Shown here piece after piece: positions 1 to 48,325 of a DNA stretch of 48,325 nucleotides. Origin of the DNA: an uncultured Bacilli bacterium (lineage in GTDB: Bacteria; Bacillota_I; Bacilli_A; RF39; UBA660); the NCBI GenBank assembly GCA_944358825.1, contig CALVSA010000006.1, forward strand, positions 1 to 48,325, written 5' to 3'. Below the pieces are notes generated by a model that was not told the DNA's origin, did no database searches, and saw nothing but the letters and a program-made list of their open reading frames with translations. The translations under genes and the position numbers were made by a program. Numbering within the stretch: the stretch's first letter is position 1; each line of letters opens with the position of its first letter.

Positions 1-126
1 ATGTCAACAAATTTATTTTTGTTAACATCCTTTATTTTCAATAAATTTTGTACACTTTTTTCATAATTGGTTGACAAACAATAAATTTGTTACCTTTATT
101 AATTTTAAGTTTTTCCTTATTTTATG

Positions 127-2622
127 CTACTTTCCACAACAGTTCTTGTATTTTTTACCCGAACCACATGGACATAAACTATTTCTACCGACTTTAGTAG
201 ACTTAATTTGAACTTTTACTGTATCTTTACTTTCATTAGTAATCTTTTTCTCATTAGTTTCTTTTCTTTCAATATTTTGCCTAATTTCAGATTTTAATAA
301 ATAAATACTCACATTCTTATTAATCCTATTAATTAGTGCATCAAATAATTCATAACCTTCCATCGTATAAGATTGCAATGGATTTTGATTAGCATAACCA
401 CGAAGACCAATACCTTCACGTAATTGACTCATAGTGCTAATATGTTCCATCCAATATTCATCAATTACTTTTAATGTTATTGCTTTCTCAAACTCATTAG
501 CAACTTCAACTGGAATATCCCTTAATTTATCTTCATAATCTTCAACTACATTTTGATAAATAAAGTCAATTACTTCTTCAGGAGTCTTACCATTTATCTC
601 AGATAAAACAATACGATGCTTCTTTAATAAATTCTCATTAGTAGCTTCTAATATCTCATTATAATCATTCTCTGTTAACTTATTAGTCTCAATCAAGCGG
701 AAATTTACCATACTACTAATATAATCTTTAAACAAATTCAAAGTACTCTCATGAATTGATTCACTATCTAGTATCTCATTACGTCTTGCATACATAATCT
801 CTCTTTGATTGTTCATAACATCATCATAATTTAAAAGTTGCTTTCTAATATCAAAGTTATTACCTTCAACTCTTTTTTGAGCAGTCTCAACAGATTTAGC
901 AAACATCTTATTTCTAATAGCTTGTTCTCCAGTAAAACCTAAATTCTCTAACATTCCACGATATTTTTCAGAACCAAATCTTACCATCAAATCATCTTCA
1001 AATGAAACATAAAATTGAGTAAAACCAGGATCACCTTGACGACCAGCACGACCTCTTAACTGATTATCAATACGTCTTGATTCATGCCTTTCACTACCTA
1101 TTACACATAAACCTCCAAGTTCACGAACACCTTCACCTAATTTAATATCAGTACCACGACCTGCCATATTAGTAGCAATCGTAACAGCACCCTTCTCACC
1201 AGCATGAGCAATTATTTCAGCCTCACGAGCGTGATTTTTTGCATTTAGTACTTCATGTTTAATCTTTTTCTTATCAAGCATTTTACTAATTAATTCACTA
1301 GTTTCAATAGCAATAGTACCCACTAATACTGGTTGTCCTTCCTTATGTCTTCTCTCAATTTCTTTAACTATTGCTGAGAACTTTCCTGCTTTACCAGGAT
1401 ATAATAAATCAGTTGCATCCTCTCTTATAACTGGTTTATTAGTAGGAATACTAATAACATACATATTATAAATATTTCTAAATTCTTCCTCCTCTGTTTT
1501 AGCAGTACCAGTCATACCAGATAATTTATGATACATTCTAAAATAGTTTTGGAAAGTAATAGTAGCTAGAGTTTTAGTCTCTTGTTGAATAGTAACTCCC
1601 TCTTTAGCCTCAATAGCTTGATGCAAACCTTCAGAAAAAGCACGACCTTTCATAAGACGACCAGTAAACTGATCAACTATTACAACTGCATCGTCTTGTA
1701 CAACATAATCAACATCTTTTTTCATTGAATAATTAGCTTTTAAAGCTTGTGATACGTGATGAACTAAAGCAGTATTTTCAATATCATACAAATTCTTTAA
1801 TCTAAATCTTTCTTCACACTTTTTAGCGCCCTCATCAGTTAAATTAACAACCTTTGTCTTATCATCAATAATATAATCTTGATTTTCTGATAAACTCTTT
1901 GCAAAACTATCAGCTTCCACATATAAATTTGCAGACTTCATCACACCACCAGAAATAATCAACGGAGTTCTTGCCTCATCAATTAAAATAGAGTCAACTT
2001 CATCGACTATACAATAGTTAAGCGGTCTTTGCACACGATGCTCTTTTCTAACAACCATATTATCTCTTAAATAGTCAAAACCAAGCTCATTATTTGTTGT
2101 ATACAAAATATCACAATTATAAGCTTCTTGCTTTTCTTTTGGCTTAAGAGCTCTTAAATTAAGACCAACACTAAGACCTAAAAATTTAAAAACTGCTCCC
2201 ATCCATTCAGAATCACGAGTTGATAAGAACTCATTAACAGTTACAATATGTACACCTTTTCCAGTCAATGCATTTAAATAAGCAGGAAGAACACAAGTAA
2301 GAGTCTTACCTTCACCAGTCTTCATCTCCGCTATATTGCCATAGTGAATAGCCAAACCTCCAAGTAACTGACAATAAAAAGGTTTCATATGAACAGTACG
2401 ATATGCAGCTTCTCTTGCTGTTGCAAACGCTTCAATTAAAATATCTTCTAACTCTTCTCCATCAGCAAGTCTTTTTTTGAATTCAGAAGTTTTCCCTTGT
2501 AACTCTTCATCAGTTAACTTCGAATATTCTTCATCCAATTTTTCTATCTCATCAGCAATTAAGCCAAACCTTTTTAATTCTTTATATTCTGTATCAAATA
2601 AATTTCTTAATAATTTTAACAT
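127..2622 (-). CDS. secA: Preprotein translocase ATPase SecA
   Basis: This is the motor ATPase that pushes unfolded secretory proteins through SecYEG at the cytoplasmic membrane. I chose the ATG at 2622, which has GGTGAG just upstream and gives about 831 residues, close to the B. subtilis length. Two in-frame upstream ATGs (2652, 2637) lack a ribosome binding site. Visible motifs are Walker A (GEGKT near residue 103), the DEAD-type VDEVDSILIDEARTPL segment, the helicase motif GRAGRQGD, and the C-terminal zinc-binding CPCGSGKKYKNCC tail that binds SecB or phospholipid in other species. It is transcribed divergently from the carboxypeptidase at 2726. In many Bacilli secA lies beside hpf; here the two are separated by the carboxypeptidase and an ABC transporter. 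The identification is certain. Confidence 0.98.
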   Translation of the reverse strand: MLKLLRNLFDTEYKELKRFGLIADEIEKLDEEYSKLTDEELQGKTSEFKKRLADGEELEDILIEAFATAREAAYRTVHMKPFYCQLLGGLAIHYGNIAEMKTGEGKTLTCVLPAYLNALTGKGVHIVTVNEFLSTRDSEWMGAVFKFLGLSVGLNLRALKPKEKQEAYNCDILYTTNNELGFDYLRDNMVVRKEHRVQRPLNYCIVDEVDSILIDEARTPLIISGGVMKSANLYVEADSFAKSLSENQDYIIDDKTKVVNLTDEGAKKCEERFRLKNLYDIENTALVHHVSQALKANYSMKKDVDYVVQDDAVVIVDQFTGRLMKGRAFSEGLHQAIEAKEGVTIQQETKTLATITFQNYFRMYHKLSGMTGTAKTEEEEFRNIYNMYVISIPTNKPVIREDATDLLYPGKAGKFSAIVKEIERRHKEGQPVLVGTIAIETSELISKMLDKKKIKHEVLNAKNHAREAEIIAHAGEKGAVTIATNMAGRGTDIKLGEGVRELGGLCVIGSERHESRRIDNQLRGRAGRQGDPGFTQFYVSFEDDLMVRFGSEKYRGMLENLGFTGEQAIRNKMFAKSVETAQKRVEGNNFDIRKQLLNYDDVMNNQREIMYARRNEILDSESIHESTLNLFKDYISSMVNFRLIETNKLTENDYNEILEATNENLLKKHRIVLSEINGKTPEEVIDFIYQNVVEDYEDKLRDIPVEVANEFEKAITLKVIDEYWMEHISTMSQLREGIGLRGYANQNPLQSYTMEGYELFDALINRINKNVSIYLLKSEIRQNIERKETNEKKITNESKDTVKVQIKSTKVGRNSLCPCGSGKKYKNCCGK

Positions 2623-2725
2623 TATCTCACCATCCATGCTATATTGTATCAAATTTTAACAAAAAAAACTAGTATATAGCTATATTTTTTCTAACAAATA
2701 TAGTATAATTATAAAAGGTGAAAAT

Positions 2726-3928
2726 ATGAAATACATAAAATATATATTAATTTTTTTTCTATTAATACCACTAAATATAAAAGCAGATGATATAAAATTA
2801 AATTCTAAATATGCTATTTTATACGATTTAGATACTAATGAAATACTATTAGAAAAAAACAGTGAAGAAAAAATTGCAATTGCATCTCTTACCAAAATAA
2901 TGACAACAATCGTTGCTATAGAAAATATAGATGACATAAAAGAAGAAGTAACAATCCCTGCTTACGCATTAGAAGATTTAATAAAATTACAAGCCTCAAC
3001 AGCAGGTTTCCAAGTCAATCAAAAAGTAACTTATGAAGACTTACTTTATGGAATAATGCTACCATCAGGAGCCGATGCTGCTAAAACTGTTGCTTATTAT
3101 ATTTCAAACGGTGAAGAAGAATATGTAAAACTTATGAATAACAAAGCTAAAGAACTAGGCTTAAAAAACACAAAATATTATGATACAACTGGACTTAACG
3201 ACAATAATTATTCAACAGTAACAGATGTTGCAGAACTATTAAAATATGCTCTCAAAAATGATACTTTCTATAAAATATTTACAACCCAAAGCTATATAAC
3301 TACTAACAATATAGAACTTAATAGTACCCTAAAATATTATACCCAAAACTATCCCTATCAAAACGATTATATATACGGAGCAAAAACAGGCTTTACCGAT
3401 GTAGCAGGCTATTGCCTAGCGTCCATTGCCAAAGATGAAGATAATAATCACTTTTTATTAGTAACTGCAAAAGCTCCATCAGAAACAAAATATCCATATC
3501 ACTTTGAAGATGCTGTTAATACATACAAATATTATACAAACGAATATCATAAATTAGATATATATAATAAAAACGATATAATTTTATCACTAGATACAAA
3601 ATACTCCACTAAAGATAAATTTGAAATAAAAGCAAATAATAATTTAGCAAAATATGTTAAAAACGACATAAATGAAGATGATATAAAATTATCTTACGAT
3701 GGATTAAATGTAGTTACACCATTTACCCAAAAAGGTAAAATAGGTACATTAAACATTTTGTTAAATAACGAAATTATACAAAGCATTGATATAAACTATG
3801 ATGGAAATCTACCTATATCAATTCCAAAATTAATAAAAGACTACATATTCTTTATAATACCACTTATATTAATTATATTCTTTATAATAAAAATAAGTAA
3901 AAAGAAAAAAAGAAAATCCCACAAATAG
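2726..3928 (+). CDS. D-alanyl-D-alanine carboxypeptidase (PBP5/DacF type)
   Basis: This is a serine DD-carboxypeptidase that removes the terminal D-Ala from peptidoglycan stem peptides, acting outside the membrane. A signal peptide covers residues 1-20 (cleavage probably after IKA). The three penicillin-binding motifs are present: SLTK at 54-57, SGAD at 114-117 (the SxN box, with Ala in place of the common Asn) and KTG at 220-222. The C-terminus ends in a hydrophobic helix followed by a lysine/arginine-rich tail, so the protein is probably anchored as a membrane protein and not by an amphipathic helix. The start has AAAGGTG eight bases upstream. A cell-wall enzyme rules out a true wall-less mollicute. 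Convergent with the ABC transporter genes; shares a terminator with them. Confidence 0.93.
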   Translation: MKYIKYILIFFLLIPLNIKADDIKLNSKYAILYDLDTNEILLEKNSEEKIAIASLTKIMTTIVAIENIDDIKEEVTIPAYALEDLIKLQASTAGFQVNQKVTYEDLLYGIMLPSGADAAKTVAYYISNGEEEYVKLMNNKAKELGLKNTKYYDTTGLNDNNYSTVTDVAELLKYALKNDTFYKIFTTQSYITTNNIELNSTLKYYTQNYPYQNDYIYGAKTGFTDVAGYCLASIAKDEDNNHFLLVTAKAPSETKYPYHFEDAVNTYKYYTNEYHKLDIYNKNDIILSLDTKYSTKDKFEIKANNNLAKYVKNDINEDDIKLSYDGLNVVTPFTQKGKIGTLNILLNNEIIQSIDINYDGNLPISIPKLIKDYIFFIIPLILIIFFIIKISKKKKRKSHK

Positions 3929-3936
3929 GGATTTTT
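3912..3936. terminator. Bidirectional intrinsic terminator
   Basis: An 8-bp perfect stem (3913-3920 with 3928-3935) has A-rich and T-rich flanks on both sides. It contains the stop codon of the carboxypeptidase and touches the end of the convergent ABC permease gene, so one hairpin probably serves both transcripts. Confidence 0.8.
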
Positions 3937-5503
3937 ATCTTAATCTAAAAGTCTTTGGAGCGTGAAAATAAACAAGTATAAGTGAAATAATTGTATAAAC
4001 AATAGCAAATAATATCATTATTAAACCAAATATAAAACTAGATACTCTAATTTGAGCAATATAATAACAAGCCCAATAAGTAATAATAGTAATCACATTA
4101 TAAGTAGCACTTTTCATCTGCATACCAATACTATAAGGTTGTAATAAATAATAAAGAACTAAATAGTGTACAGAAAAGAAAATCGACATCGATAAAACAG
4201 CCATTAATATTATCAAATAATTAATAACATTATCAGTACCACCACTTACTAATAATAAAATACAAAGCGAAAATGCTAGTACTAAAGTAGGAATTAAATT
4301 AATAATTATTATTGTCTTTAATCTTTCTTTAAATAAAGACAAAATAACTTTCGGATTACGATAAAACCTATAAGTTAGCATACTATGATCACAATTCATA
4401 AACATTGCATTAGTAATACTTTTCCCCGTATTTATAAAATACATAATAAATAGTAAATAAGGTAAAAAAAGCAAAATAAAATTATTAACACCTACTCTTA
4501 TACCATCATTAATTAAAGTCAAAAACAAAAATATAACAAAAACAAAAATAATAAAAATAGTAGTCATCTTAGCACTATCGCCTAAAATCTTACGATGTCT
4601 TTTAACAAACAACTCATGAAAATAAGCATATCCTTCTTTATTACTAGTTATATTTACATCTAAAGTAATTTGTTTTAAAGTATTTTTTTGTAAAGCATTA
4701 GACTCACTAGTATTTAAAACAAAATTATCATTAATAAGAAGCCTTTTATATAACCTTTGATATCCATCAAAACTAAAAATATTCTTTATATTTACTAAAA
4801 ACAAAATTAAACCAACAAACACCAATAAATAAAATACATAATATGGAATAACAAAACCAAAATATGGAACAACATAAGAAAAAATCAAACCAATTAATAT
4901 TAAACCAATATAAACGAACCAAGATTTAGGTTTGTTTTCATTAATTACTTCATTAGTTTTTTTAATCCTAAAAATATATATAGAAATAGCAATAACTTTC
5001 AAAAAAACCAACATATTAACTAAAAGTAAAGCATCATACCACATAATATTTGTAAGTAAAATCAAAGCAACTAATTGACCTAACCAAGTAGTAATTAAAA
5101 AATATAAAAAATTAACAATAGCAAGCTTCTTCGCATCCATTTTTAATAGCACTATATTGTAATATTTATCTTTAGTAGGATTAAATATTTCAGTATTAGT
5201 AAAACAACCAATAAGAGCTAAAAAAAGATAAATATGCATAATCAAATCAGATGAAGTATTATTAAATAAACCAAGAGGCAAAGTAATAAAACAAAAAATA
5301 TATAATAATTTATACCCAAATACTTTAACTAACTGAACAAAAACAGCAACAATAACACTAATAACTTTCAAAATATTCTTACCATATAATTTATTAGAAA
5401 TTAACTTTCCCACTAGTGGAAGTCTTTGCAAAGCATAAATAAACTGATTAGTATTATAAGCATTTTTGACCAAAAAAGCATCAACAAAAGTATTAATCAT
5501 CAT
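3935..5503 (-). CDS. ABC-2 type transporter permease, large multi-pass membrane protein
   Basis: This protein of about 522 residues is dominated by hydrophobic stretches; I count roughly ten or more candidate membrane helices. It is cotranscribed with the ABC ATPase just upstream and overlaps its stop codon by 11 bases, so it is almost certainly the membrane partner. The start is ATG 5503 (GGGTGA upstream) or the adjacent ATG 5500; a GTG at 5509 is less likely. The substrate cannot be read from the sequence. Export pairs of this shape often handle antimicrobial peptides, lipids or wall precursors, but that is only family knowledge. No extracellular sensor domain of the BceB kind is apparent. 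Confidence 0.75.
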   Translation of the reverse strand: MMINTFVDAFLVKNAYNTNQFIYALQRLPLVGKLISNKLYGKNILKVISVIVAVFVQLVKVFGYKLLYIFCFITLPLGLFNNTSSDLIMHIYLFLALIGCFTNTEIFNPTKDKYYNIVLLKMDAKKLAIVNFLYFLITTWLGQLVALILLTNIMWYDALLLVNMLVFLKVIAISIYIFRIKKTNEVINENKPKSWFVYIGLILIGLIFSYVVPYFGFVIPYYVFYLLVFVGLILFLVNIKNIFSFDGYQRLYKRLLINDNFVLNTSESNALQKNTLKQITLDVNITSNKEGYAYFHELFVKRHRKILGDSAKMTTIFIIFVFVIFLFLTLINDGIRVGVNNFILLFLPYLLFIMYFINTGKSITNAMFMNCDHSMLTYRFYRNPKVILSLFKERLKTIIIINLIPTLVLAFSLCILLLVSGGTDNVINYLIILMAVLSMSIFFSVHYLVLYYLLQPYSIGMQMKSATYNVITIITYWACYYIAQIRVSSFIFGLIMILFAIVYTIISLILVYFHAPKTFRLR

Positions 5504-6200
5504 CTTCACCCTTTAAAACATCAATAATCTTTTTCTTAAACTCATCATTATTTAAACTAGACTTCTCTACATGCTCTAATACTCCATTATTTAAAACAAC
5601 AATCTCATCGCATAAATCTAACGCAAGTTCCATAATATGAGTAGAAAAAATAAGAATATGATTTTTTTTAATAGACTTTAATAACTCTTTCATCTCTTCA
5701 GCCACTACAACATCAAAAGAAGTAAGAGGCTCATCTAATAACAATAATTTAGGCGAAGAAATAATATATATAAGCATTTGAATTTTATTTTTCATTCCAT
5801 GAGAATAATCTTTTAATAATTTATCCCGATCATCCTTTTGAATTCTAACTAAATCAAAATATTCATCAATTGTTTTTAAATTAGTAATATTTTCTTTATT
5901 AATATCAATAAAAAATTTTAGAAACTCACGAGCAGTTAAAAATTCTGGTACTACAGGAGTTGATAAAACATAACCGATATCAGAAATACCTATTTTATGT
6001 TTAACCTCATTTTCTTCAAAATAAAATTCACCACTATCTATATCCATATCATCATTTAAACAATTAAATAAAGTAGTTTTTCCTGCACCATTTCTTCCTA
6101 ATAAACCATATATTTTACCTTCAGAAAAACCAAAATCAATATCTTTTAATACTTTCTTTTCTCCAAAACTCTTTCTTAAATTTTTAATAACTAATTTCAT
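5493..6200 (-). CDS. ABC transporter ATP-binding protein
   Basis: This is the ATPase subunit of an ABC-2 type transporter. Walker A is GRNGAGKT near residue 36, and the ABC signature is degenerate (YSHGMKNKIQ instead of LSGGQ). Walker B is KLLLLDEPLTSFD and the switch histidine is in FSTHIM. The degenerate signature is typical of bacitracin- or lantibiotic-type exporters and Na-exporter-like families, so the cargo remains open. The start is uncertain: ATG at 6200 fits the family N-terminus (KLVIKNLRKSFG), while ATG 6206 and GTG 6209 are in frame and no strong ribosome binding site distinguishes them. The permease gene overlaps its 3' end. Confidence 0.88.
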   Translation of the reverse strand: MKLVIKNLRKSFGEKKVLKDIDFGFSEGKIYGLLGRNGAGKTTLFNCLNDDMDIDSGEFYFEENEVKHKIGISDIGYVLSTPVVPEFLTAREFLKFFIDINKENITNLKTIDEYFDLVRIQKDDRDKLLKDYSHGMKNKIQMLIYIISSPKLLLLDEPLTSFDVVVAEEMKELLKSIKKNHILIFSTHIMELALDLCDEIVVLNNGVLEHVEKSSLNNDEFKKKIIDVLKGEDDD

Positions 6201-6235
6201 AAACATCACAAGTATTATTATATCAAAAAAAATAT

Positions 6236-6261
6236 AAAAAAGCTACTGCAAAACAGTAGCT
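6236..6261 (-). terminator. Intrinsic terminator of hpf
   Basis: An 8-bp stem AGCTACTG/CAGTAGCT (6241-6248 with 6254-6261) is followed on the minus strand by a T-run. The 5' arm starts inside the hpf stop codon. Confidence 0.85.
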
Positions 6262-6796
6262 AATCAGTTTCTATAATTCCATAATTTCCATCTTTTCTTT
6301 TATATACAACATTAATAGAATTTGTATTCATATCTTTATAAACAAAGAAATTATGTCCCAAAAGTTCCATCTCTAAAATTGCTTCTTCTTCATCCATTGG
6401 TTTGGTACTAATAGTCTTTCTTTTTACAATCTTATTAGTCTCCTCTTCTTCAACATTAGTATCTTCATATTCAAAATTAAATTGTTTAAATTTATTATTA
6501 GACATATTTTGATTCTTTAATTTAGTTTTATTTTTTCTAATTTGTCTTTCTAACTTATCAATAACCAAATCAATAGCAGCATATAAATCATCATGCTCTT
6601 CTTCACTTCTTAATATTAAATTGTCCATAAAAATAGTTACTTCAATAATTTGCTTATTACCTCTTACTTTAACAACAATGTTAGACTCAATATTTTCATC
6701 TTTAAAATATTTATCCAACTTTCCAATTTTTAATTTCACATAATCACTAATAGCATCAGTAACTACAAGCTTATCACCACGAATATTAAATTTCAT
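6260..6796 (-). CDS. hpf: Ribosome hibernation promoting factor, long form
   Basis: Long-form HPF binds the 30S subunit and dimerises ribosomes into inactive 100S particles in stationary phase. The N-terminal domain (about residues 1-100) has the S30AE/YfiA pattern, including the SDYVKLKIGKLDKYF helix. After an acidic linker, the C-terminal dimerisation domain shows the typical KPMDEEEAILEMELLGHNFFVY segment, which marks the long form. The ORF opens upstream, but the GAGGAGG at nine bases before ATG 6796 decides that start (178 residues). A promoter TTCAAA-17-TATAAT lies just upstream. It is a single-gene transcript with its own terminator. Confidence 0.96.
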   Translation of the reverse strand: MKFNIRGDKLVVTDAISDYVKLKIGKLDKYFKDENIESNIVVKVRGNKQIIEVTIFMDNLILRSEEEHDDLYAAIDLVIDKLERQIRKNKTKLKNQNMSNNKFKQFNFEYEDTNVEEEETNKIVKRKTISTKPMDEEEAILEMELLGHNFFVYKDMNTNSINVVYKRKDGNYGIIETD

Positions 6797-6820
6797 AAGC
6801 ATCATCCTCCTCTATATATA

Positions 6821-6849
6821 ATTATATCATTTTATTAACTTTTTTTGAA
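6821..6849 (-). promoter_or_regulatory. Promoter of hpf
   Basis: The -35 box TTCAAA (6849-6844) and -10 box TATAAT (6826-6821) are separated by 17 bases, about 25 bases upstream of the hpf start codon. SigA type by appearance. Confidence 0.6.
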
Positions 6850-6882
6850 GTATTTGACTAAATTTTACAAAATTTCCCACAA

Positions 6883-7545
6883 TTACTTTTTCTTAAGCAG
6901 CAGCGTCTTATCTTTATACATAATTCCTAATTTTCTTCTAATATAATCAATATTTTTCTTTATAATTTGACCAATTCTAGTTCTAGAAACATTATAAATT
7001 GCAGCAATTTGAGTCTCAGTAAGTCTCTCATGCCCAGCAAGTCCAAAATAAAGTTCCATTATCATACGATCGCGCAAAGGAAAATCGGCGATTAATAACC
7101 TTATATTTTCATTTAATTCTTTATCTTCATAATCTTCAACAATATTTACATTTTCATCTGTTAAAGACCCCCAAAAGGAAAACAAATCATCATCATTATC
7201 AAAAGATAAATTAAAATTATAATGCTTATTATTAGCCCGCATATATTTTATAATGTGATTTATAATACAAACTCGCGCATAAGTAGAAAAAGCAATTTCT
7301 TTATTAACATCAAAAGTATCAACAGCCTTAATAAGACCAATCAAACCAACACTTACCAAATCTTCTTTCTCATAAACATTAGTATAAAAAGAATTACTAA
7401 CAATATTTAAAACAAGTTTAATATTACGACTAATAACTTCATCACGAACTTTCTTATCAACTTTAGCTTTTTTAATACATTCAATTAACTCTTCACTAGA
7501 TAAAGGTTCTTCTAAATTTTTACCAATAAATAGATTATTATACAT
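6883..7545 (-). CDS. Sigma-70 family factor, sporulation SigE/SigK-like
   Basis: This is a 220-residue RNA polymerase sigma factor with regions 2 and 4 but no room for region 3, as in SigE and SigK of endospore formers. The segment LSSEELIECIKKA, then RNIKLVLNIV, EDLVSVGLIGLIKAVDTF and STYARVCIINHIIKYMR match the SigE/SigK layout of region 2. Region 4 ends with the helix-turn-helix TETQIAAIYNVSRTRIGQII. ATG 7545 is preceded by a GGGGGG Shine-Dalgarno, so the 22 extra codons of the open frame are untranslated. With that start there is no long hydrophobic pro-sequence of the pro-SigK kind. The exact sigma (E, K or a divergent relative) cannot be settled by eye. Downstream of nrnA, separated from it by a weak hairpin. 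Confidence 0.85.
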   Translation of the reverse strand: MYNNLFIGKNLEEPLSSEELIECIKKAKVDKKVRDEVISRNIKLVLNIVSNSFYTNVYEKEDLVSVGLIGLIKAVDTFDVNKEIAFSTYARVCIINHIIKYMRANNKHYNFNLSFDNDDDLFSFWGSLTDENVNIVEDYEDKELNENIRLLIADFPLRDRMIMELYFGLAGHERLTETQIAAIYNVSRTRIGQIIKKNIDYIRRKLGIMYKDKTLLLKKK

Positions 7546-7592
7546 TGTATCCCCCCAACTACTCTTATAATAACAAAAAGATAAATTTAAGT

Positions 7593-7622
7593 CAAATAAA
7601 AACAACATCAATTGTTGCTTTT
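7593..7622 (-). terminator. Weak terminator after nrnA
   Basis: On the minus strand, CAACA-loop-TGTTG is extended by A/T and G-U pairs to about nine pairs and followed by TTTTT. The 5' arm lies in the last codons of nrnA. It may only partly separate nrnA from the sigma gene. Confidence 0.4.
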
Positions 7623-8564
7623 ATATTCCATACTTAATTTATCTAATTCATTAATTAGACTATCAGTCTGTTGCCAACTAGTAAGGCGAGCACCAGAGGC
7701 ATATTTATGACCTCCACCACCAAATCTAGCCGCCAGTTCATTAATAATAGGGCCATTAGACCTAATATTAGCGCGTATTAAATTACTTTTAATATCTTCT
7801 GAGAAAAAGACCCAAATAACTATATCTTTAACAAACTTCAACTCATTAATCATATTACCAGGACTAGCAGAATCAACACCATATTCTTTTAATAAATCCT
7901 CATCGATTTTTATATAAGCAACACCATTTTCAGTTAAAGTTAAATTTTGATAAATATAACCTTGAAATTTTATTTCTTCAATTGGTCTCGTATATAAAGG
8001 TTTATACAATTTTGTAAAATCAAGTTTAGTTACTTCTATTAATTTAGTAACCAATCTAAAAGTATTTACAGATGTATAATCATGCAAGAACCTATCAGTA
8101 TCAGACACAATACCAGTATATAGTTTTTCTGCTACGCTTTGTGATATAGGAAACTTTAAAGTCAGAAACATATCTAGTAATATTTGACAAGTACTAGAAG
8201 CTGTATCATCAATAAGTTCAATATCAGCATAAGCTTCGACAAAAGGATGATGATCTATTTTAACAATATAATCATAATCTTTTAAATCAACACCATCAAT
8301 TCTTTTTATATCCGGAGTATCAAGTACTATTAACATTGTATTAGACATATTGTCTTCTAATTTATCTAACATTCCCAAATGTCTAAACCTACTAGCAGGA
8401 TTTCCTAGAGCATAAACATTTTTCTTATCAAACAATTCTCTAATCATGTCTCTTAAAGCAAGTTGTGAACCTAAAGCATCAGGATCAGGACCAATATGTC
8501 TTGCAATAACAATATTATCATATTTTTTTATTTGTCTAAATATTTGTTTAAATAAACTTTTCAT
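7608..8564 (-). CDS. nrnA: DHH/DHHA1 phosphoesterase, NrnA-like nanoRNase / pAp phosphatase
   Basis: NrnA proteins degrade 2-5 nt RNAs and linear dinucleotides and dephosphorylate pAp with Mn2+. The N-terminal DHH domain shows IARHIGPDPDALGSQLAL (metal ligands H and D), a D in VLDTPD and the KIDHH motif. The C-terminal DHHA1 domain ends with the substrate-binding GGGGHKYASGA motif. The length of 318 residues is normal for the family. The start ATG 8564 lies two bases after the ackA stop, with AAGGA inside the ackA end, so the two are translationally linked. Assignment to NrnA and not another DHH subfamily is by length and motif. Confidence 0.92.
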   Translation of the reverse strand: MKSLFKQIFRQIKKYDNIVIARHIGPDPDALGSQLALRDMIRELFDKKNVYALGNPASRFRHLGMLDKLEDNMSNTMLIVLDTPDIKRIDGVDLKDYDYIVKIDHHPFVEAYADIELIDDTASSTCQILLDMFLTLKFPISQSVAEKLYTGIVSDTDRFLHDYTSVNTFRLVTKLIEVTKLDFTKLYKPLYTRPIEEIKFQGYIYQNLTLTENGVAYIKIDEDLLKEYGVDSASPGNMINELKFVKDIVIWVFFSEDIKSNLIRANIRSNGPIINELAARFGGGGHKYASGARLTSWQQTDSLINELDKLSMEYKSNN

Positions 8565-8565
8565 A

Positions 8566-9747
8566 CTATCCTTGTACTAATTCATAAGTATCTCTAGCAA
8601 TCATAACTTCCTCATCTGTTGGAATTACATAACAAGCTACTTTAGAATCATCAGCACTAATTCTTATAACTTCACCACGGCTCTCATTAGCCTTTTTATC
8701 TAATTTTACCCCAAGACACTCAATTTTTTTCATGATATTTTCTCTAACATTAATTGCATTTTCACCAATACCACCAGCAAAGCAAATAACATCAGCACCT
8801 TTCAAAGATACAAAATAGTTAGATAAATATCTAATAATTTTTCCTTCATAAATTTCTTCTGCTAAAATACAACGAGTATCTCCTTTTTCAATTCCAGCAC
8901 TAATATCACGAGAATCACTACTCTTACCACTTACACCTAAAAATCCACTTCTTTTATTTAAATCTTCAATAATCTCTTCAATACTTTTACCACTTTTACG
9001 CATTACATATGGAATAATATTTAAATCTATTCCTCCACTTCTTGTTCCCATCATTAAACCAGCATTTGGAGTAAATCCTAAACTAGTATCAATTGCCTTA
9101 CCACTATCAATAGCAGCTAAGCTACCGCCATTACCTAAATGACAACTAATAACTTTTAAATCTTTTCTTCCCATAATCTCTTCAATTTTAGAATTTATAT
9201 AACGATGGCTAGTTCCGTGAAATCCATATTTTCTAACTCCATATTGTGTATACCATTCATAAGGAACTGGATAAATATAAGCAGAAGGAGGTAGTGTTTG
9301 AAGAAATGCTGTATCAAATACTGCCACATTCTTAACATTTGGTAAAAGTTTTTCAAAAGTATTTATTCCCACCAAATTAGCAGGATTATGCAAAGGAGCT
9401 AAATCAGATAACTCTTCAATTGTTTTTTTAACATCATCATTAATTAGAACTGACTTTGTATATTTTTCTCCTCCATGTACAACACGATGACCAACTGCTT
9501 CAATCTCATCATAAGAATTAATAACCTTATTCTCAAGCAATTCATCAAGTAGTGTATTAACTGCTACTTCATGGGTTGGCAAATCTTTTTCCTTTTTTAT
9601 TTTTTCTCCATTAACTTTGATAGTATAAAAACCACCATCAATTCCTATACGTTCAAAAACGCCACTTATTAAAACTTCTTCTTCTGGCATATTATACGCT
9701 CTAAATTTTAAAGAAGAACTACCAGCATTAACTGATAAAACGATCAT
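8566..9747 (-). CDS. ackA: Acetate kinase
   Basis: It converts acetyl phosphate and ADP into acetate and ATP, the last step of fermentative ATP formation. The N-terminal VLSVNAGSSSLKF, the HRVVHGGE segment, the KYGFHGTSH motif and the GGIGENA motif near the C-terminus are all diagnostic. The length of 393 residues is typical. AAAGGGTGA precedes the ATG at 9747. There is no phosphotransacetylase gene beside it. It is the first gene of a pair with nrnA, fed by an extended -10 promoter. Confidence 0.97.
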   Translation of the reverse strand: MIVLSVNAGSSSLKFRAYNMPEEEVLISGVFERIGIDGGFYTIKVNGEKIKKEKDLPTHEVAVNTLLDELLENKVINSYDEIEAVGHRVVHGGEKYTKSVLINDDVKKTIEELSDLAPLHNPANLVGINTFEKLLPNVKNVAVFDTAFLQTLPPSAYIYPVPYEWYTQYGVRKYGFHGTSHRYINSKIEEIMGRKDLKVISCHLGNGGSLAAIDSGKAIDTSLGFTPNAGLMMGTRSGGIDLNIIPYVMRKSGKSIEEIIEDLNKRSGFLGVSGKSSDSRDISAGIEKGDTRCILAEEIYEGKIIRYLSNYFVSLKGADVICFAGGIGENAINVRENIMKKIECLGVKLDKKANESRGEVIRISADDSKVACYVIPTDEEVMIARDTYELVQG

Positions 9748-9776
9748 TATATCACCCTTTCATTTATACATAAATA

Positions 9777-9785
9777 TTATAACAC
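9777..9785 (-). promoter_or_regulatory. Extended -10 promoter of ackA
   Basis: TGTTATAAT on the minus strand (a TGn extended -10), about 30 bases before the ackA start. The -35 region is poor (TAACAA at 16 bases). Confidence 0.5.
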
Positions 9786-9808
9786 ACTAAAGTAATATTT
9801 GTTACATT

Positions 9809-11437
9809 TTATTGCATTTCATTCATAATCGCAGGTAAAATCTGTTTCTTACGAGAAATAACTTTATCTAAATAATGTAATTGTTCAATATCATCTACAT
9901 TAAATGCAGATTCTAATATACTCTTGGCATTTTTACTATACAACACATAAGTACCATTTTTTAAAATATCAGTAACATATAAATTTATAAAATAATACTC
10001 ATTATCATCACATAATTTATCTAACATATCTACATACTCATTAACTTTTGCTTCTACTTCATCTATATTAGTAGTCATAATCTGTCCTAGACCAATTCTC
10101 TTATTATCAACAGTATATGTTTTAAAATCAGTATATAATATTTCTTCTAAAGTTTTCCCTTTTAATGAAGTACCAGCCTTAATCATATCAAATCCATACT
10201 TTTTATAATCAACTTTAGCTAATTTACTTAATTTCTTAACTACTTCAACATCAATATCTGTAGTAGTTGGAGAAGTCAAAATAAGAGTATCAGATAAAAT
10301 ACCAGATAACATCAAACCCGCTATATCTTTTGGAATATTAACTCCTGCTTCCTTATATAACATATAAATAATTGTATTAGTACTACCAACCGGCATATTA
10401 CGAAAAGCAATAGGCATATTAGTACCAATCGAACCAATATTATGATGATCGATAATTTCCAAAATATTAGCCTCTTCTAATCCAATTGCGCTTTGTTCAT
10501 AAGAGTTATGATCAACCAAAATTACATTTTTCTTATTGCCGTATCCGACATCAGAAAATCTTAAAATTCCTAAACATTGTTGATTTTTTCCTAATACTGG
10601 ATAATAACTATATCTAGTCTTATTTGCAATTTTTATAAATTCATTCAAATCCTCATTCTCATCAATACATAAAACAGAAGTATCTTTAATCAAAGTCTTA
10701 ACACGATTACAAAGATTAAATATTTTAGAAGTTTGTAAAGTACTTAAACTAGTAGTAATAATATTAACTTTATTTTTACGTGCTAATTTTAAATGCTCAC
10801 TTTTTATTTGATGATTACCAGTAATTACAATTAATTTAACCTTACTCTCAATAGCATACTCAATAATACTATGACGATCACCAACAATTAAAACATGATC
10901 AGAACTAAGATTAACTTCCTCAATAAATGTTGCACTTCTAAAGCCCGCAACTAACAAATTACCTTGAATAACATCATCGAATTTTAAAATACTATTACCA
11001 TCAATTACATCAATAATATTTTTATATAAAGCATCAACTCGATCATATTCACGCGAAAATTGTTCACGAGCAATATCTTTCATACTAACAATACCTAACA
11101 TTTTTTTACCCTTATCGACAACAGGTATTTTACTAATTCCTGCTTTTTCCATTTTATAATATGAACTATAAATAGAGTCGTTTTCATGAATCATGTAATT
11201 TTTTGTATACTTTAAATCTTTAACTTTAATCTTTACATCATTTAAAAAAATAGGCTCTTTAACTTTAAAATAATCCAGTGCATACTTAGTTTCTAGATTT
11301 AGAGAACTCAAAACAGCAGCTACCGCATTTACACCCAGTTTATTCTTTAAATGTGCTAAAGAAATGGCAGCAGTAACACTATCAGTATCTGGATTACGAT
11401 GTCCAAATACATAGACTTTTTCCTTCTTCTTCATCAT
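9809..11437 (-). CDS. ppaC: Manganese-dependent inorganic pyrophosphatase with CBS and DRTGG inserts
   Basis: A family II pyrophosphatase that hydrolyses PPi using Mn2+/Co2+. The N-terminal DHH domain starts with VFGHRNPDTDSVTAAI, and the DHH box is IIDHHNIGSIGT in the second half. Between them is a regulatory insert of about 240 residues with two CBS halves and a DRTGG domain, as in Clostridium/Moorella enzymes where adenine nucleotides (AMP/ADP inhibition, ATP or Ap4A activation) bind. The C-terminal DHHA2 domain follows. ATG 11437 has AGAGGGGA upstream; the frame opens 15 bases earlier. The 542-residue length fits the CBS-containing class. It has its own promoter (TTGTAA-17-TATAAT). Confidence 0.95.
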   Translation of the reverse strand: MMKKKEKVYVFGHRNPDTDSVTAAISLAHLKNKLGVNAVAAVLSSLNLETKYALDYFKVKEPIFLNDVKIKVKDLKYTKNYMIHENDSIYSSYYKMEKAGISKIPVVDKGKKMLGIVSMKDIAREQFSREYDRVDALYKNIIDVIDGNSILKFDDVIQGNLLVAGFRSATFIEEVNLSSDHVLIVGDRHSIIEYAIESKVKLIVITGNHQIKSEHLKLARKNKVNIITTSLSTLQTSKIFNLCNRVKTLIKDTSVLCIDENEDLNEFIKIANKTRYSYYPVLGKNQQCLGILRFSDVGYGNKKNVILVDHNSYEQSAIGLEEANILEIIDHHNIGSIGTNMPIAFRNMPVGSTNTIIYMLYKEAGVNIPKDIAGLMLSGILSDTLILTSPTTTDIDVEVVKKLSKLAKVDYKKYGFDMIKAGTSLKGKTLEEILYTDFKTYTVDNKRIGLGQIMTTNIDEVEAKVNEYVDMLDKLCDDNEYYFINLYVTDILKNGTYVLYSKNAKSILESAFNVDDIEQLHYLDKVISRKKQILPAIMNEMQ

Positions 11438-11460
11438 ATCTTCCCCTCTCAAATGCTTGT

Positions 11461-11489
11461 ATTATAACATTTTTGGAAATATTTTACAA
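11461..11489 (-). promoter_or_regulatory. Promoter of ppaC
   Basis: -35 TTGTAA (11489-11484), 17-base spacer, -10 TATAAT (11466-11461). It is back to back with the plus-strand promoter at 11620; the 227-base gap between the two genes holds only these and AT-rich sequence. Confidence 0.7.
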
Positions 11490-11619
11490 TATTATAATGC
11501 AACTATAACAATATTTTACTACATTTTTATATCTTTTTTTAAAAAAAATATTTATATTGACAAATTTTTGTAAAATTTATTTTTTTTAAATTCTAAGCTT
11601 TATTTTTAATAATAATTTA

Positions 11620-11648
11620 TTGTCAAATAAAAACATAAATGTTATAAT
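11620..11648 (+). promoter_or_regulatory. Strong promoter of the three-gene envelope operon
   Basis: -35 TTGTCA (11620-11625), 17-base spacer, -10 TATAAT (11643-11648), giving a transcript start about 25 bases before the first gene. Confidence 0.8.
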
Positions 11649-11679
11649 AAAAAAGACAAATATGAAAAGGTGGTAGTAT

Positions 11680-12975
11680 ATGAAAAAAAGAAGAAAACTA
11701 AATGTCCAAAAAACATTTTGTACTATAAGCGCAAGCTTTATAATTGCATGTATATTATTTTATGGCTTTCGTTTTATAACACTATATTTAGATAATAAAA
11801 AAAGCCTAGAAGCACAAGCAGATACCCTTGCCAAAGTAATTAATGATAATAATAAGAATGATGATACATTTAAAGATATAAATGGAGACTATTACTTTAG
11901 TGGAAAAGTAGATGATAACTATGTAATGTATTCTAATATGCTATGGAGAGTTGTTAAAGTAAATAAAGATAATTCCATTAAACTAGTAAGTAGTGATAAT
12001 ATATCATATTTAGCTTTTGATGATGAAATAACAAGTTTCAATGATTCTTATATAAGTAAATGGTTAAACACTGATGTTTTAACTAATCAACTAGATAAAA
12101 GCGCTATAACTTATAATCCAATATGTACTGATAATATAACAGAAACAAATAATAAGGAATGTGAAAATTATAATAACGAACTTAATTTTGGATTACTATC
12201 AGTAGCAGAATATGTAAATGCTGGTGGTGAAGAATCATATTTAAACAATGAAAAATTCTTCTATTTATCTTCTATTAAAGATGATGAAGTGTGGTATGTA
12301 ACTTCACGTGGAAAACTAAAGAGCTCATCTGGAAATAAACTATATGGAGTAAGACCAACAATAACTCTAAAAGCTAATACAATATATACTTCTGGTAAAG
12401 GAACAAGCGAAGATCCTTACCAAGTTTCATCTGATACTTTATTTGCAAGTTTTGTCGAATTAGGTGATGAAACATGGAGAGTTTACGAAGTAAATGGAGA
12501 TACAATTAAACTATCATTAAACGATTACTTAAAAGTAGATAATACTGAATTTAGCCATATTTATTCTAACGATAATTATTATCATAATGATACTACTTAT
12601 GGTTCACTTGCCTTCTATTTAAATCAAACATACATAAACGATTTAAGTTATCAAAATAACCTGTTAGAAACTAACTGGTCTAATGGACTATTAAGTAGCA
12701 ATTATGATTATAAAGACTGTCTAGACACTACTGTTAATAGCAAAATTGCAATGTTAAGTATTGGAAATATAATTTTAAACGATAATCTAAATAATTACTT
12801 TTTAATGAGCGGTAATAGTGAAAATGAAGATATGGTTTACGAAATTAAAGAAAATGGTTCAATGAGTGAAATAAGCGTAAGTAGTGAAGCTTATGTAGTT
12901 CCAACAATTGCTATTTCAAAAGACTTATTAACAAAAGGAAAAGGCACAAGTAATGAGCCATATGAAGTGGAGTGA
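11680..12975 (+). CDS. Exported protein with two tandem WR-type modules, function unknown
   Basis: I do not know a function for this 431-residue protein. A single membrane helix at about 13-33 after a basic N-terminus suggests a membrane-anchored or secreted protein. It has two similar halves. Each begins with a strand pair around a WRV motif (NMLWRVVKVN near 87, and ETWRVYEVNG in the second half) and ends with a segment like GKGTSEDPYQV. The first half ends YGVRPTITLKANT and the second VVPTIAISKDLL. The same module, with WRIIGV and RPVLYL, forms the C-terminus of the surface protein at 23461. It is the first gene of an operon with a phosphodiester glycosidase and a CapA-like protein, so an envelope role is likely. 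AAAGGTGG precedes the ATG. Confidence 0.8.
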   Translation: MKKRRKLNVQKTFCTISASFIIACILFYGFRFITLYLDNKKSLEAQADTLAKVINDNNKNDDTFKDINGDYYFSGKVDDNYVMYSNMLWRVVKVNKDNSIKLVSSDNISYLAFDDEITSFNDSYISKWLNTDVLTNQLDKSAITYNPICTDNITETNNKECENYNNELNFGLLSVAEYVNAGGEESYLNNEKFFYLSSIKDDEVWYVTSRGKLKSSSGNKLYGVRPTITLKANTIYTSGKGTSEDPYQVSSDTLFASFVELGDETWRVYEVNGDTIKLSLNDYLKVDNTEFSHIYSNDNYYHNDTTYGSLAFYLNQTYINDLSYQNNLLETNWSNGLLSSNYDYKDCLDTTVNSKIAMLSIGNIILNDNLNNYFLMSGNSENEDMVYEIKENGSMSEISVSSEAYVVPTIAISKDLLTKGKGTSNEPYEVE

Positions 12976-12979
12976 AAAT

Positions 12980-14017
12980 ATGAAAAAAAATAAAGAGAAA
13001 AAGCCAAGAAAAATATATAAAACTACAATTGTTTTCATCATTTTAGACGCTATTGTCGCCGCTTGTTTCTTTATTATGTATGGACCATTTGATTATGTTA
13101 GAAATTTATATGTAACTACCGCAATGAAAACAATGGAACATAAATATTTAGCAAAAGTATTCTATAGTGATAAAACAATCGAAGAAATTATGAATAGTAA
13201 CTATTTTATTGCCATAGATGAAGATGCAAATACAGATGATGTAGTTATTGATACATCAGAAAAGGACGAATATGCTAATGAATATGAAAGAGAACTACTT
13301 ACAAGAGAAAATGGTAATGACTTATATAAAGTTCTTGATATTGAAGTAGGTTCATCAAAAGGATATCTAGTAGCAATATATGATCCAACTAAAGTAGAAC
13401 TTATCCACACTAAACAATTTAACGTTGGCACTTATGGAGAAAGAGTTGTTACAATGTGCGATAGATATAATGATGTCGTATGTATAAATGGTGGTGGATT
13501 TGTCGATAATGGTTATGGTTCCGATATACCAATTGGTTACGTAATAAAAGATAACAAAATAATTTGGACACCAGATCAAGGAAGTAATTTTCGTGATAAT
13601 ATAATCGGAATGACCAACGATGGAAAACTAAAACTAATGGCAAATGCTACTGGACAAGAAGCCCTAGATGCTGGAGTTAAAGATGGTATGGTATTCGGCC
13701 CATTCTTAATAGTTAATGGTAAAGAATTAGAAATAGTCGGAGATCCATGGGGCAAATCTCCTAGAGTAGCTATTGCCCAAAGAAAAGATGGTGTAATGAT
13801 GTTCCTAGTTATTGATGGCAAAAACTATATCGATGGTGCCTCACTTCGTGATGTAGTAACAGTATTAAAAAGATATGGAGCATATAACGCTGCTAACCTA
13901 GATGGTGGACAATCTTCTTCACTAGTTATTAATGGAGAATTAAGAAACAACCCACCAGCAGAAGCTAAAAGAACTAATGGTCGTTATGTTGTAACCGGTT
14001 GGGGATTACAAAGATAA
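12980..14017 (+). CDS. Phosphodiester glycosidase family (NAGPA/DUF2233) membrane-anchored protein
   Basis: The C-terminal two thirds match the NAGPA domain, which cleaves GlcNAc-alpha-phosphodiester bonds; bacterial members probably act on teichoic acids or other wall polymers. Visible landmarks are VCINGGGFVDNG, GPFLIVNGKE, SPRVAIAQRKDG and the signature AANLDGGQSSSLVI. A membrane helix at about residues 13-35 faces the domain outward. ATG 12980, with AGTGGAGTG upstream, is the likely start; the frame opens at 12953 inside the preceding gene. It follows the upstream stop by four bases, so the genes are translationally coupled. The exact substrate is not known. Confidence 0.88.
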   Translation: MKKNKEKKPRKIYKTTIVFIILDAIVAACFFIMYGPFDYVRNLYVTTAMKTMEHKYLAKVFYSDKTIEEIMNSNYFIAIDEDANTDDVVIDTSEKDEYANEYERELLTRENGNDLYKVLDIEVGSSKGYLVAIYDPTKVELIHTKQFNVGTYGERVVTMCDRYNDVVCINGGGFVDNGYGSDIPIGYVIKDNKIIWTPDQGSNFRDNIIGMTNDGKLKLMANATGQEALDAGVKDGMVFGPFLIVNGKELEIVGDPWGKSPRVAIAQRKDGVMMFLVIDGKNYIDGASLRDVVTVLKRYGAYNAANLDGGQSSSLVINGELRNNPPAEAKRTNGRYVVTGWGLQR

Positions 14018-14034
14018 CAGAAAGTGAGTTAAAA

Positions 14035-15279
14035 ATGAGAAGGAAAAGAAGAAGAAAGCTTAAAATTAAAAATATAATAATCGCAGTTGTTATATTAATC
14101 ATAATCCTAATAGGGGCTTTCATAGGAATAAATAAAATATTTAATAATAAACCTAGTGATAATAACAAACCAAATACTAGCCAAGAAAATAATACCAAAG
14201 AACAAACATATTCTCTATCAATGATAATGGCTGGTGATAATCTAATACATTCTAGTATTTATAAAGACGCTAGTACGGGTACTAACAGCTATGATTTCAC
14301 TCCAATGTATGAATTAATAAAACCAATAGTTAGCAAATATGATGTAGCATATTACAATCAAGAAACAATTTTAGGAGGAAAAGAATTAGGAGTTAGTGAT
14401 TACCCTGCCTTTAACTCTCCACAAGAAGTTGGAGATGCAATGATTGATGCTGGTTTCAATCTTGTTTCCCTAGCTACCAACCATACCATGGACTCTGGAG
14501 AAGACGCTGTCTTAAAATCAAGAGAATATTGGAATAGTAAAGATGATGTTCTAGCCGTTGGTAGTTATTCTAGCTTTGATGAAAAAGACGAAGTAAATAT
14601 TGTTACAAAAAACAATATAACTTATACTATGTTAAACTATACTTATGGTACTAATGGTATTAATGTTCCAAACGGTAAAGAATATTTAGTAAACGTTTGG
14701 CCAACTGATTTAACTATTAATGATGTTAATAGTGATACTGAATATCAAAATTACAAAAAACAAGTAAAAGAGGATATAGAAAAAGTAAGAGATAAAGTAG
14801 ATGTCTTAATAGTTGCTATGCACTGGGGAGTAGAATATACTCATGAACCTACAGAATACGAAAAAGATATGGCTAATTATCTTGCCGAATTAGGTGTTGA
14901 TATCGTAATTGGTACTCATCCTCATGTCATCCAACCAATAACTTGGATTGATGATACCCTAGTTATATATTCATTAGGAAATTTAATTTCTGCTCAATAC
15001 CAAGACGATAACTATAACAAAATGGTAGGACTTCTAACAAGTCTAGAAATAAATAAAACTGTTAAAGGAAATGAAACAGACATAGTAATTGATAATGTAG
15101 ATAATGAATTAATATATACTTATTATAGTAATTGGAGAAATTTCAAAGTAGTACCTTTTTCAAATAGTCAAATTGCTACTTACTTACCTGATTATCAATC
15201 AGTATATAATACATATAAAGATATTGTCTTAGAATATGATAATACTATTGGTATTCAAAACTGTTATCAATGTAATTAA
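14035..15279 (+). CDS. CapA-like metallophosphatase (poly-gamma-glutamate/capsule synthesis family)
   Basis: A CapA/PGA_cap family protein: a calcineurin-like metallophosphatase fold outside the membrane, known from poly-gamma-glutamate capsule assembly in Bacillus. After a very basic N-terminus and one membrane helix (about 18-37) come IMAGDNLIHSSIY, YYNQETILGG, GFNLVSLATNHTMDSG (the NH metal motif), VAMHWGVEY and VIGTHPHVIQPI. These are the conserved metal-binding segments in order. No CapB or CapC is nearby, so a true capsule role is doubtful; the family is also found with wall polymers. ATG 14035 has GTGAG upstream. It is the last gene of the operon and is closed by a strong hairpin. Confidence 0.9.
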   Translation: MRRKRRRKLKIKNIIIAVVILIIILIGAFIGINKIFNNKPSDNNKPNTSQENNTKEQTYSLSMIMAGDNLIHSSIYKDASTGTNSYDFTPMYELIKPIVSKYDVAYYNQETILGGKELGVSDYPAFNSPQEVGDAMIDAGFNLVSLATNHTMDSGEDAVLKSREYWNSKDDVLAVGSYSSFDEKDEVNIVTKNNITYTMLNYTYGTNGINVPNGKEYLVNVWPTDLTINDVNSDTEYQNYKKQVKEDIEKVRDKVDVLIVAMHWGVEYTHEPTEYEKDMANYLAELGVDIVIGTHPHVIQPITWIDDTLVIYSLGNLISAQYQDDNYNKMVGLLTSLEINKTVKGNETDIVIDNVDNELIYTYYSNWRNFKVVPFSNSQIATYLPDYQSVYNTYKDIVLEYDNTIGIQNCYQCN

Positions 15280-15303
15280 AAAAAGATCAAACGATCTTTT
15301 TTT
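15278..15303. terminator. Bidirectional terminator between capA-like gene and clpC
   Basis: Perfect 11-bp stem AAAAAAAGATC/GATCTTTTTTT with a 4-base loop. It includes the stop codons of both converging genes. Confidence 0.9.
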
Positions 15304-17617
15304 AATTATAATTTTCTAATTTAAGTTTGTTAATCTTAATTATTTCCTTATTATTAATAATACCATCAATAATAATATTTTCTAGTTTACTAGCTATTAT
15401 CTTATCCAACTTTCTTGCCCCAAAATCCTTATGCTCTGATAAATCAACTAATTCCCTAATCACTGTTTTACTAACACTTATTTTAACATTTCTATATTTA
15501 AGCTTCAATTTTTTTATCTTATTTTCAACTATCTTAATAATATTATCTTCATCTAAATCATTAAAAACAATAATATTATCAATTCTATTAATAAAAGCCT
15601 TTTTAAACTCACCTTTTAAAGCAGACATAGCTTTCTTATTATTAGAGTTATTAAAACCAACTACATTTTCCTCAAAACCTACATTAGAAGTAAGTAAAAT
15701 AATACAATTATCAAAACAAACTTTAATTCCTTTTGAATCTTTTATATAACCTTCATCTAATATTTGATAAAACAAATTAATAACCCTTGGATGGGCCTTA
15801 TCTATCTCATCAAGTAAAATAACACTATAAGGTTTATTTCTTACTTCCTCTAAAACGTTTCTATTATCATCATAACCAACATAACCAGGAGAAGATCCAA
15901 TAATCTTATTAACAGCAGTTGCATCTGCGTATTCAGACATATCTAATCTAATAAAATTTTGTTTTCCAACCATAGCCTCCGCATAAGTCTTGGAAATTAA
16001 ACTCTTTCCAACCCCAGAATTTCCTACGAATAAAATAGAATAACATCCTTTATCCTTGTAACCTAGTTTAATCTTTTTAGTAATATTAACCAAACTCTCA
16101 ATAGCCTTATCTTGGCCAATAATTTTATTTCTTAATTTAGTTTCAATTTCACTAATAACTTTAACATTATCTTGCAAAATCTCATAAACAGGAATCTTAG
16201 TTTTTCGATAAATTATATCAGCCACATCTTCTAAAGTAACAGATTTAATAATCTTTTCATTCTTATTTTGAGTCATCAATTCATTAAGTTTATTAGTTAA
16301 ATTAACTTCTTCTTTACGACATAAATAAGCTTTATCAATCTTATTTTCCACAATATAAGTATTCTTATTTTTAACAACATCTTTTATTTTTTTCTTAATA
16401 TTATCTACTTCATCATTACCTTTACTAGCCCCTAAACTAACTTTAGAGCAAACTTCATCTAATATATCAATTGCTTTATCTGGCTGATTACGATCATAAA
16501 TATATTTATCTGATAAAGTTATAATCTTATCTAATATTTCATTATCTATTTCAACTTTATGAAATTTCTCATATATAGGCTTTAATTTCAACAAAATCTC
16601 TTTTGTTTTAGCCAAATTAGGCTCCTCAACCATCACTTTTTGAAAACGTCTATCTAAAGCCGAATCTTTTTCAATAAACTTTTTATATTCATAAATAGTA
16701 GTAGCTCCAATACATCTAATCTTACCACGTGCTAAAGCCGGTTTTAAAATATTTGAAGCATCAATTGCTCCTTCAGCCCCTCCAGCCCCTACTAAAGTAT
16801 GTATTTCATCTATAAACAAAATAATATCATTATTTTCCTCTATTTCCTTTAAAATTTTCTTCATTCTCTCTTCAAATTCTCCACGATATTTAGTTCCAGC
16901 TACAGCACTAGCCATATCAAGAGAAATAATCTTTTTGTTTAATAAAATATTAGGAACCTTATTACTAGCAATCGAACGACTAACTTCTTCAACAATAGCA
17001 GTTTTACCTACACCTGCTTCTCCTATTAAAATAGGATTATTTTTAGTTCTACGACATAAAACTTCTAATACCCTTTTAATTTCTTCATCACGTCCAATGA
17101 CAGGATCAAGTTCATTAGCTTTCGCTTTTTCTGTCAAATTAATACCAAGCTCTTCAATTAAAAGTTTCTTTTTCTTATTTCTTTTTATTTTTTTAATTAA
17201 TTTATATGAAAACTCATCATACATCTCTTCTAAATCTAAATTAAGCGCTAAAAATATCCTAATAGCAATTCCTTCTCCTTCTTCTAATAAAGAAGAAAAC
17301 AAATGCTCTGTTGTAACTTCCCCATCATTATTTTCCTTTGCATCTATAATAGCATTTTCAATTATTTTCTTTAATAAAGGTGTATATAAAAACATTTTAC
17401 TATCTTTACTACCAATACCAATAGCTTTAATAATTTCTTCTTTAAACTTATCATAATTTAGTCCATAATCATTAAGTCTATTTGCCAAATTACTTTTACT
17501 TTTTAATATCGATAGCACTAAATGTTCTGTCCCAACATACGGATGTTTTAAACTAATCATCTCATCTTTAGCAGCAGTTAATATAAGTTGTGCCTCTTCG
17601 TTAAAATTTCCTAACAT
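15302..17617 (-). CDS. clpC: ATP-dependent Clp protease ATPase ClpC
   Basis: A Hsp100 unfoldase that feeds proteins to ClpP. The N-terminal Clp-N repeats start FNEEAQLILTAAKDEM and HPYVGTEHLVLSIL. D1 Walker A is GEAGVGKTA and Walker B is IILFIDEIHTLVGAGG. The middle domain is short, as in ClpC and unlike ClpB. D2 Walker A is GNSGVGKS and Walker B is VILLDEIDKAH. ATG 17617 with AAAGGGGATA upstream gives 771 residues; the open frame runs 28 codons further without a ribosome site. In Bacillus clpC sits in ctsR-mcsA-mcsB-clpC; here it is alone and I see no CtsR heptad repeats (GGTCAAA) upstream. Confidence 0.96.
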   Translation of the reverse strand: MLGNFNEEAQLILTAAKDEMISLKHPYVGTEHLVLSILKSKSNLANRLNDYGLNYDKFKEEIIKAIGIGSKDSKMFLYTPLLKKIIENAIIDAKENNDGEVTTEHLFSSLLEEGEGIAIRIFLALNLDLEEMYDEFSYKLIKKIKRNKKKKLLIEELGINLTEKAKANELDPVIGRDEEIKRVLEVLCRRTKNNPILIGEAGVGKTAIVEEVSRSIASNKVPNILLNKKIISLDMASAVAGTKYRGEFEERMKKILKEIEENNDIILFIDEIHTLVGAGGAEGAIDASNILKPALARGKIRCIGATTIYEYKKFIEKDSALDRRFQKVMVEEPNLAKTKEILLKLKPIYEKFHKVEIDNEILDKIITLSDKYIYDRNQPDKAIDILDEVCSKVSLGASKGNDEVDNIKKKIKDVVKNKNTYIVENKIDKAYLCRKEEVNLTNKLNELMTQNKNEKIIKSVTLEDVADIIYRKTKIPVYEILQDNVKVISEIETKLRNKIIGQDKAIESLVNITKKIKLGYKDKGCYSILFVGNSGVGKSLISKTYAEAMVGKQNFIRLDMSEYADATAVNKIIGSSPGYVGYDDNRNVLEEVRNKPYSVILLDEIDKAHPRVINLFYQILDEGYIKDSKGIKVCFDNCIILLTSNVGFEENVVGFNNSNNKKAMSALKGEFKKAFINRIDNIIVFNDLDEDNIIKIVENKIKKLKLKYRNVKISVSKTVIRELVDLSEHKDFGARKLDKIIASKLENIIIDGIINNKEIIKINKLKLENYN

Positions 17618-17680
17618 GTCTATCCCCTTTCTATACATTCTATGTATATAATGTGTAATTTTTTCAAATTTAAAACAAAG

Positions 17681-17707
17681 AAAAAAAGACTTATTTCTCA
17701 AGTCTTT
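17681..17707 (-). terminator. Terminator before clpC
   Basis: Stem AAAGACTT/AAGTCTTT (17685-17692 with 17700-17707), then a run of seven T on the minus strand. It ends the transcript of the exported protein at 17708-18205, so clpC has its own promoter. Confidence 0.85.
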
Positions 17708-18205
17708 CTATTTAGTAAAATTATAAACAAAATCACTAGTAACCAAACTGCCATCCTTTAAACTAATAAAAGGAGAATACTCTTCTACTCTATTATTATG
17801 ATTTATCTTTAAAATAACAGAAGGAACAATATCCGAAATATTACATTTTATGATAAAAGGTTCACTCAAAGTATCAACTAAATTAGCTTTTTCTAAATTA
17901 CCATCATCAGTTAATTCACTCTCATAAATTTTAACAATTGTATCTTTATATTTAGGTACAATTAAATATATTTCATCACCATTTAAATCATAAAACTTAA
18001 CTTCACTATCAATATAATCAGTTACTTGTTCCTTATTATCCAATAGACTAATACCAATTAAATAATTATCGTTAGCAGTTAGTCCAACATCTTTTGCTTC
18101 CTTTAACATATTAGAATCATCCATATTGCTAATAATAACACCAACAATAATTAAAATAATTATAATAACAAAAACAACGATAACCCCATTTTTATTTTTT
18201 TTCAT
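17708..18205 (-). CDS. Small exported protein of unknown function
   Basis: This 165-residue protein is not recognised. A short basic start (KKNKNG) is followed by one long hydrophobic segment (VIVVFVIIIILIIVGVII), so it is a signal-anchored membrane protein with about 135 residues outside. The outer part is rich in acidic and beta-forming residues and lacks cysteines. AAAGGAGG lies just upstream of ATG 18205 and decides the start; the open frame upstream overlaps the end of the VirD4-like gene in another frame. It lies 61 bases downstream of that gene and shares its terminator, so it may be cotranscribed and could be an accessory of the ATPase; this is inference from position. Confidence 0.7.
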   Translation of the reverse strand: MKKNKNGVIVVFVIIIILIIVGVIISNMDDSNMLKEAKDVGLTANDNYLIGISLLDNKEQVTDYIDSEVKFYDLNGDEIYLIVPKYKDTIVKIYESELTDDGNLEKANLVDTLSEPFIIKCNISDIVPSVILKINHNNRVEEYSPFISLKDGSLVTSDFVYNFTK

Positions 18206-18266
18206 ATAGCCTCCTTTATTAAATATAATATAACACAAGTAAACGTTTAAATCAAGAAAAAAGAAG

Positions 18267-20264
18267 CTAATCATCAGAGAAAAAATCATCAAAGAAAGCA
18301 TCATCAGTTGTCTCACTATCATAAGCGTTTTTCTCTTCATAAACTTCTGTATCACGCATTGGATTAGAAACAATACTAGCCTCTTTTTCTCTTTGTTCTT
18401 CAGCTTCTAATTCAGCAATTTTAGCATCAATTCTTCTAACTAAATCATCAACATTAAATCCTTCATTCGCTGCAGGCATCATAGGTGGAACCATAGATGA
18501 AAACATACCTGATCCCATTAGTGGAGCCTCATCATTAGTATCTCCTAAAATTTCAGCCATTTTCTCTTTCTTTTTAGCTTTAACAAATTCTCTTATTTCA
18601 AATAATTTAACTTCTTTCTTCTCACGAACAGGATAAGTAGCCTTCTCATATTTTTTACCCCAATTTATTTCAAAATCAGGTTTAAATTTAGTTTTAAAAG
18701 GCATCTTTCTCATTTTTAAAATAATAATTTCAAACTTACTTAATCTTTGTAAATCACTAACAGTAACCAAAGGTGTAGAAGCAGTTTTATCTTTTTCTTT
18801 AGATTTAACTTCTCCACACATTTTACTTATTTCCTCTAATGCCGCAAGCTCATTACTAATTAAATACATAATATTACAGTTACCTTTAATAGTCTCAGCA
18901 TTTTCCTTACCATAAACCTGAGTCAACTGAGCATAGTTTTGAATGATAAAGTTAAATCTAATATGTCTACTTCTTGCTGCTGTTACCATAGTTGTAACAT
19001 CCTTAAGTGGAGGCATATTAGCAAACTCATCCAAAATAAAGTTAGTACGATATGGTAAATGTCCCCCAGATTCTTGAGCAACATCAATTAAAGTCTCGTA
19101 ACATTGTTTAATAAAAATAGTAGCCAGTGGATGTAATGTCTTCTTCTCATCTTGAACAATCATAAATACTGCTGTTTTTTTCTTACCAATATCACTCATC
19201 TCAAAATCACTATGACTTAACATTTCTGACAAATTATCACGAGACGAAAATAATTTTACTTTTTGTTTAAATGTAGATAAAATACCACCTTTAGTATCTT
19301 CTGGAGCATAAACTGTACCAGAAGCATTTACATATGCAGGACGAGATGGATCTTTCATATTAAAATATTCTTTTATATAATTATTATTCGGTCCGCCAAA
19401 ACGTTCTTCGCCTAAACTAGACATTAAATTCATACTGTTTAAATTTATTTGATCAGCTTCGGCATCTTCAAAAAGTCCAAGCGCTAAACCTGTAAAATAA
19501 TCAGCTCCAGATTTTTCCCAGAACGGATCACTATTGCCACTCTTCTCATCATATAAAATATTAAGAGCTAAATCTTCTAATAATTCAATAGCTTTATCGG
19601 CATTACCTTGTTGATAAAGCTCATAAGGTAAATACATCGGATTCCAAGCATTACCTTTTTGTGGATCACGAAAGTTAAGCAAAATAACATTATAACCTTT
19701 TTCTTTTAACAAATTACCAGTTTCTTCATATAACTCACCCTTAGGATCAGTTACAACCATTGACTCTCCTGCTTTTGCCAAAATTTTAATCATCGGTTTA
19801 GCAACAATAACTGTTTTACCAGAACCAGTCGCACCAACAATTAGACTATGTTCTTCCCCATCATCAACCCACATTTTCTTACCATCACTAATCATTGCTA
19901 TACCTGCATGTTCTATCGTATCAGCACTAGGATCAATTTCTTTTAAAACTTCTTTCATTTCTCTATCTTTACACCATCTAGAATAGCCTTTATCTTTTTT
20001 ACCTGCAACAAAGCCAAACCCTTTTTCACGATCAAAGAAATAAGAACTAACTGCAGTAAAAATACCAACTAACGCTAATATAAATAAAGTTAATGTGGAC
20101 CCAATAAAACGCGGCATAAAAGCTTCAAACGGTAACAAACCATAAAATTCTCCTCTAGTTGCTAACGAATTGGCATTTAAAACGCCAATAGCACACATAT
20201 ATAACAAAAAGAAGCAAAAAACTATAAAAATAGCAACATCTTTAGGCTCCGCTCTAAACTTCAT
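18267..20264 (-). CDS. VirD4/TraG-family coupling ATPase, isolated
   Basis: A type IV secretion coupling-protein relative, the hexameric ATPase that in conjugation brings DNA or proteins to the secretion channel. Two membrane helices (about 9-30 and 55-75) precede the motor domain. Walker A is GATGSGKT at 144-151, followed by VVTDPKGELYEET. The SRDNLSEML region is in the middle, and Walker B FILDEFAN is at 409-416, followed by ARSRHIRFNFIIQNYAQL. The C-terminal tail is coiled and very acidic (FFDDFFSDD end). GGGAGGTG precedes ATG 20264. No relaxase, VirB4, VirB6 or integrase gene is nearby, and codon use looks like the neighbours, so it appears resident and not part of a visible mobile element. 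Confidence 0.9.
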   Translation of the reverse strand: MKFRAEPKDVAIFIVFCFFLLYMCAIGVLNANSLATRGEFYGLLPFEAFMPRFIGSTLTLFILALVGIFTAVSSYFFDREKGFGFVAGKKDKGYSRWCKDREMKEVLKEIDPSADTIEHAGIAMISDGKKMWVDDGEEHSLIVGATGSGKTVIVAKPMIKILAKAGESMVVTDPKGELYEETGNLLKEKGYNVILLNFRDPQKGNAWNPMYLPYELYQQGNADKAIELLEDLALNILYDEKSGNSDPFWEKSGADYFTGLALGLFEDAEADQINLNSMNLMSSLGEERFGGPNNNYIKEYFNMKDPSRPAYVNASGTVYAPEDTKGGILSTFKQKVKLFSSRDNLSEMLSHSDFEMSDIGKKKTAVFMIVQDEKKTLHPLATIFIKQCYETLIDVAQESGGHLPYRTNFILDEFANMPPLKDVTTMVTAARSRHIRFNFIIQNYAQLTQVYGKENAETIKGNCNIMYLISNELAALEEISKMCGEVKSKEKDKTASTPLVTVSDLQRLSKFEIIILKMRKMPFKTKFKPDFEINWGKKYEKATYPVREKKEVKLFEIREFVKAKKKEKMAEILGDTNDEAPLMGSGMFSSMVPPMMPAANEGFNVDDLVRRIDAKIAELEAEEQREKEASIVSNPMRDTEVYEEKNAYDSETTDDAFFDDFFSDD

Positions 20265-20293
20265 ATCACACCTCCCGCAAATAATTCACAAAT

Positions 20294-20323
20294 ATTATAA
20301 CATATATATTATTAAATCTGCAA
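20294..20323 (-). promoter_or_regulatory. Promoter of the virD4-like gene
   Basis: -35 TTGCAG (20323-20318), 18-base spacer, -10 TATAAT (20299-20294), about 30 bases upstream of the start codon. Confidence 0.6.
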
Positions 20324-20356
20324 CTAAATTTATACTATTTTATTTACAAAAATTCA

Positions 20357-20365
20357 TGATATAAT
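20357..20365 (+). promoter_or_regulatory. Possible extended -10 promoter of the DUF1848 gene
   Basis: TGATATAAT at 20357-20365, about 20 bases before the start codon; no good -35 box is visible. Confidence 0.35.
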
Positions 20366-20383
20366 ACTAAAAAGAGGTGAAGC

Positions 20384-21256
20384 ATGATCTTAAATGTAAG
20401 CGGTAGAACAGACATAGTTGCATTTTACAGTAAATGGTTTATAAATAGATATAAAATAGGCTATGTAGATGTAAGAAATCCCTTTTATCCCCAAAATATT
20501 AGTCGTATATATTTTAAAGACGTAGACGCAATACTTTTTTGTACAAAAAATCCAATACCTATAATACCTTATTTAAAAATAATAGACAAACCAATTGTCT
20601 TTCATATAACAATTACTCCATATCATAAAGATATAGAAGAAAATGTTTATAATAAAAAGAAAATAATAAATAGTATAAAAAAACTAGCTAAAATAATTGA
20701 TAATAATTACATATATATAAGATATGACCCAATATTTATTAATGAAAAATATAATATAGATTATCACATCAAAGCATTTAATAAACTATGTATGCTACTA
20801 AATAACTATGTAAAACATATAATTATCTCTTTTATTGATGAATATAAAAATGTTAAACTAAACTACAAATATTTAAAATATAAAAAAATAACTAAACAAG
20901 AAATACACATACTAGCCAAAAATTTTGCAGAAATAGCCAAAAAAAATAACATGAGCATCCAAACATGTTGCGAAGATGAACTAAAAGAATATGGATTTAT
21001 TACAAATGCTTGCATGTCTCAAGAACTAGCATACCAACTTACAAATAAAAAATATAAAAAATGGAAATCAAGACCATGCAATTGTGTAGAATTAGTCGAT
21101 ATCGGTGCATACAATACTTGCAAACACTTTTGTAAATACTGCTATGCAAATTATGACGAAAAAAAAGTTAAAGAAAACGTAGCAAAACACGATCCTAACT
21201 CATCTTTACTAATAGGAAAATTAAATAAAGATGACATTATTAAAGTAAGAAAATAA
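20384..21256 (+). CDS. DUF1848 family protein, probable iron-sulfur / radical-SAM-like enzyme
   Basis: This 290-residue protein matches DUF1848 by its opening NVSGRTDIVAFYSKW, the LFCTKNP segment, HITITPYHKDIE and YIRYDPI. The C-terminus has the cysteine cluster PCNCVELVDIGAYNTC then KHFCKYCYANY; the CxxxCxYCYA spacing resembles an iron-sulfur site. The family is often described as distantly related to radical SAM barrels, but no substrate is known to me. AAAGAGGTGA precedes the ATG. It is monocistronic, convergent with the cold-shock gene, and shares a hairpin with it. Confidence 0.85.
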   Translation: MILNVSGRTDIVAFYSKWFINRYKIGYVDVRNPFYPQNISRIYFKDVDAILFCTKNPIPIIPYLKIIDKPIVFHITITPYHKDIEENVYNKKKIINSIKKLAKIIDNNYIYIRYDPIFINEKYNIDYHIKAFNKLCMLLNNYVKHIIISFIDEYKNVKLNYKYLKYKKITKQEIHILAKNFAEIAKKNNMSIQTCCEDELKEYGFITNACMSQELAYQLTNKKYKKWKSRPCNCVELVDIGAYNTCKHFCKYCYANYDEKKVKENVAKHDPNSSLLIGKLNKDDIIKVRK

Positions 21257-21280
21257 AAAGACATCCCATGCAATGTCTTA
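21255..21280. terminator. Bidirectional terminator between DUF1848 and csp genes
   Basis: Stem AAGACAT/ATGTCTT (21258-21264 with 21273-21279), with T-rich flanks on the minus side. The arm on the csp side includes part of its stop codon. Confidence 0.7.
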
Positions 21281-21496
21281 TTGTTTTACTTTTAATTCTT
21301 TGACTGCAGTTACATTAATAGCTTGTAATCCTTTAGGAGTCTCAATCAAATCAAACTCCACTTCTTGCCCCTCTACTAATGATTTGTAACCTTCTTGTTT
21401 AATCGCAGAATAATGAACGAAAATATCTTCCCCATTTGGATAATCGATAAAGCCATAACCCTTTTCGTTATTAAACCACTTTACATGTCCATTCAC
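21278..21496 (-). CDS. csp: Cold-shock family RNA-binding protein
   Basis: A 72-residue cold-shock domain: single-stranded RNA/DNA chaperone. RNP1 is KGYGFI and RNP2 is DIFVHYSAI, both intact. The start is GTG at 21496, read as Met-Asn-Gly-His-Val-Lys-Trp, because GGTGAGG lies six bases before it and this gives the canonical CSP N-terminus and length; the longer open frame adds nine residues never seen in the family. The leader upstream is at least 60 bases long, as is common for csp mRNAs. It lies downstream of parB but with about 130 bases between. Confidence 0.93.
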
Positions 21497-21626
21497 TAAA
21501 CACCTCACCTTCTGATAGACCAACTACCTAAATACCACTTGCTTCGCACATATATAATATCATAATTTTAATACTACATGTTAACCTTTCTTTTTACGTC
21601 TTTTATTTTTCCATAGAAAAAATAGA

Positions 21627-22508
21627 TTATTCATCTATTTTAACTCCAACAATTTTTAAAATACGATCAAGCATATCATTATCACTATAAAATATCTCGA
21701 TTTTCTTATCAGTAACTTTTACCTTAGTATCAAACTTATCACGAAGTTCTTTTTGAACGTAATAATAACTATCATCAAGTACTTTTTTCTTAATCTCTCT
21801 TTTCTTTTTTATTCCAGGTTCTGTTGCCATTAATTCCAAATCACGAACACTCAAATCATCATTAATTACCCTATTAGCATATTCAATAATTAAATCATCA
21901 TCTTCAAGCTTACTTAAAACTCTAGCATGTCCCATTGAAATTTTATTATCTAAAATCATATTTTGTACTTCTTTAGGCAACCTCAATAAACCTAAAGTAT
22001 TAGTAATATGTGATCTACTTTTACCAAGTTTATGCGCTAAGTCATCTTGTTTAATATTAGAACTATCAATTATATCTTTATAAGCCCACGCAAGTTCAAT
22101 TGCAGTCAAATCTTCTCTTTGTAAATTCTCTAATAAAGCAATCTCTCGCATTTGTTCATCAGTCATATTCTTAACAATCGCGGGTATTGTTTTAAGTCCT
22201 GCTAATTTCGTTGCACGAAGACGTCTTTCACCTGCAATTAAATCGTATCCTTTTATACTTTTCTTTACGATAATTGGTTGAAAAATGCCATAAGTTTTAA
22301 TAGATTGTGCCAATTCGTCTAAAGATTTTTGATCAAAATTTTTACGAGGTTGATATGGATTAGATCTGATCTCATCAACTGATATTTCTTTTATATCACT
22401 TTCATTAGATTCCTCAATAACTTTATTTTCAAATGAATCAAAATCTAATACTTCGTTTGAAAATAACTGTTCTAACCCCCTACCTAACGCCTTTTTCTTC
22501 TGTTCCAT
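21627..22508 (-). CDS. parB: Chromosome-partitioning protein ParB (Spo0J)
   Basis: A CTP-dependent DNA clamp that loads at parS and spreads, organising the origin region. The CTP-binding N-domain has NPYQPRKNF and GERRLRAT (93-100). The DNA-binding helix-turn-helix is DDLAHKLGKSRSHITNTLGLL (about 155-175), followed by SMGHARVL. By my alignment, the Arg in KSR and Gly in MGH are those of ParB; Noc proteins have Gln and Arg there. So this should read parS (TTTCACGTGAAA), which is exactly the motif of the array at 47735. ATG 22508 is 12 bases from GGAGG; TTG 22517 is a possible alternative. It overlaps the end of parA by 29 bases. Confidence 0.95.
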   Translation of the reverse strand: MEQKKKALGRGLEQLFSNEVLDFDSFENKVIEESNESDIKEISVDEIRSNPYQPRKNFDQKSLDELAQSIKTYGIFQPIIVKKSIKGYDLIAGERRLRATKLAGLKTIPAIVKNMTDEQMREIALLENLQREDLTAIELAWAYKDIIDSSNIKQDDLAHKLGKSRSHITNTLGLLRLPKEVQNMILDNKISMGHARVLSKLEDDDLIIEYANRVINDDLSVRDLELMATEPGIKKKREIKKKVLDDSYYYVQKELRDKFDTKVKVTDKKIEIFYSDNDMLDRILKIVGVKIDE

Positions 22509-23295
22509 TACGTTCAATTACCTCCTTTGCTAAATTTAAATATGCCAAAGTTCCTCTACTTCTTGGCTCGTATTCTAAAATTGGTTTCCCATGTGATGGT
22601 GCTTCTGCTAATCTAATTAATCTTGGAATAATTGTCTCATATACTCTTTCTTTAAAGAAGTTGCGAATACTCTCAATTACTTCTAATCCTAAATTTGTAT
22701 TTGCAGTTAACATTGTAAGTAATACTCCTTCAATATCCAAATTAGGATTTACTTTCTTTTGAGCAAGCATAATTGTATTTATAAGTTGCATAATTCCTTC
22801 TAAAGCAAAATATTCACATTGCACCGGTATTAAAACAGAATCAGCAGCCGCTAATGCATTGGTTGTTAATATTCCTAAAGATGGCGGACAATCAATAATA
22901 ATATAATCAAATTTATCCTTTACTTTATATAATTCTTCTTTTAATCTTGAAATACGACTAAAACTTTCGTTTTTTTCTTTATGCGACCTTTCTAACTCAA
23001 TTAATTCCATATCAACACCAGCTAAATTTAAATATGCAGGTATCAAATATAAATTTTTACTTTTCGTCTTAATAATCGCTTTGTCAATTTCCTCTTTTTC
23101 AACCATAACTTCATAAATACTAGTCTTAATATCTCCTCTTTCCATTCCAACTCCAGTAGTGGCATTTCCTTGAGGATCTAAATCTACTAGTAATACTTTT
23201 TTATTCAAAATTCCTAAAGATGCAGATAAATTAATACTAGTTGTAGTTTTTCCTACTCCACCTTTTTGATTAACAATTGCAATTATTTTTCCCAT
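22480..23295 (-). CDS. parA: Chromosome-partitioning ATPase ParA (Soj)
   Basis: A deviant Walker-type ATPase that forms ATP-bound dimers on the nucleoid and moves ParB-bound origins; in Bacillus it also regulates DnaA. The P-loop KGGVGKTTTS is at 11-20 with the signature lysine. Switch I and II show DLDPQGNATTG and YIIIDCPPSLG. The length of 271 residues without an N-terminal extension marks the chromosomal type, not the plasmid SopA type. AAGGTGA precedes ATG 23295. It is the first gene of the parA-parB operon, with promoter TTGATA-17-TACAAT. Confidence 0.96.
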   Translation of the reverse strand: MGKIIAIVNQKGGVGKTTTSINLSASLGILNKKVLLVDLDPQGNATTGVGMERGDIKTSIYEVMVEKEEIDKAIIKTKSKNLYLIPAYLNLAGVDMELIELERSHKEKNESFSRISRLKEELYKVKDKFDYIIIDCPPSLGILTTNALAAADSVLIPVQCEYFALEGIMQLINTIMLAQKKVNPNLDIEGVLLTMLTANTNLGLEVIESIRNFFKERVYETIIPRLIRLAEAPSHGKPILEYEPRSRGTLAYLNLAKEVIERNGTEEKGVR

Positions 23296-23321
23296 ATTTT
23301 CACCTTATTCCTACAAATAAT

Positions 23322-23350
23322 ATTGTAACATTATTATAACATTTTATCAA
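23322..23350 (-). promoter_or_regulatory. Promoter of parAB
   Basis: -35 TTGATA (23350-23345), 17-base spacer, -10 TACAAT (23327-23322). A second TATAAT lies within the spacer region. Confidence 0.65.
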
Positions 23351-23413
23351 CAAAATTACATGTTTTTATAGTAATTTTATAATTATACAAAATAATTTTA
23401 ATAACAAATTACA

Positions 23414-23449
23414 AATAAAAAATCTATATATTATATTTTATATAGATTT
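23414..23449 (-). terminator. Terminator of the TasA-like surface protein gene
   Basis: An 11-bp perfect stem AAATCTATATA/TATATAGATTT (23420-23430 with 23439-23449), then T-rich sequence on the minus strand, just after the stop codon. Confidence 0.75.
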
Positions 23450-23460
23450 ATAATCATATA

Positions 23461-24807
23461 TTACTCCAAACTTAAAATATAAGGATTAGTAGAACTTCCA
23501 TCTCCACTAGTTATTTGAACATTAGAACTTAGATAAAGGACTGGGCGGGAGGCGTAAGAGCGAGCAGCATTGCCGCTGAGAACATAACCCGTACTAAGAA
23601 CGCTAAAGACGTAGTAGGAAATACCAGAGTGAGAAGTGAGTGTCCATTGATGATTAGATGAATCATATAAATAATCATTGTTTTTACAATCACTATAACT
23701 ATGATCATACCAATTTCTTAATTCTTTAGCTAAACATGATGCTCTATTAGTTGTTGTTCCACCACTTGTTGCATAACCATAATCTGATGGATACATTAGG
23801 GCTATTTTACCTACCCATGTGGTTGGATTTCCAGAATATACTGTCGTTCCCCTTTCATAATTATACCAGTGGCTGGCTAGTCCATTAGATGCACTTTCAT
23901 ATGAATTTGTTCCACCTAAATTCCATAAAGTATTGCCAATCATAGATTGGGCTTTGCTTGTTAAACTATTTAAATATGTAGCGTTTAAATATGTATTTAA
24001 TGAGGCTGTTGACCAGTTGGTTCTACTATTTGAATCCCATAAATAATTTCCTATCGGATCATCTCTTATTATTTTTAATCTTTTTTCACTTTGTCCATTT
24101 TCACTAGATTTTACATCAAATACTCCTATTATTCTCCATAATTCATTATTAAAACTTACATAGTTATTAGGATCTGCTCCCATATATCTTATATTACCAT
24201 CTGGATCATCATTATTCATCGTAGTTGGATTACTACTAAGTAATGATGTAATTACATCTACAGCAGTACTTGACTCAACATATTCACTACCTATTCCTTC
24301 GCTAGTTATTTTTGCACTAAATACTTTTCCTATTTCTGTATTTGGTGTATTTATATCTAACCATATTCTTATACTTATTATTTTACTTTCTCCTGGATTT
24401 AGAGTTAAATCACTCGCTATAATATTATTTTCTAGATTAGATAAAGTAACTGGTTCATTATTATCTATCATTATTTTTATATAATCAGCATTTATTTGAT
24501 TAGAAGTAGTTGTATTATTTAATAACAAATCAAATGTATAAGATAAATTACCTTTATTAGTTATTTTAAACTTATATGGAGTTGATTTCTTACCCTCACT
24601 ATCTGTGATAGGTAAACTATTAGCTAGATTTAGAGTTTCTCCTAATCCTTCTTCATCGTTTTCTATTACTATATCTAATATACCCGCAGTATAACTTTCT
24701 GTATTTTCTAGTTTATCTTTTCTAAAAAATAAAGCATAAGTAGTAGTTGATAAAATTAATAAAACTACTATTATTGATATAACTAATATAATTACTTTCT
24801 TTTTCAT
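23461..24807 (-). CDS. Secreted TasA/CalY-like surface protein with C-terminal RPV module
   Basis: A 448-residue exported protein. A membrane/signal segment (KKKVIILVISIIVVLLIL) ends in STTTYALFF, typical of SipW-processed TasA/camelysin proteins. The next part (about 30-170), with SYTAGILDIVIEND, ITDSEGKKSTPYKFKITN and LNPGESKIISIRIW, is the TasA-like beta domain. The C-terminal half starts GNIRYMGADPNNYVSF and has WRIIGV, LWDSNSRTNWSTASLNTYLN, LASHWYNYERG and a tail RPVLYLSSNV with SGDGSSTNPYIL. The same module occurs twice in the protein at 11680. Bases 23541-23640, coding for the part just before RPVLYL, are 52% G+C with mostly C/T-ending codons, unlike the rest of the gene. AAGGAG precedes ATG 24807. 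No SipW gene is in the window. Confidence 0.85.
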   Translation of the reverse strand: MKKKVIILVISIIVVLLILSTTTYALFFRKDKLENTESYTAGILDIVIENDEEGLGETLNLANSLPITDSEGKKSTPYKFKITNKGNLSYTFDLLLNNTTTSNQINADYIKIMIDNNEPVTLSNLENNIIASDLTLNPGESKIISIRIWLDINTPNTEIGKVFSAKITSEGIGSEYVESSTAVDVITSLLSSNPTTMNNDDPDGNIRYMGADPNNYVSFNNELWRIIGVFDVKSSENGQSEKRLKIIRDDPIGNYLWDSNSRTNWSTASLNTYLNATYLNSLTSKAQSMIGNTLWNLGGTNSYESASNGLASHWYNYERGTTVYSGNPTTWVGKIALMYPSDYGYATSGGTTTNRASCLAKELRNWYDHSYSDCKNNDYLYDSSNHQWTLTSHSGISYYVFSVLSTGYVLSGNAARSYASRPVLYLSSNVQITSGDGSSTNPYILSLE

Positions 24808-24829
24808 ATTACTCCTTCTTTCACACAAC

Positions 24830-24876
24830 AAAAAAACAGAAAAAGATTCTAAAAATTAGAATTATTTTCTGTTTTT
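24830..24876 (-). terminator. Leader terminator / possible attenuator upstream of the surface protein gene
   Basis: A long hairpin has outer stem AAAAACAGAAAA/TTTTCTGTTTTT (24832-24843 with 24865-24876), a 2x2 internal loop, and inner stem ATTCTA/TAGAAT (24846-24851 with 24857-24862). A T-run follows on the minus strand. It lies between the promoter at 25022 and the start codon at 24807, so transcripts must read through it to express the gene. Confidence 0.75.
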
Positions 24877-24907
24877 ATTATTCTATTATTAATTTTTTTA
24901 TTATTTT

Positions 24908-24994
24908 TTAGTAATAAATTTGCCCCCCACATTTACTTATAGTTAACTTGCTATTTACTTTACTTTTTATACTTAAGCTTCGCTCTTTTAACAC
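24908..24994 (-). CDS. Possible 28-residue leader peptide
   Basis: A short open frame starts with GTG at 24994, about ten bases after TAGGAGAG, and ends at TAA 24908. It would encode 28 residues: basic and serine-rich at first (SLSIKSKVNSKLTIS), then KCGGQIYY at the end. An ATG two bases before the GTG opens only a two-codon frame (ATG TGT TAA) on the same ribosome site. The reading frame contains GGGGGG, conspicuous in this AT-rich gap. It lies between a good promoter and an intrinsic terminator, so it may be a leader peptide, an independent small peptide gene, or only part of a structured RNA. I do not recognise it. The other bases of the 24808-25190 gap hold the promoters and hairpin listed. 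Confidence 0.35.
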   Translation of the reverse strand: MLKERSLSIKSKVNSKLTISKCGGQIYY

Positions 24995-25021
24995 ATTAAC
25001 CACTCTCCTATTTCAATTTAA

Positions 25022-25050
25022 ATTCTATCATACTAGTTAATCTTTTTCAA
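25022..25050 (-). promoter_or_regulatory. Promoter of the leader and surface protein gene
   Basis: -35 TTGAAA (25050-25045), 17-base spacer, -10 TAGAAT (25027-25022). The predicted transcript starts near 25015, giving a leader of about 205 bases before the surface protein gene. Confidence 0.75.
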
Positions 25051-25139
25051 GCATTTTTTTTACTTTTATAAATAAATTACTAGTTTTATACTATTCCAAG
25101 AAAAAATAGAAACATTATAACTTTTTAACAATAAAATAA

Positions 25140-25168
25140 TTGACATAAACGATTGTTTCTGATAATAT
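25140..25168 (+). promoter_or_regulatory. Strong promoter of alkD-tilS-ftsH
   Basis: Consensus -35 TTGACA (25140-25145), 17-base spacer, -10 TAATAT (25163-25168), about 22 bases before the first start codon. It drives a three-gene operon of overlapping genes. Confidence 0.85.
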
Positions 25169-25190
25169 CTAAACAAAGGAGAAAGTTATT

Positions 25191-25901
25191 ATGAATTTAA
25201 ACATAAATTGGACAAAATTAGATTATCAAAATTTTTTATCTTACTTAAATGATCAACAAGATCTAAAATATAGAGACTTTCATAAATCCCTACTTAATGC
25301 TGATGTTAATCTAATAGGTATAAGAACACCGAAACTAAAAAAAATAGCTAAAGAAATTAGCCTAGGAAATTATGATAATTTTATCAAATTAAACACCCAT
25401 AAATACTATGAAGAAACAATAATACACGCTCTAGTTATTAGTAACTTAAAAGATATTAACATAGTAATAAATTATATAGATAATTTCCTTAACTATATAG
25501 ACAACTGGGCAACATGTGATATATTATGTGGCAGTTTAAAAATAGTAAATAAAAACAAAGAAATATTTTTTAATTATATAAAAAACAAAATAAAAGACCC
25601 TAATCCCTGGATCAAAAGATTTTGTTTTGTCCTACTACTAGATTATCTTCTAGAAGACAAATACATAAAAGAAATATTTAATTTAACAAATAAATACAAC
25701 ACAAAAGATTATTATGTCAACATGGCAATAGCGTGGCTAATAAGTATAGCGTATATTAAAAATAAAAATGCCACAATAAATTATTTAAAAAATAATAAAT
25801 TAGATAACTTTACTCATAATAAAGCAATTCAAAAAATAAGAGAGTCAACTCGCATAACATTAGAAGATAAAGAACTAATAAAAAATTTAAGGAGGAAATA
25901 A
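25191..25901 (+). CDS. DNA alkylation repair protein, AlkD-like HEAT-repeat glycosylase
   Basis: A 236-residue all-helical protein of the AlkD/AlkC superfamily, which excises positively charged 3-methyladenine and 7-methylguanine without base flipping. Conserved parts are GIRTPKLKKIAKEI, the helix with DNWATCD (the Trp and catalytic Asp position of AlkD), PNPWIKRFCFVLLLDY and the C-terminal NKAIQKIRES. Some family members in Firmicutes are uncharacterised, so the glycosylase activity is inferred. CAAAGGAGAAAG precedes ATG 25191. Its stop overlaps the tilS start (TAATG). Placement ahead of tilS is unusual and may simply use its strong promoter. Confidence 0.88.
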   Translation: MNLNINWTKLDYQNFLSYLNDQQDLKYRDFHKSLLNADVNLIGIRTPKLKKIAKEISLGNYDNFIKLNTHKYYEETIIHALVISNLKDINIVINYIDNFLNYIDNWATCDILCGSLKIVNKNKEIFFNYIKNKIKDPNPWIKRFCFVLLLDYLLEDKYIKEIFNLTNKYNTKDYYVNMAIAWLISIAYIKNKNATINYLKNNKLDNFTHNKAIQKIRESTRITLEDKELIKNLRRK

Positions 25902-27205
25902 TGAAACTCGACTTAAGTTATATTAATGAAAATAAAACGATAGTAATCGGAGTCTCCGCTGGTCCTGATTCTATGGCACTTCTTCATTATTTAATAAATA
26001 ACACTACAAATAAATTAGTATGTGCACATATTAATCATAATGTAAGAAAAGAAAGTATAGAAGAAGAAAAATACTTAAAAAGTTATTGCAATAAAAATAA
26101 TGTAATCTTTGAATGTTTAAAAATTACAAATTATCAAGAAAATAACTTTGAGAATGAAGCTCGCAAAAAAAGATATGAATTTTATAATGAATTGCTAGAT
26201 AAATATCAAACTAAATACCTACTACTAGCACACCACGCTGATGATTTAATTGAAACAATATTAATGAAAATAGCGCGTGGTTCAAATTTAGAAGGATATG
26301 CTGGTATCAAAAAAATAAATAAATATAATGATAAATATATAATAAGACCACTTTTAGATTATACTAAAGATGAAATATTAGAATATAACAATAAAAATAA
26401 TATTAAATATTATATAGATAAAAGTAATTCAGATAATAAATATACAAGAAATAGATATCGAAATTACATTTTACCATTTTTAAAAAAAGAAGATCCTAAT
26501 ATTCATAAAAAATTCATTATGTATTCAAACACATTACTAGAATATGATAATTATATTAAAAAAGAAACAGAAAAAATAGTAAATTCCATCTATTATAAAA
26601 ATAAATTAAATTTAGAAAAGTTTAATAAATTAGATTATTTTATGAAAAAAAATACTCTATATTACATATTAAATAATTTATATAATAATAAACAAAATAT
26701 TATTACCCATAATCATATCAATAATATTATTAATATTTGTAAAAAAGACAAAAATAATTATCTTAACTTACCAAAAGGCTTAATATTAATAAAAGAATAT
26801 CAATACTTAAGTTTTAAATACAAAAATAAAAACACAAATTATAAATACTTACTAAAAGACTATCAAAAAATAGATAATCACATTATAAGAAAAATAAATA
26901 AAAGTGAATTTAATGGTAATAATATATGTCGTATAAATAGTAAAAATATAAATTTACCACTATATATTAGAAATAAAAAAGATGGCGATAAAATTGAAGT
27001 ATTAGGGCTTAATGGTCATAAAAAAATAAGCGATATTTTTGTTGAAAAAAAGATTCCCATTAGTATTAGAAATAAATATCCAATTGTTGTAGATAATAAA
27101 GATAATATAATATGGGTCCCAAACTTAAAAAAATCTAAATTTAATACTAAAAACAATGAATTTTATGATATAATACTAGAGTACTGTGAAAAGGAGGAAA
27201 ATTAA
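25901..27205 (+). CDS. tilS: tRNA(Ile)-lysidine synthetase TilS
   Basis: It modifies C34 of the tRNA-Ile with CAU anticodon to lysidine using ATP and lysine, so that AUA is read as Ile; the enzyme is essential and important in a genome rich in ATA codons. The PP-loop is SAGPDS at 19-24 (family consensus SGGxDS). Further signatures are HINHNVR, NNFENEARKKRYEF, LLAHHADDLIET and RNRYRNYILP. The C-terminal substrate-binding domain has IRNKKDGDKI. The 434-residue length is normal. AAGGAGGAAATA precedes the ATG, which overlaps the alkD-like stop. In Bacillus tilS also precedes ftsH, with hpt between them; hpt is missing here. Confidence 0.97.
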   Translation: MKLDLSYINENKTIVIGVSAGPDSMALLHYLINNTTNKLVCAHINHNVRKESIEEEKYLKSYCNKNNVIFECLKITNYQENNFENEARKKRYEFYNELLDKYQTKYLLLAHHADDLIETILMKIARGSNLEGYAGIKKINKYNDKYIIRPLLDYTKDEILEYNNKNNIKYYIDKSNSDNKYTRNRYRNYILPFLKKEDPNIHKKFIMYSNTLLEYDNYIKKETEKIVNSIYYKNKLNLEKFNKLDYFMKKNTLYYILNNLYNNKQNIITHNHINNIINICKKDKNNYLNLPKGLILIKEYQYLSFKYKNKNTNYKYLLKDYQKIDNHIIRKINKSEFNGNNICRINSKNINLPLYIRNKKDGDKIEVLGLNGHKKISDIFVEKKIPISIRNKYPIVVDNKDNIIWVPNLKKSKFNTKNNEFYDIILEYCEKEEN

Positions 27206-29121
27206 TGGAAATGAAAAAAACAGTCAAAAGAGGATTATTTCCATATGTATTCTTATTTATATTTATTATTGCCTGTTTGATTGTTGTAAATAGTCTAAAT
27301 ACTACTGTTAACAAATTAACTTATGATGAGTTTATGAAAGAACTCAATAATAATACAATTACTGAAATGGCAATTACACCTAAAACAAGAACTGAAACAT
27401 ATGAAATAATTGGTAAACTAAAAGATTATGATAAAAATGAAACATTTATTTTACAAATACCAAGATCAGATGAATTTATATCTAAAATCGTCAGTGGCGA
27501 AGAAGAAAGTAATTTCAAACTAACAATAAATACAGATCCTGAAGCATCTTCATGGTTATTAATTCTTATAAATGTTTTACCATTAGTATTATTAGTTGGT
27601 GCTACTTTTTGGTTATTTACAAGACAAATTGGTGGTAACAATAAATCAATGGATTTTGGAAAAAGTAGAGCTAAATTAATGGAAGAAGGTCCTAAAACAA
27701 CATTTAAAGATGTTGCAGGATTAAACGAAGAAAAAGAAGAAGTTCAAGAATTAATTGACTTTTTAAAGAATCCGAAAAAATTCCAAAACATGGGAGCAAG
27801 AATTCCCAAAGGTGTTTTATTAGTAGGTCCTCCGGGAACTGGTAAAACACTACTAGCAAGAGCAGTAGCTGGCGAAGCAAAAGTACCATTCTACTACATT
27901 AGTGGTTCTGATTTCGTTGAACTATTTGTTGGTATTGGTGCATCACGTGTTCGTGATATGTTCAAACAAGCTAAAATGAATGCTCCATGTTTAATATTTA
28001 TTGATGAAATAGATGCCGTTGGTCGCCAAAGAGGAACAGGTCTAGGTGGCGGACATGATGAAAGAGAACAAACATTAAACCAATTATTAACAGAAATGGA
28101 TGGATTTGGCGCTAATGAAGGCATTATCATAATTGCTGCAACTAACAGGCCTGACGTTCTAGATCCTGCCTTACTTCGTCCAGGAAGATTCGATCGTCAA
28201 GTAACTGTTGCTTTACCTGATAAAAATGCTCGTATTGAAATTTTGAAAGTTCATGCTAAAAATAAAACATTAGGAAAAGATGTTACGCTAGAAAATTTAG
28301 CTAAAAGAACTCCAGGATTTTCTGGAGCAGACTTAGAAAACTTACTAAATGAAGCTGCCCTACTTACTGTTAGAAGAAATAAAAAAGCAATTACTATGGC
28401 AGAAATAGATGAAGCTACAGACCGTGTATTAATGGGACCTGCTAAAGTAAGTAAAAAATATACTGATAAAGAAAAGAAACTAGTAGCATACCACGAAGCA
28501 GGACACGCTGTATTAGGATTAAAACTTGATGGAGCTAATGACGTTCAAAAAATAACTATTATTCCAAGAGGTCATGCTGGTGGTTATACTATGATGACTC
28601 CAAAAGAAGAAAGCTTTAACTATACTAAAAAGCAGTTACTTGAATCAATATCAGGCTTACTAGCAGGACGTGTATCAGAAGAAATAGTATTTAATGAAAT
28701 TTCAACTGGTGCTCATGATGACTTCAAAAAAGCAACAAAAATTGCTAGAAGTATGGTTACTGAATATGGTATGAGTAACTTAGGACCTATGATGTTAGAA
28801 GAACCATCTGAAAATACTTTCCTAGGTCGTGATTATACTAAAAACAGAAATATCTCTGATACAGTTGCTCACGAAATTGATGAAGAGATGCGTCGTATAA
28901 TTAATGAATGTTATGATACCACTAAAAAAATCATCAAAGAAAATAGAAAATTACTTGATTTAATAGCAAACACTCTTCTTGAAGAAGAAACAATTACTAA
29001 AGAACAAATTGATTATTTAGTAGAACATGGTCATCTACCTAAAGAAGATGAAGATGAAGAAGTTGAAGAAGAGAAAAAAGAAGAAGTAAAAGAAAAAAAG
29101 AACAAAAAAGATGCTGAATAA
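27205..29121 (+). CDS. ftsH: Membrane AAA+ zinc protease FtsH
   Basis: A hexameric membrane-bound protease for damaged membrane proteins and regulators; in Bacillus it is also needed for sporulation. There are two membrane helices (about 11-29 and 117-139) with an external loop between them. Walker A is GPPGTGKT at 208-215, Walker B is [12 protein letters not shown], and the second region of homology is [21 protein letters not shown]. The zinc site is HEAGH at 430-434. The tail is long and acidic/lysine-rich ([14 protein letters not shown]). AAAGGAGGAAAATTA precedes the ATG, which overlaps the tilS stop. It is closed by a hairpin that also serves divIC. Confidence 0.98.
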
Positions 29122-29136
29122 CAACATCTTTTTTTA
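29104..29136. terminator. Bidirectional terminator between ftsH and divIC
   Basis: Stem AAAAAAGATG/CATCTTTTTT (29104-29113 with 29125-29134). The 5' arm lies in the last codons of ftsH and the stop is in the loop. Confidence 0.8.
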
Positions 29137-29463
29137 TTCTTCACTTTCATTCTCTTTCTCTTCTTCATCATCAAATCTTATTATTAATTCTCCATCTTTT
29201 GAATACAAATACTTTTCTCTAGCATATCTAGCAATATAAGTAGGATCTTCTAACTTTTGTATATCTGCTTGTAATTTTTTTTCTTCCTCTTGTAAACTAA
29301 CAATTCTTCCTTCTAACTCTTTTTTCTCTTTATTTATAGAAATTATCTTATTAATACTAACAAATAAATTGTAAGAAAGATAACTTATAAGTAACATAAA
29401 AAACACAAAAACAAAAATTGACTTAACTCTTCTTTTTCTTCTAGCTTTTGATTTTGTAGCCAT
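29134..29463 (-). CDS. divIC: Septum formation initiator DivIC/FtsB family
   Basis: A small bitopic divisome protein that partners DivIB/FtsQ and FtsL. The 109 residues show a basic cytoplasmic start (KSKARRKRRVK), one membrane helix (about 14-34), a leucine/glutamate coiled coil (KEKKELEGRIVSLQEEEKK), then DPTYIARYAREKYLYSKDGE, the conserved FtsB/DivIC C-terminal motif. The tail is acidic. AAGGTGATG precedes the ATG. Its position after yabP-yabQ is as in Bacillus. Confidence 0.94.
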   Translation of the reverse strand: MATKSKARRKRRVKSIFVFVFFMLLISYLSYNLFVSINKIISINKEKKELEGRIVSLQEEEKKLQADIQKLEDPTYIARYAREKYLYSKDGELIIRFDDEEEKENESEE

Positions 29464-29549
29464 TACATCACCTTCTTACACTTACATTATATCACTGATA
29501 TATTTATTTTACAAATAATTTTAATTACCAAAATTCGTCAAAATGTAAA

Positions 29550-29828
29550 CTAATGTTTTTTGAATACTTTTTTATGCAAAATGCTAGCTAATACAAAACC
29601 TACTAAAATAGATAATATAAAATAGACATGAACTGCACCATTATTAATTTTAATAAGTCCAATAAAGTATAAAATAGTATTAAAAAGTAAGAAAAACAAT
29701 GTATAAATTACTTTAATCAACAATTTTTCATTATACAAAAACTTATAGTTTATTTCTAATAAAACGTAAAAAATTACACCATAAACAAAAGAAAATATCA
29801 AAGAGTTTATTTGAATAGTTAATACCAT
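29550..29828 (-). CDS. yabQ: Sporulation membrane protein YabQ
   Basis: A short membrane protein of 92 residues with about three hydrophobic helices. The opening QINSLIFSFVYGVIFYVLLEINYKF is the YabQ pattern, and the position directly after yabP and before divIC is that of Bacillus and Clostridium. In B. subtilis YabQ is a SigE-dependent protein of the forespore outer membrane needed for cortex synthesis. It is shorter than many YabQ proteins (which run to 200 residues), lacking the usual charged C-terminal part. The ATG overlaps the yabP stop (TAATG). Confidence 0.85.
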   Translation of the reverse strand: MVLTIQINSLIFSFVYGVIFYVLLEINYKFLYNEKLLIKVIYTLFFLLFNTILYFIGLIKINNGAVHVYFILSILVGFVLASILHKKVFKKH

Positions 29829-30121
29829 TACTTAAATAACTTATTTAACAAGGTATTTTCCTTTTCTTTTTTTGTATTACCATCTAAATAACTTAAACCA
29901 TCTATTCTACCTTTTATTGAAACATTTCCTTGATAAGTATCTAATTTAATAATTTCTAGCTCTGATCCCTTAACTACCAAAAACCCCAGAGTTGTTTCCA
30001 TTAAAAACTCCTCATTATCAAAACTCTCTATTTTCTTTACTCCTGTAATAATAATATTTTTACGTTCTGAAATAGAAATACCATGATTAAAACTACTTTC
30101 AATTTCTTTTACCTTGTCCAT
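29828..30121 (-). CDS. yabP: Sporulation protein YabP
   Basis: A 97-residue YabP/YqfC family protein. Signatures are ISERKNIIITGVKKIESFDNEEFLMETTLGFLVVKG and LEIIKLDTYQGNVSIKGRIDGLSY, read here in pieces. YabP is made in the mother cell under SigE and is required for the spore cortex. It is paired with yabQ through overlapping stop/start codons, as in other endospore formers. AGGAGG lies six bases before ATG 30121. Very good evidence that this lineage kept a spore-cortex pathway. Confidence 0.93.
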   Translation of the reverse strand: MDKVKEIESSFNHGISISERKNIIITGVKKIESFDNEEFLMETTLGFLVVKGSELEIIKLDTYQGNVSIKGRIDGLSYLDGNTKKEKENTLLNKLFK

Positions 30122-30151
30122 AAAATTCCTCCTGTTTAAATATATGTTGAA

Positions 30152-30187
30152 ATTAAAAAAAAATAACCCATTACTTATCGTAATGGG
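30152..30187 (-). terminator. Terminator of spoVG
   Basis: Perfect stem CCCATTAC/GTAATGGG (30167-30174 with 30180-30187), followed on the minus strand by a run of nine T after TTA. It lies just after the spoVG stop. Confidence 0.92.
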
Positions 30188-30198
30188 AAAATATCACT

Positions 30199-30456
30199 TT
30201 ACTCTGCTTTTTCATATTCTTCTAAAATAGCTTTAGAGAATTCTTGACGAGTCTCTGTATTAATAGGATGCGCTATATCTCTATACCCTCCAGTTGATGT
30301 TTGTCTGCTAGGCATTGCAATAAAAAGCCCATCTTTACCATCAATTATTCTAATATCATGAATAGCAAAACAATCATCAAGTAAAACTGAAGCAATTCCT
30401 TTCATACGTGAATTTTCTTTTTCAATTTTGTGAACAGTTACTGAAGTTATCTTCAT
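30199..30456 (-). CDS. spoVG: RNA/DNA-binding regulator SpoVG
   Basis: An 85-residue SpoVG: a small site-specific nucleic-acid-binding protein that influences division-septum choice in sporulation and virulence genes in other Firmicutes. The sequence is strongly conserved ([45 protein letters not shown]). The length is a little below the Bacillus protein (97), lacking only the variable tail. AAGGAG precedes the ATG. It has its own promoter (TTGACT-16-TAGAAT) and terminator. Confidence 0.97.
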
Positions 30457-30495
30457 AATGTTTCAACTCCTTCCAGAAATTGTCTTTCTAAATAC

Positions 30496-30523
30496 ATTCT
30501 ATCATTTATAATATAAAAGTCAA
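30496..30523 (-). promoter_or_regulatory. Promoter of spoVG
   Basis: -35 TTGACT (30523-30518), 16-base spacer, -10 TAGAAT (30501-30496). It lies between veg and spoVG. It looks SigA-like rather than the SigH promoter known for Bacillus spoVG. Confidence 0.6.
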
Positions 30524-30540
30524 TAGTTTTAACATTTTTT

Positions 30541-30765
30541 TTACAAATTATTGTCAAAATACAACTCCACATTATTTGTTAAAACATCCGAATAACAAAA
30601 ACTCTTATTTTCATTAGTATCCAACTTAACTATAAAAATATAACTATAAATTTCAGAAATTTTACCCTGATACTGTTCTTTCTTATTTCTAGCGCAATTA
30701 CACACTACTTTTACCCTACTACCACGATTATTTTCAATTTTACTTTTAATTGCTTGTATACTCAT
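30541..30765 (-). CDS. veg: Veg family protein
   Basis: A 74-residue Veg protein, a small SH3-like protein that in B. subtilis stimulates biofilm gene expression. Recognised by IKSKIENNRGSRVKV, the beta strands with KISEIYSYIFIVKL and SFCYSDVLT. AAGGGGGAA precedes the ATG. It lies ten bases downstream of yabG, the same order as in Bacillus (yabG-veg). Confidence 0.94.
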   Translation of the reverse strand: MSIQAIKSKIENNRGSRVKVVCNCARNKKEQYQGKISEIYSYIFIVKLDTNENKSFCYSDVLTNNVELYFDNNL

Positions 30766-30775
30766 AAATTCCCCC

Positions 30776-31543
30776 TTATTCTCTTGGATAACCTATATAC
30801 ATAGTTCCATTAGTAATAATACCACCAATACCATCAGCGCCATATTTAGTTTTTTCTAATATATTAATCAAATTAATTGGCTTATTTTTATCAGAAAAAG
30901 ATAAACTTCCCGCGATTATCGCAGGATCAAGTGCATGAATATTTATTCTCTTAGGACTAGAAGCAAAATTAGCCCCTGCTTTTATTAAATCTTCATAGTT
31001 GGATTGACAAGCTCCCGCTACTATTAATAGTTTCTCATGAGACTTTTCATATCTTCTAGCTTCCTTAACAGCAGTTACAAAACAACTAGTATTTTTATAA
31101 CTATTGTTATTTCTTTTTTTACGATATAAAGCATCATGTCCAGTTAAAACTAATATATCAGGATTATATTTTTCTAAATAATTATACACATTTTTACTAA
31201 ACTCACTTTCATCCAAATAAATTCCATAAGCTTTAATTTTATTTCTTTTATAAAAATCCATACACTTATCCAAAAAATTTTTATCACCATCTAAATGCAA
31301 AATTCTACCAGGCAGATAAAAATACTCATTACGATCTAAATTCCTATACTCTTCTAAAATAGGCTCAAAATTATCATTTAAATCCTTATCTACGTATTTT
31401 TTTAAATCACTTATATCACTATCTGCACAAAGTCTAACAAAAACACCTCTTAAATAACAAATATTATCTTCAATAGACATAATTTCAAAAACAATATCAT
31501 TATTATAAGAATTTCTTGTAACTAAATCACCAACCTTAAACAT
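30776..31543 (-). CDS. yabG: Sporulation-specific protease YabG
   Basis: YabG is a SigK-controlled cysteine-type protease that processes spore coat proteins in Bacillus and pre-pro-SleC and CspBA in Clostridioides difficile. The 255 residues show the opening KVGDLVTRNSYNNDIVFEI, VLTGHDALYRKK, VAGACQSNYEDLIKAGANFASSP and ALDPAIIAGSLSFSD. The His of GHDA and Cys of GACQS are likely the catalytic pair; this is family knowledge applied by eye. Length is slightly below the Bacillus protein. It lies between ksgA and veg as in Bacillus. It is among the strongest markers for endospore formation in the window. Confidence 0.94.
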   Translation of the reverse strand: MFKVGDLVTRNSYNNDIVFEIMSIEDNICYLRGVFVRLCADSDISDLKKYVDKDLNDNFEPILEEYRNLDRNEYFYLPGRILHLDGDKNFLDKCMDFYKRNKIKAYGIYLDESEFSKNVYNYLEKYNPDILVLTGHDALYRKKRNNNSYKNTSCFVTAVKEARRYEKSHEKLLIVAGACQSNYEDLIKAGANFASSPKRINIHALDPAIIAGSLSFSDKNKPINLINILEKTKYGADGIGGIITNGTMYIGYPRE

Positions 31544-31568
31544 ATTATCACCATTATATATATATGAA

Positions 31569-31599
31569 CAAAAAAAAGAAATATGAAAATCACATTTCT
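31569..31599 (-). terminator. Terminator of ksgA
   Basis: Nine-pair stem (31577-31585 with 31591-31599, one G-U) followed by seven T on the minus strand. The 5' arm overlaps the ksgA stop. Confidence 0.7.
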
Positions 31600-32378
31600 A
31601 AATTATTAGCTATTTCTATATAAATATCAACATTAATATCTTCCGCTCTATTTTGAATAGATAAATTATACTTATTTAAAATACCTTCAATCAAGTTCAA
31701 ATCATAATTTTTTAAATTATTTTTTAAAGTCTTTCTTTTAAATTGAAAACTATCCTTTACTAACTTATTAAATAAATTAAAATCTTTAATATTAACATCT
31801 TTCTTTTTTTCTAATAGAACAACAGCACTATCAACTTTAGGAGATGGATTAAATAATTTCCTATTAACTTTAAACAACTTACTTACTTTGTAATAAGCAT
31901 TTAAATAAACAGTTAAAGAGCCATAATCTTTAGAATTAACACTAGCACAAAAACGATTAGCAACTTCATCTTGAACCATAATTAATACCGTATCAAATAA
32001 GTTACTATCAACCACTTTTTTTACAATTGGAGTTGTAATATAATATGGCAAATTAGAAATAAAAAGTAATCTATCATAACAAATATTTTTAATATCATTA
32101 TTTATATCTGCTTCTAAAAAGTCAATAAACTTTAAATCATAATTATTAAAATTACTAAATTTTTCATTTAAATAAAACTCTAAATCACTATCTATTTCAT
32201 AAATTAAACAATATTTAGCTTTACTAAGTATTTCGCTAGTTAATGCTCCTTGTCCCGGACCAACTTCAACTACTAAATCATTATCAGTAATATTAGCATA
32301 ACTTATAATTTTCTTGATTAAATTAGTATCAGTAATAAAATTTTGTCCAAATTTCTTTTTAAATTTAAATTCCTGCAT
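31590..32378 (-). CDS. rsmA: 16S rRNA dimethyladenosine transferase KsgA/RsmA
   Basis: It dimethylates A1518 and A1519 near the 3' end of 16S rRNA, a late check of 30S assembly. Signatures are KKFGQNFITD, the SAM-binding VEVGPGQGALT, the catalytic NLPYYITTPIV and the later NPSPKVDSAVV. The length of 262 residues is normal. AAGAGGTGA precedes ATG 32378. The rnmV (RNase M5) gene that precedes ksgA in Bacillus is missing. Confidence 0.97.
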   Translation of the reverse strand: MQEFKFKKKFGQNFITDTNLIKKIISYANITDNDLVVEVGPGQGALTSEILSKAKYCLIYEIDSDLEFYLNEKFSNFNNYDLKFIDFLEADINNDIKNICYDRLLFISNLPYYITTPIVKKVVDSNLFDTVLIMVQDEVANRFCASVNSKDYGSLTVYLNAYYKVSKLFKVNRKLFNPSPKVDSAVVLLEKKKDVNIKDFNLFNKLVKDSFQFKRKTLKNNLKNYDLNLIEGILNKYNLSIQNRAEDINVDIYIEIANNLEM

Positions 32379-32395
32379 AATTCACCTCTTTTTAT

Positions 32396-32420
32396 AATAA
32401 AAGAAGGTTAAGCACCTTCT
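32396..32420 (-). terminator. Terminator of the 3D-domain gene
   Basis: Stem AGAAGGT/ACCTTCT (32402-32408 with 32414-32420), then TTTATTAT on the minus strand. The 5' arm lies in the last codons of the gene. Confidence 0.75.
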
Positions 32421-33091
32421 CTTAATATTTCAAACTTAACATTATAAGTAAGTGGCATTGCAACTTGTTCACTTGGGAATAGTAAGTCAAACAAAGTATG
32501 TTTACCAAAACCAACTGCTCCACCAGTATCAAGTACAATAGCTATAATTGGATCAGTATCTGGAATATTAGAAATTCTTACAATAGTATAAAACGGTATT
32601 GAAGCGTCCGCTGCAACAATTCTAACTTCACCAAACTCTGGATCCATATAAGTTGAAGTATTTCTTACGTCATATCCACTTGCTGTTTTGCCTGAACAAC
32701 CACTACAATTTGGGCCATATCCAGTAAGTGTTCCAACATAAGTTCTAATAACATTATAATCAGGCTCTTCTTCAACATAAACTGGTTCTTCAGCAGGTGC
32801 AGGAGCCTCTTCAACTACTGGTTCTTCTGTTTTTTCTTCCTCTAAACTTTCTAAAACCTCTTCACTTTTTTTATCTTTACTTTCATCTTTTTCATCTAAA
32901 AATGCATTGCCATCAGCTATATCTGATACAAACATAACATTTACAGCATCGGCCATTTTACTTAAATTGTTATTTTCTACAACAGCGACCATATCGTCTT
33001 CTGCCTTAGAATTAAACAACCCTACTAAAAATAGAGCTCCCACCATTAACTGTGTTCCCACAATTAATGTATTTGCAACTATTTTTTTCAT
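32408..33091 (-). CDS. Secreted 3D-domain protein (YabE-like)
   Basis: A 227-residue exported protein. A signal/anchor segment lies at about 3-23, followed by a long acidic linker rich in Glu and Pro. A C-terminal 3D domain has GTLTGYGPNCSGCSGKTASG, RIVAADASIPFYTIV and the metal-site VLDTGGAVGFGKHTLFDLLF. 3D domains are the double-psi barrel of lytic transglycosylases (MltA type) and of Rpf-like proteins of Firmicutes. In Bacillus yabE lies at this place between tatD and ksgA, but it also has DUF348 and G5 domains that are absent here. ATG 33091 with AGAGGTGA upstream is the start; the open frame continues 15 codons without support. Confidence 0.88.
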   Translation of the reverse strand: MKKIVANTLIVGTQLMVGALFLVGLFNSKAEDDMVAVVENNNLSKMADAVNVMFVSDIADGNAFLDEKDESKDKKSEEVLESLEEEKTEEPVVEEAPAPAEEPVYVEEEPDYNVIRTYVGTLTGYGPNCSGCSGKTASGYDVRNTSTYMDPEFGEVRIVAADASIPFYTIVRISNIPDTDPIIAIVLDTGGAVGFGKHTLFDLLFPSEQVAMPLTYNVKFEILREGA

Positions 33092-33144
33092 TAAATCACC
33101 TCTTATTTTTTTCTCAGGCACATATAATTCTATCATAAATTAAT

Positions 33145-33894
33145 CTAAATGTCAAATATGCTAGATGTACTAGTGCTCGTAATAGCTATAACACTATCAC
33201 TATTAAGCCCTTTAATTTCAGCGATTTTATCAACAATTACAGGCAAATAAGATGAGTCATTTTTATATTTTCGATAAGGTTCTGGAGTTAAATATGGAGC
33301 ATCAGTTTCTAATAAAATATATTTTAAATCACACTCTTCTATTACTTTTATTATATTTTTAGCGTTCTTAAATGTTACTACTCCTCCTATTCCCAAATAA
33401 AAGCCTAAATCAATAAACTTATGAGCCATTTCAACACTACCTGTATAACAATGAATTGAACCTCTACAATTTGATTTTTCTAATATATCATATGTATCTT
33501 GTATACTATCTCTAGTATGCACAATAATGGGTTTATTATACTTATTAGCAATATCTAACTGTTTCTTAAAAAAATATTGCTGTTTCTCTTTATCAGTATT
33601 ATCATAATGATAGTCAAGCCCAATTTCTCCTAAAGCAACTATCTTATCATCATTAATATGTTCTTCTAACCATTCTAAATCATCTATATTAACCTCATCT
33701 AATTCAGTTGGATGAAAGCCCAAAGCTCCATATACGATATCATATTTTTTAACTAACTCTAATACCTCTAAATTGCTCTTCATATCACAACCATTAACAA
33801 TTATAGCTTTTATATTTGCATCTTTTATTTTATTTATAATCAAATCTAAATCTTCATAATATTCTTTATACAAATGACAATGTGTATCAATCAT
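33145..33894 (-). CDS. tatD: TatD family metal-dependent DNase
   Basis: A 249-residue TIM-barrel metal hydrolase with 3'-5' exonuclease activity on DNA in characterised members. The metal ligands are visible: IDTHCHL, ALGEIGLDYHYD, IVHTRDS, SIHCYTGS and LLETDAPYLTP. AGGAGG precedes ATG 33894. Adjacent order (metG-tatD-yabE-like-ksgA) copies Bacillus, with one small extra gene between metG and tatD. Confidence 0.96.
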   Translation of the reverse strand: MIDTHCHLYKEYYEDLDLIINKIKDANIKAIIVNGCDMKSNLEVLELVKKYDIVYGALGFHPTELDEVNIDDLEWLEEHINDDKIVALGEIGLDYHYDNTDKEKQQYFFKKQLDIANKYNKPIIVHTRDSIQDTYDILEKSNCRGSIHCYTGSVEMAHKFIDLGFYLGIGGVVTFKNAKNIIKVIEECDLKYILLETDAPYLTPEPYRKYKNDSSYLPVIVDKIAEIKGLNSDSVIAITSTSTSSIFDI

Positions 33895-33920
33895 AAATTC
33901 CTCCCATATATATTATATCA

Positions 33921-33947
33921 AAAAAATTATACTATCTAGTATAATTT
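33921..33947 (-). terminator. Terminator of the 58-residue membrane protein gene
   Basis: A 10-bp perfect stem AAATTATACT/AGTATAATTT (33924-33933 with 33938-33947), loop of four, then a T-run on the minus strand. It contains the stop codon. Confidence 0.75.
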
Positions 33948-34108
33948 CTGCTGATTATTAAAAATTTAATAAAATAATAAAGCACTACTAACAAATATAA
34001 AATATCCAAAATATTTTTACTACTTATTACTAAAATAATTAAAAATATCAGTGTTACTACAAAAAAACCAAATACTAAAACTTCCTCTTTAATTTCATCA
34101 TTGAACAT
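33932..34108 (-). CDS. Small two-helix membrane protein, unknown
   Basis: A 58-residue protein, not recognised. A short acidic start (FNDEIKEEV) is followed by two hydrophobic stretches (about 10-29 and 33-50) and a basic end (ISRNYTR), consistent with a helical hairpin. AAAGGAAAG eight bases before ATG 34108 and a dedicated terminator support a real gene. It is inserted between metG and tatD relative to Bacillus. No function can be proposed. Confidence 0.6.
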   Translation of the reverse strand: MFNDEIKEEVLVFGFFVVTLIFLIILVISSKNILDILYLLVVLYYFIKFLIISRNYTR

Positions 34109-34190
34109 TTTAGTCTTTCCTTTCTTACTGCAACACACTACACTACTAATATAACAAATATAAAAAAGAAAGTAAATGAAATTTCAAATA

Positions 34191-34223
34191 AAAAAAGAAG
34201 TTTACATTTTTGCGTCAACTTCT
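34191..34223 (-). terminator. Terminator of metG
   Basis: Stem AGAAGTT/AACTTCT (34196-34202 with 34217-34223), then a T-run. The 5' arm codes for the last residues of MetG. Confidence 0.6.
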
Positions 34224-35740
34224 ATTCTTTTAAATAAAACTTCTGCTTTTCCAACTTTATTAGTTGCATAATAACCAAATTTATCCAAAGTTTTAAAGTC
34301 TTTCTTATCAGTATTTATTTGTCTAAATATACTATCTGAAGTATCAGGTATAAACGGCTGCAATAAAACAGCACTTATTCTAATACATTCAACTAAATTA
34401 TATAAAACTGTAGCTAATCTATCATTATTATTAGAATTTTTAGCTAAAATCCATGGAGTAGTATCATCTATATATTTATTACAAGCACGAAGTAGATCAA
34501 ATATATTTTCAAGAGCAAGTGAAATTTCTAAGTTATCTATATTACTACTTACTTTATCTTTTAAATTAAGCGCAATATCAATTAATTGCTTATCTATCTC
34601 TTCATTCACATGTTTATTTTCTACTACACCATCAAAATATTTGTTAATCATACCTATAGTTCTATTTACTAAATTACCCAAAATATTAGCTAAATCACCA
34701 TTTATTCTATTAATTAAAGCCTCTTCAGAAAAATTACCATCATTTCCTAAAGGTACTTCCCTTAAAACAAAATATCTAATAGCATCAACACCATAATCCT
34801 TTATATATTCTCTTGGATCTTTATAATTTCCCAAACTCTTTGATATTTTATTTCCACCAATTACTAACCATCCATGGCCAAATACTTTCTTTGGTAACTC
34901 TAGATCTAAAGCCATTAACATAATTGGCCAAATAATAGTATGAAACCTTACTATTTCCTTACCTACAATATGTAAATCAGCAGGCCAATATTTTTTAAAC
35001 AAACTATCATCATTAGTCAAATAACCTAAACCACTTATATAATTACTTAACGCATCAATCCAAACATATACCACATGTTTAGGATCAAAATCTACTTTAA
35101 TTCCCCAATCAAAAGAAGTACGAGATACACATAAATCTTCTAATCCTGGTTTTATAAAATTATTTAACATCTCATTCTTCCTAGAAATTGGTTCAATAAA
35201 ATCAGGATGAGTTTCTATATATTCAACTAATCTATCTTGATACTTTGACAATCTAAAGAAATAAGCCTCTTCACTAACCTCATGAACATCACGACCACAA
35301 TCAGGACATTTTCCATCAACAAGTTGCGTTTTGGTCCAAAAAGACTCACAAGGAGTACAATACATTCCTTTATATTCACCTTTATAAATATCACCTTGTT
35401 CATAAAGTTTTTTAAATATTTTTTGAACTACTAATACATGCTCTTCATCAGTTGTTCTAATAAACTTATCATAACTAATATTTAAAGCCTTCCACAAGTC
35501 TTTTGAATCTTCAACAATTTTATCGACATATTCTTTAGGCGTAACATTAGCTTCTTCAGCTTTTTTCTCTATCTTTTGACCATGTTCATCAGTTCCTGTC
35601 ATAAAAAATACATCTTTTCCTTCTAATCTTTTATATCTAGCAATTGCATCAGTAATAATTGTAGTATAACAATGCCCAATATGGAAATTAGCAGATGGAT
35701 AATAGATCGGCGTTGTTATATAAAATTTATCTTTATTCAT
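34202..35740 (-). CDS. metG: Methionyl-tRNA synthetase
   Basis: Charges tRNA-Met. The class I HIGH motif is in PSANFHIGHCYTT and the KMSKS loop is KISKSLGN. The zinc-type knuckle has CTPCESF and CPDCG. The enzyme has 512 residues and ends soon after the anticodon-binding helices, so it lacks the C-terminal tRNA-binding (EMAP II-like) domain present in the Bacillus enzyme; such short forms exist in other bacteria. The ATG at 35740 overlaps the dut stop by eight bases, with GAGGAAG upstream. No T-box is possible given this overlap. Confidence 0.97.
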   Translation of the reverse strand: MNKDKFYITTPIYYPSANFHIGHCYTTIITDAIARYKRLEGKDVFFMTGTDEHGQKIEKKAEEANVTPKEYVDKIVEDSKDLWKALNISYDKFIRTTDEEHVLVVQKIFKKLYEQGDIYKGEYKGMYCTPCESFWTKTQLVDGKCPDCGRDVHEVSEEAYFFRLSKYQDRLVEYIETHPDFIEPISRKNEMLNNFIKPGLEDLCVSRTSFDWGIKVDFDPKHVVYVWIDALSNYISGLGYLTNDDSLFKKYWPADLHIVGKEIVRFHTIIWPIMLMALDLELPKKVFGHGWLVIGGNKISKSLGNYKDPREYIKDYGVDAIRYFVLREVPLGNDGNFSEEALINRINGDLANILGNLVNRTIGMINKYFDGVVENKHVNEEIDKQLIDIALNLKDKVSSNIDNLEISLALENIFDLLRACNKYIDDTTPWILAKNSNNNDRLATVLYNLVECIRISAVLLQPFIPDTSDSIFRQINTDKKDFKTLDKFGYYATNKVGKAEVLFKRIEVDAKM

Positions 35741-36230
35741 AATCTTCCTCCTTTGTATTAGTGCTACCTAAGCCACCAACACGAATATTATTTATAAATT
35801 CATCATTCTCAATAGTAAGAAATTTTTGAAAAATACCTTGAACTAATCTATCTTTTTTTCTAAATTTATATGCTTTATTACTATGATTATGCAAAGCAAT
35901 CCAAATATCTCCTTCATTTTCTTTGTTATTATAGTAACCAGAATCGATAATTCCTATCTGATTACACATCCGTATATTATACTTAAAACCAACACTACTA
36001 CGAACACATATAATAAGCATTTCATCATCATACATACTAACCTTTATACCTGTAGGTATTTTTACAACCTCATTTGGTTTTATTTCTATATCAAACGGCA
36101 AATAAAAATCATAACCAGCTGAATCATTAGTAGCTCTAATAGGAATAATTATATCTTCATAATTACAACCAAAATTAGAAAAATCTTTTAAAAATTGTTC
36201 TTTTGATATTTTTTCAAAAAATCTCTTCAT
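35733..36230 (-). CDS. dut: dUTP diphosphatase (trimeric dUTPase)
   Basis: It hydrolyses dUTP to dUMP and PPi, keeping uracil out of DNA. The five trimeric dUTPase motifs appear in order: NDSAGYDFYLP, RSSVGFKY, GIIDSGYYNN with GDIW, DRLVQGIFQKF, and the C-terminal RVGGLGST (the usual RGxxGFGST arm, here altered to VGGLGST, losing the Phe that stacks on uracil). ATG 36230 with GGAGG upstream gives 165 residues. It is coupled to metG. A viral or prophage origin is possible for such enzymes, but nothing else here suggests one. Confidence 0.92.
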   Translation of the reverse strand: MKRFFEKISKEQFLKDFSNFGCNYEDIIIPIRATNDSAGYDFYLPFDIEIKPNEVVKIPTGIKVSMYDDEMLIICVRSSVGFKYNIRMCNQIGIIDSGYYNNKENEGDIWIALHNHSNKAYKFRKKDRLVQGIFQKFLTIENDEFINNIRVGGLGSTNTKEEDYE

Positions 36231-36256
36231 TTCTACCTCCAAAAAAATATAGTTCT

Positions 36257-36265
36257 ATTATAGCA
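36257..36265 (-). promoter_or_regulatory. Extended -10 promoter of dut-metG
   Basis: TGCTATAAT on the minus strand, about 27 bases before the dut start. The -35 region is weak. Confidence 0.5.
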
Positions 36266-36296
36266 CAAATGTACTAAAATAAAACTATAAAATTTA

Positions 36297-36827
36297 TTAT
36301 TCCACAAAATACTTAGCTAATAACTTCGACAAAATTACTGCTTGTTTCTCATCTGCTTCCAAAATTGGAAAATCAGTAGAAATAATAATAACAGCTCCTA
36401 GAGCATCGCCATTATTAACAATTGAGCTAAATGAATAATAACCATACTCAACATTTCCCTGAACAAATTCAAAGTTTTTCTTTTGTCTTTCTACAAAACT
36501 ATCTCTTCTATCAATAGATCGTTCTGTAAACTCACTTATTTCTTTACCTAAATAATTTTTCTTAAGCGACCCAGCCATAGCAATTACTTTATCCCGATCA
36601 GTTACTATTATGTTATGTTTAATTACTTGATTAAATATATCTACATACTTATTTGCTACAGTTTCTAAATTTTCAATTGGTGAATACTTTTTTAATACAA
36701 TATCATCATTTTCTACAAAAATCTCTAAAGATTCACCATTTTTTATACGCAAGTTTTTTCTTATTTCTTTAGGAATAACTATTCTTCCTAACTCATCAAT
36801 TCTTCTAATAACACCAGTTGTTTTCAT
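36297..36827 (-). CDS. spoVT: Stage V sporulation regulator SpoVT
   Basis: A transition-state type regulator of forespore genes. The N-terminal AbrB swapped-hairpin domain reads KTTGVIRRIDELGRIVIPKE then IRKNLRIKNGESLEIFVEN, and KKYSPIENL leads into a C-terminal GAF-like domain (about 60-176). The length of 176 residues matches SpoVT and not AbrB (about 95). ATG 36827 was chosen because it gives the exact family N-terminus; it follows GGAGG by seven bases, and the ATG just before it (36830) is also possible. It lies right after mfd, the same order as in Bacillus. Confidence 0.94.
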   Translation of the reverse strand: MKTTGVIRRIDELGRIVIPKEIRKNLRIKNGESLEIFVENDDIVLKKYSPIENLETVANKYVDIFNQVIKHNIIVTDRDKVIAMAGSLKKNYLGKEISEFTERSIDRRDSFVERQKKNFEFVQGNVEYGYYSFSSIVNNGDALGAVIIISTDFPILEADEKQAVILSKLLAKYFVE

Positions 36828-36885
36828 CATTTTCCTCCATTCAATATTATTTTGAAATAAATTCATAATTTTATGCAAGAAAAGA

Positions 36886-39800
36886 TTAAAACATTTCATT
36901 TAATATTCTAGAGAATAATTTTGTTAAATAAATAATAAAGTGTTCTTCTAATTTAACAGTATCAAGAATAATATGAATTTTATTATTTTTATAACTTAAC
37001 CTAAAATATTTACTTACTTCATATGCCAAATAAAATAATTTTTCTCCATCTATCTTATTACTAATGTTAATAGATAATTCCAAATCTATAAAATTTTTAG
37101 TTTGTTTAGAATTTTCTACTTCTAATTTTTTAGCCATTTTCTCAAACCATTCTTCATACATATATATTTCCATATCATAAGTAATCTTACCAAACCTATC
37201 TTCTAATTCGGCCTTAATTTCTTTTAATTTTTCCAAAGAATCAACTTCATTAATTTTTTTATGAATAACAATCTTTAAATCCTCATCTTGAGTATAATTA
37301 TCACTAATATGAGTCTCAACATCTAATATCGGCATAGTATCATCACTTTCTTCTTCTAAAGCCTCACCTTTTAATTTTCTAACAGCATCATTTAACATTT
37401 TTAAATACAATTCTATTCCAATAGTATCAATAAAACCTGATTGTTCACTACCTAAAATATCTCCAGCACCTCTTATAGATAAATCACGCATAGCAATTTT
37501 AAATCCACTTCCAAGTTCTGTAAATTCTTTTATTGTATTTAATCTTTTTACAGCAATATCATTTAATACTTTATGCTCGTTATACATTAAATAAGCATAA
37601 CCTATTTTATCACTACGTCCTATTCTTCCTCTTATTTGATATAATTGTGATAATCCAAAATGATCTGCATCTATTATAATTAAAGTATTAACATTTGCAA
37701 TATCTATACCTGTTTCAATAATAGTTGTACACACTAAAATATCGAATTTATTATCAATAAACTTTTGCATTTTGCCTTCAATTAGAGCTTTAGTCATTCT
37801 TCCATGAGCAAAGTCTATTTTAGCCTCAGGCACCAATAAATTTATTTCTTTTACTTTATCCTCTATTTTTTCTATATTATTATATAAAATAAATACTTGA
37901 CCACCTCTAGCTAATTCTTTATAAATTGCATCCTTTATAACATTCTTATTTTCAGCAAGCACATAAGTTTGAATTGGATATCTCTCTTTAGGAGGAGTTT
38001 CAATTAAAGCAAGACTTCTAATACCCGCCATTGACATTTGTAATGTACGAGGAATTGGAGTTGCTGATAGAGTTAATACATCAACATTAGCTTTATATTC
38101 TTTTATTTTTTCTTTATGGGTTACACCAAATCTTTGTTCTTCATCCACTACTAAAAGACCTAAATCTCTAAATTCAATATCTTTACTTAAAATTCTATGA
38201 GTTCCAAATACAATATCAATTTTTCCATCTTTTAAATCATTAATAATTTTAGTTTGTTTTTTCTTATCAACAAACCGATTAAGAAGCGCAATATTAATTG
38301 GAAAATCCTTAAATCTTTCTAATGCATTTTTATATTGTTGATTAGATAAAATAGTAGTAGGACACAAATATGCAACTTGTTTTCCATCATTAACTGCTTT
38401 AAAAATCGCACGAAAAGCAACTTCAGTTTTTCCATAACCAACATCACCACACAATAGCAAATCCATAGGTTTTGGTTTTTCCATCTCATGCTTAATTATT
38501 TCAATTGCTTTTAATTGATCATCAGTCTCATCATAACTAAATTTAGAATCAAATAAAACTTGATTTTCATCATCTTCTGAAAAAGCAAAGCCTTTTAACA
38601 TTTCTCTTTTAGCAGATACCCTAAGTAAGTCTTCAGCAATATTTTCAATTCTACTTCTTGCTCTAGATTTTTTCTTTTTCCACTCATCTGTTCCTAATTT
38701 ACTTACTCTAACAATTGCCCCTTCTTTAGATGAATATTTAGTAATACGATCTATTTTCTCCACTGGTATATATAATACATCCCCACCAGCATAAATTAAC
38801 TTAATATAATCTTTTTTTAATCCGTTTTTAACTAAAGTATAAAGGCTATCATAAATACCTATACCAAAAGTCTCATGAACTATATAATCTCCTTTAGTTA
38901 TATTATTTATATTACCAATTTTAGTTCCTATTTTATACTTACTGTGATAAGTTTTATTTACTTCTTTTTCACAGTAAAAATCATTTTCACTAATAACTAC
39001 ATAATTATCAAAAATAAAACCAGTTTTAATCGGTTTAACTATAATATTAATCTTATTTTCAAAAATATTATCCTCATTAGTATTAACTACATCTAAATCC
39101 AAATATTTTAAAAGTCTCTTATTACTATCTATATCATTAAGACAAATAATAATAGTCTTTTTACTATCCAAATATTTATTTAAATCTTTTTTTATTAATT
39201 CATAATTATTATTATAATTATCAATAGAAAAAGATAAATAATTATTAACTTTATGTAACTTTAAACCATCTATAATATTATCTATATTCATCAAATATAT
39301 TTGCTTACTTGCCTTAATATCACCTAAATCAAACATATAATCAGTCTTTATATAATCTTTATTATCAATATCATATTCTAAAATAGTTTCACGAAGTATT
39401 TTATAACTATTATAAATTTGCGTATAATCATTAAAAAAACAAAATCCATCTTCAATATAGTCAAAAATTCCACTTATCTCTTTAGAATAATTTTTTAAAT
39501 ATTTTTGCTTAACAATAACATCATCACTATAACTATCTAAAATAAACTCACGAACCGGCAATATCTCTATCGAATTAAGTGTTTTAGTAGAACTTTGACT
39601 CACAACATCAAAATATTTAATACTATCTATAGTATCTCCCCAAAACTCTATTCTAAAAGGATAATCATTACCAACAACAAAAATATCTATAACATATCCT
39701 CTTATTCCCATTTTACCTGTTTGAGTAACTAATGTTTCTTTTTCATAACCTAAATTATATAATTTATTTATAAATTCATCACGATTTATTTCATCTCCTA

Positions 39801-40188
39801 CTTTTATTGATAAAATTGAATTTTTCCATACTTTTTTTGTAGGTAAATAACGAAGAGCACCATCCAAATTAGTAACCACTATATACTTATCATCTGTAAT
39901 TAATTTATTCAGTGTATTTACTCTATCTAAACTTAATTCTGGACTAATTGCTAATGCTTCACTGGTAATAAAATCATCCATTGGAAATAATAAAACATTA
40001 TTAGTATAGTTTAATAAAGACTGATAATAGTTAGTTGCTTCAAATAATGAACTAACTACTAATAACATACTTTTATTAGCTTTAATAAAATTGTTATAAA
40101 TATATATAGAATTTAATTCTTTACTAAGACCAGTTACTCCATAATAATTATCACTATCAATATTAAATAGATTATCAAAAAAACTCAT
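36886..40188 (-). CDS. mfd: Transcription-repair coupling factor Mfd
   Basis: The DNA translocase that removes RNA polymerase stalled at lesions and recruits UvrA. It has about 1100 residues. The N-terminal UvrB-like part is divergent. The RNAP-interacting CarD-like domain shows GDYIVHETFGIGIYDSL and GGDVLYIPVEKIDRI. The helicase core has Walker A LLCGDVGYGKTEVAFRA, the DEEQRFG box, LSATPIPRTLQMS and QIRGRIGRSDKIGYAYL. A TRCF C-terminal domain ends it. ATG 40188 with GGGTGATAAT upstream overlaps the pth end. The pth-mfd-spoVT order is that of Bacillus. Confidence 0.97.
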   Translation of the reverse strand: MSFFDNLFNIDSDNYYGVTGLSKELNSIYIYNNFIKANKSMLLVVSSLFEATNYYQSLLNYTNNVLLFPMDDFITSEALAISPELSLDRVNTLNKLITDDKYIVVTNLDGALRYLPTKKVWKNSILSIKVGDEINRDEFINKLYNLGYEKETLVTQTGKMGIRGYVIDIFVVGNDYPFRIEFWGDTIDSIKYFDVVSQSSTKTLNSIEILPVREFILDSYSDDVIVKQKYLKNYSKEISGIFDYIEDGFCFFNDYTQIYNSYKILRETILEYDIDNKDYIKTDYMFDLGDIKASKQIYLMNIDNIIDGLKLHKVNNYLSFSIDNYNNNYELIKKDLNKYLDSKKTIIICLNDIDSNKRLLKYLDLDVVNTNEDNIFENKINIIVKPIKTGFIFDNYVVISENDFYCEKEVNKTYHSKYKIGTKIGNINNITKGDYIVHETFGIGIYDSLYTLVKNGLKKDYIKLIYAGGDVLYIPVEKIDRITKYSSKEGAIVRVSKLGTDEWKKKKSRARSRIENIAEDLLRVSAKREMLKGFAFSEDDENQVLFDSKFSYDETDDQLKAIEIIKHEMEKPKPMDLLLCGDVGYGKTEVAFRAIFKAVNDGKQVAYLCPTTILSNQQYKNALERFKDFPINIALLNRFVDKKKQTKIINDLKDGKIDIVFGTHRILSKDIEFRDLGLLVVDEEQRFGVTHKEKIKEYKANVDVLTLSATPIPRTLQMSMAGIRSLALIETPPKERYPIQTYVLAENKNVIKDAIYKELARGGQVFILYNNIEKIEDKVKEINLLVPEAKIDFAHGRMTKALIEGKMQKFIDNKFDILVCTTIIETGIDIANVNTLIIIDADHFGLSQLYQIRGRIGRSDKIGYAYLMYNEHKVLNDIAVKRLNTIKEFTELGSGFKIAMRDLSIRGAGDILGSEQSGFIDTIGIELYLKMLNDAVRKLKGEALEEESDDTMPILDVETHISDNYTQDEDLKIVIHKKINEVDSLEKLKEIKAELEDRFGKITYDMEIYMYEEWFEKMAKKLEVENSKQTKNFIDLELSINISNKIDGEKLFYLAYEVSKYFRLSYKNNKIHIILDTVKLEEHFIIYLTKLFSRILNEMF

Positions 40189-40192
40189 ATTA

Positions 40193-40768
40193 TCACCCAA
40201 TTATACCATCACGTTTATTATATTTATTTTTCATTCTATCTAGAGAAATTAAACAAAAATCATTCATAATATTATCAAGTTTTTCATAAATTAACTCTAA
40301 TTTTTTTTGTTCGTCCAAACTAAATTTAGATAAAACATAATCTTTTGTATCATATTTTTTATCGTTTCCAATTCCTATTTTTAGACGAATATAATCTTTA
40401 CTCTTTAAATTTCTTTCAATATCCTTAATACCATTATGACCACCACTAGAACTATTTTTAACAATTTTTACTCTACCTAATGGTAAATCTAAATCATCTT
40501 GCACGACTAATATATCTTCGGGATGAAGTTTAAAATAATCAACAAATTTTTTTACAACACCACCAGATAAATTCATAAAAGATAAAGGTTTTATTAACAA
40601 AACTCTCTCTCCATCAACACGAGTAACACCATAAATTGCATTAAATTGTTTTTTCGTAAAATCGATATTATTTTTCTTACAAATATAATCTAAAAATGAA
40701 AAACCAACATTATGACGTGTATTTTTATATTCATCCCCTGGATTACCTAAACCAACAATTAACTTCAT
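40193..40768 (-). CDS. pth: Peptidyl-tRNA hydrolase
   Basis: It releases tRNA from peptidyl-tRNA that drops off the ribosome. LIVGLGNPGDEYKNTRHNVGF contains the catalytic His; LLIKPLSFMNLSGG, VVQDDLDLPLGRVK and GGHNGIKDI complete the active-site set. The length of 191 residues is normal. GGAGGTAAATA precedes ATG 40768, which overlaps the rsmI stop (TAATG). Confidence 0.97.
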   Translation of the reverse strand: MKLIVGLGNPGDEYKNTRHNVGFSFLDYICKKNNIDFTKKQFNAIYGVTRVDGERVLLIKPLSFMNLSGGVVKKFVDYFKLHPEDILVVQDDLDLPLGRVKIVKNSSSGGHNGIKDIERNLKSKDYIRLKIGIGNDKKYDTKDYVLSKFSLDEQKKLELIYEKLDNIMNDFCLISLDRMKNKYNKRDGIIG

Positions 40769-41604
40769 TATTTACCTCCATGATATTTATTGTATAACTC
40801 ATTTTTATTAATATTATACTCTTTAGAGACTTTTTTTATTGCTTCACTTACCATTATTCCTTCTTTTATATATTCATCTATTAAACTTATATAATCAATA
40901 TCTTTATTAGATACATTATGAACTCCTTGTACTACAATAACAAACTCTCCTTTTAAACTATTACAACCATTAATAGCTTGCTTTAAATCACCACGATAAA
41001 TACTTTCAAATTTTTTAGATATTTCTCTAGAAATACTAATAATTCTATTTCCAAATATTTCCAACATATTATTAAGTGTTTTTTCAATTCGATGTGGTGC
41101 TTCATAAAATATCATTGTATAAGTTAAATCTTTTAAAGATTCCAATTCTTTTTTTCTCCTACTTTCTTTACTGTTTAAAAAACCATAAAATAAAAATGGT
41201 AAAGGCTCAATGCCAGAAGCAGTTAAAGCAGGAACAAAAGCAGTTGCTCCTGGTAATGAAACTACATTAAATCCCAAATCAGATATATATTTTACTGTCT
41301 TATAACCTGGATCGCTTATAATAGGAGTCCCTCTATCAGTTACAATGGCAACTGATTGTCCATCTTCCAAAAAACTTAATACTTTTTCTTTAACAACATT
41401 TTCATTATGATCTTCTAAACATATTAATCTTTTTTTTATTTTATATTGCGATAATAAAAGAGAAGTTTCTCTTGTATCCTCTGAAAAAATAACATCTACA
41501 GTTTTAAGTACATTTAACGCTCTTAATGTTATATCTTCCAAATTTCCAATTGGTGTTGGTACTAAAAATAAAGTGGGTTTACCATCATAACTAGTCTGCC
41601 ACAT
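40768..41604 (-). CDS. rsmI: 16S rRNA 2'-O-ribose C1402 methyltransferase RsmI
   Basis: A tetrapyrrole-methylase-fold SAM enzyme that methylates the 2'-OH of C1402 in the 16S decoding centre. Motifs are LFLVPTPIGNLEDITLRAL, FSEDTRET, AIVTDRGTPIISDPGY, VVSLPGATAFVPALTASG and FYEAPHRIEKTL. ATG 41604 with GAGGAGTG upstream lies just after the preceding stop, so I use it and not the ORF start at 41619; 278 residues. It follows the yabB-like methyltransferase, as in Bacillus (there with yazA between). Confidence 0.97.
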   Translation of the reverse strand: MWQTSYDGKPTLFLVPTPIGNLEDITLRALNVLKTVDVIFSEDTRETSLLLSQYKIKKRLICLEDHNENVVKEKVLSFLEDGQSVAIVTDRGTPIISDPGYKTVKYISDLGFNVVSLPGATAFVPALTASGIEPLPFLFYGFLNSKESRRKKELESLKDLTYTMIFYEAPHRIEKTLNNMLEIFGNRIISISREISKKFESIYRGDLKQAINGCNSLKGEFVIVVQGVHNVSNKDIDYISLIDEYIKEGIMVSEAIKKVSKEYNINKNELYNKYHGGK

Positions 41605-41608
41605 ACAA

Positions 41609-42340
41609 TCACTCCTCAAACATTTTTTTTACTTCTTTAGTATAAGTTCCATCATTATTATGAACATAAAATGGTGGTAAAACTTTAATACCTAAATTAC
41701 CATTTTTTACACCCTCTATTAATAAAATGTTACTATTTTTATTTGAATTAGAATATACAAATTGAATTCTTTTAGGTTCCAATTTATATTTTTTCATACT
41801 TAATATTATCTCTGTTAATCTATCAGGTCTATGAACCATAGCAAAGATGCCTTTATTTTTTAACAAATAACTTGCTGATTTCAATAACGTATCCAAGTCC
41901 AACTTTACCTCATGACGGGCAATTGTTTTAATATCAACATCATTCATATTTTTTTCATGTCCAGTTTTAAAAAAAGGTGGATTACAAGTAATTACATCCG
42001 CTATTTCAGCCGAAAAATTATCTTTAATATCCCCTATATCGATATTAAATAATTCAATCTGATTATTAAAATTATTTTCTACTACTGATTTTACCCCAAG
42101 ATCATATATTTCTTTTTGCAATTCCACACCATTTATTTTAGCCTTAGTTTTATAAGTTAATAACATTGCTATAGGTGCATTACCAGTAGCTAAATCAAAA
42201 ATAAGTTCATCTTTTGGCCTCAAACTAACAAAATTTGCAAGTAACACAGAATCAATTGAAAACATAAACCAATCACTATTTTGATAAATAATTTTATCTT
42301 TAAAATTTAATAGATTATTTTTTACTTCCACTGTCCACAA
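41609..42340 (-). CDS. tRNA1(Val) adenine-N6 methyltransferase-like protein (YabB/TrmN6)
   Basis: A class I SAM methyltransferase of the TrmN6/YabB group, which in E. coli methylates A37 of tRNA1-Val. FSIDSVLLANFV, LIFDLATGNAPIAMLL (SAM site), INGVELQKEIYDL and the catalytic NPPFF are visible. It overlaps ricT by 26 bases. The start is uncertain: TTG at 42340 or GTG at 42331; both follow a weak GGAAG, and either keeps the methyltransferase domain whole. Substrate is inferred from the family. Confidence 0.86.
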   Translation of the reverse strand: MWTVEVKNNLLNFKDKIIYQNSDWFMFSIDSVLLANFVSLRPKDELIFDLATGNAPIAMLLTYKTKAKINGVELQKEIYDLGVKSVVENNFNNQIELFNIDIGDIKDNFSAEIADVITCNPPFFKTGHEKNMNDVDIKTIARHEVKLDLDTLLKSASYLLKNKGIFAMVHRPDRLTEIILSMKKYKLEPKRIQFVYSNSNKNSNILLIEGVKNGNLGIKVLPPFYVHNNDGTYTKEVKKMFEE

Positions 42341-43106
42341 CTACTTCCACAACAGTATTTTTATCTGTTAAAACCTTATATTTATGATTTAAAATATCAA
42401 CCGATAAAACACGTCCTTTAACTTTATCCGTTTTTATATCTGCTCCTATATTTGGAATATTTTCACGACTTTTAGAGTAATTATCATTTTCATATTTTAA
42501 ACAACAAAGTAACCTTCCACATACTCCATTAATTTTACTAGGATTCAAAGATAATGATTGATTCTTTGCCATATTAATAGAAACACTATCAAATTCATTT
42601 AAAAATAAATTACAACATAATCTTCTACCACAAGGACCAACACCACCAATTTCTTTTGCTTTATCTCTAACACCTATTTGTCGAAGTTCTATCCTCGTCT
42701 TATAAAAGGCTCCTAAATCTTTTGCCAATTGTCTAAAATCAACACGATCATCAGCAATAAAGCGATAAATAAGTTGATTTCTAGTAAATGTATATTCAGC
42801 ATCAATTATATGCATATTTAATTCATATTTATTAATTAATTCTCGACACTTCTTAACAGCAGCCTTTGCATCCTTTAAATTAGTTAAATACTGTATATAA
42901 TCTTTTTTTGTAGTAATTCTAACAATTTTACCATTCTCTACTTTATCTTTACCAATATCTTTATTAACAAAATTATACACTTTTGCAAATTGTAAACCTT
43001 TATCTGTATCAACAATAACTGTCAAATCTTTTTTTAAATCTAAATTTTCATTATAAAAATATTTAATCTGATTACTGTTATTTATTTTTACACCAACTAT
43101 TTGCAT
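42315..43106 (-). CDS. ricT: RicT (YaaT), PSP1-domain iron-sulfur protein
   Basis: RicT with RicA and RicF forms a [4Fe-4S]-containing complex that in Bacillus binds RNase Y, helps mRNA maturation and promotes Spo0A phosphorylation, competence and biofilm. The 263 residues show the PSP1 core with VDTDKGLQFAKV, then GPCGRRLCCNLFL and NGVCGRLLCCLKYE with the cluster cysteines. GGAGGTGATTAG precedes ATG 43106, abutting the holB stop. The yabA gene that follows in Bacillus is absent. Confidence 0.95.
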   Translation of the reverse strand: MQIVGVKINNSNQIKYFYNENLDLKKDLTVIVDTDKGLQFAKVYNFVNKDIGKDKVENGKIVRITTKKDYIQYLTNLKDAKAAVKKCRELINKYELNMHIIDAEYTFTRNQLIYRFIADDRVDFRQLAKDLGAFYKTRIELRQIGVRDKAKEIGGVGPCGRRLCCNLFLNEFDSVSINMAKNQSLSLNPSKINGVCGRLLCCLKYENDNYSKSRENIPNIGADIKTDKVKGRVLSVDILNHKYKVLTDKNTVVEVVVDSGSKK

Positions 43107-44015
43107 CTAATCACCTCCCATATCTATGATTAATTTATTAATAAATAAGTTCAAATTCACATTATAATCTAAAATACTTCTAGCAGAAATTAAATATTCT
43201 AGTTTTAACAATACACTATCGATATTATTTAAACTACTAATATTTACTACATGCTCTTTTTTTGTTGTAAAAAAAGCAATATCTCTATTAGATAAAATTA
43301 ATAACACATCATAATAATATTTTATCATCAAATCAACAGCTTGTCCTACGAGTTCTCTATTACTAAAATGATTATGCCATATTTTTTTTATATTAACAAT
43401 ACAACCTGTTTTTTTATTTTCAAATTCGTCTATGAAATTCAACAAATTATCTAATATTTCGACATTATTATCATCTATAAATAATTTATCTAAAGTATTA
43501 GTATACTTATCAATATCGCTATTTAATCTTATCATCTGACATCTAGATATAATAGTTTCTAATAATTTAGATACATCATTACTAACTAATATCGCAATAA
43601 TATTATCAACAGGTTCTTCTAAAAATTTTAAAATAGAATTAGCAGCATACTTGTTCATTTTTTCACATTCTTTTATTATATAAACTCGCTTATTTCCTTC
43701 AACTGCCCTCATACTAAAATCTTCTTGTAATTCGTGCAACTGTTCTTTTTTTATCCACGTTCCATCAGGTTTAATAATTTTTAATTCAAGACAATTACCA
43801 AGATCAATTCTTTTACAAAAATCACAATCATTGTTGTTATTTTCTAGATGATTATTTGGACACAATAAAGCCTTTACAAAAGTTAATATCAAACTATCAG
43901 CTTTCTTATAATTATTAGTATCTATTAAATATGCATGTGATATCTTATTTTCTTTTATAGCTCTTTCAAATAAAGAAACTGCAATTGATTGTTCATCCCT
44001 ATAATCATCAAACAT
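43107..44015 (-). CDS. holB: DNA polymerase III delta' subunit HolB
   Basis: The clamp-loader delta' subunit, a AAA+ fold without working ATPase. SHAYLIDTNNYKKADSLIL is a degenerate Walker A; ALLCPNN with DCDFCKRIDLGNC is the zinc module; IIKECEKMNKYAANSILKFLEEP is the Walker-B/sensor region and SRCQMIRL follows. ATG 44015 with GGTGGTGAATT upstream gives 302 residues. Homologous in plan to dnaX upstream in the same run of genes. The tmk gene that commonly precedes it is not here. Confidence 0.92.
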   Translation of the reverse strand: MFDDYRDEQSIAVSLFERAIKENKISHAYLIDTNNYKKADSLILTFVKALLCPNNHLENNNNDCDFCKRIDLGNCLELKIIKPDGTWIKKEQLHELQEDFSMRAVEGNKRVYIIKECEKMNKYAANSILKFLEEPVDNIIAILVSNDVSKLLETIISRCQMIRLNSDIDKYTNTLDKLFIDDNNVEILDNLLNFIDEFENKKTGCIVNIKKIWHNHFSNRELVGQAVDLMIKYYYDVLLILSNRDIAFFTTKKEHVVNISSLNNIDSVLLKLEYLISARSILDYNVNLNLFINKLIIDMGGD

Positions 44016-44027
44016 ATAATTCACCAC

Positions 44028-44216
44028 CTAAAAAAACAACAAATTGAATAAAACTAAGCCAACCATCGCTGGTATTCCCAAAACTGAAACAAATGCAATC
44101 GTTACTATATTAATAGGAATAATTGCATTAAATGAAATTGCTAATTTATTATAAGCATACAATAAAATTGCAGCCATAATCACTTTTTTTAATACAAGAA
44201 AAAATTTTTTTAACAT
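44028..44216 (-). CDS. BofA-like small membrane protein
   Basis: A 62-residue protein with two hydrophobic helices and the motif INIVTIAFVSVLGIPAMVGL, which matches the C-terminal half of the BofA family (iNivTi...lGiPG). In Bacillus BofA holds the SpoIVFB protease inactive until pro-SigK processing. It is shorter than the Bacillus protein (87), missing part of the N-terminal helix. The place after recR is the classical one for bofA. ATG 44216 with GGGTGATAG upstream is the start. Confidence 0.82.
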   Translation of the reverse strand: MLKKFFLVLKKVIMAAILLYAYNKLAISFNAIIPINIVTIAFVSVLGIPAMVGLVLFNLLFF

Positions 44217-44253
44217 ACTATCACCCAATAAAAAATATGTTAAAATTATAAAT

Positions 44254-44850
44254 TTATGTAAAATCTTTTCGCTGTTCTAAAGCCATTTCCAAAGTCATCG
44301 TATCAATATATTCCATATCAGTTCCTATTGGAATACCAGTAGCTATTTTAGTAACTTTTATCTCATAAGGCTCAAGAATTTTTTTTATATACTGCATAGT
44401 TGTCTCACCTTCAATAGTTGGTTTTAACGCTAAAATTATTTCCTTTGCTTCATTTTTATTAATCCTATCTACAAGTGCATCAATAGCAATATCTTCTGGA
44501 TTTATACCATCAAGTGGAGAAATTAAGCCCCCTAAAACATGATAAACACCATCATAAATACCTAATTTCTCAAATAAAAACACATCTTTAGGCTTTTCCA
44601 CAACAAAAATATTTTTGCGATTTCTGCTCTCATTTTGACAAATAGAACATAGTTCTCCCTCACATATACTACCACAAATACGACATCTACCAATTTTTTC
44701 TTTAACTTCAATTATTGCATCTGCAAAACTTTGTAATTTATCTTTATCAAAATTAATCAAAGAAAAAGTTAGCCTTTCAGCGCTTTTATCACCTATTCCA
44801 GGAAAATCTTTAAAATTATCAATAATTTTTTTTATAACACTAGGATACAT
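44254..44850 (-). CDS. recR: Recombination mediator RecR
   Basis: With RecO it loads RecA at gaps. The helix-hairpin-helix part is DNFKDFPGIGDKSAERL; the zinc finger is CRICGSICEGELCSIC; the Toprim region begins FVVEKPKDVFLFE and has YHVLGGLISPLDGI; the Walker-like ATKIATGIPIG follows. The length of 198 residues is standard. The start codon abuts the ebfC stop, so the two are coupled. Confidence 0.97.
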   Translation of the reverse strand: MYPSVIKKIIDNFKDFPGIGDKSAERLTFSLINFDKDKLQSFADAIIEVKEKIGRCRICGSICEGELCSICQNESRNRKNIFVVEKPKDVFLFEKLGIYDGVYHVLGGLISPLDGINPEDIAIDALVDRINKNEAKEIILALKPTIEGETTMQYIKKILEPYEIKVTKIATGIPIGTDMEYIDTMTLEMALEQRKDFT

Positions 44851-45150
44851 TTACATTAACCCACTTAATCCATTACCATACTTAGCCAACTTACTTTCCT
44901 TATCTTTATCAACTTTTTTAACAGCATCGTTAACAGCTACTAAAATCATATCTTCTAACATTTCCAAATCTTCTGCATCAAATTCAGAATCTTTTTTAAT
45001 TTCTACAGACACTAGTTCCTTTTTACCATTCATTTTAACAAATACTAAAGAGGAACTCCCTTCATATATAGTATTTTCTAAATCTTTTTGTGTTTTTTGT
45101 AACTCCTTTTGCATCATTTGAGCTTGTTTCATTAAAGCTTGCATATTCAT
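44851..45150 (-). CDS. Nucleoid-associated protein EbfC/YbaB
   Basis: A 99-residue YbaB/EbfC homodimer with tweezer-like shape that binds DNA. MQALMKQAQMMQKELQKTQ is the N-terminal helix and VSVEIKKDSEF and EDMILVAVNDAVKKV complete the fold. GAAAGGTGATAG precedes the ATG. The dnaX-ebfC-recR order is conserved across bacteria. Confidence 0.95.
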   Translation of the reverse strand: MNMQALMKQAQMMQKELQKTQKDLENTIYEGSSSLVFVKMNGKKELVSVEIKKDSEFDAEDLEMLEDMILVAVNDAVKKVDKDKESKLAKYGNGLSGLM

Positions 45151-45164
45151 ACTATCACCTTTCC

Positions 45165-46829
45165 TTATCTATATTCTATTATATCTTCTCCAAATAATTC
45201 AACTAATTTATCTACAGGAGAATCATTTTTTTTATTTTCATTATTATTTGCAATATTTTTTTCTTCTTTTAAAGAATACTTAATACCTTTTTTTAAATTA
45301 CTTACATAATTATTTCTCTCTTTATTCCAACGCTCAACAGAAATAGAAACCACTTTATATTTATTATGATAGATTTCAAATAATAAATTAGATATCTCAT
45401 CAGAAAGCTCATTCAAACGAAACGAAGTAGCTTCATACTTACATTCTAAAATTATATATTCAACAGATGCCACAACCGGAATAACATCAGAAAGAAGTCC
45501 TGCAATTACATTAAATCGATCATCTAATAAATAATCAGAAATCTTACTCCAACTACTTTTAATATCATTTAAAATAGATTTTTCTGCAGTAGCTAAAGCA
45601 TTATTAATTCTAACCTCAACATCTATTAATACATTATAATTAACCTTTTTTTCCTGATTCACAACTTTTTCTACTTTTTTAACTTTATTTTCTTCTTCAA
45701 CAACTTCTTCTTTTTTTATTATTTCCTGGGAAATATTCTCTGTATTATTATTATCACTATTATTAAAAGAACTAATTTTTAACAATGTAACAATTAACAA
45801 AATAGCAGGATAACTAGCAAGTTTTATTTTAGATAATAGTTCATTAAGTTCTTCTATATAGTAAAATATTGTACTATCGTCCAAATAATTAGATATTTTT
45901 TCAATTTTATCATTCTTATCCCCTATTTTAGACATAACATTACTATTTTTAAATATTAAAACATCTTTTAAAAATATAATAATTTCCTCGACAAATTTAT
46001 TAATGTTTTTCCCATTCTTATCGATATTTTCAACAAAAGCAATAATTTCTTTATTATTTTTATCAATAACAAATTTTAAAACTTCATACAACTCATCATA
46101 AGAAACAGAACCATTAATTTTAAAAACGTCTGAAATATTAATCTTTCCACTCTCATAAGCAGTTAACTGATCTAATAAATTAATTGCATCCCTTAATCCT
46201 CCATCTGCAAGACGAGCAATTTCGTAGAGTGCATCCTCTTCTATTTCAATTTCTTCCATTTCACTAATTTTTTTAAGTCTATCAACAATTGCTACATCAT
46301 CTATTTTAGTAAATTGAAATTTCTGACATCTAGAAGAAATAGTAAGCGGAATCTTATAAAATTCAGTAGTTGCTAAAATAAAAATAACATGAGATGGTGG
46401 TTCCTCCAAAGTTTTTAACAAAGCATTAAAAGCTTGAGTAGTCAACATATGAACTTCATCGATAATATAAACCTTGTATTTACAACTACTAGGAACAAAA
46501 TTAACTTTATCACGTATTTCTCTAATTTCTTCAATACCATTATTACTAGCAGCATCTATTTCAACAACATCATTACTATTTAAAATATTCAAACAACTAT
46601 CGCAATTATTACAAGGTTTACCATCAATTAAATGCTCACAATTAACCATTTTAGCAATTATTTTAGCAGTCGTGGTTTTACCAGTACCTCTAGGACCAGA
46701 AAATAAATACGCATGCGATACTTTATTATTAACAATAGCATTACTAATTACCTTAATAATCTTTTCTTGTCCGACAACATCTTCAAAAGAATCAGGTCGA
46801 TATTTTCTATATAAAGCTAAATATCCCAT
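45165..46829 (-). CDS. dnaX: DNA polymerase III gamma/tau subunit DnaX
   Basis: The clamp-loader motor. ATG 46829 with GTGGGGTGAA upstream gives the family N-terminus GYLALYRKYRPDSFEDVVGQ; the longer open frame is not translated. Walker A is FSGPRGTGKTTTAK, the zinc module is CEHLIDGKPCNNCDSC, Walker B is VYIIDEVHMLTTQAFNAL, and the SRC finger is ISSRCQKFQF. After residue 370 comes a low-complexity Lys/Glu/Asn-rich stretch and a tau-like C-terminal domain, so 554 residues represent the tau form. A one-mismatch Noc-type site lies in the low-complexity region (45721). Usual cluster with ebfC and recR. Confidence 0.97.
   Translation of the reverse strand: MGYLALYRKYRPDSFEDVVGQEKIIKVISNAIVNNKVSHAYLFSGPRGTGKTTTAKIIAKMVNCEHLIDGKPCNNCDSCLNILNSNDVVEIDAASNNGIEEIREIRDKVNFVPSSCKYKVYIIDEVHMLTTQAFNALLKTLEEPPSHVIFILATTEFYKIPLTISSRCQKFQFTKIDDVAIVDRLKKISEMEEIEIEEDALYEIARLADGGLRDAINLLDQLTAYESGKINISDVFKINGSVSYDELYEVLKFVIDKNNKEIIAFVENIDKNGKNINKFVEEIIIFLKDVLIFKNSNVMSKIGDKNDKIEKISNYLDDSTIFYYIEELNELLSKIKLASYPAILLIVTLLKISSFNNSDNNNTENISQEIIKKEEVVEEENKVKKVEKVVNQEKKVNYNVLIDVEVRINNALATAEKSILNDIKSSWSKISDYLLDDRFNVIAGLLSDVIPVVASVEYIILECKYEATSFRLNELSDEISNLLFEIYHNKYKVVSISVERWNKERNNYVSNLKKGIKYSLKEEKNIANNNENKKNDSPVDKLVELFGEDIIEYR
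45721..45734. promoter_or_regulatory. Degenerate Noc-type palindrome inside dnaX
   Basis: ATTTCCTGGGAAAT differs from the Noc consensus ATTTCCCGGGAAAT at one position. It may be a weak site or chance. Confidence 0.3.
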
Positions 46830-47006
46830 ATTGTATTCACCCCACAAACATATTATAACATAGCAAAAACGCTTTATCAACAAAAAGCTTTTATATTTCA
46901 ACACTTTATTTACAGCAATTTTTTGTATTAATTTTTAATTTTTTTATTTAAATTTAAAATTTTCTTTTTTATTTTGGATTTTTAAGACAAAAAAATAAGA
47001 CAAATT

Positions 47007-47020
47007 ATTTCCCGGGAAAT
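47007..47020. promoter_or_regulatory. Noc-binding site NBS-1 downstream of tadA
   Basis: A perfect ATTTCCCGGGAAAT, the nucleoid-occlusion Noc site of B. subtilis. It lies three bases beyond the tadA stop in the 193-base gap before dnaX. That gap otherwise holds AT-rich sequence with no gene visible. Confidence 0.8.
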
Positions 47021-47022
47021 AT

Positions 47023-47433
47023 TCATCTTCTATTTTCAAAAAAAACTTGCAATAATTCCAAACATTCATCCTTCTTAATACCATTAACTACCTCAAAATT
47101 ATTTCCCGGGAAATAATTACCAACTTTTTTAACTCCATAAACAAGTCTAGAAATTCTACTCTCCATAATAGCTCCCATACACATCATACAAGGCTCAAAA
47201 GTAGTATAAATACAACAACCATCTAATCTCCAACTATCTAATTTTCTACAAGCTTCCTCAATAGCAATAATTTCAGCATGTCTAGTAACATTTTTATCAT
47301 TTTCACGTCTATTATAAGCTTTAGAAATAACAATACCATCTTTAACAACAATAGCTCCTACTGGAACTTCATTTAAAGCATAAGCAATTTTAGCCTGTTC
47401 AAGAGCAATATCCATATATTCTACATCATCCAT
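47023..47433 (-). CDS. tadA: tRNA(adenine34) deaminase TadA
   Basis: It deaminates A34 to inosine in tRNA-Arg(ACG), acting as a zinc dimer. VPVGAIVVKDG, the HAE motif in TRHAEIIAIEEA, and the EPCMMCMGAI zinc motif are intact. The C-terminal part is shortened: after LVYGVKK the usual GAxGSxxNLLxxxxxNH loop is replaced by VGNYFPGNNFEVVNGI, about 12 residues shorter. The bases coding NYFPGNN are a perfect Noc-site palindrome. ATG 47433 with GAGGTGTTG upstream gives 136 residues. In Bacillus the SRP RNA lies after tadA; here it lies before it. Confidence 0.95.
   Translation of the reverse strand: MDDVEYMDIALEQAKIAYALNEVPVGAIVVKDGIVISKAYNRRENDKNVTRHAEIIAIEEACRKLDSWRLDGCCIYTTFEPCMMCMGAIMESRISRLVYGVKKVGNYFPGNNFEVVNGIKKDECLELLQVFFENRR
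47097..47118. promoter_or_regulatory. Noc-binding site NBS-2 inside tadA
   Basis: Core ATTTCCCGGGAAAT at 47101-47114 sits at the centre of a 22-bp perfect palindrome. It is within the tadA reading frame, coding for NYFPGNN. Confidence 0.8.
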
Positions 47434-47450
47434 AAACAACACCTCATCAA

Positions 47451-47472
47451 AAATATTTCCCGGGAAATATTT
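47451..47472. promoter_or_regulatory. Noc-binding site NBS-3 upstream of tadA
   Basis: Core ATTTCCCGGGAAAT at 47455-47468 inside a 22-bp perfect palindrome, in the 93-base gap between the SRP RNA and the tadA start. Confidence 0.8.
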
Positions 47473-47526
47473 TTATATAATCTTCGTATATCAACAATTA
47501 TTATTAATTAACTATAAATAATTAAA

Positions 47527-47603
47527 AAAAGACACACACAATAAGTGATTGTTAGAGCTGCTGTCTTCCAACCCTGACTCGGTTCCAATATTATTGTTGT
47601 GCC
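47527..47603 (-). ncRNA. ffs: Small signal recognition particle RNA (4.5S-type)
   Basis: The minus strand holds the SRP domain IV signature: GTCAGG, a GGAA tetraloop region (GTTGGAAGAC), then AGCAGC. The 5' end GGCACAACAATAA pairs with TTATTGTGTGTC at the 3' end (one bulged A), closing a long hairpin of about 70 bases. A T-run follows as terminator (47533-47526). A good promoter ends seven bases before the predicted 5' end. The RNA lacks an Alu domain, unlike the larger Bacillus scRNA, and looks like the minimal 4.5S type. It binds Ffh for cotranslational targeting. Location next to tadA and dnaX supports the call. Confidence 0.88.
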
Positions 47604-47609
47604 ACATAT

Positions 47610-47638
47610 AATATATTATATTTTGTCAGAAAAATCAA
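47610..47638 (-). promoter_or_regulatory. Promoter of the SRP RNA
   Basis: -35 TTGATT (47638-47633), 17-base spacer, -10 TATATT (47615-47610), predicted start at about 47603. Confidence 0.65.
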
Positions 47639-47731
47639 TACCTTTTACTCAATTATTTTAATTAACTCAGCCGACACATACATTTGTTTGTTTTTTTATA
47701 CAACAATTAATTATTAATATACGAATATATG

Positions 47732-48325
47732 CTATGTTTCACGTGAAACATAGCTATCTATATATAATTTTATTTAAGGTTTCACGTGAAACATAGATAT
47801 TAATATATAATTATATTTAAGGTTTCACGTGAAACATAGCTAATAATATATATTTTTATTCAAGGTTTCACGTGAAACATAGCTATCTATATATAATTTT
47901 ATTTAAGGTTTCACGTGGAACATAGCATCTATATATAATTTTATTTAAAGTTTCACGTGGAACATAGCTATCTATATATAATTTTATTTAAAGTTTCACG
48001 TGGAACATAGCTATCTATATATAATTTTATTTAAAGTTTCACGTGAAACATAGATATTAATATATAATTTTATTTAAGGTTTCACGTGGAACATAGATAT
48101 CTATATATTTTTTTATTCAAGGTTTCACGTGAAACATAGATATCTATATATTTTTTTTATTCAAGGTTTCACGTGAAACATAGATATCTATATATAATTT
48201 TATTCAAGGTTTCACGTGAAACATAGATATTAATATATAATTTTATTTAAGGTTTCACGTGAAACATAGATATTAATATATAATTTTATTTAAGGTTTCA
48301 CGTGAAACATAGATATTAATATATA
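47732..48325. repeat. Tandem parS array (ParB centromere), at least 14 sites, open at the window edge
   Basis: Fourteen 16-bp parS motifs start at 47735, 47778, 47821, 47864, 47907, 47949, 47992, 48035, 48078, 48121, 48165, 48208, 48251 and 48294. Spacing is 43 bp except one 42 and one 44. The first is the perfect palindrome TGTTTCACGTGAAACA; others begin GG or AG. Sites 5, 6, 7 and 9 end GTGGAACA, the asymmetric form known from Bacillus (TGTTCCACGTGAAACA). Spacers are AT-rich and repeat with small changes (TATCTATATATAATTTTATT). The last unit continues to 48325, so the true number is higher. This is the predicted loading site for the ParB encoded at 21627. No gene is seen in it. Confidence 0.95.

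Follow-up and report, generated by a model that had tools for sequence, protein, structure and literature searches.

In Bacillus subtilis, the first ten residues of Noc form an amphipathic helix which is required for both membrane binding and function (PMC4331003; PMC8429893), and an N-terminal helix of this kind was predicted for all the Noc homologues that had been examined by then (PMC4331003). CTP clamping and sliding of Noc are triggered by the Noc-binding site (NBS) (PMC8429893), and the protein spreads over 8-10 kb (PMC5540599). The residues specific for NBS are Q173, K179, K184 and R201 in the numbering of Caulobacter ParB, one permissive lysine being reported as sufficient (PMC7383237). 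Together with Spo0J, Noc keeps B. subtilis from forming Z rings at midcell too early (PMC6852036). In the accepted model, Noc depends on dispersed sites as well as on the N-terminal membrane helix, whereas the family described here retains the DNA specificity without either of them. A literature search for RF39 in combination with nucleoid occlusion found nothing.

The window is the whole stretch of 48,325 nucleotides that was analysed, contig C6 of a genome (G000) of 1.266 Mb in 53 contigs, which is 91% complete. Exact copies of ATTTCCCGGGAAAT were identified at 47007-47020, 47101-47114 and 47455-47468, and no further exact copy was present in the window, just as the original prediction had described (Table 1). 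Read off the sequence, the perfect palindromes of the copies measure 16 bp at 47007, 22 bp at 47101 and 26 bp at 47455, and the statement that two of the sites stand within 22-bp palindromes therefore holds. The cluster was also said to lie near a ParB centromere, and the distance from the last NBS to the start of the parS array is indeed about 266 bp. In addition, the complement of TTGTTGATA was seen near the NBS at 47455 (window 47489), and three of the four NBS units repeated in tandem on the facing contig carried one copy each of TTGTTGATA in their spacers (L005 18209, 18284 and 18358); it could be an unknown third element or the relic of a repeat.

Table 1. Inferred Noc-binding sites and neighbouring features of the window
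Feature	Position	Strand	Remarks
Noc-binding site, 16-bp NBS TATTTCCCGGGAAATA (inferred)	47006..47021		Between the tadA 3' end and dnaX; exact match
Noc-binding site (inferred)	47100..47115		Within the tadA CDS (translated ...NYFPGN...); 22-bp palindrome
Noc-binding site (inferred)	47454..47469		Immediately 5' of tadA, closest to the parS array; 26-bp palindrome
1-mismatch Noc-binding site ATTTCCTGGGAAAT (inferred)	45720..45735		Within dnaX; match at 45721
parS array, 43-bp period	47736..48325		14 copies, reaching the contig end
Bacterial small SRP RNA gene	47516..47613	-	Rfam RF00169, 58.9 bits; between the parS array and tadA
tadA (tRNA adenosine deaminase)	47023..47442	-	ORF; gene order kept in relatives
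dnaX	45165..46904	-	ORF
parB (Spo0J type)	21627..22517	-	LGRGL ParA-binding motif; specificity residues R/T/R/G
parA	22480..23295	-	ORF; orthologue matches in relatives

In the whole genome, ATTTCCCGGGAAAT occurred eight times, three times in the window and five times on contig C9, while the reversed control pattern did not occur and 100 dinucleotide shuffles of the window gave a mean of 0.00 copies, which excludes a chance frequency of the motif. The gene order on C9 is dnaA-dnaN-recF-gyrB-gyrA, followed by four NBS at a spacing of 74-75 bp and then by a parS array; the fifth NBS overlaps the stop codon of recF, ahead of gyrB. C9 ends in 12-13 further copies of the same 43-bp parS repeat (L005 18508-19044), and the assembly does not bridge the stretch of array that separates C6 from C9. 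In relatives gyrA-(parS/NBS)-tadA is contiguous, so the ends of the window and of C9 very probably flank a single centromere with its array unassembled. Because NBS continue past the contig break, the cluster is bigger than originally described. The scan of all sites in the genome, which the original prediction had asked for, thus revealed strong enrichment, with the full complement of sites in the origin block. The claim of a local cluster was right in that the cluster exists, but it is not local; it represents the set of the whole genome, and the trait is family-wide. The enriched motif adjoins the parS array, which agrees with the idea that two ParB-family clamps are loaded from sites at a single locus, binding being inferred.

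The parS tandem array itself, with at least 14 plus 12 copies split by the assembly gap, is an unusually large and regular centromere. A de novo k-mer search for a third conserved element in 61 gyrA-tadA intergenic regions gave mostly SRP-RNA-like words. Near parAB, an ORF at 18267-20264 resembles, by eye, a coupling protein of the VirD4/TraG type, which suggests a conjugative or integrated element beside the partition genes.

The sole parB of the window reads as a ParB, with Spo0J as its best match and with the residues and ParA-binding motif listed in Table 1. The noc gene, which had been predicted to exist elsewhere, was found on the minus strand of C9 (15461-16699) with the specificity residues Q/K/R, and these two gene products are the only ParB_N proteins in the genome. 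The best family of the C9 protein was TIGR04285 with 293 bits, under the curated cut-off of 315 bits, and its best PDB match was Geobacillus Noc (7ng0/7nfu, 1e-57). CTP motifs and a C-terminal dimerisation domain were both present, which satisfies the criteria of the ParB/Noc fold. Of the ParB/Spo0J traits, neither R173/G201 nor LGRGL was found in this protein, which has Q and R at the two positions and no LGRGL. The neighbourhood mnmE-mnmG-rsmG-noc is kept as in Bacillus, with two genes intervening here between rsmG and noc; these two (L008 11793-13730) are paralogues, each encoding a small protein that has a hydrophobic segment at its N-terminus. Across the family, Q, K and R occupied three of the four specificity positions in all 38 Noc proteins, while position 184 (K184) was N, S or T in nearly all of them. 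The CTP-binding motifs GERR and ENxQR were observed in 38 and 37 of the 38, respectively.

The N-terminal amphipathic membrane helix was absent in the Noc of G000 and in 37 relatives (38 of the 38 sequences read), and the DNA-membrane linking role ascribed to Noc in the original prediction is therefore doubtful here. In G000, 16 residues of Noc precede the PNRFQPR block, with a ribosome-binding-site-like GAGGG preceding the ATG and an in-frame stop 19 codons upstream; in all 38 proteins the start lies 15-24 residues before this block. In the AlphaFold model the first strand begins at residue 7, and the NTD with the DBD (about residues 5-205) and the CTD (about 370-412) are confident, with an unstructured stretch between them. 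The length of this disordered linker ranged from 78 to 367 residues across the 38 members. Since the usual N-terminal anchor is missing, the complex would most likely act through the long disordered linker. A linker motif of the KFFNFLE type, FF[NSTD][FILMS], was found in 18 of the 38 Noc proteins (L030, L048 and L068, for example) against a shuffle mean of 1.4, and a KFFNFLE-like motif was absent from the Noc of G000. The motif is a candidate for a partner- or membrane-binding element, and a relocated anchor or partner motif somewhere within the linker cannot be excluded in general. Outside the family, three further families sampled in the class (f8, f12 and f18; L168, L165 and L167) also seem to have a helix-less Noc, while other sampled families keep short N-termini such as MFNLFTRD and MGLFDFLG. 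The loss of the anchor may have occurred more than once.

NBS were present in all seven searched genomes of the genus. In the family, exact NBS were identified in 85 of 98 genomes (97 genera) and were missing from the other 13, with no match of the reversed control in any genome. A total of 222 exact NBS were mapped in 87 genomes, the map omitting part of the NBS of G028 and the sites of some low-completeness genomes; 219 of them were located no more than 5 kb from an origin-block gene. Among the 200 NBS with gyrA or tadA on the same contig, 198 were within 20 kb of it, at a median of 815 bp, and 22 mapped NBS of relatives were located between the 5' part of dnaX and ybaB. Genomes entered the map for having a site, which biases the fraction upward, though just 13 of the 98 genomes of the family were without one, and common ancestry also inflates the count. 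The next positions on the two sides were T and A in 98% of cases, which gives the 16-bp NBS of structural work. The exact 16-mer was nearly absent from the class outside the family (2 of about 130 genomes), where several families have a Noc. One of these two genomes, from another family of the class (G153:C1, L187), had its three exact NBS spread over less than 9 kb around parAB-noc-mnmG, close to dnaA, and its Noc is long (an open frame of 681 codons), so origin-side clustering of NBS is seen outside the family too.

It is quite probable that the locus belongs to a variant of the Noc/NBS system that is confined to the origin and shares its centromere with ParB; binding, ChIP and localisation data do not exist. 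That the sites are loading sites of Noc is a well supported inference. According to the proposed mechanism, the NBS of the window would load a CTPase clamp of the Noc family, whose gene lies on C9, on the far side of the parS array and about 26 kb away from it. Noc would bind NBS, close as a clamp and slide over the dnaA-gyrA-tadA-dnaX region (both binding and sliding are inferred), ParB would do likewise from the adjacent parS array, and the two proteins would form one nucleoprotein complex at the centromere and origin. The most likely task of this complex would be to flag the origins to the division apparatus, as an origin-only form of nucleoid occlusion in the absence of a detectable MinC. 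The C-terminal domain of MinC (MinC_C) was found in none of 39 family genomes, with controls positive in 6 of 14, and this result, taken with the joint effect of Noc and Spo0J on Z rings in B. subtilis, makes origin-only division control the leading guess. Taken by itself, the division task can only be put forward tentatively, an inhibition of Z rings being inferred, and what the complex does at the origin is not derivable from sequence. There is about an even chance that the origin carries a bipartite centromere, at which ParB and an anchor-less Noc, two CTP-gated clamps loaded from neighbouring or alternating sites of the origin array, act jointly, with Noc working through its linker as an origin-marking or segregation/replication factor. 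If so, Noc is not a dispersed tether between DNA and membrane. Replication control and, separately, segregation by a two-clamp centromere are close rivals of the division reading, and they are inseparable by sequence alone.

Noc at the origin could mainly control replication initiation, with clamps that load at the NBS next to gyrB/gyrA and close to dnaA, spread over the dnaA region and restrain its firing. Initiation is restricted by Noc in Staphylococcus aureus, where the protein also acts in nucleoid occlusion (PMC5540599). Only a few kb separate NBS from dnaA here, and three genomes have an NBS immediately 5' of it. Confinement to the origin would suit a role in replication more than classical occlusion. 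However, the densest NBS stand together with parS on the gyrA-tadA side, several kb from dnaA and outside the dnaA-dnaN region, and this explanation is considered rather unlikely.

Tandem units in which NBS and parS alternate were observed in four genera. The period of the unit was 79 bp in G028 (at least 12 units), about 125 bp in G059 and 66 bp in G010, and the offset between NBS and parS was fixed at about 35 bp in G064. The sequences of the units look unrelated except for the NBS and parS themselves, which points to repeated independent evolution of the combined units. These arrays, and the 82 of 198 NBS that have a parS no more than 100 bp away, would be expected if Noc were a second centromere clamp for segregation or condensation of the origin, with its division control lost, perhaps aiding SMC loading or ParB condensation (interaction with SMC is untested). 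The loss of the helix, without which occlusion fails in B. subtilis (PMC4331003), also fits. Noc is, however, without the LGRGL ParA-binding N-terminus seen in the ParB of the window, and many NBS lie in genes, several kb from any parS, so a pure segregation role is possible and yet somewhat improbable.

Degenerate NBS were counted through mismatch searches, without a weight matrix. When up to two mismatches were allowed, nine copies were found, all in the origin block, the dnaX copy being the only addition; no two-mismatch NBS was found outside the origin block in this search of the whole genome. When up to three mismatches to the 16-mer were allowed, the total was 13 (four added) versus six for the reversed control. 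Hits elsewhere were thus only at background level, and nothing points to a dispersed set of NBS that escaped detection. Classical dispersed occlusion, in which the remaining NBS would be too degenerate to see and the cluster would be just the best-matching part, takes its support from B. subtilis and S. aureus, whose NBS are scattered over the chromosome apart from the terminus region (PMC7383237, PMC5540599), but the result of the mismatch searches and the equal confinement of exact sites across 87 genomes make it very improbable.

For rsmI, 19 sequences had the peptide ISREI spelled ATT TCC CGG GAA ATA (for example L088 7006 and L103 6984), while TCC accounted for 3.7% of Ser codons and CGG for 1.8% of Arg codons. 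Such rare codons are a sign of selection on the DNA inside the gene. The rsmI of G000 (window 41020) had ISREI with common codons, and NBS was absent from it. CCCGGG is a common restriction site, and some copies of the motif stand 5' of genes. Nevertheless, it is scarcely credible that the motif is a restriction or methylation target, a transcription-factor site or a product of chance, and these readings were rejected, since copies lie in coding sequences with rare codons, their position in rsmI is conserved, they form tandem arrays with parS, and the 16-mer is the NBS consensus of Noc structures (PMC7383237), co-occurring with a Noc that has the matching specificity residues.

An origin-confined Noc sharing the centromere with ParB would offer a natural separation of function, for asking which function Noc has at the origin, and whether ParB and Noc clamps interact at all when they are loaded side by side. 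It also gives a lead on the placement of division in reduced genomes without a detected MinC.

Compared with the Noc/NBS system of B. subtilis, the 16-bp NBS consensus TATTTCCC-GGGAAATA is identical, and Noc is likewise a ParB paralogue with Q/K/R residues, CTP motifs, the C-terminal domain and the mnmE-mnmG-rsmG-noc neighbourhood. Unlike in B. subtilis, where sites are dispersed, all sites are within the origin block, and the NBS of the family adjoin parS or interleave with it in tandem arrays. Noc of the family is also different in having no N-terminal amphipathic helix and a linker of 78-367 residues, with no MinC detected. With Noc of S. aureus it shares the origin-proximal bias and a possible tie to replication initiation, whereas 41 ChIP loci were reported there, almost all distributed across +/-700 kb (PMC5540599); the sites here number 8-9 and are confined to the origin block. 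The system resembles ParB-parS (Spo0J/parS) in its place beside the origin and in the tandem units held in common with parS in several relatives, and it differs in the DNA sequence recognized, in the residues Q/K/N/R of Noc against R/T/R/G of the window ParB, and in a Noc without the ParA-binding motif.
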